Assembly: GCA_009602725.1 (NCBI GenBank)
Contig: WELB01000141.1
Span: 166,130 to 230,129 of the forward strand
Direction of reading: 5' to 3'
DNA length: 64,000 nt
From: Spirogloea muscicola
Lineage: Eukaryota; Streptophyta; Zygnematophyceae; Spirogloeales; Spirogloeaceae
Part shown: in pieces, positions 1 to 64,000 of the stretch
Numbering within the stretch: the stretch's first letter is position 1
Layout of the letters: each line of letters starts with the position of its first letter
Notes under the pieces: model-generated
Seen by the model: only the letters and a program-made list of their open reading frames with translations
Told to the model about the DNA's origin: nothing
Database searches by the model: none
Program-made: the position numbers and the translations under genes

Positions 1-2185
1 GCCGCCAGGGTTTCGGGCTGCTGCCCAGGGCGGGCGGCGCCCTCGCTGACGTCGGCGGCGACGGCTGCGGCGGCAACGGCGCACTTGCCCGCAGCGCGCC
101 GCCGCTGGCCGGCGAGGACGCCGGTGCCTTCGACGCCACCGCCCAAAAGGCGTCCTCCTGGGCCGCCTTCTTCGCCGTCCTGGTCGTCGTGCTCGCAGCG
201 CTCTACTACGCCTGGCTCGACCCCCGCACCGGCTACGGCGGGGCCTTCCTGGCCGCGCTCACATCGCTGTCCGACAACACCGAGGTGGGGTTTCCACTTA
301 TCGTCGTGCAGTCGAGACGTTGGGGTCTGTCAAGGAGCCGGGGGTGCAGGCCCTGATCTCATCTAGTTAGTAGGGGTTTTGGGTTTTAGGACTCAGGTAG
401 GGTTCTTCGAGCAGGTGTCAGCTTCAGGCGCTCGCGCTTGGGGTTGAGCATCCCACGCCCTGCTCAGCGAGCGGCTCAGCCCTTCTGTTATTGAGCCCTT
501 TGATTGTGGAGCCAGCGGGTCCGTCCGTCTGATGCCAGTCGCGTCACGAGGACAGCCTCTTGCTTTAAGTTGCAGCCTCCCTGTTTACTCTCTTGGCGAG
601 CTGGGCTTCCTCTGTACTCTTGTGAGCGATGCACATGTTAGTGTGCCCCTCTGGACATACATGAAATTTTCTCTGAGGATGCTTCGAGGATTTTCTCACC
701 AGAGCACAGGATTGCAGGACCATTGCCTTTGATCCAAAGGACCCGCATGCAAAGAACATGTTGTTGCTGATGTCCTGTTTGTTATCCAACGTCATAAGGA
801 TCCATCCTATACTGTGGAGTGACTGTTGGGGCTGGCTCTACTCATCTGGTGCAGGTCGTGATGCTCGAGGTCCTACTCATATTCGCTCTTGTGCACAGCG
901 GCGGCGCTGCATTGAGGGGGACTGCTGAGAAGGTCATTGGTGAGCGCGCCTACCGCGTGCTATTTGCCGGCCTTTCCCTCCCGCTCGCCGTCTCTGCAGT
1001 GGTAAGCCATGTGTAGCATCTGTGCCGGTGGGCCACGACATCCCTGTTGCTGGCCAACGGCTCTTCTTACCTTTTGTTGCCACAGTCGCTGCCGTAAGGT
1101 GTCCAGCAGACTAGCAGCTCCAGCTACACCCACTCAAGCGTCCCAGTTTCCTTTCAGCTGCCAAAGGACTCTCGTAATGAATGAACCGTACTTGAGTCAC
1201 AAATATCAGCTCAATGAGATGTGCAGTATATTAGTCAGGTCCTGCTCTGATTTATCAGCAAGGCTGGCTGACCTCATGGTGGCGGTTTTGCTTGGCGGCA
1301 GGTGTATTTTATCAACCACCGGTACAGCGGCACGCAGCTGTGGCAGGTGCGGACGGTGCCAGGCGTGCACGAGCTCGTGTGGGTGCTATCATTCGTTTCC
1401 TTCTTCTTCCTCTATCCATCCACCTTCAACCTGCTCGAGGTTGCGGCTGTGGACAAGCCAAAGCTGCACATGTGGGAGACGGGCATCATGCGCATCACGC
1501 GGCATCCTCAGGTCAGCTCCATTACCTTCCCTCAGGCCAAGCTAGGCTGAGTGCCTGTAGCGCGGTGGTGTTCAGTGCCCGCAGATATTAAGGTCTAATG
1601 TTCATGGTTTAGGCCCTCCGGTGTGGGTGTCCTTGTCCTCGCCTGCCAGCTGCTGCATACTGTTCTTGCACTTCGTCCTTCAGCTCGGTTGCAGTCTTTG
1701 CAAGCTTCACATGACATATTGTCATCACTATGCTAATGCTCTGCTAGCTGCAAAATGTTTCTGCAAATGCTTTTGAGATAGCGATACACCTGTAGACATA
1801 CTATAGACTAAAGCTGCTTGCTTTTGCGTTTGGGACTCCTGTTTGTCAGATGGTTGGGCAGCTCATCTGGTGCCTGGCACACGTCCTTTGGATTGGCAAC
1901 TCCTTCATGGTCACAACCTCACTTGGCCTCTGTGTGCACCATGCCTTTGGTGTCTGGCATGGCGACCGCCGACTGCACACACGCTATGGCAAGGCGTTTG
2001 AAGAGGTGCAGGCTCGGACGAGCATTGCGCCCTTCCAAGCGATTGTCGAGGGTCGTCAACAGCTGCCACCAGATTATCATAAGGAATTCCTAAGGGCGCC
2101 CTATTTTGCTATTGTGGCCGTCACTTTGGGCGCCTACTTTGCACACCCACTGATGCAACAAGCAAGCTTTTGGTTGCACTGGTAA
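1..2185 (+). CDS. Z-ISO: 15-cis-zeta-carotene isomerase, 5'-partial
   Basis: Z-ISO is a heme-dependent integral membrane enzyme of the plastid that isomerises the 15-cis bond of tri-cis-zeta-carotene in carotenoid synthesis. Exons read 3-284, 855-1001, 1302-1511 and 1850-2185, all with GT-AG introns and matching phase, giving about 324 residues. The start codon and transit peptide lie before the window. Diagnostic runs are [57 protein letters not shown] and the end SFWLHW. These are almost identical to land-plant Z-ISO, including conserved histidines in the VHSG and TRHPQ segments, known heme-ligand candidates of the NnrU/Z-ISO family. Several hydrophobic stretches fit a multi-pass protein. 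The gene converges on RPS3 with about 390 bp between stop codons; that gap shows nothing else recognisable. Confidence 0.95.
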
Positions 2186-2576
2186 ATGTACTGCTAAGTT
2201 TTGACTTAGTACCCGAAGCTTGGAGAAACATGCTCAGGAGTGCAAGTCAGGCACTCCCTTCTGCAGTGTTATACTGGTATAACATCTCTTTCTGCGATGG
2301 ATCAGCCTGCGAAAGCATGCCAACTGTCTAGACAGCCTGCCAGCTCTGGCAAATTCTCGTGCATGCTTGCGCATAATGTCCTGCGCGTGCCCAAGGGGAC
2401 CAGCACAACCCACCTGAATTCACAGTAAACAGCAAGAGACAGCCCAGTGCAGAGCTGGAGGCAACAAGTCTTTCATGAAACGTGGCTTTCACTTGCAGCC
2501 AGTACTATTCACGGCTTTCTCTTGCAGCCAGTACTTTCCAGAATTAGGACACAGATGCCATATGACTTTCGAGAGC

Positions 2577-5616
<3,040 letters not shown>

Positions 5617-7084
5617 TCACATGATGCTACAATTGGGGGGCAGATCTTGCTGACCACCTCCAGCAAGTGCAGCCATACCGGGAAAGCTGCAGCAGGCGTT
5701 AAAACAATGAAAAGCATAGCTTCAGTCAGTACTTGGACCAGGCAGTAGGTATCTCTACGTGACCTGGTTGCTTGCATGAGGCTCTGACAAACAGGCTCAA
5801 ATAGTATATTGATGTTCTTACCTCGGCACTCCGTTGGGCCCCATCTCCATTCCCGGTGCCAACTCCTGTACAATGTCCACCGGCGGCTGGCCGCAGTCCT
5901 GCATCTGCTGCATCAGGTCTACAATCTTTGGGAAGTCTTCTGGCGTTGTCTCATAGATGACACAGAGCTGCTGAATAATGTGATGCTGCCTTGAATAGCG
6001 GTCATAGTCCTCTGTACTAAGCTTCTCCCGATTGGATGCCAGCCACGCAGGATAGCGCTCGCCAATCTCCTTCATAGGCTCGTAGAGCACTTCTTCTGAC
6101 AGGAGCTGTCGCATCATTGTGTCCATCACAACTTGCATATCCTGTGATCCAGAGATAGGCTGCTTGAGATCTACAGGCCCTTGGAATTGCATACACGCCA
6201 CTTCTGCAGGTACATGCAGTGACGTTACTGCAACTACCACAACCATGACTAGATATTTCTACTGCAACTGCAAGTACATGGAGTCTTTTGTTAACCATTC
6301 AGAGGACCGCTGATGCAGCGACTGACTGTAGCCTAGGCAAATATGGTCAAGACCCACCTGCGAACTGCCGACGTCCTCGAATTGCCTCACAAGCTTCTCA
6401 ATTAGCTCGTCATCCACGGCGCCATTTGTCTCCTCCATGCTCTCCACAGTCTGCCGCGTCTGCTCTGCCAGGGTCTCCAGCGTCGACGCCAGCCTCTCGT
6501 CTGGCAGCAGCAGCAGCCAAACCGGCATGCACACAGGGCATGAGATAGCGCCGCAGTGAGGAGCACCAAATGCACATGAGCACGACTGGTCGAGTGATTC
6601 AGGTGGTTGTCAAGGACCTGAGTTAGAAACGGCGGGAGCAGGCTTCTTGGGCGTCTTCTTCTTCTTCTTGTCCAGCGCCGGGAGGCCGACGCCAAGGCCC
6701 TGCGCGGAAGCGGGGCTGCCTGCCGTCGCCGCCGCCACCGTATCCGCAGCGACACCTGGTGCACTGGAGGCCTCTGCCGCGGTGCTAAGAGACCCGGCCC
6801 AGCCACTGCCGCTGCTGGCCGCCTCCTCCGGCGCAGAGCTCGGGGGCCTGGGCCCGGCGGCCTTGTGGAAGTCGTCGAGGGCGCCTGGCTCGCCAGCGCC
6901 GCGCCCACGCCGCCGGCGCCGAGATCGCGTCAGCAGCTCTCGGAGGCCAGGCTGGCGCTGGCATCCACTGGCGCAGCAGCACGGCAAGGAGCGCGGCCAG
7001 GCCCTCCATAGAGGAGGAGGAGCAGCGCGGCGGCCACTCACTGTTGAGGATGTCGTCCAGGTCGTCCTCCTCGGCGCCCGCCAT
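5617..7084 (-). CDS. PEX19: Peroxisomal membrane protein chaperone/receptor PEX19
   Basis: PEX19 is a mostly cytosolic, farnesylated chaperone that delivers peroxisomal membrane proteins to PEX3. Exons (minus) are 7042-7084, 6618-6884, 6358-6500, 5822-6141 and 5617-5686, giving 280 residues. The N-terminus MAGAEEDDLDDILNS is the usual acidic PEX3-binding start. A Pro/Ala-rich linker with DKKKKK follows. The folded cargo-binding domain carries QFEDVGSSQDMQVVMDTMM and LLSEEVLYEPMKEIGERYP. The fourth exon would stop at 5818, but a GTAAG donor at 5821 lets it join a small exon that ends NCSIM, a CAAX farnesylation box, as PEX19 should. The join keeps phase. The gene is divergent from the proteasome beta-5 gene, sharing about 518 bp. 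Confidence 0.92.
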
Positions 7085-7602
7085 AGCCGCCGCAGCGGCA
7101 GGCCCCCGGGTGCCGCCTCCGTCTCGCAGCCGGCTGCCGCTCCTCAATCCCCCGCCGCTTCTCACGCCGCCGCCGCCGCCAGCGGCACCCCTGCTGCACC
7201 TCCTCCGCCCCGGGCTCGTCGTCGGCCGCCCTTCCACGTGGCGGCCGCGCCGGGATCCTTGGCTTCCACGTGGCCGGGGGGGGCGCGGAGCTGGGGTTCT
7301 GCGAGGGGGGGCTGTCGTCCTAAGGTTAGGGTTTGGACTCGGACTTAGGGTTTAAGGCAGCCAATTCTCACCGCGCTCTCCGCCTCGAGGCCCAGCGCCT
7401 TTGCCGCCGCAGAAAGCGCCGCCGCCGCCGCCGCCGACGCCGCCGCCGCCGCCGCCGCCGCGGCCTCGGACGCGGAGACGCCGCTGCGTCGTCCTTGGTC
7501 TTTGGTCTCAGACGCTCCTACGCGGGCCAGGGTCGTCGCCGCACGTGGTGGGCGAGCGCCTGCCGGACTACAGCGCGTGCGTCTCGGCCCTGCCCGCTCG
7601 CC
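7085..7602. promoter_or_regulatory. Shared divergent promoter PEX19 / proteasome beta-5
   Basis: The interval separates two start codons that point away from each other. It holds two exact TTAGGGTTT motifs (7326-7334 and 7345-7353), the reverse complement of the plant telo-box AAACCCTAA. It also has a long GCC/CCG-type run at about 7405-7465. Start sites cannot be placed by eye. Confidence 0.55.
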
Positions 7603-9406
7603 ATGATGCGCCTCGACCTGCGGTGCATGGAAGCCGCGCCGCCGCGGAGGCACGCTGCGGTGGCCCCGCCGCTCGGCGCGGCGCCAGCCTTCGACTTGCC
7701 TGCCGTCAAGGACGTGAGCGCCGCGCTGCTTTTGCACTCCACCGCAGCACAAGCGCCGTTGTTGCTGTGCCGAGGACTGCGTGAGTCAGGAAAGCGTTAT
7801 CGATTGTGTGCTCGTGATGAACGTGAGTGCAGCTCGACGGGTTCGAGAAGGCGGCCATTGAGCTTGTGAAGCCTGCGCATGGGACCACCACGCTGGCCTT
7901 CATCTACCAGCACGGCGTCATCGTGGCCGTTGACTCACGCGCCTCCATGGGGCCGTACATTTGTAAGTCTCACACGAGCAGCTGGCGAGTTGAGCAGGTT
8001 CCTCGTTTTAATTATGGCGCTGTTTTGCAATATCAGTTTGCTAGTGAAGGCAGCACTTTCTTGAAGTCTTAGTGTACCAAAGGAGTGTATTCTCTTGACA
8101 TACTGCTTCAAGCCCAATTTACGCAGCTTCGCAAACGGTGAAGAAGGTGATCGAGATCAATCCGTACCTCCTGGGGACTATGGCTGGAGGTGCTGCTGAT
8201 TGTCAATTCTGGCAGCGAAATCTGGGCATCCGGGTGAGTGAAAAGGCCATTACCTTTTTCAGTCGTCCGTGGGGCACTACATCAGGACCGAGAGCTGCTG
8301 TGGGTTGACGCGATGGTTCTGCTCGTCTTGGATGAATCTATTGTTGTCACATAGTGAGTGACTTGCCATCGGTGCCTTTGTCTTTATTGTTGCCGTTCGT
8401 GCCTTGGGTGCTCTTCTTGCCAGCCAGCCAGGAACAAGTTGTGAGGTGGCATCTGTGTTGTCCTATGGCAGTGCCGCCTGCACGAGTTGCAAAATAAGCG
8501 GAGGATCTCGGTTGCAGGGGCATCAAAGCTGTTGGCAAACACACTCTACTCGTACCGAGGCATGGGCCTCTCAATGGGCACCATGGTGGCTGGCTGGGAT
8601 GAGACGGTGAGCACAGTTGCACTGTGAGGATACTTGTAGTTTATTGTTGGCTTTGTTGCAAGTAGCTGATTAAAAGAGGAAACTGGAGTCAGGTTGTAAT
8701 TAACTTTCACTGGCTATAACCAGAGTGGTGATTGTTATTATATATCTAACCAAGGTCTCTATATAGCAGGGGCCAAATTTGTTTTATGTGGATAGTGAGG
8801 GCTCCCGGATCCGCGGCAAGCGATTTTCAGTGGGGTCTGGCTCTACATATGCCTATGGCGTCTTGGATACAGGGTTAGTTGCCCATCTGATGAGCTGTCA
8901 AATCTATGCAACCTTGTTTGCTTGCTGCATGACCAGCAAATAATCATGGCAATGACACTGATATACGTCGGTGTATTTCCTGGTCTCATCAGGTACAAGT
9001 GGGAGATGAGCAAGGAGGAGGCGCAGGAGCTTGGGCGTCGTGCCATCTACCACGCCACTTTCAGAGATGCCTATAGTGGAGGCACCGTCAGTGGTAAGTG
9101 CACCAAATGATTGTGCACCCTTTTCACATAAAGAAGGGTGGCACGCACGACAGTTGCTGTATATTGACGTAATCACTCGTCCTGGTTACTGGATGCATCG
9201 ACAAGTCCTCAGTGCTGCAGAACGCTTGGTTGTGAGCTGAGTCTCTCGCTGGTCCTGCAAGCGCAGTGTATCATGTGGGACCTGAGGGGTGGGAGAAGGT
9301 GTCTGGGGATGACGTAATGGAGCTCCACTACAAGTATTATCCAGCACCAGAGCCGGAAGCAGAGCAATCAATGATGGAAGCGAGCCCTTCTGATATAGCT
9401 TCTTGA
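7603..9406 (+). CDS. PBE: 20S proteasome beta-5 subunit (chymotrypsin-like)
   Basis: This is a catalytic beta subunit of the 20S core that cleaves after hydrophobic residues. Exons are 7603-7713, 7833-7962, 8127-8233, 8472-8606, 8770-8873, 8993-9093 and 9267-9406, giving 275 residues. All introns are GT-AG. A 54-residue propeptide ends in HG, then the mature N-terminus TTTLAF begins, so the catalytic Thr is residue 55. Other hallmarks are [75 protein letters not shown] and [10 protein letters not shown]. They match plant PBE closely. Two in-frame ATGs lie at 7603 and 7606; the first is used here. The catalytic Lys lies in the SRASMG region neighbourhood as in the family, and nothing essential is missing. 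Confidence 0.96.
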
Positions 9407-9479
9407 TAGCTCACTAGTCTCCTGTGCTCACAGACTCCTGACCTGCTGATGTTCTATTTACGGGACTAGACGCCTATGA

Positions 9480-10250
9480 GCCCTATGCATGGCCAATATA
9501 GAGATTCAGTGTTACGACAATGCTCCTTATACGGTGGTGCAAGCGTGGGTATTGTTGCAAGCAATTGATGATGTATAGCATAGGCCATGATTTTGTAATT
9601 TCATGCTTGTTACCCGCAAGCAGTGGTCTGGGATTAATACAGGGAGGACACAGTCTTCCTTGGAAATCTTGCTGTCTTTCTCCCACTCAATGTCACTTGC
9701 AAGTGATGTATTGCTCATGCACAGGCTCACAAAAGTTTTTGTGCTTAATCGAATGAGTTTGCAAACTTCTGCTCAATGGAGGAGTTGTGCAGAGTCCATA
9801 CCTCCCTTGCCGGTGGATCTTAGCATGGCCTTAACGTGCACAGCAAAAGTGCAGGCAAATGGTGGAATGGGTGCGGGCTTGACCGTCAACGGAGTAGCAA
9901 TTATGTACTATACTGTCATGAAGCAGGCACAGGCACTTGTCTTCGGAGCAAACCATGCCAAATCTTTTACAAACGGAACCTCAGGCTTCCCGGCTGCTCG
10001 CTTGAAGGCGAGGTCACCTGGGCCATAGCAGCATGAGCAGCAGCGTGAGGAACTCCACGATCTAGTGGAGCATCCGTGTATTTCCGAGTGGTATGCTAAC
10101 GGACAGATGGAAGTAAGGCCTTCACTCATTTGGCCTGCTGGACGAAAGCGCACATGCACGTCACGAGGCGTCATAGCAAAGGCACGAATTAGCTGAAAAT
10201 ACGAAATAGCAACCCTGGATGCCTAAACCCTTGTACCGAGACACCTAGGC
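9480..10250 (-). CDS. Unassigned exon cluster (possible small gene)
   Basis: Between the proteasome gene and RIO2 the minus strand carries stretches that look coding, but I do not recognise the product. After a TTTCAG acceptor near 10195, the frame reads LIRAFAMTPRDVHVRFRPAGQ. After a GCCCAG near 10020 it reads GDLAFKRAAGKPEVPFVKD, and another open stretch near 9895-9800 reads TPLTVKPAPIPPFACTF. A further one near 9690-9610 reads DIEWEKDSKISKEDCVLP. An alanine-rich run from the ATG near 10293 would be a plausible organelle-targeting first exon. However, its frame meets a stop at the visible donor, so the start is unresolved. If real, the gene is divergent from RIO2. Confidence 0.3.
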
Positions 10251-10296
10251 GAGCCGCGACGCCGCCGCCGCCGCCGCCGCTGCCGCCGCCGCCATT
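10222..10296. promoter_or_regulatory. RIO2 upstream region with AAACCC motif and GCC run
   Basis: An AAACCCTT (10225-10232), a partial telo-box, is followed by a GCC/CGC trinucleotide run at 10259-10296. This is about 160-230 bp before the RIO2 ATG. The same combination occurs before several other genes in the window. Confidence 0.35.
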
Positions 10297-10455
10297 GGCG
10301 CCGCCGTCTTGACGCTTCGAGCCCGATCTGAGTACCAGGGCGACGTCCGGGCTCATCCGAGGCAAGCTGTGCGAGCGTCGTCCTACTGCGGGCCCCTCCA
10401 GCTCGGAGCTTGGCCGGCGGAGGCCTGGCGGCTGCCGGTGGCGACAGCGGCCGCC

Positions 10456-15009
<4,554 letters not shown>

Positions 15010-15437
15010 TAACATGGCTTTGGCACCTCGTCCCTCGCACTTAGCAGTAAAAGTAGCAGAGCTTAACGGACGGTGTGGGCACAAGCATGCAGATTTCTGC
15101 AGCTTGGAAGGTATACTGCAGATGCTCATTTGAGGGATAGCCTAAGTCAAGTCAGCTAGCAACTAGAAGGATCGTTGACACTTCAGTCTCGTAGGCTCAT
15201 TTGAAGGTAAGGTCCGGCGGCCAACAAAGCACTGCACATGTCACGGAGTCTGGAGCTGTCTTGACAGCCCATGAATATCTGAGGCGGGTACTGATCTGGC
15301 CTACTCTGTACTCGCAACCTGAATATTGTCTGAGGTAATTAGCCTTGAGTCAACAGACCAATGTCACATTTGGAAGCTGACAATAGGTACCCAACATCGG
15401 GATGGAGTGGCTTCGAGTTCTGGGAGGGATCTGCACT

Positions 15438-15600
15438 TTCATGCTCCAGCCCATGGGCAGTCTGCCCGAGCTGCCATGATGTTGAAGGCGAACTGCTGTG
15501 CCAACAGGGTGATGACACTTCATGCTCCAGCCCGTGGGCAGTCTGCCCGAGCTGCCATGATGTTGAAGGCGAGCTGCCGTGCCAACAGGGGTGATGACAC
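15438..15600 (+). repeat. Tandem duplication, 81-bp unit, two copies
   Basis: Two head-to-tail copies (15438-15518 and 15519-15600) of a unit starting TTCATGCTCCAGCC differ at only a few bases. The unit is a multiple of three, and in one plus frame both copies read a 27-residue repeat containing GQSARAAMMLKA. The duplication lies about 430 bp after the RIO2 stop. No known gene is seen in 15010-15980 otherwise, so this is probably non-coding. Confidence 0.8.
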
Positions 15601-15984
15601 AGTATCTTATATGAGGATCCCCCTTGGACGCTGAACAAACGGCTCAGTGTTGGTACTGACAAATGGAAGTTCATCATTCAATCTTCAATTTCAGTCATCA
15701 TTCAAGTTGTTTTGGCATCGGTCCCTGTGGATGTTACTGCTATAAGTATTGCATTTAAAAAGAATGAAAAAATAAAAGCAGGCGCCAAAACCTGGCGCAA
15801 GCATGTACGACTATGCCTCTCCTAATTGCCAAATGCAGCCAAATGCATCATCATGTAGTTGATGATGTGCACGGATGCTAATGAAGCCCTACTCCTATCT
15901 TTTATCCAATCGGACCAGAGCCCCTATCAGGGGTCCCAGCCAAGACGAAGAACTTCCAAAGCATCTTCTATCACGACCTACTCG

Positions 15985-16290
15985 AAACCCACCTATGCAT
16001 TCCCTGCCCTTACATGTGGGGCAAGGGGGAATGAACCAATAATTGTGAGGAAAAGATCGTGTATTAGAAAGAAATGTAGGCCAAATGGCCAGGTACAAAG
16101 GCAAGCACATCTAAAAATCTACATAACCTACAGCAGATTGACCCGCTCAATAACCACGGGTCAAAACATAAAGGTCACTACTCGATGCATGAATACTAGA
16201 TGCCAGGAACGGAGCCCTTCTGCCACCTACTAGAGCTCGCCCAGCTTTCTGGTGCAAGGCACTAGCCTGAGCACCTGTGAGGGGGATGGG
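15985..16290 (-). mobile_element. LINE 3' end, family A (5'-truncated)
   Basis: The minus-strand frame ending at 16147 reads ASALHQKAGRAL, a diverged linker, then SSSDLYVLTRGY-stop. This is the same C-terminus as the long LINE frame at 36609-38144. After the stop, a tail rich in 'gcgggtcaatctgctgtaggttatgtag' and 'tgtgcttgcctttgtacctggcca' follows down to about 16020. That tail is nearly identical to 36330-36465. Upstream of about 16290 the similarity fades. 16291-16690 is otherwise empty of recognisable genes. Confidence 0.8.
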
Positions 16291-16693
16291 GTGGGGGGAA
16301 GGGAGGTTGGACATTGAGGTCCTGGGGTCCAATGTTGGTGTAGGCATTTGAGGTATTGGTAACTGGGTTACCGGAGGTTTGATTGAGCAGGGTGGTCCTA
16401 AGGGGTCACAGCCACAGTGTGGCCTAAGCCCTGCAGTCTCAGGGGTTGCACGCAGGAGGGCACCGCTGCCGCCAAGCTCTGCCTGGAAGCAACGTAAGCC
16501 CTTATTGAGGAGGTCAGCCTGGATGCATGCCAGGTGCTCCAGCGAGCAGTCTGCGCAAGGCCACAGATCATATTGTTGAGATCTATTGACAGTCGTATCT
16601 GTAGTCAACGAGCTGAGACTGCGGAAAGCTCAGGCCAACAATCAAAGCACCAACAATCTGTGGGGCTATGTTGACAATTATTGACGGGTTTGC

Positions 16694-18571
16694 TTAAATT
16701 TCTTTTACGCATTTAGGGTGCAACGCTGGGACATATTCGACAGCAACATTGACTGAGGGCGCTGGTTTGAGGTTCACAATGATCAGTGCCAAAGACCTAA
16801 GCCTGATTGGTGTGGGGACGTCACAACAAAAGCCTAGCTCTTCAATTGTGCAGATTGTACGAAGTAAGTGCATAGCAGCCACTTCAACAGCGTCACAGTC
16901 ACTCTGGTGCTGGCACAGGTAGGAGCATCAAAGAGTGCTCACTGCTGGGGAGGAGAGCGAGCACGCAGCCGCCGCCACCGGCACCGGTGAGCTTGGCAGC
17001 CAGGTTGTGGCTGGCGCACAGCGCGACAATGCGGTCCACTGCAGGGTGGCTCACGCCCATGCTCTGCAGCAGGCCCTGGTTAATGTTGATGAGCTCCACA
17101 AGCTGCTCCTCTGCTTCAGGCTCCAGGACCGCCTTGCTGTCGCCGCCACTGTTGTCCCTCTGTGGCGGCAGCAGGAGGCCTGCTGCCTCCGTGGCAACTG
17201 CGTCCACGGCACTGAAGAGGCACGTCATGACTGCAGGGTGCCGGGCAATGCGCTGCGCCACAAAGGAGACCTGCGCGCCTGTGCTGCGGGCCACGCATGT
17301 GTCTGCGAGGAGAATCTGCAGCGGTGGTAGCCCTGCTGCCAGCTCTGCCGACGCAGTGACCCTCCCGCCCTTGTAGCTCAGGAAGCCACCTATTGTAGAG
17401 CATCAGTAGAGCATCGGTAGAGCATCACTAGAGCATCAGGTCCAAGAATCAACTTTCACTGGCCAACACTATCTGGCTTGGTGCACAACAACCAGGGCCC
17501 TTGGCCTCAACGCAAACCTCAGGTTTGACTGTGGAGGCTGGGACTGGCAATCACACACAGTTATTAACAGCGCTGCTTCATATGCAGGAACGAGAGTCAA
17601 TCTGTTCAATTCACGTATGACGAGTTTGTATCCGCAGGCTCAGGGCGCTCATGAGCCCCAGGCTTGCACTGACCAAACGTGCTGATGCTGTTGTCAATGC
17701 CTGAGGGGTTGCCGTGGAACAGCCGCTCCCCTTGGAGCGCCCAGGCGTTCACCTGTGCAGCATTGGTACTCCTTAGCTGCCACCACGACCCGCAGTCCTC
17801 GCCATGCTGCCCAGGCTGGTCGTCCAGGCGCCCTGCTGCCGCCAGCAGGGCGGTGGAGAGGGCGACGCACAGCGCTGCCGAGGAGCCCAGGCCGCTGCCC
17901 ATTGGCAGCTCCGAGGTGACAGTGACCATGGCCGACTGTTGCAGCCTGCGCACAAACACACATTCCTGATGACTCTTGAGGGCACAGTGATCGTCATTCC
18001 TTTAGATCGCAACGCCGGATCGAGGAGGACTCACAAACTCGCGTGATAGCCCACATACACGAGCGCGTCATGCACCGAACAGCCAAAGCTGGGAGCGACG
18101 CCGACCAAGTCGGGCCTAGTCGCCGCGTGACCTTTGGGAAGCGGGCGCCCACGGAGAGGAAGCGGCAGCGGCAGCGGCGGCGGCGGCGGCGGCGGGCAAA
18201 GCAGAGTAAACACTATGGTTAGCTGGTTAGCTAGCTAAAAGACGAAGTTAGCTAAGTGGGCGGCAACTCACCCCACGATCTTGGCGAGCAGGAAGAGCAC
18301 GACGGCGGCGCCCTCGGCGAGGCCGGCGGTGGCGGAGCCGCCAGCGGCTAGCTGGTCCTGCGCCAGTGCGCGCAGCGCGGCGGCGGCGGCGGGCGGGCAG
18401 GGCTCCGCCGNNNNNNNNNNNNNNNNNNNNNNNNNNGGCGGGGTCGCCGCCAAGGCGCACGCGCGCGGCGGTGCGGAGGCCGATGGCGGCCGCCACGCAG
18501 GCGGCGCCGTGCACCACCGCGTGCTCGCCGAAGAGGATCACCTTCCCCGGCGCCGACGCCTCCCAGGACGT

Positions 18572-18607
<36 letters not shown>

Positions 18608-18616
18608 GGACGGCAT
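16694..18616 (-). CDS. MVK: Mevalonate kinase (GHMP kinase)
   Basis: Mevalonate kinase phosphorylates mevalonate in the cytosolic/peroxisomal isoprenoid pathway. Exons (minus) are 18272-18616, 17674-17945 and 16943-17389, plus a C-terminal part ending near 16694. The start MPSG leads into an Ala run and SAPGKVILFGEHAVVHGAA, with the catalytic-site Lys. The ATP-binding GHMP motif is PMGSGLGSSAALC. The catalytic Asp lies in HGNPSGIDNSISTFG. The third GHMP motif is KLTGAGGGGCVLAL. A 26-base N gap (18411-18436) removes a few residues of exon 1. The last junction is not resolved; the open stretch containing EELGFCCDVPTP (about 16770-16830) resembles the usual family end. An insertion of about 20 residues (LDDQPGQHGEDCGSWWQ) precedes the QVNAWALQGER helix. 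Confidence 0.93.
18411..18436. other. Assembly gap (26 N)
   Basis: Twenty-six undetermined bases lie within the first exon of the mevalonate kinase gene, in a GC-rich Ala-coding stretch. Single N positions also occur at 31196 and 48849. Confidence 1.
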
Positions 18617-20095
18617 GGCCGAGGCTGGCCAGGCAGGAACTTCGAACTTCCCCCCTTCCCTACTTTCATATCAGCAGCCGCTTTCTTCCTACTTTGTTGT
18701 TCTTTTGCAGCCAGAAAGCTTGTAAGGAATGCTGTGGATCGCCAAGCCCGGGCTGCCGGCAGCGCAAGGAAAAGCGGGGAGGCATTGGGATGGGACCGCA
18801 ACGGTAAAATTGAGCAACGGTCACTGCAGGGGCAAGGGGGGTCCAGGGGTCCGAGGTTGGGTGGAGAACTCACCCCCTCTCCCATCTCGGGTACCCTCTG
18901 TATAGCCCGACGGACTGCGAGCCCCTGCCATACGGGCCCGGGTGGGACATTTGGCACCCAGTCCCTCGTTGAGGACCCGTCCCACGACCTGTCGACGGCT
19001 GTCAACGGGCTGCCACCGACAATGTACCCATCCATCGGCAACCACCGCCATACTGACGGTCCCCCGTCACGAGCAGCTGACGGTCACTACCCCCAGGCTA
19101 TCGTCGGCCGTCTATCGTTCCCGTCATCATTAACGGCTAACAACGCCGTCAAGGCAGTCTACAGCGCTGCCACCTCCCGTCGCCGTTCCAGCGCCAGCAC
19201 CATGCTGTCTCGCGTGTCACGGTTCCGGGTTGCGCCGCTCTCAGCTCTATAGTAAAGCCACACTGCCCAGCCTGGTGAAATTGTCCGTCTCCAGGCATCT
19301 GTCAAGCCTTTGCTGCGGCACTGACAGTCAATTTATTCATCAGCCGGATGAGGTGTCTAGTCTCCAGGAATCTGTCAATACGTTACTGCATTGACATTCC
19401 AGCCATGTAAAATCGTTACACAGCACCACCCTCAGAGGCGTAGCGTCCTCGCACGCCACATTTTCCTTAGGCCTCCTCAGGCCAGACCTCATTACACTGC
19501 CCTGTCTCGTCATGGAACCGGATGCATCGGGAAGTGCAAGGAAGATTGGTGTTGGGATGAGAGTCAAGAGCCACCCTGTAGCCCCCATCTTGGCTTCGTC
19601 CTCAGTGCCTTGTCCAAGGGCCCTTGCACCACGAAGTTGCTCAACATTCTCCACACACCAATGCCATCATGGCTTCCCCATTCAAGACTCATTCCTTCGT
19701 CTCTGGGAGGGTACTCCATTCATCTTCACCAGAAGCTCCAGTCCACACGGAAAGCTGTCCACTGGTTGTCGCCAGTAGGCACGTCGCTTTTTGGGCCAGC
19801 CACATGGGCTTCTAACCCCGGCAGTTTGTCAAAGGTGGACCTGATCCTTCAACACAAACATCAAGGGAGGTCGGATTCCAGCAGCAGCAGCAGCCATAGT
19901 GCAGCAGCAGCAGCAGCAGCAGCAGCCAAAATAGCAGTAGCAGCTACTGTAGCAGCAGCAGCATAAGCACCTGGACCAGCAACAGCAGGAATACAGCCAG
20001 GCGAGATAGCATCACCGTCATCCTCTGACTCTTCAGGATCGTTCCCATGTCGAGGAGCTCCCTTATGCTATCCGTTGACATGTTCGCCGACGCTC
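18617..20095. other. Gene-free stretch with short repeats
   Basis: There is no recognisable gene here. A repeated word, 'atatcagcagccgctttcttc', occurs at about 18670-18692. It recurs near 31942-31961 and, reversed, near 20780-20795 and 44613-44625. Two diverged copies of 'gtctccaggcatctgtcaa' lie at about 19288 and 19361. A long open frame through 18281-19252 runs across the MVK start on the wrong strand and is not a gene. At 20040-20100 the text is a degenerate repeat of 'gttcgccgacgctcgcc'. Confidence 0.5.
19879..19966 (+). repeat. (CAG/AGC)n microsatellite
   Basis: An interrupted trinucleotide run of AGC units spans nearly 90 bp, with short breaks (catagt, caaaat, tactgt). It lies in gene-free sequence and is likely length-variable. 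Confidence 0.9.
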
Positions 20096-20099
20096 GCCG

Positions 20100-21465
20100 T
20101 GTTCGCCATATTCGCCGACGCCGAAGCTCGCCCAGCTTTCTGGCAAAGCATCAGCCTGGGCACGCTGAGTGGCTAGCTCAGCACCCTCTGCACGGAAGCC
20201 GCACTCACACTGGCGCATCCCAATCAGGCAGTTAGGTGGGAGGCCGAGGAAGAGGTGAAGCGACGTCCGAAAGGCCTCGGAGCTGACGCTGAAGGCGTTG
20301 GCGACGGCGTGTGAGGTTATCCAGTCGGTGGCACCAGGTGTGGCTAGAGAAGTCTTGCCAGGCTCCTTGGATTGTTCTGAATCCCTGGCAGCCTCCTCAA
20401 CCTTCTGCGGCGCTCGTCTTCCACTGCCGTAACCAGTTTAGATTGTGCCCCCTATCAGAAGCCTGGGCGAGGGCGGAGAATGGCATGAGTAGGGGTTGGA
20501 GAGAGGGAAAAGAGCCGATGGCTGAGTCGCGGATGCTCCTCAGATCCGCTTGGAAGGGGAAGGAGCCTTCCTCCACGTCGCGTACAGGGTCATGGAGGCA
20601 AGGGAAGCGCATGGGGAGCAGAGAGGCGATCTGGTGCCAGCAGCCCAGGCTGCTTGCGCCGTCTGCTCCAACGACCGGCAGCCAAGGCCGCCATGCGAGT
20701 GGGAAGGGAAGCCTGGAGGGAAGATGAAGCGGAGGGGAAAGATGAAGAATGTAGAAGGGATGCCGGGGACTGCAGAAGTAAGAAATGCGGCTGCTGATAC
20801 TAAGGAATCGGCTGTAATCTGCAGAAGGGAGTTGTCGAATTCCTTGTAAAGCTAGCCAATCATGCCCATTGGGGCGACTGTGCGTTGCAGGTAGCGTGCC
20901 CGTTGGCCGATGCAGCGGGTGAGAATGGCCAACGCCAGCTGTGTCTCCAAGGAGGGGAAGGGAGGGGAGCGAGGTGTTGTTGGAGGCGTTCCCGCAAGTC
21001 CACCGCCACGTGAGCTGGTGTGCCGAGGGGGACCTTGAGGATGGCCAGCCCATTGGCAGGGGTCTGGCAGCCATGGGGGAGTTGGAGGTTGGCGAGGAGA
21101 CCGCGTGGGAACCATGCCACGCTCTTGGACGGGCAAACCCGCAGGCCCATCAGGTCCAGTTCACGAACGAGCAAGGGGTAAGCCGCCGTGACTTCAGCTG
21201 GAGGTCCAATGATGTGTATCATCCGCGTAGGAGGGGAAGAGGAGCTCTGGGTGCGTCGTATAGCCCGGCAATGTGCCAAGGCCAACAGGATTTGCTTAAG
21301 GGGATCTCCCTGGCGTGTGCCAGTAGATGACCACAGCGTCTTCCACGACCCTCCGGCTTGCCACAGCAGCCGCCCTGGGCGGCCATAGGCCATGAGGAAA
21401 AAGGATATAAGGGAAGGGAAGTGGTCGCGCAGCTCCTCCATGATGACGCTGCGCTCCACTGTGTT
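20100..21465 (-). mobile_element. LINE reverse-transcriptase fragment, family A, broken
   Basis: The minus strand holds the C-terminal half of a non-LTR reverse transcriptase followed by its downstream domain. The RT motif STGTRQGDPL lies at about 21325-21290. A YADD box is readable near 21228-21239 but in a different frame from the following HIIGPPAEV, so the frame is shifted there. Then LAILKVPLGTPAHVAVDLRERLQQHLAPLP (split in two frames) matches the start of the 36609-38144 frame. Near 20850-20740, extra sequence (about SRISYFCSPRHPF) interrupts the match. The zinc knuckle CECGFRAEGAELAT (about 20190-20220) jumps directly to RAQADAL, skipping the nuclease domain. This shows an internal deletion near 20167. 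The copy is dead. Confidence 0.85.
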
Positions 21466-21479
21466 GACAAGCCCATGGC

Positions 21480-21745
21480 CTCTTGCTTTCTAGCTTGCCT
21501 TCCCCCACAAACTAATGACCTCCCTTGAAGGGAGAGCACCAGCTCCTCTTCTCTCACAAGTCATATCCAGACTTGTACTGACAAAAACTAAGAGAAAGGA
21601 CGAGGTGTCCAGGAGTAGCTCCCATGATGTGGCGCTTCTTAGAACTACATACAGAGGGCCTCCCATCTGCTCCTACTGTCAAAAAACCTAGGCATATTGA
21701 GCAGACATGCTGGAAGAACCACCCAAAAAGAAGAATGTTGTGCTC
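21480..21745 (+). mobile_element. Fossil fragment of Ty1/copia-type LTR retrotransposon (gag part)
   Basis: A short plus-strand piece resembles the end of a copia gag: a KRKDEVSRSSSHDVALL-like stretch followed by a CCHC zinc-knuckle remnant (about 21667-21720). It is broken and isolated, with no LTRs, protease, integrase or RT seen nearby. It is wedged between two LINE copies. It is probably old, with age uncertain because the copy is too short to compare. Confidence 0.55.
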
Positions 21746-22610
21746 GCCCATTGAGGATAGGGGCTGGAAAAGCCAGCCCAAAAAAAGATCAACAAATTAC
21801 GAGAAGGGGGCCACGGGAAGCGCCAAGAAAAACAAGCACACAAAGAAACAAAGCAGCCACACAAATCACTCAGTAACCCCTGCTAAGGAGCCGCAGATCA
21901 GAGATGCTAGGCTCCTGGAAGTGGGTCCCCTGGCCAGAGCCAGAGGCAGCGGTGAGGGCTCTGCCGGCACGAAAGTGCAGCGCGCGGGCCATAGACCTCT
22001 GCAGCGAGACGGCCAGACGCATACGGTACACTTGCGCCAGCGACCCGGCTGCAGGAAAGTCTACCAGCTCCCCATGGCGACGGGCGATGGTGTGGCGGGC
22101 GAGCTGTGGTGAGCAGCTCAAGCCACCGAGCGCCCAGCGCCCCATGGGTGTCAATCGCCAACGGGAAGAATTCGTCTTCCCGCGGATGGTCGGCGTACTA
22201 GAGCTCTTTAGCCCGAGCGGCGCAGGCGACCGCATCCCCAGCCTTGGTGGCATATTGGGCTGGGTGTGAGCGGTCGTATGCGTCGGTGGTCACCACGTCC
22301 AGGAGAAGACGTGGCCCGCCGGCCTGTGGGGTGGCCACCAAGTAAGTCTACACGACGGTCCTGGAGACCGTCGGCCCCTTCCTGGAGCGGCATGACGCCG
22401 GAGTGCTCCGCTGCAACCGAGAAGCCAGCCTCCACCAGGATGCCATGCATCATATCGCGGAGGCGGTCGTGGGCCGCTGTCCGCTCGCCGCCGGGGGCGC
22501 AGCGCAGAGCATCAGCGGCCAGCTCCCCAGACTCGCTCGCTGCATACACACTGACGCACACCCTGGAGACATGGAGGCGGCAGTCCCAGGAGCCGGTGGA
22601 CGGCAGTGCG
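21745..22610 (-). mobile_element. LINE 3' portion, family B (5'-truncated)
   Basis: Minus-strand frames read HDRLRDMMHGILVEAGF then SGVMP and RRVDLLGG (about 22480-22330). These align with HNLLRDALAGLMRDAGY, SNVMP and RRTLDIVG of the 36609-38144 frame, so this is the nuclease-like domain of a related element. A frame change then leads to RMRLAVSLQRSMARALHFRAGRAL and the end SISDLRLLSRGY-stop at 21870. The tail 21870-21745 has the family-B text (gtgatttg..agcagccact reversed) and the hairpin GGGCTGGAAAAGCCAGCCC at 21761-21779. It abuts a plus-strand copy at about 22612, head to head. Confidence 0.82.
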
Positions 22611-22611
22611 A

Positions 22612-22960
22612 AAGCTCGCAAGCATTGGCACTTCATCAACGTGCAGGGCGCGCTTTAAGTCAGGCCTCCGGCTTTCGTGGCGGCGCTCCAGCTTCCCAAG
22701 TTAGCTTGTCGGATTTGTTTGTGTTCACCCGTGGATACTGATGTCACCTTAGGCACCTTGCTTTAGGTTTCCGTATTATGTAGCCCTGTTTAGTTTGCCG
22801 TAGACTCTGCCTGAACAATGTGTCGGCTTGAATTGGCCTCCATCTCAATTCATGCGCCCCGCGCGCCTTCCCCCTTTGGGAGAGCCACTTTCTTCTCTTT
22901 CGCCCCCCTTGCGAAGAGAGAAGGCGCGCGATGCGCATAAAACTGAAAGGGAGGCCAATT
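22612..22960 (+). mobile_element. LINE 3' end, family D
   Basis: The plus frame QALALHQRAGRALSQASGF leads to SQVSLSDLFVFTRGY-stop (22739-22741). The 3' tail then reads 'gtcaccttaggcaccttgc' and 'ctgcctgaacaatgtgtcggcttgaattggcctcc', ending near 22870 and degrading to about 22960. A reversed copy of the same end is at 55435-55665. The tail motif recurs near 35835, 49100 and 50190. Confidence 0.8.
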
Positions 22961-22974
22961 CTAGCCTTACGAAT

Positions 22975-23075
22975 GTCCTGTTACGGGTTATGAGCTAGCT
23001 AAGGGGGACACTATTATCCCCGAGTGAGCACATGCATATCTGACAACCTAAGCTGAGGAGCCAAACCACCACCAC
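22975..23075 (-). mobile_element. LINE 3' tail scrap
   Basis: Read on the minus strand, 23060-22990 gives a piece of the common C-terminus (HVLTRG-like, after a CTCAGCTTAGGTTGTC stretch matching 'CCCAAGTTAGCTTGTC' of family D). It lies about 230 bp upstream of UTP18. Confidence 0.55.
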
Positions 23076-23224
23076 GGAAGCCATTTGCCTGTCTTAATGC
23101 ACGCACAGCAAGGAGAGCTATTTCTCCAGCTATTTCTCACAGCCACTGCCCACCACGCCCAGTTGCGGCTCCCTAGGTCCAGTTGGTCCCAGCTGCCTTC
23201 GGGCTGGGGCTAGTCGCAGGGGTC

Positions 23225-23231
23225 AGGGTTT
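23225..23231 (+). promoter_or_regulatory. Telo-box-like AGGGTTT upstream of UTP18
   Basis: AGGGTTTAA lies 83 bp before the UTP18 ATG. It is one of several telo-box-like motifs found before ribosome-biogenesis genes in this window. Confidence 0.35.
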
Positions 23232-23307
23232 AAGCACCGGTTGCCCACACTCCCATTACCCCCTCAGCGTCGGCCGCTCTGGAAGCTGCTTTAGGCACGC
23301 GACGGCG

Positions 23308-25595
23308 ATGGCGGCGGCCGCCGCAGAGCCGCGGCCCAAGCGGACGCGCGGGCGTGCCACAGGCGTGCCGGAGCCACCCGAGGAGCAGCTGGCCCGAGAT
23401 GCCGCCGAGGCGCAGCGCCTGGAGACGGAGCTCTTCGGCAGCGGCGGCCTCTTTGCCTTCACGCCGGCCCGGGAGGCCGGGCTCGACAGGGACGGCAACG
23501 GCGCCGGCGACGCTACGGAAGACGGCGACAGCGCCCAGCCCGGTGCCAGGCGACCGGCATGGGAGGACCCGGCAGACGCGGGCTTGGCCGTCGGCGTCGC
23601 CCACATTGCCCGCTTGCGCAAGCTGCGCCGCACGGAGGCCGAGGCCAGCTTCAGCGGCGCCGAGTACGCGCAGCGCCTACGCGCGCAGCACGAGCGCCTG
23701 AACACCGGAGCGGCTGCCTGGGCGGCCCTGCCGCCGCACCCTCGCCCGGGGCCGCCGCCGTCGTCGCTGCGCGCTGGAGATGAGGGCAGTGGCGGTGACG
23801 ATGGCGCCAGCGACAGCGACGAAGGGATGGAGGAGAGGGCCTTGCTGGCGCAGCGAGGACGGGGTCGACTGCCGCAAGGCCTGCTGGAGACCACGCGCCT
23901 GGCCAACGCCAACCGCCAAGACCCCTCCAAGGCCGTTGTCCAGGTTGGCTCTGGTGCTTGGGCTTTCTGAGGCCAATCTCCTATGCAACGGGCGGCTTTC
24001 ATCTGTTTCGGTCGCTCTCCTAACCTGGCGCTGTTCTTTCAGACGGTCAAGTTCCACCACAACGCACAGCTGCTCATGACCGCCGGCCTGGACAAGACAC
24101 TCCGATTTTTCCAGGTCCCCTTCAATTGAACTCCTCAGTCAAGGCTTCAGGATTGTCATGAGCGCAGAGCTGAGAGCCTGGCGCTCCATCAGGAATACTG
24201 GAGCTGGTAGTGAGGTGTCAGAGATTTACTTTTCTAGCCCTAGTGTTGGGCTGGTGGACACCTTCCTTAGTCGAGCGTGCTTCTCATCAGGCGGTCTCTC
24301 TGGCCTTGCACCAGCCAGGTGGATGGAAAGAAGAACCCAAAGGTGCAGAGCGTGTTCTTGGAGGACATGCCCGTGCACAAGGCCGCGTTCACGGGACCAG
24401 GATCCCTGCAGGTGAATGCAGGACTGCTGAATCTGCAAAGCACTGCAGGAGGTTCCTCTGCCAAGCTTGTGCTCCCGCCTGGGCTTAGGGGTGCAAATAG
24501 TAGCCTCTAACTGCAAGCTACCGCTATATATACAGGTCCTCGCTGCCGGGAGGCGGCAGTGGTTCTATGTCTATGACGTTGCAGCAGGCAAGGTCGAGCG
24601 CCTCGGGCCTCTCCACGGGAGGGAAGAGAAGAGCCTGGAGTCGTTTGTGGCATCGCCGAGCGTAGGGCAGAGCGGCGTTGTCGCTTTCCTTGGCAATGAT
24701 GGATACATCGTCCTAGTGTCACAGAAAAGCTGGCAGTGGATTGGCAACCTCAAGATGAACGGCACTGCACGGACAGGTGACGGCACACTAGCTGCTCACC
24801 CCCATATCTGCCAAGCTTTATACTGATTGATTTTGAGGAGGAAAGGCTTTGGCTGAGCAGTATGCTAGCTAGCCTTGGCTCGTGTTTCATCAGCTAGAGG
24901 TACTTGATGATAGACCTGTCTTCCATCCTCTTCCTTACATATCGGCTTTCTGTGGTGAACAGCTGCCTTTGCGGGCAGCGGGAACGAGCTGGTCACTGGT
25001 GGCGGCGATGGGGACATGTATCTGTGGGACCTGCGAATGCAACGCTGCATTCATAAGAGGCGAGATGAAGGCTCTGTTGGGATCACGTCCCTCGCCCTGT
25101 GCTCGCAGGGGGGCCGCCGGTCCTTGGCCTGCGGCTCTGCACAGGGAGTGGTAAATATGTACGATGCTGAGATCTTCCTCCAAGCAGGGAGTTCTGAACC
25201 AACCAAGGTAATGCTTGCTACCTCTCTTTGTAGGCCACCTACAGGAGGATTTCATTGTGCGTCATTAACTCATTAGAATTTCTAAGTCCATCCATTGCCT
25301 TTCTGATGGTCGATCTTTCTGGCTGCAGGTGCTGATGAATCTTACCACCAGCGTTGACACACTCCAATACAACGGCGACGGAGACATCCTGGCCATGGCA
25401 TCGCACATGCGCAAGGACGCGCTACGGCTGGTGCATGTTCCCTCTGGCACAGTGTTCTCCAACTGGCCGACGTCAAGGTCGCCGCTCCAATTTGTGCACT
25501 CGCTGGACTTCAGCCCAGGTGGCGCATACCTTGCCATTGGCAACGCCCGAGGGCAAGCGCTCCTGTATCAGTTGCACCACTATGCCGAGGCCTAG
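23308..25595 (+). CDS. UTP18: U3 snoRNP-associated WD40 protein UTP18
   Basis: UTP18 is a nucleolar WD-repeat subunit of the UTP-B complex of the small-subunit processome, which processes pre-18S rRNA. Exons are 23308-23943, 24043-24114, 24319-24411, 24536-24776, 24963-25207 and 25329-25595, giving 517 residues. The Ala/acidic N-terminus includes KLRRTEAEASFSGAEYAQRLRAQH, the conserved pre-propeller segment. Beta-propeller repeats follow: FHHNAQLLMTAGLDKTLRFF, VDGKKNPKVQSVFLEDMP, GNELVTGGGDGDMYLWDLR and CGSAQGVVNMYD. The gene ends with ALRLVHVPSGTVFSNWP, HSLDFSPGGAYLAIGN and LLYQLHHY, diagnostic of UTP18. Introns are GT-AG. Confidence 0.95.
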
Positions 25596-26633
25596 AATCT
25601 TAACTGCAGGTACCTCCTCCCTGTACCTGCAAGTGACCAAGGTTCTCCTTAGGGTCTTCCAACGGCCGCTGAGAGCCATGCTAGTTGAAATGCTAATCAG
25701 TGCAGTAAGTTACGGCTTGTCTTGTTGGCCCACTAAAACCAGGCCGTGCCTTGCTTTGCTGCCTCAAAATGTCAGCTGGGCGACCTGTCCCTGCTCCTAG
25801 ACACTCCAGTTTGCGACTGTTGACTAGGGGTTACTCAGTAACTATTAGCAACAGCCAATTGTCTTGGTTGGCTTTACCGTGGTGAGGCTTTCCCTTCACC
25901 TTGTTCACTCAAGGGCTGGCTATTCACAGCCACTGCCTCCTTCTAGGCAAAGCGACTTTCTCCAGTATGCACCTGACCGCTCTTTTTCGCCCAAGTCAGG
26001 CCTGTGACCCCCCCACCTTGCCTTGCCACCTAGCTGCTCCGCCCAGTGTAGACTCCACATCTCCATCTTCATGCCTTCTGCTGCGGGCCCCTCAGTTGCC
26101 CTCGACTATCTCGGCCGTTCTCTTCTTGCCTACTACAAGGACTTGAGGTTCTTGCAGTGCATCTGCGTGTGCTTGGTGTGCTTTTGTTGCCGCCTCTGAC
26201 TAATAGCCGGGCGAGTCCCTTGGGGCTGCTAGTCAATCCAACTTGCGGCTGCTGAATCTTGAGCAGCCATGCATGAAAGCTGCGTGGTGAAGCTCATGCA
26301 CTCCGGCCCTCCTATACCTTGTCCCTTCCTCATGGGCTGGCATCTCACAGCCGTCGCTCCCTTGTGCTTTGGCCACTTTGGCCTTCCATTATTCCAATAC
26401 ATGGAGACTACCTTGTGGAGAGCTAATGTCTCTCAGACCTGGTCTACTACACGTTTTGCCTGGCCTCACAGATTGCTAGGCTTCACCTCGTCTGCCACCA
26501 CGACCACGTCCGCCACCACGTCGCCGTAGCGAGCGGGCGTGGCCGAGCTGCGGCGTCGCGGCCTGCGCCGCCAGCCCCTGGCCCCCTGCGGCGGCGCCGG
26601 CCCGCCGGGCTTCGGACTGCCGCAGGGCGCGCC
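25596..26633 (+). repeat. Gene-free stretch with degraded LINE tails
   Basis: Two copies of the tail element GGGCTGGCNTNTCACAGCC lie at about 25913-25931 and 26334-26353. They are followed by related text (cacctcc/gctccctt...gcaaagcgac), as in other tails. No coding capacity of a known family is visible. The last 150 bp are GC-rich and form the 5' region of the next gene. Confidence 0.5.
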
Positions 26634-28772
26634 ATGGCGGCGGGCGAGGACGAGGGCAGCAGCCTGCTGGAGGCGCCAGCGCCGCAGGCGATGGTGCCCG
26701 AGGACGCGGCGCAGGTGGCCCGGGAGCTGCGCATGCTCGAGCCCGACGTCATCCACCGTGAGAGCCCGACGCGCCGCCCTCCTCCCTCACACTGAACAGC
26801 TCCCGAGGCACGGACGACGTCCTGCCGGGCTTGTGGATGCAAAGGGGGCTCGACGCTGGCCGAGCAGCCGCTCTGGCTCTGGGCCACCATTTAGCTGCAC
26901 ACCCGACGCGACCATTACGTCGAGAGCGACCCCTCTGTGTTGCTTACTTCCCCGTTGGTCACTGAGCGATGGTGCACTCCGGCTCCGCTGTTAGCTGCTG
27001 CAACTCCAGCTTCACAGCCTCTGGCGTGCTCGGTGCAAACTCAAGGTCTCAGGCGAGCGTGAAGGCGGCCTCACGCCGTGCGGCCCGCCTCTCTGCCGCC
27101 ATGTGCAGACTGGAGCACAGAGCACGTTGTGCAGGAGTTTCTGAATCGGCTGGACCTGTCCTACCTCGCCGACACGTTCCAAAAGCACCGCGTCACGGGC
27201 CGCGTGCTGATGCAGCTCACTGAGGAGCACCTCCGGGAGATGGGCATCTCCTGCCTTGGGGACCGCCTCACCATCATGGAGAACCTGGTTGCCATCAAGG
27301 TTGATACTCCAAGATCTTCTGACAGTGTCAATCATTATCTTATTAATTTCTCTTAGAAAGCATGCGCGGTAGAAGCAACTGCTGAAGCTCTTCTGCATGC
27401 AGCATACTGCCCGTTTGCTCCACACCTCAATAAACAAGTCAAAATGTGTCGTTCTTCATGTGCTGCCCTTATCTCGAGCACCTCGTGAAAAGAACTTGGC
27501 CAGCTTCGATTTCTGAAGCTCTGCACTGTACACACAGCATAAGAAGATTGAGGCTCAAAGGAATGCTCCGCTTTGGGTGGGCAGGACACCTGCCAGAGGA
27601 TGTGCATACAATCATGGGTAATTATTCATCTGCACCTTCGCTGAATTTCTAGCCATGTCAAGCTCTACAATAGGATATAGCCCCAGCTTCCTGATGGTTG
27701 TCATATTGTACGGCTGATTCATACATTGCTCCTGGACAACAATACGACTGTTGCGATCGGGCTGCATGACTTGCAAGATACACCTAATCTGTTGTACATG
27801 CAATGCACAACCCCTAAGTGCACGTGCACACTGAGTATGTTGTCATCTCCTTCATATTTCAATTATACAGCAAATAAGCGTGCTCTTGACCAGGATCTTA
27901 GGTTGGCTGCGGCGTGAGCTCTGCCCCTGCTGGATTGCTTTCACGTCTTGGCGCATTACCCAGCAGGGCATCCGCTGGACAACAATTCCGGCTCCCATCG
28001 TTGCCTGTTGTGATGATGGTAAGAGATCGAGTATGAGGGTGACTTGCTGGTTGCTCGTGCTTGCATATTCATGCAAAGCATGCAGCAGGTGTTGTTGCTC
28101 TGAAGTGACCAGTTGCAACGGCACCCTGTCTTGCCAACCTTCAGATAATTGACGTACTGCCTTCATCAGTGGACGTGGTACTGCTGAAGGTGCTATTGAA
28201 GCGCAGAGTTGTTTACCTGGGTAAATGCTTTGTGCAGTTGATACATCATTCATAGACTTCCGGTTCCTGAAAGACATCGAGCTGGACGAGCGGAATCCGC
28301 AGTTCCTCTGCTGCTGTCAGGCTCACCAGGCAAGCTACTGGGCTTGAAAGCTGAACAGTATTTGTTTCTCTTGTGCTCAGTTCAGATCTGACATGTTTTC
28401 CTCACTGTGGCATAGCAGTGTCTTAATACCACCCTCGATGACAGATAACTGATGATGCTGGTGATAAGACGCAAGCTGCAGGACCTGTTGTCAAACGCAT
28501 AACCCCGTTTGATTGTCACTAGCTCATCTTTGTTGTGTTGTATAGGTGGTCATAAGGCGCCATGTTCTTTGTTGACTTGTCGTCGTCGCTTGTTGTCGTC
28601 TCAATCAATCACTGATGATACCATTGTCCACTAACAGGTGCGGCTGTATGCAAGCCAGCATGATGAGCGAAATGCAACAGAAGCAACAATCTCCATTCTC
28701 CATCCAGAAGCTAGTGAAGTAGAGCGCGTCATAAGAACCGCTTGGGCAGATGCTCGCCTTGTTGCTGACTAG
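26634..28772 (+). CDS. SAM-domain protein with C-terminal cysteine-rich PH-like domain
   Basis: Exons are 26634-26757, 27109-27299, 27538-27617, 27894-28018, 28238-28329 and 28638-28772, giving 248 residues. Residues about 42-105 form a sterile alpha motif, a protein-interaction domain: WSTEHVVQEFLNRLDLSYLA, FQKHRVTGRVLMQLTEEHL, MGISCLGDRLTIMENL. The second half has CPCWIAFTSWRITQQGIRW, then VDTSFIDFRFLKDIELDERN, a Cys cluster (FLCCCQAH) and VRLYASQHDERNATEATI near the end. This arrangement resembles uncharacterised SAM proteins of plants and protists with a small PH-like module; the cellular role is unknown. The intron after 28329 starts with GC (CAG|GCAAGC), not GT, and phase is kept only with that donor. 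Confidence 0.82.
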
Positions 28773-29060
28773 GTGCAATCTGAGGTTTCAAGCTTCAGCA
28801 CTGCAAGTCTGGGGAGTGATTATACTGGCAGTGCCTTAGAGAGCTAGCTGTAAACGAAGGTATATGTACAATATGTAAATCTAGTCATGCCAATAACATT
28901 TGAAAAGATTTGTGGAATACCGCATCTTAGTCATCCTGACCATTCAATGGGAAGTCAGTACATGACTGAGCCAAAAATGCTCATCTGCCCAAAGGAACGC
29001 AAGCAGTATTGGCATAAGCATCCTAATGTGCCGTTCACTTGCTTATGGGCCCGTGTTAAA
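28773..29060. other. Convergent 3' region
   Basis: This is the short gap between the stop codons of the SAM-domain gene (+) and APH1 (-). No feature is seen beyond AT-rich 3' sequence. Confidence 0.6.
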
Positions 29061-31181
29061 TCAATCGGCTTGTCTCGTATGCAGAGTACTAGATTGACCA
29101 GCACGATGCACAACACTCTGCTGCACTGTATTGCTCTTCCGCCACAAAATGCTGTGGCAGGCAGAGGCAGCAGAAACTACAATGATCCAAAGAAGTGGTA
29201 ATCCAACAAGGCAACCACTTGGAGCAAGATTCAAGAGCGTCTGCAAAATTGGTAGCAAACCTGCACCAGTCAGTACTTATATGCAAGTGCCTGAACGATT
29301 CACAACTATTGACGTTCAGGAAGTACAAACTGTCTACGCGATACGCTTCATCTTCCCACAGTCAGTCGCTTTAAAGCGATGCTTGAGTTTGTTGCATATG
29401 ATGTTCACTCACAGTAGATGCTGCTGCAAAGTGAAAAATGGGAGCATAATATTGGTGACTGCTGTTTTCCACATAACCGTCAAAAGCCATGATCATAGTA
29501 ATTGCATGTATAATGAAGAAGGCAGAAGATGCGATTGCTGCATGCAGCACAATATAGGATGTCATCAGATTGCTTCAACCAAAGCATGTAGGGCTGCATA
29601 GGAATACTGACGACACTGTGTACATATAACAACTTGCAATGAAAATTGTCAACAGCACACTACTCAAGACATCGACTTTAACCAGTGGTAGTCAAGACTG
29701 TGCTTGGGCTTCACTAGACGTTGGTCTGACGGATTACCCATGGCCAGGAAAATAGGCATCTGGGGGCAAGCAGAGACATAGTATGTTGCTGGTCCCATTG
29801 CAGGGGTCATGAGGCTCAGGAAGAACAGCAACGAGTGGGCCAGGCCATGACCGAACCCTGCAGCTGCACTTGGCAGGGGTGTCATCAAGCAACCACACCA
29901 GTAGAGCAACTCAGAGCTTGCTCCGAGGAAGATGCATGTGGTAATCACCAAGGGAAGACATGGCTTCTGAGCCCATCGACTGATGGAGCTAAGAATTCAA
30001 TGACATTGTCCAAGTACCCTCTCAATCTACACCAATAACTTCCTGTACCACCAGAAGAGCAAAGCCAGACGCAGGACCTCCTAAAGGGCAGGTTCTAGCT
30101 TGCCAGCAAGGGGTTGCCTCCCTGACTTCATGCACAATCGAGTGCTCATGGGATGCAGACACCACCAGGAACCAAACTACACGGGTATACATTAAAGCAG
30201 ATCGTTCTTTGTGAGAGTCTGGGCATGCTAGTGCAAGTTCTTTACCTAAATAAATCTGCACCTTGTCACTGAAGGAAAGAGGCGCCTTTGATTGACGGCG
30301 AGCAATAAGTTGGAGAGCACGAAGTAGATGTCTGTATGCATGCAAGTAAAGATAGTGAGCATCAAGCAACTTGATGAGCTGGGGCTGTTGAAGTGGAGCT
30401 TACAAGCACGGCAGAGACCTACCAACTGACAGTGCAACTCTAAATCTGTGTGTGACTACGATTGTTGCTGCGCCGGAGAGGTTTCCACAGGTCTCTGGTG
30501 AAGGTATCAAGACGGCACAGCAAGACACACATGCTTAGAGCAGCATAAGAAGAGGAACAACACTCGGATTGTGATTTGGCGCTGCACTGCAGGAGGGTCA
30601 ACTCGCCTGGCAATTCGCCAGAGCCCAATGCGAGCCAACTCCTGACAGGCGACGGCCACGAGCAGGAGCAAGGCCAGGAACCATGTGGGGGGCGCAGAGG
30701 GCAGGAGCAGGCGAGTGAGGCCAGCAGTCGCGATGATGGTGATGAGCCAGTAGAAGGTGCTGTGCAGGGGCAGGCAGGGGAAGGAGCGGGGGGGGGAAGT
30801 GAGCTGGTGGCCTCCCGGGCTCGACAACAAGCTGGCGGGCTTTAGTTTCTCGAGGGGATCGGGCCTTCTTAGGCTCTGCCCAAGCGCTGAGCCCCAAAGT
30901 TCGCCTCAGCGCGAGCCTCTGAGGCGAGATGTGGAGGAAAGGCGTCGCCGGGCCTCTGCCGGAGACGCCCTGCAATTGCGACTGTCGCGCTCGCCGTGGC
31001 ACAAGCCCTCGGCCGCCCAGCAAGCCGACACGACGCAGTGGGGGCTGCGGGGGAGTGCTTGCTACTACCTGCAGAGCGCAGCGAGAGTGAGCACGGGCTT
31101 GGGCAGCAGCACGAGCGCTGCCAGCGCCAGCGCGGGGCCCAGGCCCACCAGCGAGCACCCCACGAACGCCGCCACCGTCAT
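29061..31181 (-). CDS. APH1: Gamma-secretase subunit APH-1
   Basis: APH-1 is a seven-span membrane scaffold of the gamma-secretase intramembrane protease. Exons (minus) are 31069-31181, 30607-30759, 30246-30331, 29738-29857, 29413-29537 and 29061-29240, giving 258 residues, near the family length. The start is MTVAAFVGCSLVGLGPALAL. Helices follow with TFYWLITIIATAGLTRLLLP and CQELARIGLWRIA. The signature GFGHGLAHSLLFFLSLMTPA carries the conserved intramembrane His. MGPATYYVSACPQMPIFL follows, and a second conserved His is in AFFIIHAITMIMAFDGY. LNLAPSGCLVGLPLLW forms the last span. The donor after exon 2 is best read as AG|GCGAGT (GC-AG), which keeps phase; a GT donor three codons later would not. 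Confidence 0.92.
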
Positions 31182-31640
31182 GGCTCCCCGCGCCCNGCGG
31201 CCGCCGCCTCCGCCGCCGCGGCGCGGGCGTCCGAGGCGAGGTCGCGGCGGGGGGCTGCTGCGCCCGAGTAGTGAGTGCTGTTTCCGCGTTCCTTGTTTCT
31301 TCTTATTTCTGCCGCTCTTCCCATGCCAGCAGCCACGTTCAGTCTCGCTCTCCACTCGTCTTTCCGACGGTCGGCGAGCCGCTTCTGGCCGTCCCGCTCC
31401 CCGGCCCGCTCCACCGTCGGCAACTGGCGGCCGCCTGGTGGCAGCAGTCGCGCCGTGCGCCGCCGGCCGTGTGGCTGTGCCTTCGCCCCAAAGCCCCCAC
31501 CACCATCAGCCCCACATCAAACCCTGCGGCGGCGGCGGCTCCGCCTGCGGTCAGGTGTCGAGCTCGGCCGCCTGCAAGGGCTGGCCACCACGAGGCTCGT
31601 TGCGCCGACGCCGGCAAGCTCGAGGTGCTGGCTTAGATCA
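31182..31640. other. APH1 upstream region
   Basis: This is GC-rich sequence upstream of APH1 (one N at 31196). Long plus-strand frames here are low-complexity and resemble nothing known. The LINE copy that follows separates it from mS37. Confidence 0.4.
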
Positions 31641-31965
31641 GATCGCCGGCTGCAGTGCGGATCCTCGTTGGGGCTTTCGACCTTTAAGGTGTCCTGCTAC
31701 CGTATGCGACTGTCTATGTCCCTGCAGCGCTCCCAAGCGCTTGCTTTGCACCGCCGCGCTGGTCGCGCCCTTGCAGCAGCCTCTGGCTTGCGCAGCGGGG
31801 TTGCTCTTCCTCCCCTCAGCTCATCTGACTTCCTACTGCTGACACGGGGGTATTGAGGGCGCCCTGTCTGCCTAGCCTTTGGCTCCGTCAGGAACACCTG
31901 TATGCATCTGGCTGGCATTTCACAGCCGATTCTTTCATATCAGCAGCCGCTTTCTTCTTTTTTTT
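31640..31965 (+). mobile_element. LINE 3' end with tail, 5'-truncated
   Basis: The plus frame reads CYRMRLSMSLQRSQALALH, RRAGRALAAASGL and LSSSDFLLLTRGY-stop (31854-31856), the shared LINE C-terminus. The tail contains the CTGGCATTTCACAGCC element (about 31909-31925) and 'ttcatatcagcagccgctttcttcttttttt' ending at about 31966 in a T-run. The whole piece lies within 100 bp of the mS37 start codon. Confidence 0.75.
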
Positions 31966-32059
31966 AAGGCGTCTGCGTCTCCAAGTCGGCAGCGGCGGTG
32001 GCTTGCTTGGAGTAAGTTTAGTCATCCCGTTGCGCTGGGCGGCCCGGCGGCAGTGCTCT

Positions 32060-32695
32060 ATGGGGAAGAAGAGCGAGGTGCTGCGCGTGAACCCGCGCAC
32101 ACTCGGCGGCCGCAAGGTGCTGTCCTGCTTCACCGAGATGATGGCCTTCATGTCCTGCCTCAAGTACGCCAGCTTCAACTCCGACAACTGCGGCGCTGAG
32201 AAGCGTGCTCTCAACGCCTGCATGGAGCTGCAGGCAAGCCCTTGCTGCCCCTTTAGCATGTCACCTGCTGCTAGCTCTCTGGGCAGCGTCTAACTTTCAC
32301 GCACGCAACGTGCAAGTCTGCTTATTGCCTGGTGAGTGCTGATGGTCATGCAAGTCCGACAACCGCTAGGATATCAGGATGTAGGTATTTGGCACAGTGA
32401 AGTTGGTGGAGAAGGGATGGAGACCACGTCAACCTGCTGCCTTTAACTGCTCGCATAGAGGAGCCAGCCTGTGAATGTACACGCGCACTGTGTGCAAGAA
32501 TCTCTTGCTGCTGCATGGGCACACCAGTGCAATCATGCAAACTGCCGTTGGCAAAGAAAGGACCGTCTAATTGCTGGCTGGCAGCGGACAGGCAATGATC
32601 AGAAAGCTTCGCTTGTTTTGCAGGCGAAAAGGAACAAACAGGTTCCGCCCATAAACTATCACTTGCAGAGACTCTCGAAGACCATGCGAAGATGA
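32060..32695 (+). CDS. Mitochondrial ribosomal protein mS37 (CHCH domain)
   Basis: This is a small twin-CX9C protein of the mitochondrial ribosome small subunit (CHCHD1/Mrp10 family), imported through the Mia40 pathway as inferred from the family. Exons 32060-32233 and 32624-32695 give 81 residues. The start MGKKSEVLRVNP is followed by Cys at 23, 33, 44 and 54, which form two exact CX9C motifs (CFTEMMAFMSC and CGAEKRALNAC). The C-terminus is basic: NKQVPPINYHLQRLSK. The intron begins with GC (CAG|GCAAGC). Other small CHCH proteins are possible, but the PPINYHLQRL tail fits mS37 best. Confidence 0.82.
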
Positions 32696-33243
32696 TGGAG
32701 TACGAACATATCCTACTTTCAGCTACTACAAGGCTTCCAGACGACCAACCGAGTACAGATTTAGCTCTGTTTGAAGGTCGGGTTGCTACATCTCCAAGAG
32801 TAGCAGAATCTCTTGCGTAGTGGTGGTATTCTTTTGTGGCACCTTGCTTACCTTGGATGCGGTGTCTTTACACAGCATACCTCCTTGCTGGTAAGCCCAT
32901 TGTTGATTGCTATCTCAGTGGCAGCTTATGACCACATCTTAGCTAAAGTTCTGTGAAGCGTATGGGGAGCCTTAAGTCGTGATGTGCACCTAAATTATAC
33001 GAATGACGTACTAGCTGGCAAATGCGTGTTGCAACACAGACTTCAGCACCTGTATCGCTGTAAATGACTAATGAGAAACTTGAAATTATCTGCTTGTAGA
33101 GATGCACTTATACCACCGCCTCCTTCAGAAGTGAAACAGGCAGTACAGCAACCACTGGCATTTCAAGTGTCCGGAGCCCTGCTGGGAATGAGGCCCAGAC
33201 TATGGTAACCATATTGTTATTTGGTCAAAATTTACAGGAGAGC
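32696..33243. other. Convergent intergenic region
   Basis: These 548 bp lie between the stops of mS37 (+) and CLPR1 (-). I see only untranslated-type AT-rich sequence and no repeat family. Confidence 0.6.
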
Positions 33244-35598
33244 TTATGTTGCGGGGTTTGCGGAGTTCATAGGGCGCTCTACCACTCGAATGCCCGCATT
33301 CTTGTCCCAAGCTTCTGCTGACAACGTGTCAGCCATCGCTTCTTGCCCTCTCCAAAGGACCTAACAGGCAATCGCAGAAAAACAAGGCTTGATCAGTCTG
33401 CACTCCGTGAACGAGGCAGCAATGAACAAGCACATACGGATGACAAGGTTGTATATGACCCTGCCCACCTTGTCTGCAACACCAAAAGCAATGGCCTTCT
33501 GAGGATTCATATAGTAGGGCCTCTCCATGACTTTTGATACTTTCTCCACGGGCTGATTGCCACAGAGAAATCTAGTGTCAGTGTGCGCACGGAAGTTGAC
33601 AGCTCATTACATCTGACAAATAGGAACATAAAGTGCACAAGCCCATGCACAAAGTTTTGCTTCTGAAAGCAGCCCATGGTTCCTCTCTGGAGGCCCAACA
33701 ATGCCTTACATTGCCTGTGTGACGTGCCAAGAGCTTCACAAGGCAATCCCGATTGTTGATAACCTAGCAAGATAAAGAATTGCAACTTCAGTGTGAGGCC
33801 AGAAGTGCGTCCAGAAGACGCCTGGCAAGTACTGCAAGGATGTAGAATCGATCACGTGCCACAGCAATGCCATCAAAAATTTAGGGTACGTGTTGTACCT
33901 CTTTTGCTCGGATGTGAACATCAATGGCACTCATCTGGCCAGTTGAGGGCAAGCGTGGCTGCTGAATCATGGCTGGAATTTGAATGGCAACTAGTCAATG
34001 CTGGCAGTATGCCTAAAGACTCATAGTTGCAGCTTTTCACACATAGTTGCAGCTTTGCATATATGTATCAAGTAACCTATCTTCCAATTATGTCACAGAC
34101 AACAAAGAAGTCCTCCAAAGAGGAGGCGTTCTCAACGACCTGTGGCATGAGGGAGCATGAATCTTCGGCCTTTTCCACCAGCTGCAAGAAGAAGGCAGGC
34201 CTGACCAATCGCAGCTCCTACGCCCACAGTTTGGATCTGAATGCCAGCCAGCGGCAGTCAGCCACCTAAGGAGCAGTAATAATTCTCCTCTGACTGTGCA
34301 TCCGAAATACAGGATTCCTACAATGAGATGGTAAAGACTCAGCTACTCAATCCAAGTCTACACCATGAGATCAGACTACGCTCCAAAACTTGTAGCTTGT
34401 ATGCTCCCTAGCTCTTGAACTAGGAGAAAGCTGTGCCAAATCGTCAAGTACCGAGTTTTTGACTTGTCTCATGGTGTCATAGATGGCAAAGCCTTCTGTC
34501 TCCATGCCAACCTGAAAAAGAATCAGCCAAGTAGAAGTCAGTGCCCATATACACTGAAACATCTACACAGGCAAATGAAATATCAACATGCCGCTGAGAT
34601 ACATGATTTCAGATTTCTAAGATCATGTATAATCTGCCGAGCTATGTATGTTTCTTGGAGACATACTGTTTCACCATCAGCACGTGATGTCCCAGTGGAG
34701 TTGATGTAGATGTAGGTTGGCTGTCTTGGGTCTAGCCACTGGAGATAGAGAATCTCAGCAATGACCAACTCTGTGACAGCTGGCACAAGCTGCAGTCGAC
34801 ATACCAGTAACCTTGTGAACCATAATCAGTACCATACACAAAGACACAGAGCCTTCGCTAGATACGACATCACAAATCATTAATAATAACACTTTATGAT
34901 CGCAGACGACCACACAGCCTTAACATCGGTGCATACAGTCAGTTCACGGTTGTTCTAAAAGGAGGGTTGCTTGTTAGGCCAAAACACCATCTGAGCACCT
35001 CTAGGGAAGCCCTGACAACCTTCAGCAGGATAATACAATCCTTATAAAACAAAGAAAACCTAGTATTTCGTATCAGGCTATGATTCCACCCGTGATGCAA
35101 CTGATCCCTACAGGCAGTCCACACGCTTACTGGCATGCCGATGTACACAATCCTGCTGTTGAGGAGAAGAGAAGGCAGGTCAGGCGGAGGCCGCCGCGGC
35201 CGGTGCTCGCCGTAGTTGCTGCCCCTCTCCACCTGTGCAGGCGCCGTCATCTGCCGCTGCACCATCTTGGCTGCCGCGATGTCCAGGAGCGGCGGGCCGT
35301 CGTATTTGCCTTTGGCTGCGTCGCTCAGCTGGTCTCGGCCCTCCTCCGAGGCGGCCGCCATCTCCAGCCAGGGGAGGAACGCATCCTGGAAGGGCGGTAG
35401 CACGGCGCTGGAACGGCGGGAGACCAATGACATGGTCCACCTCGAGCGGCCAGCGTGCGCGCCCGCGAGCCGCCCGGCTCCTGGCCGCCGCAGCGACGAG
35501 GCACCCGGGCCGCGGCTGTCCCAGCTGCCACAGGGCCGCCCGGCTGCCCAGGCGTCCGCCGCCTGGACACCGCACCGGGCGACAGAGGCTGCCGCCAT
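33244..35598 (-). CDS. CLPR1: Plastid Clp protease non-catalytic subunit ClpR1
   Basis: ClpR1 is a structural, proteolytically inactive ring subunit of the plastid ClpPR protease. Exons (minus) are 35131-35598, 34667-34789, 34452-34511, 34140-34236, 33899-33972, 33710-33763, 33469-33552 and 33244-33360, giving 358 residues. The N-terminus (MAAASVARCGVQ, Arg/Ala-rich) fits a transit peptide. Family matches are PPDLPSLLLNSRIVYIGMP, VPAVTELVIAEILYLQWLDP, YIYINSTGT, GMETEGFAIYDTM, QPRLPSTGQMSAIDVHIRAK, RPYYMNPQKAIAFGV and VLWRGQEAMAD ending AWDKNAGIRVVE. At the ClpP catalytic Ser position, the sequence is GAAIGQACLLL with no Ser, as expected of ClpR. The ending is extended by about 11 residues. 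Promoter telo-boxes lie at 35772-35793. Confidence 0.95.
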
Positions 35599-35771
35599 GG
35601 CGCGCAGCCCGCGAAGATGAAGGCGACGACCGCTTGGCCGGGGCAGCGCCGGCGGGGGCCGCCCGTCAAGGCCGCGCGCGAGGCCGGCCTGCGACAGCTC
35701 TTGGCAGGAGGACGTGGGGTGCGGAGGGTTTTGAGGTGAGCAGGTCAGTCACTCACTGTCGACCTTCGCTG

Positions 35772-35793
35772 AACCCTAAATCTTAACCCTAAA
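35772..35793 (+). promoter_or_regulatory. Two telo-box motifs upstream of CLPR1
   Basis: AACCCTAAA occurs twice (35772-35780 and 35785-35793), 13 bp apart and about 175-195 bp from the CLPR1 ATG. Confidence 0.45.
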
Positions 35794-35819
35794 TCTTAAC
35801 CTTCTGCCAACCCCACCAC

Positions 35820-36470
35820 CCCGGCGTCTGCTCTGTGGACAATGTATTGGCTTGAATTGGCCACCCATTTCCAATCATGCGCACCGCGCGCGCCTTCTCT
35901 TCCTGCCCGACCGCTAGGCCCTCAAGCCTCGAAGCGGATCGTCTCCGCCTCTGGGTCTCAGCGGAGTGCCTCGTTCCCTGCAGCAAGCTATTCCGGCCTG
36001 ATGTTGCTCACTCGCGGATACTGAGCCTTCCTTTGCATCGTCGTGTGATCTGCGCCATGGTTTGTATAGTGTAGTCCCTTCTCGGCACCACTTCCGTCAG
36101 GGCGATGTCTTTCCGCCGGCTAGCTACTCAGACTTGCATCTCCTGACTAGAGTGTACTGAGCGTTCCCTGGCTGATGTCTTAGTCCTAGTCCTTCGCACT
36201 CCGGCTCCATCAGACCTTGTCCATTCCTTTGGGTTGGCCTTTCCCAGCCACCAGTTAATCTGGCCGCGCTTCTTTCTTTGGCTTTGGACATTGTTCAAAG
36301 CCAAAGCCAGCCCTTTTTGGTATTCATGCATCGAGTAGTGACCTTTATGTTTTGACCCGTGGTTATTGAGCGGGTCAATCTGCTGTAGGTTATGTAGATT
36401 TTTAGATGTGCTTGCCTTTGTACCTGGCCATTTGGCCTACATTTCTTTCTAATACACGATCTCTCCTTTT
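35820..36470 (+). mobile_element. Stack of three LINE 3' ends (families D, C and A)
   Basis: A family-D tail (tggacaatgtattggcttga, about 35836-35900) runs into a C-terminal scrap ending LMLLTRGY-stop (about 36000-36023). A second scrap, GDVFPPASYSDLHLLTR, ends at about 36157. It is followed by the family-C tail 'tactgagcgttccctggctgatgtcttagtcc' to about 36290. A third piece (36318-36465) is the family-A end LYVLTRGY-stop with its tail, nearly identical to the reversed copy at 16020-16195. Each piece is 5'-truncated and inserted next to the previous one. Confidence 0.75.
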
Positions 36471-36471
36471 T

Positions 36472-38240
36472 GGGCTGGCTTTGCCAAGCCCTCTTCTCTA
36501 TGGGCAAGCACTTTCTTCTAATCGTCTCCGGTTTCCCTTTGTTTCGCAAGGTTCCCCTGCTGCTGGGCTGTGGCGGCCCGTCTATAGAGCCATCGGGGTT
36601 GATTTCCATTGCCGGTCATTCTCACTTCGGCGCCCCAGCGCCACAGCCCTCCGCCAGGGCTGGCTGTTCTCAAAGTTCCCCTTGGCACACCATCCCACAT
36701 TGCGGAGGACTTGCGTGAACGCCTGCAGCAACACCTTGCCCCCCTTCCCTCCCTTCCCCTCCTCGGAGATCCGCAGCTGGCGCTGGCCATCCTTACTCGC
36801 TGCATCGGTCAACGAGCTGGCTACCTGCAGCGGACAGTCGCCCCAACGGACATGGTGGGCGAGCTGTACAAGGAGTTCGACACCTCCCTCCGGCAAACCC
36901 TGGCTTCCCTGATTCAACACCCATCCTTCCCCTCACCTTCATCCTCCCTGCAGGCATCCCTTCCCACACGAATGGGCGGCCTGGGCTGCCGGTCACTTGA
37001 ACAGACGGCGCAGGCAGCCTTTCTCGGTTGCTGGCACCAGGTTGCCTCCCTTCTTCCCTTGCGCTTCCCTTGCCTGGCCGGCCCTGCAGCCGAGGTGGAG
37101 GAAGGCTCCTTGGCATTCCAAGTACAACTGAGGAGCATCCGGGAGTCAGCACTCGGCTCCTTCCCGTCCCTACAACCCCTCCTCACCCCCTTCTCAGCGC
37201 TTGCTCAAGCACCAGACAAAGCGGCACAGGCCAGACTCGTTGCGGCAGTTGAGGACGAGCGTCGCAAGGCGTTGAGGACGATGCCGGATATCAAGACCAA
37301 TCCAAGGAGTCTGGCACGTCTCACATCGCTCGCAACGCCTGGGGCAACGGATTGGCTCACCACACACGCAATCCACAACGCTTTCAAAATCAGCCCTGAA
37401 GCATTCCGGACGCTTCTCCAGCTGTTCCTGGGCCTGCCCCCGACCTGCCTGATTGGAGTAACTCAGTGTGAGTGTGGCTTCCGTACGGAGGGCGGAGACC
37501 TAGCCACCCACATGCTGCGGTGTCCCACAGGCCCTGAGGTGGTGGGCGTCCACAATCTCCTACGGGACGCCCTGGCGGGCTTGATGCGCGACGCCGGCTA
37601 CCGCGCCATCGTTGAAGTGAGCAATGTAATGCCCATCACCACGGATTCCCAGGGAGGCCATCACCGTCGCACCCTGGACATTGTGGGTGTACAACCTGGC
37701 GGAGGCCCACGAGCTTTGGTTGATGTGGTGGTGACTGAGGCATACAAGAGTTCCGCTTCCACACACATTGCTGGCCACGCAGTGGGAGGTGCTGAGCAGA
37801 AAAAGCTCCGACACTACTCAGACTACCCCCGCAGTGACCACCTCCTCCCGGCCGCAATCGACACTTTCGGCTGCTTGGGTCCTCGCTTCCATACCCTACT
37901 CGAGAACATAGCGAGTCTGGGATATGCACGACGCGAGGATATGCTCCCAGCCCAGATGGGTATGCCGGCAGCCTATCTGTCATTTCTGCGACGTCGAGTG
38001 TCAACCTGTCTGCAACGAGCTCAGGCGTATGCTCTGCATCAGAAAGCTGGTCGAGCCTTAGCTGCTGGCACAAGAGCTAGTCAATTGCCGTCCGGTATTC
38101 GAGCGTCAGCTAGCGACCTCTATGTGCTGACTCGTGGTTACTGAGCGGGTCAGCTTAGCAGCAGGTGACGTACATTTGTCCAATGTGCTTGCCTTTGTAC
38201 TTGGCCACACATGGCCTCCCCATCTCTTAATATACACGCA
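36472..38240 (+). mobile_element. LINE, family A: longest copy (post-RT domain and nuclease)
   Basis: A 511-codon frame (36609-38144) covers the C-terminal half of a non-LTR retrotransposon protein; the RT core is missing, so the copy is 5'-truncated. A zinc knuckle, CECGFRTEGGDLATHMLRC, lies at about residues 287-305. A nuclease-like domain then shows RRTLDIVG (Asp about 357) and ALVDVVVTEAY (Asp about 372), 14 residues apart, then EQKKLRHYSDY. That spacing fits the PD-x12-14-D signature of restriction-like endonucleases of early-branching LINEs. The frame ends SDLYVLTRGY-stop. The tail (gcgggtcagcttagcagcaggtgacg ... cttgcctttgtacttggccac) ends near 38240. The flank at 36472-36490 carries the hairpin GGGCTGGCTTTGCCAAGCCC from an older tail. 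The frame is intact over its length. Confidence 0.85.
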
Positions 38241-38373
38241 TTTTCCGCCAGCGCCGCGCCTGCGCCTCTCCCGCGCCGCGGGCCGTGGCCGGCGCCGGAG
38301 AAGGCGGCCGGCCTTCCTGCGCCGGCGCCCTTGCTCTTCCAGCCCGGAGAACACCCGCTGCACCCTGCGGGGC

Positions 38374-39780
38374 ATGTTGCGGGAGCAGCTCGCCAAGTTC
38401 AACAAGCAGCAGGAGCGCCTCGCCAAGGATGCAGCCGAGCGGCTCACTAAAGATGCGGCAACGCGGAAGCCCGCCGGGGCACCCCCGCCCGTGGCGACGG
38501 TATCGATTGTCACGACCACGAAAGTTGTCACCAGCAAGCCCGCCGTCCAGCAGGTTTCGGCATATGGCGCCCAGCACCAGCAGCAGATGGCCAAGTACAA
38601 GTTCCTACAGGAGAGCGACAAGTACGTCCAGATGGAGAACGTACGCCGGTTACCTGTTGGAGCACAGATGAAGAAAGTCATCGATCTTCTGCTGCTAGTG
38701 AGTGTTGCTGTCGCTGGTCTTCTTTAGTGGGCATGATACAATCTTCTGTGGAAATACTACAGACTGGTGACAAGGTTTTTGCTATTACTTCTTGTCGTAT
38801 ACGCCTGACAACGGTGTCAACCAGGGCGACGTCGTGCGGAGAAGCGACTTGTAAAGATGATGCACAGGGAAGCAAGCAGCAGCAAGAATTGCTGCATATG
38901 CCAACCAGCTCACGCAGTCATGACACATCTGGATGTGTCAGGAGAGAAAGGCATTCACAACGCAGGAGATATATAGTACCCTCTATGTCGATATTGATAA
39001 GAATGAGGAACTTCAGGACAATCTGAAGTCCAATGTCAAGGTCGCCTTTGATGGGACCCGATACTCTTACAAGGCAAGCAGTTGGCCCCAAAAGATTCTG
39101 GCCCCTCTTGTTTGCCCCCTGAGAAGGAGCAGCAACTTTCAATGCAAGTGCACGGTCTTCTTTTCTGTTTTACATCGTCTTGCTTGTCTGCCATCATGTC
39201 ATTCCCTCGCACTTATGGTTGTTCAGCTGACATCCATTGTCATGACCAGGCCAAGCATGAACTGGAAAACAAGGAGCAGCTTTTAAAACTCATACGACAA
39301 ATCTTGGATGGAACCCCTATTGCTGACATCAAGGACGCGTATCCAGGGGTTCTGAATGATGTGCAGGTCAGTCAACGCCTGGGCTTATTTCCATAGTGGT
39401 CACCAGCTAGTATTGCCTGTGACTGCTGTGGTCTAGTTGTGCAAGTGCCACTATCATGGTTGTTTGCATTTTGATGAAAGGTCATTGCCTTGCCTTTGCT
39501 GCTACAGGAACTTAAAGCAGCTGGCCAGATTTGGGCAATAACAAACACAGACAACAATGAGGAGGTAGTGTATCCCAATGATCCCAAACTCATGGGTTTC
39601 AAAGTGGAAGACGACCTGAAGCAACTGCTCAGGAGCATTGAGCATCCTCGGGAGTTTGTAGATGTTGAGCGAGAGTTGATTAAGGCTGGCATTAAGCCAG
39701 TGTCTGATCCAGCCCGTCGCCAAATGATGGCTGCTGTTAGGAAGCAACAGCCTAAGCCCAAGCAGAAACAGCGGAAATGA
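38374..39780 (+). CDS. General transcription factor TFIIE subunit beta
   Basis: TFIIE-beta is a winged-helix subunit that helps RNA polymerase II open promoters. Exons are 38374-38697, 38942-39073, 39250-39366 and 39508-39780, giving 281 residues. The start MLREQLAKFNKQQERL resembles plant TFIIE-beta. Then come VRRLPVGAQMKKVIDLL, KAFTTQEIYSTLYVDID, VAFDGTRYSYK, ENKEQLLKLIRQILDGTPI, DIKDAYPGVLNDVQELKAAG and DVERELIKAGIKPVSDPARR. The second intron begins with GC (AAG|GCAAGC). The predicted stop at 39778 follows a basic stretch. Just after it, another frame encodes KVTNAHMPELF (39790-39822), which is the usual C-terminal motif of this family. The frame has therefore shifted or a small splice is missed. 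A LINE ends about 130 bp upstream of the ATG. Confidence 0.92.
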
Positions 39781-41153
39781 CCGCAAGGATGAAGGTCACC
39801 AACGCTCACATGCCAGAGTTATTCAACGATGTACATTTCCAGAATGCAATGTGATTGACAGCGGGTTGACCCCTTGAATTAGAGGGTCCAGCTCTACAAG
39901 AGAGACAACTGTACGATACAATGCCTACATGGCCTTCAATTGCACCTGCAGATCTGTATCACGTATTTTTTCTGGTGAAACTTCCGCTTCCAGAGTGCTG
40001 GGTACAGCTCGCTGGAGATAACGCATTGAGGTTCGATCATTGCATTGCCTCAAGCATCGGCACTTAGCTTAGGAACAGTGGCATCTTACACTGCGAGGGG
40101 GCCAAGCATGGCAGTGCGAAGATGGTGCCTTCTGTCGAAAATCCTCAGTCCACAATGCATGATAGTATCCTGGGATGGAGTACTCCAGCTCGTGTCGGAG
40201 CCCACACGTCGACTATGTTGGACATGACCGACGCTGGGTTGACGCCTTTGCTGACATATCGTTTTTACTAGTAGTATGTAATATGCAACTGCTACTTACG
40301 GGCACCTGTCAAAGCCAGCCGAGTGCGGAGGAGATTGTGTAGTGAGTGTCTGAGGTGATGCAGTGTACAAAGAAGGTGTACAAAGCCGATGTGATGGCCC
40401 TGCACCGGATGTGGCAGCCGGTGACGGGCAGGCCAGAAGGGCCAGGGCTTGAGCCGAGGCTGGTGAGAGTGCCAGCGGCCCCCAGGCCCCCACCCCCCCC
40501 CCCCTCCCCCTTTTTTTGGTTCTTTTTTATTATTTTCTAACTTTTCTTCTCTCCTATCATGGGGACTATCGGTGATAGCCGCTTTGTTTTGCTGAGTGCT
40601 GGGGCGTCTTGGGGCTCACCCCTTGACCTTATCAGGTTCTCTTGAGCTGGCATTCCACATCCATCGCCTCCTTATGAGTGCGTATGAACGAAAGGGGAGG
40701 CCACATGAAGCCCATGCACTGTTCATGCAGAAGGCAAAGGCAGTGCAAAGAATGGGGCTGCACAAAGCAAGACCCCAAGACCCATATTACTGAGTGCTGA
40801 GCGCTGCCGTGTTGGGGCTCACCCACAAGGTCTAAAAGGGCAACTACGACTGGAGGAGAACGGAGTGTGTATGGAGTGATAGAGGGGCTACTACCCACGA
40901 GTGAGCACAGACAAGTTGGACAGCCTAACTTGGGGAGCCGGAAGAATGAGCTCGCCCATTGAGGATAGGGGCACCGCCCGGGGTAGCTAGTGGTGGCCGT
41001 TGCGGAAGCGGGAAAGTGCGCATTCAAAAGCCGCACTTCCGAAGGGAAAGCTCCACCACCATCCGACCCGCCGAGCTTTGCAACTTCCTCGCCGCCGCTG
41101 CCGCCGCCGTCGCTACCCGCCGCCTCGCTCGCGGCCTGGCGGCTGCCCGCGCG
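39781..41153. other. Intergenic with reversed LINE tails and C/T-rich run
   Basis: 39823-40300 shows nothing recognisable. A poly-C/poly-T run occupies about 40487-40540. Around 40636-40790 is text related to the CTGGCATTCCACATCC tail element. Around 40880-40975 (minus) is a scrap of the common LINE end (GCTCACTCGTGGGTAG after a CCCAAGTTAGGCTGTCC stretch), and 40950-40970 carries 'gctcgcccattgaggataggggc', the end of the family-B tail reversed. Confidence 0.5.
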
Positions 41154-43464
41154 ATGGACACCGTGCTGCGGCTGCAGCGCCAGCTGCAGCGACTTGGATA
41201 TAGCGGGCTGCTGGAGCCGCCGGAGGCGCTTCTGTACCCGGGCGAGGCGCATTACCAGCTGTTGGCCTGGCTCTTCGGCAGGTCCAAGACTCCATGCGCA
41301 GCTCACGCTTGGACGGCCATGATCTCATCGCTATGGCGATGCGGATGAAAGCTGGAGTGTTGGTTCTTCGTACTCTTGACGACCCAACAACATCATGACT
41401 CTAACATGAGTGCATAGTATTGCAACAACAGCTTGCTCGGAGAAGCTGCTGACAAGGACGGGTGGGCAGACGAAGTAGACATGCCTGGTAAAGAGATGAG
41501 TGGATTTCAATGCATGGCTTTACTCACCTGTCAGCAGTCTCTTGCGGCAATCCTCGATGTTGATCTTCATGATACTTCTGACTTATCTCACCACTTTGTA
41601 TGCCGCCCACAGGCTTAGTCGAGTCAGCTCGCAACCTTGGCTTCTCCAACTTCGAGGAGATAGAGAGCTTGCAGGTCAAAGAAGGCCAAATGCATCAACC
41701 TCTCAATTCTTTACTGCAACATTGACTATCTTGATTGATAAATTGTGTTGGTGCTGCTCTGGACCATTGCAATGACCCAATCAGACTGGTATGCACAAGC
41801 TTCTTGAGTACGACAACCAGACTACACGATGAGAGCTTTCGGTGAGGACCTCAAAGATTTCTTATGCAAGGGAGAGTAACCTTCATCCAGTTCGTTTGCA
41901 GGGCTCAGACTCATACCAAAGAAAAGCGGACTTCCTCTTCTTAGTGGCAGACCTCTTGACGGCCTGCAAGTATGCTGACCAGGATGACTGGAGGTAAGGG
42001 AGCATTAGTTGTAGCTTACCTTCTAGATCGAGCTCTGGATGCTGTTCACTTTGCCATGAGGTATGTCTGAAGGCGATTGGCAGAGAGCAATTTTGTGATT
42101 CACTGATGCGTCACAAACATTGCGTGTTTTGCACGTGTTAGATCTAAATGCTCCAGCTCACTTGATAGGACTGACTGGTGGTGAATCACTACTTACACAA
42201 AATGCCTCCTGTATGATTGGTGCCAGTGTTGACGACCAGACACAGAATGACATTAAGCTGATAGATCTCTTTGGACAGGAACTTGCCTGGGTTCCTACAC
42301 CCAAGCTTGATCTGTTTCCCCCAGATGTCAGCCAGCACCGCCTGCCTCTGTGAGGTCACTGCCACTGTTTCCTCGCTGTTTCCTGGCTTATTGCTGATTC
42401 ACCCGTCTACTGTTAGAAATTATGGACCATAGTAATCATCAACATCTTCCCATGACTTGTGAAATGCCTGAGTTGATTGCTAATGAAAGTAACATACAGG
42501 ATACAGAGGCTTGTTTCCTTATTAGTCTGTGATCAGCTGTTAGCAATTGACCACTAGTACATCTTTCTATTACAGAATGTCCGGCCTTGGTCATCCAGAT
42601 CTGGGAAGGCAATTTGCAGAGCTCAAGAGGTGTGAGGAAACTCTCAAGGAGAGGGAGGATGACCTTGTCGAGCTCAAGTCACAGGTACAATCCTTTTCCA
42701 TGTTACGCAGCTTTGCTTTTATGGGGCGGAGAGGGCTGGCGCCCCTTCAGTGAAGTTGATGTGATATATTCAAGATAAAGAGCGATTTACAGATGACAAG
42801 TTTATAAGAATCGCTCACATCTTCCGTTCCTGGCAAGTTGTTGGGAAGGGACCAGAGCTTGTGAGCCATGATAACACTGCGGCAAATGCGGAAGTGGAAG
42901 CGCAGCTGCAGGAATTTTTATCAGCTGTAAATCATTGCAATCAATCATTCCCACAGGCAAGCACTACCCCTTCGGTGCAGTCTTCTTGTGCCAATTTAGC
43001 CAATTTACAGCAATTATCCAGCTGCCAGAGTCTCTAATGCATAGCGCTGGTCTGGCAGGAAAGAGTTTCTTCTCTGGCTACGTCCAAGCTGCTTCATGGT
43101 ATAGGACCTGCAGCAAAGCATGTACATGGGTCCTATGACATGTTTACACAGGTACCTTTTGCTGTCCAAGGGACCTTCAAGATGCATGATAGGTCGTTTC
43201 CGATTGCTTGCACTCTCAATAGATGTTTTCTGAGCTTACGCCTTGTGACTATTCCGTCTGCTCTGTTCCTTGGCATGGCGTGAATTGCAGCTCCTGCTAG
43301 GCCTGGATACTCTTAGGAGTGCCAAAGGCAAACTGCCTGCCCCACCAGAAAACAAGGCATGTGCAGGCAACATGTCACTGGAGAGACTCACTGTCTGTAG
43401 CAATTCTGAGATAGTCAACCTAGACAAGGATATAAAGACATTGAGTGCCTCTAGGCACTTGTAG
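41154..43464 (+). CDS. AUG7: Augmin complex subunit 7 (microtubule nucleation)
   Basis: Augmin recruits gamma-tubulin to existing microtubules in spindle and phragmoplast; subunit 7 is the plant-type member. Recognisable coding blocks are 41154-41281 (MDTVLRLQRQLQRLGYSGLL), 41613-41674 (SARNLGFSNFEEIESLQ), 41902-41993 (SYQRKADFLFLVADLLTACK), about 42141-42349 (IKLIDLFGQELAWVPTP, DLFPPDVSQHRLPL), 42576-42684 (coiled-coil-like RCEETLKEREDDLVELKSQ), about 42855-42956 (NAEVEAQLQEFLSAVNHC), 43059-43151 (LLHGIGPAAKHVHGSYD) and 43291-43464 (LLGLDTLRSAKGKLPAPPE, ending at a TAG). Order and motifs match plant AUG7. The joins between 41282 and 42140, and before 42855, are not resolved. The intron at 42957 starts with GC (CAG|GCAAGC). 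Confidence 0.82.
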
Positions 43465-44349
43465 GGTCTAGGGTAAGTGGCTGAAGAGAGCGACATCAAA
43501 GCCCTTGACTTGCGCTCTGAAGCAGATAAGTCTGTGGTGTAACACGCCAAGAGACGTCATTGGATCACCACATTGCCTAGTCAAGATTGAGGACTAGTTC
43601 AAACGAACAAAAGGGGTGGCACGCCCCGCTTGCAAAGAATGTGAAGATGCTGCACCGAGTCTACTCAAGAAAGAAACTGCTGTAGGTATATAGTGCATAG
43701 TACAGCTCGAGTAGACAACAGAAGCCAGTGTTGGTGGCACTGGAGCTCAGCTTGGCAGTCAAGATACTGATCGTTGTAGGTATCCTCCACCATGTATGTC
43801 TTAGTGTAGTGTTGGAAGTGCCGCTACTTTATGGCAGCTGGTTTTTGCTGCTGACGGTGGTGCACATGATTGTAACACAGTCAAGCAGGAATATTGTGTC
43901 AGGATGTCCTCAATACATAGAAGGCCAGCTAGTCATGCATATGAGCGCTCAGCAAAGGTGCACATGCCACACTTTGGGTGCCGATTTCTTGGGTGTTGGC
44001 TGCTTGGATCCCGCCTTGCCTTCCGCCTTCTTGAGCACTGGCATCAAAGTGGAGCGTTTATCAGGCCATACAAACCAGGGCCCGGGCAGTTACTCAGCTA
44101 CTTGCGTGCGCTAATGTGGTGGCTGACTGAACATGCAACAACACAATGCAACGACAATCGCCATGCCTTGGAGCTAAGAAGCTGGCTTCTTATTGATCCG
44201 TGAATCTTGGAGGACTGTAACAGTGAATGTAACACCCATTCCAGGTTTCTCACATCTTGCAAGCTACATTGCAAGTACAATCTTTCCATAGAGCCGGATG
44301 ATCAGACAATGTACGCCTGACCCCAGCAAATTGCCAAGCGGCTAGAATC
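43465..44349. other. Unassigned region
   Basis: There is no gene I can name. On the minus strand, about 44070-43970, a Lys-rich frame (MPVLKKAEGKAGSKQ) is open but short. It might be a 3' exon of the hypothetical gene at 44350-44548 or chance. Confidence 0.3.
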
Positions 44350-44548
44350 ACAGCACGAGCTGGCGCGTGAAGGGCAGCGAGGACGTTTGACCCGGGTCTC
44401 TCTCGCCGCCGATGGCGCTCTCGCGCGTGAACGCGCCGTCCAGCCAGTCGAGCAGGCCGCCGCGCGGGAAGAAGCCCTTCTTCTCGGCCGCGAACAATGC
44501 GGCCGCCGCGGCGCCGCCGCCGCCGGCCGCCAGCGCCCAGGACGCCAT
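44350..44548 (-). CDS. Hypothetical protein, probable first exon
   Basis: A minus-strand frame from ATG 44548 reads MASWALAAGGGGAAAAALFA, then EKKGFFPRGGLLDWLDGAFT and RESAIGGERDPG. The hydrophobic/Gly-Ala start followed by an amphipathic, acidic-basic stretch looks like a small membrane or organelle protein. A GT donor is possible after DPG (near 44395), so further exons may lie in 43500-44350. I do not recognise the family. Confidence 0.35.
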
Positions 44549-44604
44549 CGCAGTGCGCGCCGCACTTGGCCGTTAGCAGCGGATCCGCGGTGACGGCTGA
44601 AACA

Positions 44605-45165
44605 AAGACCAGAATGCGGCTGCTGATGCAAAACGAGCGCTTATGGAAGCCAGCCAGGTGAACGCTGAACTCCTTTTTTTTTTTTTGGGCCACAGGCCGG
44701 CAGCGCTGGCACCCGGGCGCCGTCGGATGTGGGTACCGGCCACGGCGCGCCTTATCTGCATCGGACGGCGCAGCAGCCCCCTTCTCGGGGCACCCCGCCT
44801 CGTCAGCGCAGCCCCGGGCGGCTTCGCCACGTGCACAGTAGTGACGCCGCGTGGCGTGGCCAGCTCGCGGCGCCTGGCCTGGGGACAAAAAGGCGAAGGA
44901 CTGGCCCAGCACAGCCTCTCCGCGCCTGTCGGCCCACTTGGACAACGAGCTCATCCGGAACTCTGCCAAAAGGGGAGCTGTGACCTAAGGCTGCTTAGCA
45001 GGGGTTTCTGAGTGATCCATAGCTGCTTTCTTTTATGTGCTTGTCTTTCTTAGCGTTTCCCCTGGCCCCCTTCTCGTCCTTTGCATTCTCTTTGGGCTGG
45101 CTTTTCCAGCCCCTATTCTCAATGGGCGAGCACTTTCTTATGAGAAGCCAGCCCGAGGCGAATTG
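44605..45165 (+). mobile_element. LINE 3' tail, family B, and repeat debris
   Basis: The reversed word 'gcggctgctgatgcaaaa' (about 44613) and a T-run (44674-44688) start the block. CDLRLLSRGF-stop at 44985-45011 is the shared LINE C-terminus. Its tail then reads 'gtgatccatagctgctttctttt' to the hairpin GGGCTGGCTTTTCCAGCCC at 45094-45112 and 'cctattctcaatgggcgagcactttctt'. This is the clearest sample of the family-B tail. Confidence 0.75.
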
Positions 45166-45239
45166 ACAAGGGCCAACGCGGCCGAAAAGCGCAGCCAGAG
45201 GGGCTGTGAAATGCCGAGGCCACCCCCGACCGCCGCCCT

Positions 45240-45539
45240 GTGTTTGGAACGACTTTGGCTGACAACTCCACCCTCTTGCCACCTTGGCTGTTCTGTTATG
45301 AATATCTCGCGCTCAAGCGGGCCTACCTGCCTGATAGGAGCCGCGTGCTCGAAGCTGTGCGGGCCACTGGGAGTCGTCCAGCTTGGGGAAAAGTCCGCCC
45401 AGCTCCCGATGCAGCAGCTGACCAAGGGCGCCTGAATAGATCTCGACTGGTCAACCTTGGAGCGGGCCAGAGCACCAGTCGCGCCAGCTTGCAAACTTTC
45501 TCCATGCATTCTACTGGCGCTTCTCCTGCTGGAGTGTGA
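45240..45539 (+). CDS. Uncharacterised 99-codon open frame
   Basis: The frame starts MFGTTLADNSTLLPPWLFCY and continues EYLALKRAYLPDRSRVLEAV. It lies directly after a LINE tail and is not linked to any gene. Composition is not obviously low-complexity, but no family is recognised. It may be a scrap of a mobile element or chance. Confidence 0.25.
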   Translation: MFGTTLADNSTLLPPWLFCYEYLALKRAYLPDRSRVLEAVRATGSRPAWGKVRPAPDAAADQGRLNRSRLVNLGAGQSTSRASLQTFSMHSTGASPAGV

Positions 45540-46109
45540 GGGAGGTGCAAGATGACCAGTTGTGGTTGCTCTTGCTGCGCGATCGTTGAATCGAGAGCAA
45601 GCAGTCACAGCCTGCAGCAAAATTGCAAGGCATGCACTCCGTCACAGAATATTCTAGTAACTGCATTCTCATGCAGCACTCATGACGTGCTCATTGTGGG
45701 AGTCTGCACATGTTGGGTGCCCAAGTCAAGTCCTCATGACCGAGAAAATGCAGGCGTGGTCTAAGTCCTCAGCAACTATGGTCATGTAGCTGAAACCTAC
45801 CACAGTGCACAATTAGAATGCTTAGGTAGGAACCCTGTTGGGCTCATTTCAGGAGCAATGGTCCAAAGCTCGACCAGGACAATGATGTTGGCTTGAGATC
45901 AAAGGCAGGCAAGCCTGATAATTCAGTCCTGCCGGCTAGAAGTGACCATGTCTCAGACACTGGGGTTCATGACCAGTCACGCTGGCCTCCTAAGGACTAG
46001 ACAGTGCTGTACCAGCATAAGCTGTCTGTTTGCGTGATAATCTGCATTCCTGCACAAACTGGAGGACCTGATCCTGCGCCGTTGAGCAGACGGCCACGCT
46101 ACCTGAGCC

Positions 46110-48751
46110 TCAAGGATGAATATAGCCTGGGCCGGGTCCATCAGCAGCAGTTTGTGCTTGATGCAGGCGGACAACTACACAGGTGATGTTGTCTGCGCTC
46201 CCTCTGCGAAAAGCTTCGTCTGTAAGGCACTTGGCAGCTTCCTGTGCATCGGGAATGGACTGAATCATTGAAACAGCATCCTGCAAACAAAGCAGGATAA
46301 GTGTCAGCTATCAAGCACTAGTACAGCACTCTAGTCCTCCCAAAGCAGTAGCAGTAGCCCCTTGCTGGCCCACGACATCATTCTTTGCTGTCCTGCTTGT
46401 GTCAGGAATGCGCTGCACATTATCAGATGTCAGCACTACATGGTGCTAAAGGTATCTGCATAATGTATATCTGAAGGTGCTCTACAAGTTAGTAGTCTTC
46501 CAGAGCAAATACGAAATGGCCATTGTGCACAGTCATACAGCACCTGCATATATCCATAACTACTAAAACCCATACTTAAAATAACTACATGCCGAAGCAC
46601 ACCGCAATAGCAAACATAGGAACAGCCCACCTGGTTTGAGACTACATCCCACAGGCCATCGCTTGCAAGAACAAGAAATTCATCTTCAGGGGTGAGCATT
46701 TCCTCCTGCACCGAGCAGATCATGGAGGGTAAGAACCCCAACACACACTCACATGGCACAGGAGCGGTGCACCTTCCATTTAACGTCCTCTGAAAAACTT
46801 ATGGTCAGATAGAGCTGTCTATCAAGTCCAATCAGAGACAAAGCGCTGCCGCAATTTTCACATGCAAAAGCAGAACACTTTTGACTCTCACCTGTATCTC
46901 TGGCTCTGCTACAACATAACGCTTCAACAGCCTATCCCCAAATGCACGAGAAACTGCTAGCACCCCACCAACTCGCCATGTGCCTGCATTGCCAACCTGT
47001 GTATCCTCAGCAGGTATGTATGTGAAGGCCTCATGGTCCTTGCAGTATTGTGCAGGGCACAAGTATTGCATTTCTCAAGCAAACCTTCTGTAACATGGTT
47101 GACAAGACGTGGTGCTAGTCCAGCCAGCTCAAGGACTCCTGACGCATTCACATACCTGCCCACATGACAACACCTCCAGCTTCCTCTATGCGTTGCCGTT
47201 CATCGTCTCTGTTGGGCTTGTGGTCGGATGACAGAGGGGCAGCTGAATGGCAATCAGCAACATTGATCATGTGAGCTCAATGCACTACCAGCAAATGGCA
47301 GGCCTTCACAGCCTGTTTAGCTTCTGCTACTTGCGCTTCTAGACCTTGTAGACCGGGACAGACAGAGCTAATATGCTTCATCAAAGGACATCTGTACAGC
47401 TCAGGTTGCCAAAATCTGGCATGAGAGTCTTGAGCCTCTGTGCCAGAGCGTAGAAGCCTGTCATGGGCTGGCATAGACGGCCAAAGGGGTATGTAAACAC
47501 AAACAGTAACTTGAGACACTAACGATCAGCCATCTCTCAAGCAAGACTTGGCCCACTCTGGAGCAGCCTGCTGAGAAGGCAGTCAGGAACTCTTGCTCAC
47601 AGCCTGCTGAATGACAACTTAAGTGGCTACACAGGACTTGCTCTACAAGTAACACCATAAGGACCCTTAGCACTAAACATTAGGTCCAGTGACGCATGAG
47701 GAGCTCCAGAGGAAGGATGTCACAGTCACTCACCCTTACCACCCCGGCACATGACTGCTCGTGAATCTCCAACATTCGCCACAAGAAGCTTCTTCCCTAC
47801 CAACACCGCTGTAGATGCAGTGGAACCAGCGTCCCGATTTTGTCCATTCTCAGACATCAGGTAGTCCTGATCTGTCTGCTTGTAAGTCTCAGCTGCAGCA
47901 TTAGGTCAACAACACTATGTTAGGTTGCTAATGAGACCCCTCCATACTGCGCCTTCTTAAGACCACCCTGACGAAAGGCAGTGTGGGTTCGCAAAACTTA
48001 AAAGGTTAGTGTGAACATGACCAGCCTCTCAATGACGGATCATATCAAGTCCTTGGCATGCACCAATGCAAGCAAGGGCCAATCGTGAAAAACATGACAT
48101 GTCAACTCTGAGACTCAGCCAACCAACCTATGGCAGCCTTAGGGTCTGTTGAAAAGTTTGGATGGTTCACAAGGTTGTCAAACAGGTGCTTCTGCACATA
48201 CTCTGCCGCTCTGGAGCCACCGTGACCTGGCAACCGGGCAATGACATGGTGTCATGGCCAGACCAGTGGCACGACATGGCTGCAGAGTCAAAGTCGTTCT
48301 CCAAAGGGTACATAGCAGTAACATAACGGGGCATCCTCTTTCACGAGGTTAGTGCAAAAGCCGGTTTAATGGAGGCCACTGATGCTGCAGGAGTGCTGGG
48401 AGAAGCGTAAGCTGACCGTCGAAGACGCCGAAGAGGCCAACCAGTTGGCCCCCTATCGGCCGAATTTGAGCATCGTGAAAGTCCTCCATGGATGCCCGCT
48501 TGCCGCGCAGCCTCGAGTAGCCATAGCTGAAGGTCCCATCCTCGCTGGAGACCGAGAGCAGCCCGCAGTCGCGCCGGGCAGTCAAGGAGTGCCATACAAG
48601 GGTGGCCGGCAGCGGCGCAGCACCTCTCGGCAAGTGTTTGAGCGGTGCAGGGGCACCGCACGCACCTGGTGCCGCCGCCGACCGAGGGCGTGGTGCCGCC
48701 GCCGGAGCTCGCGTCCTTGGACGACGCGAAGACGTTGTTGAGCAAATTCAT
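46110..48751 (-). CDS. Protein phosphatase 2C (PPM-type Ser/Thr phosphatase)
   Basis: This is a metal-dependent Ser/Thr phosphatase. Exons (minus) are 48666-48751, 48417-48544, 48128-48226, 47740-47892, 47156-47242, 46892-46983, 46631-46705 and 46110-46280, giving 296 residues, near the minimal PP2C core. Motifs in order: [20 protein letters not shown] (metal-binding Glu/Asp), [98 protein letters not shown] and [15 protein letters not shown]. All the Asp residues of the metal centre are present. The short N-terminus [19 protein letters not shown] precedes the catalytic core. It looks like the plant PP2C clade with RASMEDF. Confidence 0.94.
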
Positions 48752-49084
48752 GGCGGATAGGCTGCTGCACGACGCCGCCTGCTTCGCATCCCCGCGCACA
48801 GCGCGCCCGGCGCGGGGGGCGGGCGCAGCGGCGGAGGCGGCGGCCGCGNGCGGTTCGAGGCCGAGCCCGGCCGGCCGGGGGGGGGTGCCGCCGCCTTCGC
48901 CCGCGCCCGCGGGCCGCTGGAGAGCCCCGCCCTGGGCCCCGTCTCCCCACGGGCGCCAGAAAGCGGCTGATGACGTTTGAACGAGCCGGGGGGGCAACGA
49001 AGCCCTCGCTTGCGGCGCCGGCGCTCTGCGACTCGTAGGTACAGTACCAGAGGACCCCGTAGGCATCTCACTGCCCAGTTACCA

Positions 49085-50250
49085 GGACTTTGAAAGGCTC
49101 GCATTATTGGCCTTCCCTTTCATTTCATGCGCACCGCCTTTCTTCTGCGACGGCACGAGACGGGTGCCCGCTTGGACGGCTCGCAGCAGGCCCGGCGGCG
49201 ACTCCACCCCAACGCCGTTGGCGCCTCCCCCTCACCCCGCCCAAGGTCGGTGGGCCCCCCCGCCCCAACATGGCCCTATCGTGCGCCCTCGCCCTCAACA
49301 GTGGGTCATGTACGTCATAAGATGTGCTTGCCGTTGGCCATTCCTCGTCTTCGTTTGGTACAAAAATAATTCCTCAACCCTCACGTCCGGCCGCCCCCCG
49401 GCGCCGTTGCAGGGGTTTGGCCCTTCATTGACCCTAGGCCCCTCAATCGACACTTTCAGCTGCATCGGCCCTCGCTTCCACACCTTACTGGAGTATATTG
49501 CAAGTTTGGGATATGCTCGACGTGAGGATATGCTTCCAGCTCAGATGGGCATGCCGGCAGCCTACTTGTCGTTCTTGCGTCGTCGAGTGTCAGCTTGTCT
49601 GCAGTGAGCTCAGGCTCATGCGTTGCATCAGAAAGCTGGTCGAGCCTTTGCTGGTAGCCCAAGAGCTTGTCGACTGCCGTCCAGTATTCGAGCATCAGGT
49701 AGCGACCTCTATGTGCTGACTCGTGGTTACTGAGCGGGTCAGCTTAGCTGCAGGTGACGCACATTTGTCAGTGTGCTTGCCTTCGTACTTGGCCACTCAC
49801 GGCCCCCCTATCTCTTCATAGACACGCATCTAGTCATCGTACTGGGCGCTCCCTTCTATTTTCCTCACCCAGGCCACCGGCTTCCTTGGCTGTGCTCCGC
49901 TCTCTAGGTTAGCCTGTCCAACTTCAGTGTCCGCCTCCTTCATCAATTCTTTTCGGGCTGGCTTTCACAGCTGTTGCCCCCGTTGGGAGTGTCACTTCTC
50001 CTGAGGCACTAAGATGCCCCTCCAACCCTGGCTCAGCGGTGCGGTCCTTCTCCAGAGAAAACTTTCTGTAGTGGCATTTCAAGCCATCGTCTCTTCGAAA
50101 CGAGTCCCTCTTAGCATAGGGCTTCGCTTTGTGCAGGCCCGCACTTCCATTGCCTTTTGTATTTGCTCTGTATTGACATTGACCTTGCTCGGCTTGGCCT
50201 CCCTTTCAATGCATGTGCACCCCCCGCCTTCTCTCTCTGGTTGCTGCCTC
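49085..50250 (+). mobile_element. Cluster of LINE 3' ends (families D and A)
   Basis: A family-D-like tail scrap is at about 49095-49140. A family-A end follows at 49437-49850: IDTFSCIGPRFHTLLEYIAS, LGYARREDMLPAQMGMPAAY and LSFLRRRVSACLQ match the 36609-38144 frame almost exactly, then a stop codon replaces the Arg after LQ. The remaining text still encodes AGRAF and SDLYVLTRGY in frame. The tail (gcgggtcagcttagctgcaggtgacgc) ends near 49830. 49850-50060 carries another tail with the GGGCTGGCTTTCACAGC element (about 49957), and 50185-50240 another family-D scrap. Confidence 0.8.
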
Positions 50251-50579
50251 CAGGAGGGCGAAACCGAGTGGTCCCCTGCACTTTGCACCACACGCTGTGC
50301 GAGCTGATGCGCGCCCCGAGCAGCCACGCATAGTCTCCACAGAACCAGTCTCTTGGGTCACCCAAGACACCCCTGCCTACAATACACACTGCTAAGAGCT
50401 GGGCTAATCTACTTTAGCGCCAGAGTACAGTAGCGGGTCGCGGATCAGCGGCATGTATAACAAGGCATACACCTGCACACAGGGCAAGCGTGCGAACCTT
50501 CGACTTAAGTGTCTGACATGGACACAACAAGTAGGCACAGGCAGAGCAGTAGTCAGATCAAGCTAAGCAAAGCATCTTG
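50251..50579. other. 3' flank of the membrane-protein gene
   Basis: About 330 bp between retrotransposon debris and the stop codon of the minus-strand membrane-protein gene. Nothing recognised. Confidence 0.4.
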
Positions 50580-53396
50580 CTAGGCTTCGGTCAAGAGTTG
50601 CTGCGAAATTACCCCAAGGAGAGCAGCCACAAAGAGAATCAGCCCAGTGAGGATGGCTATGGTCTTGTTTACAAATCTCCTCGACCTAACCGAGCTCAAG
50701 CTGGAGTCCTGCAGCTTCCGGGCTACTCTGACAAGCTGGGCGCTGTTCTTGAGCAAGGAAGCTTCCTCATCTTCAATGTTGCCAAGCAGCACAAGGGCAC
50801 CAACAAGTTGTCCTGCAGCATGAATAAACTTACCACGTCCTCAGCACATTGCACCCTTGACATCCTGTAGCCATAAGCACAACTACAAAACCACATATAA
50901 AACGACCAGAAACAGTCGCATGCAAAAGACAGCAAGCTTCACCGAAGTAAGGAATGAGTGGCTCTACAAATAAGAACTTGCTGGTCCATGGCTGAAAAAC
51001 AGACCCTCATATGCAGTCCTGAGGCTCCGTAATGAGTGGACCAACACGTCAATCACCAGTTTTGCTGCCCCCTGGTACTTGCTTGACTTTGTGCCATGCT
51101 TTGTGCGAAGGGCCTGGTATTCATGCTTGGTATCTATGTCAGATCAGTATGTGCCCGTTGTATAATGTTTGCGACCAGCTTATCCATCCACAGACCACAG
51201 AACTGTCACATAATGACCTCCATCAGTTGCTGTACCTGAAGTGTGGTGATAAGTCCGGAAATAAGCACAGGCTGTGGCGTCGTGAGGCTCGTGTTGCTTG
51301 TTGTTGCTCGAAGTACCTCATCCTCAGCACTCTTGTAGAAGCAGGAGAGCTCTGACACATATTCCTGATCTGTCTCCTGTTGACAGACAAGCAACCATCA
51401 ACATTGGCTCTCATTTGCTGCTACAAACAGTCAGTATTCAGGTCACTCATAAATCAAGCAGGGACTTGAGGTCATTCACAGATGCCAATTTCATTGTGAC
51501 TCCCTTTGTTATTATGCAGGAGAAACATGCACGTTTCTGTGGTTCCTGCCACTTTGCTGCACATGCACCTTCATCAAGTCTAACTCGGTGTCCACAACCT
51601 ATTTGCGTGGCTGCACATAAGTATCAGTGAGTGACATACAAGTGTTCATTTAAGATTAGGCCCACTACAAAGCCTAGACCAGCTACTCAAGCTACACCAG
51701 CTTAGAATACATACTTGCATCAGATCTATGAGGTCAGGACCCCCCACTTGAGAACTTTGTGCGTCATCAGCACCGCGCTGACTCTCTTCCTGAAGAATGG
51801 AAGCAGCACAGAATTTAGTAGCTGCATGTCCAATGGATGCTGACGACCCAGACTTATTGCTATTGGTTGAGCACAGCGCCTTTGATTCGATTAGCAGGAG
51901 ATGATGCTTCACAAATCAGCCTGCTAAGTCCTCACCCATTCTTCCACAAAGGCTTGAAGGCAGTCGCCTTGGCATCTTTGCTGGCTGGTGCAACTTAGAG
52001 ATCTCCGGCGTGCATTTGAGCCAGCCAGGTCAGGAAGATCAGCAAGAGCTTTAATAAGGCCTTCTGAATTTATTGCACTGCTATTGGACTGAAATGTTGA
52101 CTCTGCCCTGCTAATAGACAAGTGCCTCCAGATACCATGTAGCGAACTTTTTCCCTCAGGAGCCAAAATGGCCTCAAAAGCTTCTGCATTTATCAATGGA
52201 CGACATGTGAGGTCCACATAGTCGCTTCAAGGAGCAGCATCGCCCTAGTAACGCCCTGAGATCTAGGTAGTGGACAAACATGTGCTCGGCAATCTAGCCA
52301 CCAGTGGAACGACTTAGACTACACATAATAGATTTCGGGCAGGCTTAGCCTGTCAATCGCTGGCCTTTGTCAATTAAATCCAGGGGTGGGGGTTAGTGCA
52401 AGCTCAGGACTACCATCGAACAGAAATGGCAGTACAGAAATATAGATAGATCAAAGTAGAAAAAGGAGGATCAGGCTTTCACCTTGGTCCATGCCAGCAA
52501 CCACAGCAACAATGACTGCCTCAGGCCTCTTAAAAATGTCAGGGGCAAGCAACGCATCGACCTGCACATGAATGACAGATGAGTTATCTGCAGCTCTGCG
52601 AAGACTATGCATCTGTGGAGTTTCAGACGAACCCAGTGGTTGAAGCATTGGTCGAAGCCAATGTAAGATAGGCCCTCTAAGTACCACAACTCAGACCTCC
52701 AGAAGTTAGTCCCTGCAGTAAATCAACCTCATGTGCCATCCGCCCTTCTCATGTGTGACTACCAATGATGCAGCTCTTTCATCCCGGCAGCTTCTGATGT
52801 AACCAGGAACAAACCTGCAATGCAGTGGTGGAATTAGAGAACGGGATATGACTAGCTAGGAGAGCGGCAATTGCAGCTGCGAAGGCCTGTGGAGTCAAGT
52901 CTGCCATCTGCAAAGCACATCAGTCCTGGTCAGAGCGTCTGCAAGCGATTGTAGGCGCTGGTCGAAAATCTCAAAGCTACAACGCAAGGGGGGCACGTAC
53001 AGGTTGTAAATCTGACTAGGATACAAGCCAAGCTCCTCCGGTGGCTGATCATTGCGGTTCTCAACAACAACCGAGTGAGAAGGCTGTAAGGGCATCGCAT
53101 GCCTGCTCAGAGCTCTTGTCATCGGCTCTCAGGAACACCCCGTCTCCGTTGTTCCCGTCGTCCAGAAAGAGCACAGCAGGAGCATGCTGGACCTGCAAAG
53201 ATGTCGCGACACGCCTTTACACCAGCTCTAAATGCAGCTGGGCGGCTGGACCATTGTCAACGCTCCAACAACGCATGAGGGTGATACCAGGCGAAGCGCA
53301 AAGCGAAGTGAAGTTTACCTCACTATCGGCAAGGGCGGCAACCGCCGCCAGGAGCAGCAGGGATGCAACGGCGAGGACGGGGCGACTGGAGGTCAT
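50580..53396 (-). CDS. Type I single-pass membrane protein of the secretory pathway (plant-like, unknown function)
   Basis: The first exon (53319-53396) encodes a clear signal peptide, MTSSRPVLAVASLLLLAAVA. The second (from 53192) reads VQHAPAVLFLDDGNNGDGVF and LRADDKSSEQ. Later minus-strand coding pieces include PDIFKRPEAVIVAVVAGMDQ (about 52560-52485) and VDLTCRPLINAEAFEAILAP (about 52215-52155). They also include EYVSELSCFYKSAEDEVLRA (about 51365-51305). The last exon (stop at 50580) ends with NSAQLVRVARKLQDSS, a basic stretch, a membrane span TIAILTGLILFVAALLGVIS and QQLLTEA. The layout (signal peptide, lumenal domain with RPxAVxVxxVxGxD, single C-terminal span) resembles uncharacterised plant membrane proteins; the function is unknown. 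Exon joins are mostly unresolved. Confidence 0.6.
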
Positions 53397-53505
53397 TGCA
53401 CCGCGCGGCTGTTGTGGACCCTGCTCGGACCGAGCCCCACGCTGCTGCGCTTTGATGGAGCCGTCGTCTGCGAGAGGTGGAGGCGCACCGCCCCTCGTCG
53501 GCGCT

Positions 53506-53567
53506 GGCGGCGGCGGCGGCTGCGGCGGCGGCGGCGGCTGCGGCGGCGGCGGCGACGGCGGCGGCGC
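53506..53567 (+). repeat. (GGC)n run upstream of the membrane-protein gene
   Basis: This is a nearly pure CGG/GGC run with a few interruptions, about 110-170 bp upstream of the minus-strand ATG at 53396. It resembles the GCC runs near other gene starts. Confidence 0.85.
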
Positions 53568-53739
53568 AAATCACGGCTCACGGGGATCCAGCCGATTTTT
53601 AGTAGTCGTTATTGCCGTCGGCGTGGAAAAGTATAAGCTCTTCCATGTGAAGCAACGGCTGTGAGATCAAGCCCACAAGGAATGATGAAGACGAAGAATG
53701 GAGAACTCTTCCAGTAGAAAATTTCGTGAATTTGAAACA

Positions 53740-54115
53740 AACGAAGGCCAAATAGCTAAGTACGAAAGCAAGCACATCTAAAGGCCTACATAACCTACAG
53801 TAGATTGACCCGCTTAGTAACCACGGGTCAAAACGTAAAGGGCGATAGCTGTGATTGGCCATCTCAGGGGAAACGAATGAACAGGCTCCAAGGCCTAGAA
53901 GAAGTGGCACTCCCATTGGCACTCCCCCAGTCCAAACACGCCGACCACCCCGCTTCATATGAGTTCGTCCCCTTGGTTTTCCGTTTCTGGCATCTAGTAT
54001 TCATGCATCGATTAGTGACCTTTGTGTTGTGACCCGTGGTTATTGAGTGGGTCAATCTGCTGTAGGTTATATATATCTTTTGATGTGCTTGCCTTGTACT
54101 TGGCCATTATACACG
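53740..54115. mobile_element. Two family-A LINE tails in inverted orientation
   Basis: A reversed family-A tail lies at about 53755-53845 (minus; 'agcacatctaaaggcctacataacctacagtagattgacccgc'). A forward copy lies at about 53990-54112 (plus), ending VVTRGY-like/stop then 'gagtgggtcaatctgctgtagg'. They face each other about 150 bp apart. Both are only the last 100-130 bp of an element. Confidence 0.75.
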
Positions 54116-54585
54116 GAGTTCCCTTGGCTGTGGACGTGCACGGGAACTCTCGGGTCCCAGTGGCTCGACCTGCTGGCCAGGCTCGCGCTGCACGCTGTGT
54201 CCCACAGGCGAGGTGAGCCGGCCGATTTTAACGCCGCTGGCTCGAGGGCCCAAGTCATCGTATGATATTGTCGGTCTCACTTCAGCGGTCCATGGCCCAA
54301 GCCGTGCATCTGCGTGCTGGCCGTGCTCTCGCTGCGGCCTCCGGCTTTTGTCAGGGGGATAGTTTTCCGGCAGCTAGTCTGTCGGATTTGAGGCTCCTCA
54401 TTCGTAACTACTGAGTGAGTTGTCCATCCTCCCCCCGTACTGCCATAGCTTCTTCAGGCCCCTTCTTCTTGCCCCTTCGTAGCTGCTAAGCGTTTTTGGG
54501 CCCCTTCGAACGTCTGTCAGTTCTTTTCGGGCTGGGTTTTCACAGCCCTTGCACCCATTGGGAGAAGTGGACAAAGGTTCGAAGG
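54115..54585 (+). mobile_element. LINE 3' end, family B (plus)
   Basis: The text reads TEFPLAVDVHG-like, then a Gln-rich/Ala region, RSMAQAVHLRAGRALAAASG and PAASLSDLRLLIRNY-stop (about 54411). The 3' tail contains GGGCTGGGTTTTCACAGCCC (about 54529-54548) and 'ttgcacccattgggagaag'. Reading frames shift inside the piece. It is tail-to-tail with the next element. Confidence 0.75.
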
Positions 54586-54589
54586 TGCC

Positions 54590-55400
54590 AAATGACTGAG
54601 GGGCCTAAAGAAGGAGTGGCTCTCCCAATGGGGGCAAGCGCTGTGAAAAGCCAGCCCGAAAAGAATTGACAAAGGCTCGAAGGGGCCAAATGACGGAGGG
54701 GCCTAAAACGCTATGCAGCTACGAAGGGGCCTGAAGATGCTATGTCAGAACGGGGGAGGATGGACCACTCGGTAATTACGAGTGAGGAGCCTCAAATCCG
54801 ACAGACTAGCTGCCGGAAAACAATCCCCCTGACGAAAGTCGGAGGTCGCAGTGAGAGCACGGCCAGCACGCAGATGCAAGGCGTGGGCCATGGATCGCTG
54901 AAGGGAGACCGACAATTGCATACGATATACCTGAGCCCACAAGCCAGCGGCGTTGATGTCAGCCTGTTCACCACGCCTGCGGGACATAGCGCGCCGGGCG
55001 AGCGTGGCCAGCAGGTCGAGCCACTGGGACCCAAGAGCCCCGTGCACGTCCACAGCCAGGACTACACTACAAAGTGCAAGACGGTGCAGAGGGAGATGCA
55101 GATGGCTGCTCAGTATCCAGGGGCACGAACTAGTCTCCAGCCGGGTGGTCAGAGTGTTTGGGAGCCTTGCTGCGAGCGGCCTTCGCCGCAGCGTGGCCAG
55201 CCCGCGAGGCAGAGCGCCCCGGGTTCGAGAGGCAGAGCGCCCCGGGTTCGAGCGGTCGACCACATCCGTGGTGACCAAATCAGCAATGATGCGCGCCGCC
55301 GCCCGGCGTGGACGACACCAGGTCGACGCGGCGCGTGTGGAGTCCGTCGGCCCTCTGGCCTGAAGCACTCAGCAGCTACGAAGGGGCCTGAAGAAGGTGC
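54590..55400 (-). mobile_element. LINE 3' end, family B (minus), tail-to-tail with previous
   Basis: The minus frame reads VVLAVDVHGALGSQWLDLLA, RRAMSRRRGEQADINAAGL, VYRMQLSVSLQRSMAHALHL, RAGRALTATSDF and ASLSDLRLLTRNY (about 54780-54820). The tail continues to about 54590, including the reversed hairpin element (54619-54660). Upstream similarity runs to about 55400. Against the 54115-54585 copy the C-terminal 70 residues agree closely, so the two are young relatives. Confidence 0.78.
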
Positions 55401-55434
55401 TGGGCCGGAGCAAGAGTGGCTCGCCCATAGATAG

Positions 55435-55665
55435 AAGGCGCGCTGAGCGCTTGAAATGGAAGGGAGGCCAATTCTAGCCACTACATTGTTCAGGCAGAGT
55501 CTAGTGCAAACTAAAGAAGGCAACATAATGTGGAGCCCTACGCTAAGGTGCCTAAGGTAACAGGGTCACACTACTACCAACGGGTGAGAACAAACAAATG
55601 CGACAACCTAACTTGGGGAGCTGGAGCGCCGCCACAAAAGCCGGAGGCCTGACTTGATGGGGTGT
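55435..55665 (-). mobile_element. LINE 3' end, family D (minus)
   Basis: This is the reverse complement of the end at 22640-22870. The minus strand reads SGLRLLWRRSSS-like/SGFCGGAPAPQVRLSHLFVLTRW-like text across 55665-55590, then the tail 'gtgaccctgttaccttaggcacctta' and 'gaacaatgtagtggctagaattggcctcc' to about 55450. It is diverged but clearly the same element. Confidence 0.72.
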
Positions 55666-56075
55666 TACCAGCAGTGGCCACATGCGCCGCACTCCTGCTT
55701 CCGGGAAGCCAGTCTCTCTGACCTAAGGCTGCTTAGCAGGGGTTACTGAGTGATTTGTAGCTGCTTACTTACTGTTCATTCTCTTTTGGGCTGGCTTTTC
55801 TAGCCCCTATCCTCCATGGGCGAGCAATTTCTTACTTTCTTCTTAGGCTTGTTTTCTTAGTGCTTCCCCTGTCCTCTGTTCATTCCTTTTTGGGCTGGCT
55901 TTTTCCAGCCCCTATCCTCAATGGGCGAGCGCTTCTTCTAGAGGTTACTGAGCGTTCCCTGGCTGATGTCTTAGTCCTGGTCCTTCGTACTCCTCTCACT
56001 CCGGCTCCTTCAGACCTTGTCCATTCCTTTGGGCTGGCCTTTCCCACATACCAGTCAATCTGGCCGCGCTTCCTC
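55665..56075 (+). mobile_element. Stacked LINE tails (family B twice, then family C)
   Basis: SLSDLRLLSRGY-stop (about 55725-55767) is followed by a family-B tail with hairpin GGGCTGGCTTTTCTAGCCCC (55788-55807). A second copy of the tail follows with GGGCTGGCTTTTTCCAGCCCC (55892-55912). Then a family-C tail, 'ttactgagcgttccctggctgatgtcttagtcctgg', runs to about 56072 and matches 36155-36275. The block ends about 170 bp before the LCMT1 ATG. Confidence 0.78.
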
Positions 56076-56242
56076 CGCCACCACCTCCGCCGGCCTGAGG
56101 CCGCCGCGACGCGCGCCCGCCGCCGCCGGGAGCCCGCCGCGCGCCCACGCCGTTTCGGCAGCGCAAGCCGTCGTTGATCTGCTTCGATATTCTCGCTCGT
56201 GAGGCAACGTTGCCATTGACCACCTGCCTGGACTGTCGGCAC

Positions 56243-59200
56243 ATGGCGGTGCCACTTGGGAGCCTGGATGCCACTGTCCAGGGCACCAACGACGACGCAA
56301 CCATCAGCAAGCTGTGAGCCCTCTCCCAGCTCCCTTCCCTGACGCAGACAAGTCAGGTGCATTGTGTTCTATCATTGTGCTGCTATCAGGCTTGAATTGG
56401 CACGGGATGGCAGGTTGTGCTGAGTCTGGCCAACTCAGTGGCATGCTCCGGCCAGGCAGTCGAAAGTAGGCAGTAGAAGGGCGCCCTGCAGAGCTTATCA
56501 TGCTGCATCCTGAAATGATGCAGGATGAGTGTCCATGTCTTGCCTTTGATTTGGAGGTGAGCTCATTTGAGAGAGGCAAGTTGATTGGTCTAATTGAGAA
56601 GCGCTGACGAACAATTGAGCGTGGTGCCAGGTCGTGTGTCAAGAAGGGATACTTCAAAGACGACTTTGTCCATCATTTCGTAAGGAGACCCGCCCGAAGG
56701 GCTCCAGTGATCAATCGAGGTCTGAAGAGACATAACGACACTTGCCCGCCAGTGCTGCACGTGTGCTGCTTCCTCATGGCTTATCATCTGATGAGAGATT
56801 TATATGCAAAACCCATCTGCTATACGGGTTTTTGGACTATCTTCTTAGCATTCATCAATATAAGCATAAGCAGAGATTTAAATTTTCTGTTATTTAAACT
56901 CATGCCGTGTAGCTTGGAAAGGCCCCCTTGCCAGTCCGTGGTGGCTGATCACCATTTGCTGCAGGAAGGCAGGGTACTACGCACGGTGGGCAGCCATCCG
57001 TAACCTTGTAGAGCACTTTTTGGAAGCACCAGCAGAGGCAGAGCACTTTCTCCAAAAACAAGTCATCTCGTTAGGAGCTGGTTTCGATACCACATTCTTC
57101 CAGTTGAAGGTAGAAACCAACTTGCCAGCCCTGATCGCCATCTTGCCTTTGAAAGGAGAGCAGCATACAAGCAGGCAGATTTGCTTAAGGACAATGTCAT
57201 CATGTAGTTAGAGTGTTTGTGCTTTTTTGTGGTGACAATAGTTCGGCAGGTGAGGTTGTGCTTGTGACACCTACATCATTATACAACCACCAGCTATATG
57301 CAGCTGCTTAGTTGCAGGTACTTATATATGCTTGCATTGCACTGACAACTACGGCAGAAAGAAGGACGAGCTCCATACAAGTACGTGGAGGTGGACTTCC
57401 AGGAGGTCTGCAACATGGGGCCCATAAAGCAAGGAGTCGTCTAGACCCGTAAAGGGGTCCTTCGGCTCTAAGCAGATGGCTGTTAGCAGCTATGCATATC
57501 TAGCTGACACACTTCTCTTAGCCTCGTCATGTGTTGTACAGCTTGCGACTCCCTTATCCCAGCCACATTTTGTCCGCATTCACCTCTATATAGGTGACAA
57601 GCAGGAAGGCCTTCACAATCTCCAGCCATGCTGACCTACTCCAAGGTCTTGGGAAAGATCCGGTCATACATGCAGGTATTACGACCTCAAAGCTATTCGT
57701 CAATATTTGCCCAATGCTATCCATAGGAACTAGATGTAGGTACAGCTTCCGAACACATCGAGTCCTGCATGTGTAAGATACTAGGCCTCGTCTGGCTCTG
57801 CATCATTTTTGCACACTTGGCTCCACCATGGCCTGCCAAATTGGCTTTACTAACGGGTACTTTTCCAATTTATGTCTGCAGACAAGGGTGAGCTCCATAG
57901 CTCTTCATATCATCTCATACCAGTGGATCTACGCGACCTGCAATCTTTAGACTCTGCTCTTGCCAGAGCTGCTGTTGATGTCAGGTAAGTCAGCAAGCTG
58001 TAGCATGCTTCCCTCATGGAGCAGGCTTTTGTAGCTTGACGGTTGCTTGGAAACACACGCACATCTCCACATATGCTCACATTAATCTAGCAGCTTGTCG
58101 TGAAGTACTTCACATGTATGACCACTTTTCTCTATACCAGCCTTCCCAGCTTGATCCTGGCGGAGTGTGTAATGATATACTTGGAACCTCAAAGCAGCCA
58201 AAACATCTGCAAGTGGGCAGGGGAGCGTTTCACAACTGCCGCTTTTGTCATATATGAGCAGGTAAACATCCAGCTCATGTTCTTGTCCAAGTCAGAGAGT
58301 GCTACATCACTGTCTGTCCGTGGGAGGCCACAGTTCTATACCGCAGGCCTCCAATCAGATGCCATGACAATCGCAGTTATCGTTCTTTTGTGCATGTTGG
58401 CAAGTCAATGTAGACCTCTATGCTTTTGGTGGTCAGCTAGGTAGAAGGTTTGCAGCAAAGAGGTGAGGTCACTTGATTTGCTTCTCTAGTTCTCATGCCC
58501 GTACAGTTGTAGTGTTTAACAATGAGGTCAAGTTTGACTCCAGATCCGACCCCATGATCCATTTGGACAGCAAATGCTCCTGAACCTGGAGGTAATTCCT
58601 GGTCTCTGCCGCTCTTGAGGAAGCAATTTAAGGTGATCAACAGATATTGCTAGATGTGGCCAATACGATCATGTGGACGAGGTTTTTGATTATGACAAAG
58701 GTGGGACAAGCCTTGAGACAAGCCAACTTTTCTGTGCTGATCAAGAGCTCATTCCCACCTGTTCGTGCGGTGTTTCAGAGCAGAGGCTGCCCTTTGCTCG
58801 GCATAAAAGATACTCCTGATCTTGAATCCAAGAAGAGGCGCTTTACAACCTGTGGCTGGAAGGTGAGTCTTTTGAGCACGTGACAGGAGGCGTGTGTAAT
58901 TGTAGGCTTGAATGTGCTGACTCCATATGATGTACTTTGTGTTGTGAAATTGTGAGTGAGAATTTGTGTTATGAGGGGAAGCAAGTGCCACCTTGCAGGG
59001 TCAAGCTCAAGTATTCGCATTGTAATGTGCAGGTAGCACAGGCTCATGATATGGATGAGATCTACTCCACCTTAGACGATACGGATCTCAAGAGGTATTG
59101 ATGCTTATCTCCAATCGATGGCGACATTCTTTAACAAGTATACAACCTGCCGGTTTTGTCAGTCCAGGCTAGGGTTTCACTTGTTCTGCAGTACTACGAA

Positions 59201-59727
59201 GTTACACAAATTGGAGCAGCACAGCAGCAGTTTCTTGCACTTGAGCGTGTGCTCTTGGTTGTGGCTAAGAAGCTGAGATGCTGCCCGTGCAGGATAGAGA
59301 GGCTAGAACTGTTTGACGAATTCGAGGAGTGGCACATTATGCAGGTACTTTTCACTTTGCTCGATTGACAAGGGGCTTACTGTACAATTTAGAAGCAGAT
59401 CAGGACAGTCTGTATGTTGCGACAACTTCAAGGGGGGTCTACAAGGTGCTTGCAGATTGTTGATAAGTGAATATTGTGGTGCATTTGCAGGAGCACTACT
59501 GCATTGCTTACGGTATCAATGACGCACTTGTGAGTAGACGTTCTGGTTGCCTCTGGATGACTAGCAATTGTTGTGTCCTACACTGCCTTTCCTTGACATG
59601 ATGCTCATTTTCTTTGACGAAGTTCAGCAGATGTAATAATACTCTACAAGCTGATACAAAGTTTTGATTGCTGCAGGGTGTCTTTCAGGACTTCGGTTTC
59701 AAGCACAAAAAGGCGACATGCAATTAG
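56243..59727 (+). CDS. LCMT1: Leucine carboxyl methyltransferase 1 (PP2A methyltransferase)
   Basis: LCMT1 transfers a methyl group from SAM to the C-terminal Leu of the PP2A catalytic subunit. Exons are 56243-56313, 56631-56719, 56973-57109, 57358-57405, 57594-57675, 57882-57985, 58141-58261, 58544-58591, 58779-58862, 59033-59094, 59293-59344, 59491-59529 and 59677-59727 (about 329 residues). Motifs are TNDDATISKL, KKGYFKDDFVHHFVRRPARR, GYYARWAAIRNLVEHFL, the SAM site VISLGAGFDTTFFQLK, YKYVEVDFQE, YHLIPVDLRDL, LAECVMIYLEP, RPHDPFGQQMLLNLE, GCPLLGIKDTPDL and RLELFDEFEEWHIMQEHYCI. Exon 6 has one extra T (run of three at 57960-57962) that breaks the frame; removing it restores both the family motif and splice phase. 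Confidence 0.93.
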
Positions 59728-60201
59728 AGCAAAAAGAAGTAGAAGTTCAGGTAGTCACAACCAACCCAAATTCATCACAATTGATGATGTGGCCTAGACT
59801 CACTTCCTTGTTATGCAAGCTTCTCCAAGTAATGTTGATGTGATGATTTGAAAGGTCATTTATACAGAAAAGTAATTATAATCTTGGCAGATCCTGTCTA
59901 CAGGCTTGCATGGAATGCACTCAGTACCTCCAGCTCAAATCCTGTGCAAGCTGTTTGATACACTCTTAACAATCTCTGACAAAGCATGTCCACAAATGAT
60001 CACTAGCAGCAGCTACCACTTGCAGCGACATGTGGTCTGCCAAACCCACGCATGGGTACACTTTTCTCGAGGCCATGTCAACCAGCACAGGCACCCTAAC
60101 CGGCAAATATAGTCACGCTCAACTTGCCCAGCACAAACGTTCTGCCATGGGGTGTTGAGAGAACACCACTAGGAGAGGCTTCTTAAACAATGTCCTTGAA
60201 A
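59728..60201. other. Convergent intergenic region
   Basis: Between the LCMT1 stop (+) and the H2A.X stop (-). AT-rich 3' sequence; no gene or repeat family recognised. Confidence 0.6.
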
Positions 60202-60780
60202 TCAAATCTCTTGAGATTGAGAGCTCTTCTTGCCAGGGACACCAGTTTTCTTCGGCAGGAGCACACTGTGGATGTTGGGCAGCACACCACCACTTGCAAT
60301 TGTGACAAGGCCCAGCAACTTGCTGAGCTCCTCGTCGTTCCTGACCGCCAGCTGAATGTGGCGTGGTACGATTCTGGTCTTCTTGTTGTCGCGAGCAGCA
60401 TTGCCTGCCAGCTCGAGCACCTCGGCGGCCAAGTACTCCAGCACGGCTGCCAAGTACACCGGAGCTCCTGCTCCTACACGGGTGGCGTATCTGCAGACGT
60501 TTGTAAAGTCAGGAACCCAGTCAGCTCATCCACCACTTCCTGGGGAGCAGGCTGCCTGCCATATGCTCCCTCCAACGACAGTTCGAGTTGAGAAGCTATA
60601 CTGACCACAGGAGAGCATGAGCCTGTTCCTGTGGAGCTATTGTGCAGCAAGACGTAAGCGAGCAGCCACTTACTTGCCAGCCTTGAGGTACCGAGCGATG
60701 CGGCCAACGGGGAACTGGAGGCCAGCCTTGGCAGAGCGCGACACGGCCTTCTTGCCAGATGTTTTGCCACGGCCCGACAT
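60202..60780 (-). CDS. H2AX: Histone H2A.X
   Basis: This is a core histone variant whose C-terminal Ser is phosphorylated at DNA breaks. Exons 60674-60780 and 60202-60490 (minus) give 131 residues. The start is [20 protein letters not shown], the histone fold [60 protein letters not shown] and [15 protein letters not shown], then the docking region [15 protein letters not shown]. The protein ends SQEI, an exact SQ(E/D)-hydrophobic H2A.X motif. One GT-AG intron splits codon 36. An intron fits a replication-independent variant. No other histone gene is nearby. Confidence 0.95.
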
Positions 60781-60948
60781 GGCGGCGGCAGCAGCGGGAC
60801 TACGACTGGCAAGGGGTTGCTGGGAGGTGCGGCGAAGGGCGCAGCCTGCGGCGGGGAGGCGCGGCGGGAGGCGCGGCGGGCGGCGGCGCGGAGGTTTGAC
60901 CCGAGATGGGCGAAGGGGCGCGAGGGTGTGTAGCGGTAGGTGTCTATC

Positions 60949-60959
60949 ATTATATATGA
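60949..60959 (-). promoter_or_regulatory. Possible TATA box of H2A.X
   Basis: TCATATATAA on the minus strand lies about 170 bp upstream of the H2A.X ATG in otherwise GC-rich sequence. Position and spacing fit a promoter, but no start site is known. Confidence 0.35.
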
Positions 60960-61194
60960 CGGACAGCCTGGCTGTGGTGCGCCAGCCAATGCGCGCTCTT
61001 GCCCAGGATCAAGTCTCCAACGGCGCCGATCGATAGCATCTGACGGCAGAGCAGGCGCGCCGCCCCGCTGCCCTCCCCTCCGCTCCGCTAGCTGTCGGAG
61101 TAAGGGGGCTTTCGCCGCTGGGCGGTGCCGCCGTTTGCGCCGCCGTTTGCCCGGGCAGCTGTGCCCGGTCGGCCCGCCCGGGGCGCGGCCAGCT

Positions 61195-61440
61195 CGCCCC
61201 CGCAGAAGAAAGGGCTCGCCCATTGAGGATAGGGGCTGGACAAGCCAGCCCAAAAAAGAATGAACAAAGAACGAGAAGGGGGCCAGAGGAAGCCAGAGGA
61301 AGCGCTAAGAAACCAAAGCACACAAAGAAAGAAAGCAGCTACAAATTACTCAGTAACCCCTGCTAAGCAGCCGCAAATCAGAGAGGCTAGGGTCCTGGAA
61401 GTGGGTCCCCTGGACAGAGCCAGAGGCAAAGCCGGCTAAG
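61195..61440 (-). mobile_element. LINE 3' end, family B (minus)
   Basis: The minus strand from about 61440 reads CLCPGDPLPGP-like then SLSDLRLLSRGY-stop (about 61350) and the family-B tail. The hairpin GGGGCTGGACAAGCCAGCCC lies at 61232-61251, and 'atcctcaatgggcgagccctttctt' ends near 61200. It closely matches 21745-21930. Confidence 0.8.
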
Positions 61441-62125
61441 CCCAAATGCCGCCCGCCGCTAGAGCCGCCTTTCCCCACTGTTGCTTTCCGGCTGCCGGGC
61501 TGTCCGCAACGGCGGGGCGCGCCAACTCCATGTGCTGTCAGTGGGCCAGCACCGCCTAGCCTCCCGCGGGCCTACCCAGCCGACCGTGGCGGAGCAAGCT
61601 GGCGCCCCTCTCGCTTACGGCCCACTGAGCGAGGCCACGCCGGCTCGTTCGCTTTGCCCATCAGATGGCCTCGCGGCTCCTCCCGGCTCCTCCTCACCGT
61701 CCCGGCGCACTGGGCTTGGTGGCCTTCCCGACGGGCCGACGCCATCAATCACCAGCCGCTCCTGGCCACCCTTCCCCGTCTGCCTAGACCTTGGTACCTG
61801 CCCCTCCGCCGCCCCCCCCCCAGCAGGCCTCTCCCCTTGCCCCTCTGCCACCCGCGCACCCCTCCCGCGGCCCCGCCGTCGTCACCGCTGCCGCCGCCGT
61901 CTCGGCACGTTGCTCGCGTCTGGTGCTCCTGCGACGGCGTCTCCCTCGGCAGCCCTCATGAGCTGCCCCACGCCCCTCGAGCGTCACCGGGCGCCTCACT
62001 GGCACCAGGCACAAGAGTGACTCTCAGGCGGAGGACACGGCAAGGATGGCAGACATGCCACCTTGGGAGGCCGCTGAGAGCCGTCTGTGACGAGATCTGT
62101 CCGCGCTCTAGGCCGGCTCGCCAGG
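61441..62125 (+). other. GC-rich 5' region of the transporter gene
   Basis: Pro/Ala/Arg-rich open frames here are driven by base composition and show no family. It probably holds the promoter and 5' untranslated region of the downstream transporter. Confidence 0.4.
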
Positions 62126-64000
62126 ATGTTTCGCTTCAAAGGTGTGGCGTCTGCCGGCTTCTATGGTGAGCACTGCTGTCCTCTGCCACCAGATCTGTGT
62201 TACAGTCAACTGGCAAGGGATGCCAACTGCTCGCTAGATGCGAAACCAAGCCGACATTCTGGTGTCCAGTGCGTATAATGAGGCCAAACCCCCCTTGCAG
62301 GCGGCATGTCAGTAGCTAGCGTCTTTATCAACAAGGCCATTTTCCACGTCTACAAATTCAACTATCCGTACACGCTAGTACTCGGCCAGACCATCTTCAC
62401 GCTCCTCCTCATCTTCGTGATGAGGAAGCTCGGCGTTATCCGGATAGGCAGGTTCCAATTGCACATTTTCCGCCGAGTGAGGCCCTTTACCTCAGGTCTC
62501 GTATTGTGTCTTTGTCTAGCTAGATCTCAACAAGGAGGTCCATCTAGTCGGCTTATGCATCCAAACGACAAGAGTTGCGCATTGACAGGATGCAGATTGA
62601 AGGGAATAAGTTTATCATATTCTTTGGCCTTGACATGCTGTTGTGCACTGCTGCTCACTCTCCTTTGGACCATCTGCTATCAGGTATTCTTACTATCCTT
62701 TGCTTTCCTCCTCAAGCTCCTACTGGACATGTCAGCTCTGAATAGAGTCAACATCCCAATGTACGGCGTACTGAAGAGCTCCACGACGCCATTTGTCTTG
62801 GCCCTTGACTACATTATGCGAGATAAGAAGGCCTCCACCAGGGTGCAGCTCGCTGTCTACTTGACGACGTTCGGGGGTCTCCTTGCCGGCTTTGGAGACT
62901 TGACTTTTGATCTGGCGGGATACATCCTGGCTTTGTCCTCCGCTATGGCCACAGCGGCTTACGTGGTGATTGTGGGGAAGCTGGGGGAGGAGCTGCAAAT
63001 TGACTCCTTCACTCTCTTGTTGTATAATAACTTCTGGTCTCTTCCATTCTCTTTCCTTCTTGTCTTTGTCAACGGGGAAAGCAAGGCCCTCAGAAGCTTC
63101 ACTCACTTCAGGGAGGTGCCTTTCCTGGCATATTTTGCACTATCGTGCACCTCAGCCTTCATCCTCAACCTAGCCACATACTTGTGCACAATGGTGAACG
63201 ACTCGTTAACGACCAGCATTGTCGGTAAGCTATCTTCTACTAACTATACAGCCTGATGTGGTATGAGCCATGCTGAACTCTGGTGGACTTCTTCTTGAGC
63301 GCCATTGTCGAGTTCGGTGCTGAGGGGCTCATTATCATGTACATGGAAGAGGGACATGACCGACTTATAGCACACCAGCACTGCAGATACATTGCTCTGC
63401 TGCTGATGGTATACATTCAATGTGCTAACAGGGCGGACCAAGAGTATCTTGCAAGGATTTGCAGGCTTATTTGCATTTGGCGATGTTGTGGTAAGCACTG
63501 AGAAAGACTACTACACAGCACATGTTGCTCATCAGCAGGCTGATGAATTGATAGTATCGTTGTTATTACTTCTGCAACTGTTTACTTCAGTAACCTAGGA
63601 GGGCAGGCAAGCACGGACAACAATACTCATAACGTTGCTGACCTAATGCTGAAGAGGGGCCAAAACTTTATGCTCAGAGGTGGACTCGTGTCAGCAGCCT
63701 GGATGGCCGGCTTGCAACATGTCAAAATACCCTTGTACTGCTAGCCAACCTCTTGATACTGGAATGGATGGGCTTCATTGCTGCAGATGAACCCTGTGAA
63801 CCTGGCAGGCTTGGTTGTGAACTCCTGTGGGATTGGCTGGTATGCATATGAGAAGTACTTGGAAGCAAAGACTAGGATGCTCCAAGCAGGGGCTCACAAA
63901 GCAGGGTCTGCAGGAGAACCGCACACCCACGTCTTACACAGGGAAGGGTCACAGGTGCACACAGTGGACTCAGTGCTTTACCTTTCTATGTCTGGCAAGC
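62126..64000 (+). CDS. Nucleotide-sugar transporter (SLC35D-like), 3'-partial
   Basis: This is a Golgi/ER multi-pass antiporter of the drug/metabolite transporter superfamily that imports nucleotide sugars. Exons are 62126-62165, 62301-62476, 62684-63224, 63432-63490 and from 63787; the gene may continue past the window. Matches include GVASAGFYG, FINKAIFHVYKFNYPYTLVL, LNRVNIPMYGVLKSSTTPFV, TTFGGLLAGFGDLTFDLAGY, AYVVIVGKLGEELQIDSFTL, LYNNFWSLPFSFLLVFVNGE, CTSAFILNLATYLCTMVND, SLTTSIVG joined to RTKSILQGFAGLFAFGDV, and NLAGLVVNSCGIGWYAYEKY. This order is that of SLC35D/plant KT-type transporters; the SLTTSIVG-x-KS motif is typical. The substrate cannot be told from sequence (UDP-sugars are likely). 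Confidence 0.9.

Follow-up and report, generated by a model that had tools for sequence, protein, structure and literature searches.

The open frame at 36603-38144 (+) in the 64,000-nucleotide stretch of DNA that we analysed (hereafter the window) is a 5'-truncated copy in a multi-copy LINE family, not an intact gene. The best reading of its sequence is that the family very probably encodes a reverse transcriptase (RT), followed by a zinc knuckle and, at the C-terminus, a PD-(D/E)XK-like nuclease of the restriction-like endonuclease (RLE) kind.

An open frame and its copies

The frame measures 513 codons from stop to stop and runs from 36609 for 511 residues without a stop. It carries a zinc knuckle, C287-x1-C289-x11-H301-x3-C305 (CECGFRTEGGDLATHMLRC), followed downstream by R-R-T-L-D357-x14-D372, in which 14 residues separate the two Asps, and then by K398-K399-L-R-H-Y403. 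The sequence-only reading had placed CxC-x11-H-x3-C, Asp-x14-Asp and a Lys cluster in one frame, and its residue numbers and stop-free length of 511 residues were right. Its description of the frame as single and intact holds in that the frame is open; it does not hold for the element, of which this is a 5'-truncated copy. Similarity to the related copy A begins only at 36624 (tblastn), 36644 (blastn) or 36645 (phmmer), and therefore the initial 5-12 residues may lie outside the element.

Chance is ruled out as the source of the frame: we generated 60 random sequences of 64 kb from an order-1 Markov model with the local dinucleotide composition, and their longest stop-free frames averaged 295 codons and did not exceed 426. 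A host gene is likewise ruled out by the many truncated copies. Shuffling the protein 20,000 times produced 55 occurrences of a loose knuckle pattern, 32 of a loose D-D-K pattern and a single one of both in that order, these patterns having been picked after the protein had been inspected.

Searches with tblastn and phmmer found the family at nine further places in the window, and a 3'-end signature added two more, the short 3' ends at 53806-53830 (-) and 54030-54054 (+) (Table 1). At three of the places listed in Table 1, tblastn and phmmer matched a shorter C-terminal stretch, namely 49443-49730 (+), 16150-16287 (-) and 36316-36366 (+). This 25-base signature at the stop codon, which was drawn from the family copies themselves, occurs at six places with at most 3 mismatches, compared with a mean of 0.00 in 100 shuffles. 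Nine C-terminal ends were read, that of the main frame among them, and each terminates in a variant of SD(L/F)...R(G/N)Y followed by a stop codon. The C-terminal and 3'-UTR end is thus common to copies of unequal length, as in dispersal of the non-LTR type, in which copies are commonly 5'-truncated. No LTRs were noted in the self-BLAST of the window. The two copies of a further related family, at 22610 (+) and 55415-55655 (-), are 80% identical across 241 bp.

Differences between the main frame and copy A fall mostly at third codon positions: 37/280, 27/281 and 120/276 sites differ at positions 1, 2 and 3, respectively (13.2, 9.6 and 43.5%; 66 gapped columns excluded). The family therefore encodes a protein that was under selection. 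The corresponding counts are 2/15, 0/14 and 5/13 for a second, 44-bp piece of copy A, 17/96, 3/97 and 22/97 for the 49443 copy, and 10/41, 8/41 and 19/41 for the 16281 copy. Between the knuckle and nuclease core of the main frame and those of copy B, dN is 0.57 and dS 2.19 over 140 codons, the latter value being saturated.

Table 1. Positions of the LINE-derived features and the repeated module in the window
Feature	Position	Strand	Basis
3' part of LINE ORF (thumb and linker by analogy, zinc knuckle, RLE-like domain, C-terminal tail)	36603..38144	+	open frame
Stretch common to copy A, GLAVLKVPLGT ... LPPTCLIGVTQ; thumb and linker by position	36645..37466	+	similarity
Zinc knuckle CxC-x11-H-x3-C, residues 287-305	37467..37523	+	motif
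RLE-like nuclease core; codons D357 at 37677, D372 at 37722, K399 at 37803	37524..37926	+	motifs, alignment, models
C-terminal tail, end SDLYVLTRGY; forms of the tail end in other subfamilies too	37927..38141	+	phmmer
RNA hairpin over stop codon and 3' UTR start	38126..38154	+	folding
3' UTR; blastn similarity to 49443 copy stops at 38241	38145..38241	+	blastn
Copy A: RQGDP and YADD (different frames), linker, knuckle start; nuclease region deleted	20138..21489	-	
Copy B: knuckle region, RLE core, tail; frame breaks and a stop; core identity 46%	21873..22640	-	
Copy C: RLE pieces RRVD, ADLVTTD, KAPKH and tail; frame-broken; short insertion within 55055-55132	54772..55375	-	
3'-end copy (49443 copy), DNA 86% identical	49443..49829	+	blastn, tblastn
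3'-end copy (16281 copy)	16086..16287	-	tblastn, signature, phmmer
Short 3'-end copy just upstream of main frame (36316 copy), ends approximate; CCTTTTTGG at both flanks	36316..36460	+	
Short 3'-end copy, ends approximate	53708..53850	-	signature
Short 3'-end copy within C-type nuclease frame	53977..54127	+	signature
Related family, C-terminal end	31662..31853	+	phmmer
C-type copy, C-terminal end	54265..54411	+	phmmer
Further related family's 3' end, same C-terminal signature (C-terminal end 22610..22738)	22610..22900	+	
Same family, second copy	55415..55655	-	
Module TTTTTGGGCTGGCTTTTCCAGCCCC..ATGGGCGAGC	21690-21870	-	
Module, continued	61214-61343	-	
Module, continued	45022-45133	+	
Module, continued	55773-55826	+	
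Module, continued	55836-55930	+	
Module, continued	36467-36511	+	
Module, continued	40941-40972	-	

Reverse transcriptase motifs and the region upstream of them

The link to an RT runs through copy A, in which RQGDP (at 21315) and YADD (at 21229) lie 86 nt apart in different frames. YADD is followed by a stretch that can be aligned to the main frame (GLAILKVPLGTP against GLAVLKVPLGTP) and by the start of the knuckle, CECGFR, at 20192-20209. Copy A is cut before the knuckle His: its sequence passes directly from the knuckle start to QRAQADAL, a C-terminal piece recovered as a 44-bp match by blastn, and the nuclease in between is deleted. No RT model in Pfam matched the copy A piece, the read-through version included, and the RT call is therefore made by motifs; a PDB search with the read-through RT piece returned only a Sel1 protein (E 0.74). 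An RT piece had been said to overlap the start of the main frame. It does so by homology (20974-21063 against 36645-36734) and not by position, and the frame concerned is 20863-21489 on the minus strand, with YADD in another frame than RQGDP; what stands is the joining of RT motifs to linker and knuckle. These alignments support the assignment of the putative RT (by its motifs), linker, knuckle and nuclease to one LINE protein.

Such a protein might also carry an APE at its N-terminus in addition to the C-terminal RLE, which would make the family a dual-endonuclease LINE of the RandI/Dualen type, a placement that we regard as possible, if doubtful. RandI/Dualen is described as encoding both an APE and an RLE (PMC4640811) and is reported from C. 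reinhardtii (PMC3747384) and, in the passage of PMC8226300 that concerns it, from all species studied. Like the family here, it is an RLE-bearing LINE with algae as a possible host group, and because it is known from Chlamydomonas and its relatives the host plausibly fits, the exon at 32060 being closest to mS37 entries that we take to be from plants and a green alga thus being plausible; it differs in the extra N-terminal APE, the two having been compared by description only. Against this placement, the copies seen in the window all stop short of the region upstream of the RT, none of the 33 frames scanned with Pfam (out of 66 of at least 150 codons) matches an APE or RT model, and Pfam did not recognise an RNase H in the main frame.

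The probable C-terminal nuclease and its comparison with known LINEs

In RLE-bearing LINEs, according to PMC5678591, the first K of KX2KY is the catalytic Lys, and the fold runs in the order helix, three strands, helix, strand; for R2Bm, the residues given are Asp996, Asp1009 and a helical Lys1026 (PMC10499050). D357-x14-D372 and K399-L-R-H-Y in the main frame fit the RLE arrangement of two Asps 12-14 residues apart and a Lys four positions before a Tyr. In copy B, RRVD and LLLDVVTTD are present along with a Lys four before a Tyr, a stop lying in between, and copy C has RRVD, ADLVTTD and (S)KAPKH in pieces, with the Lys four before a His. The gap between the Asps, 14 residues in the main frame, is about 15 in copy B and about 13 in copy C, both measured across frame breaks. 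Both Asp columns, the Lys column and the Tyr column are identical in the main frame, copy B (joined from frames) and two invertebrate sequences, which we take to represent a family with RT and RLE from sponges and other marine animals without backbones and which were confirmed in no database searched.

We compared the domain with the R2 nuclease sequences of PDB 9nl2, 9nl3 and 9dou. A profile built from the window only aligned with R2 in hhalign at a score of 16.4, through the second Asp and the Lys only, and this result is weak (3 of 200 column shuffles scored as well). A four-row profile aligned both Asps and the Lys at a score of 31.3, which 0 of 200 shuffles reached, although this stronger score rests partly on its two rows of unconfirmed invertebrate sequence; these two sequences by themselves scored 20.3 against R2 (0 of 200 column shuffles).

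The family shares with R2 (9nl2, 9nl3, 9dou; R2Bm, as described in PMC10499050) the layout of RT, thumb, helical linker, CCHC zinc finger and C-terminal RLE, as well as the Asp-Asp-Lys register and the Lys before the Tyr (EKVRHY in 9nl2, KKLRHY in the main frame). It differs in several respects. The CCHC knuckle is present between linker and nuclease, but its spacing of CX1CX11HX3C is outside the CX2-3CX7-8HX4C published for RLE-bearing LINEs (PMC5678591), and the position of its His is taken by Asp in copy B. The Asps of R2 are separated by x12 rather than x14, and 18 residues lie between the second Asp and the Lys in 9nl2 compared with 26 between D372 and K399. The usual form of the first Asp motif is (K/R)PD, which is the form seen in the R2 sequences from PDB, whereas the Pro is absent from the main frame (RRTLD) and from copies B and C (RRVD), which have L or V in its place. 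R2 also has a single target site, unlike the family here.

Strict membership of the R2, R4, NeSL, Hero or CRE clades is unlikely on these grounds. The domain order is the same and the Asp-Asp-Lys register aligns with that of R2, but the knuckle spacing, the longer stretch from the second Asp to the Lys and the lack of an insertion site common to the 3' ends of six copies all speak against it. CRE, NeSL (with Utopia), R4 and Hero are listed as RLE-bearing LINE clades in PMC4640811, a trait that the family here probably shares; the same source treats CRE, R2, R4 and NeSL as mostly target-specific and Hero as often not. Ambal, which appears in the Repbase list, is known here by name only.

We also examined predicted structures. 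Two AlphaFold models, built from 4 and 5 window rows, are both poor (mean pLDDT 41.5 and 47.0); helix-strand-strand-strand-helix appears in both and a fourth strand in the second only. None of the 533 and none of the 657 Foldseek matches to the two models reached E <=0.001, and the top match was RavZ (E 0.0025). No R2 chain is among the matches listed (the best 50 of 533 and the best 50 of 657). Weak matches in these lists include XisH, MspJI and NurA, which we take to be nucleases or nuclease-like, yet also TDP2 and acetyltransferases, which have other folds. A fold other than PD-(D/E)XK that carries Asp and Lys by chance, for example for nucleic-acid binding, would suit the lack of a confident fold in the models and the different folds of RavZ and TDP2, but it is very improbable given the place of the domain after RT, linker and knuckle, the Asp...Asp...Lys-x3-Tyr/His kept in three subfamilies, the secondary-structure order, and the register aligned with R2.

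A PD-(D/E)XK-like nuclease, with D357, D372 and K399 as its predicted cutting site, therefore remains our preferred reading, and by analogy with R2 the domain would have both the PD-(D/E)XK fold and its catalysis. That the order of knuckle and nuclease is the one seen in PD-(D/E)XK LINEs, as had been proposed from the letters of the DNA, agrees with D...D...K-x3-(Y/H) in three subfamilies and with the R2 alignment. An HMM search of the frame for RLE and RT profiles had been suggested as a check, and it gave no match in Pfam or NCBIfam. Because of the altered knuckle, the long Asp-Lys gap and the missing Pro, we classify the family as a LINE whose way of working resembles that of RLE-bearing LINEs and which shows the strict RLE features only in part.

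Database searches for the nuclease returned nothing from Pfam and NCBIfam (Pfam E up to 1 with the frame, 5 with profile A1 and 10 with profile A17), and PDB sequence and profile searches returned either nothing or five chains that are unrelated (E 0.5 at best), with no R2 (profiles A2 and A17). No relative was confirmed in IMG/VR, GTDB genomes or phages, nor with the two invertebrate sequences in IMG/VR and GTDB. Two Methylocystis plasmid records (E 0.6, 32% identity over 81 residues) were taken as chance matches. Since the IMG/VR, GTDB, phage and plasmid collections are non-eukaryotic, the absence of relatives from them says little; the family is a new LINE family with respect to the searched, largely non-eukaryotic collections, and is ordinary in kind. 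Eight alignments were set aside because MAFFT had misplaced short fragments, and the DNA alignment of B- and C-type tails was too poor for use.

The two unconfirmed invertebrate sequences matched window profile A13 in hhalign with a probability of 92% (E 6e-7) and profile A2 with a score of 63.1 (maximum of 20.8 in 200 shuffles), and they share with the family an AG-x-A...A-x2-K-x3-Y helix and a P-x-A-x-(D/E)-x2-G motif. The two might represent an old, separate RLE-LINE branch that marine invertebrates and a eukaryote of the plant lineage have in common. Its marks would be a knuckle that is presumably CxC-x9-11-H-x3-C (x11 in the main frame), a long Asp-Lys stretch, no fixed target and a stop-codon hairpin that constrains the protein end and RNA recognition together, but we hold such a branch to be unlikely.

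PMC4640811 regards LINEs with an RLE as the older type, and R2 is described as under development for gene insertion. The features that set target choice would be easier to recognise with the help of a family whose knuckle and nuclease geometry are altered and that lacks a fixed target. As the main frame is a 5'-truncated copy of an unplaced family, what is gained is chiefly the annotation of a family whose several subfamilies can be compared.

3' ends, insertion sites and neighbouring features

An RNA hairpin is predicted across the stop codon of the main frame (-16.4 kcal/mol, z -3.33). Among the eight ends that we folded, z ranged from -2.4 to -3.7 in five (38122, 36347, 53800, 54393 and 54754) and was weak at 54024 (-1.1), and the ends at 31831 and 21856 (copy B) did no better than shuffles. 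A hairpin in every subfamily is thus ruled out, as copy B and the 31853 copy do not form it and it is weak at 54030. At the second base pair, counted from the outer end of the stem, the main copy has C-G where the 36316 and 53806 copies have U-A, a change on both sides of the stem; the 16281 copy agrees letter for letter with the 36316 copy at the hairpin, and C-type ends pair CACTCG/CGAGTG instead.

The DNA that follows six of the 3' ends differs copy by copy, and there is therefore no single target; a site-specific family is ruled out by these unlike flanks. Insertion into 28S rDNA was not found, the 3' flanks of the six copies being different and Rfam having no match in the window, which therefore holds no rRNA. 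In a check of six copies for target site duplications, which in LINEs vary in length, the 9-bp repeat that flanks the 36316 copy was equalled in 4 of 300 shuffles, and the flank repeats of five other copies in 43, 51, 62, 129 and 160 of 300.

By analogy with R2, the protein would consist of RT, thumb and helical linker, zinc knuckle and then a PD-(D/E)XK-type RLE. The predicted RLE would nick one chromosomal strand, with D357, D372 and K399 at its cutting site, and the RT would copy the element RNA from the freed 3' end (target-primed reverse transcription). Such copying would often halt early and so leave 5'-truncated copies such as 36603-38144. The RT might plausibly recognise its own RNA through the hairpin that covers the stop codon and the first part of the 3' UTR.

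The tails of two families, at 53961-54128 (+) and 55055-55132 (-), interrupt C-type copies at the same codon boundary, between FVPL and AVDV, and joining the flanks restores the frame in each of the two interrupted copies. This site (CCYTGG/CTGTGG, seen twice) may be an insertion hotspot or may reflect chance. A further tail-like end at 35996-36085 (+), running from ..GGATACTGAGC.. to ..TAGTGTAGT, resembles the short insert of copy C, with a local alignment score of 19 compared with a maximum of 18 in 300 shuffles. The module ..TTTTTGGGCTGGCTTTTCCAGCCCC..ATGGGCGAGC, which forms the 3' UTR of copy B, recurs across the window (Table 1) and perhaps represents the tails of several families or a SINE.

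Other features of the window include an exon at 32060-32233 (+) for an mS37-like (CHCH) mitochondrial ribosomal protein, which matches PDB 9evs (E 2e-7) and 6xyw (E 3e-7), the next match having E 0.014; we take the 9evs and 6xyw mS37 chains to be plant entries, and on that basis the host may belong to the plant lineage, for example as a green alga. Four frames are possible host-gene fragments: 10249-10767 (+), with a Rio2 N-terminal domain (E 6e-5, below Pfam's cut-off); 3973-4686 (-), with a KH domain (E 1e-4); 62282-63256 (+), which resembles a triose-phosphate/GDP-mannose transporter (Pfam E 3e-5, below the cut-off; PDB E 4e-5); and 35163-35786 (+), with DUF6274 (E 3e-4, below the cut-off). 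At 35772-35801, AACCCTAAATCTT is repeated 2.3 times and contains CCCTAAA, presumably the plant-type telomere word.
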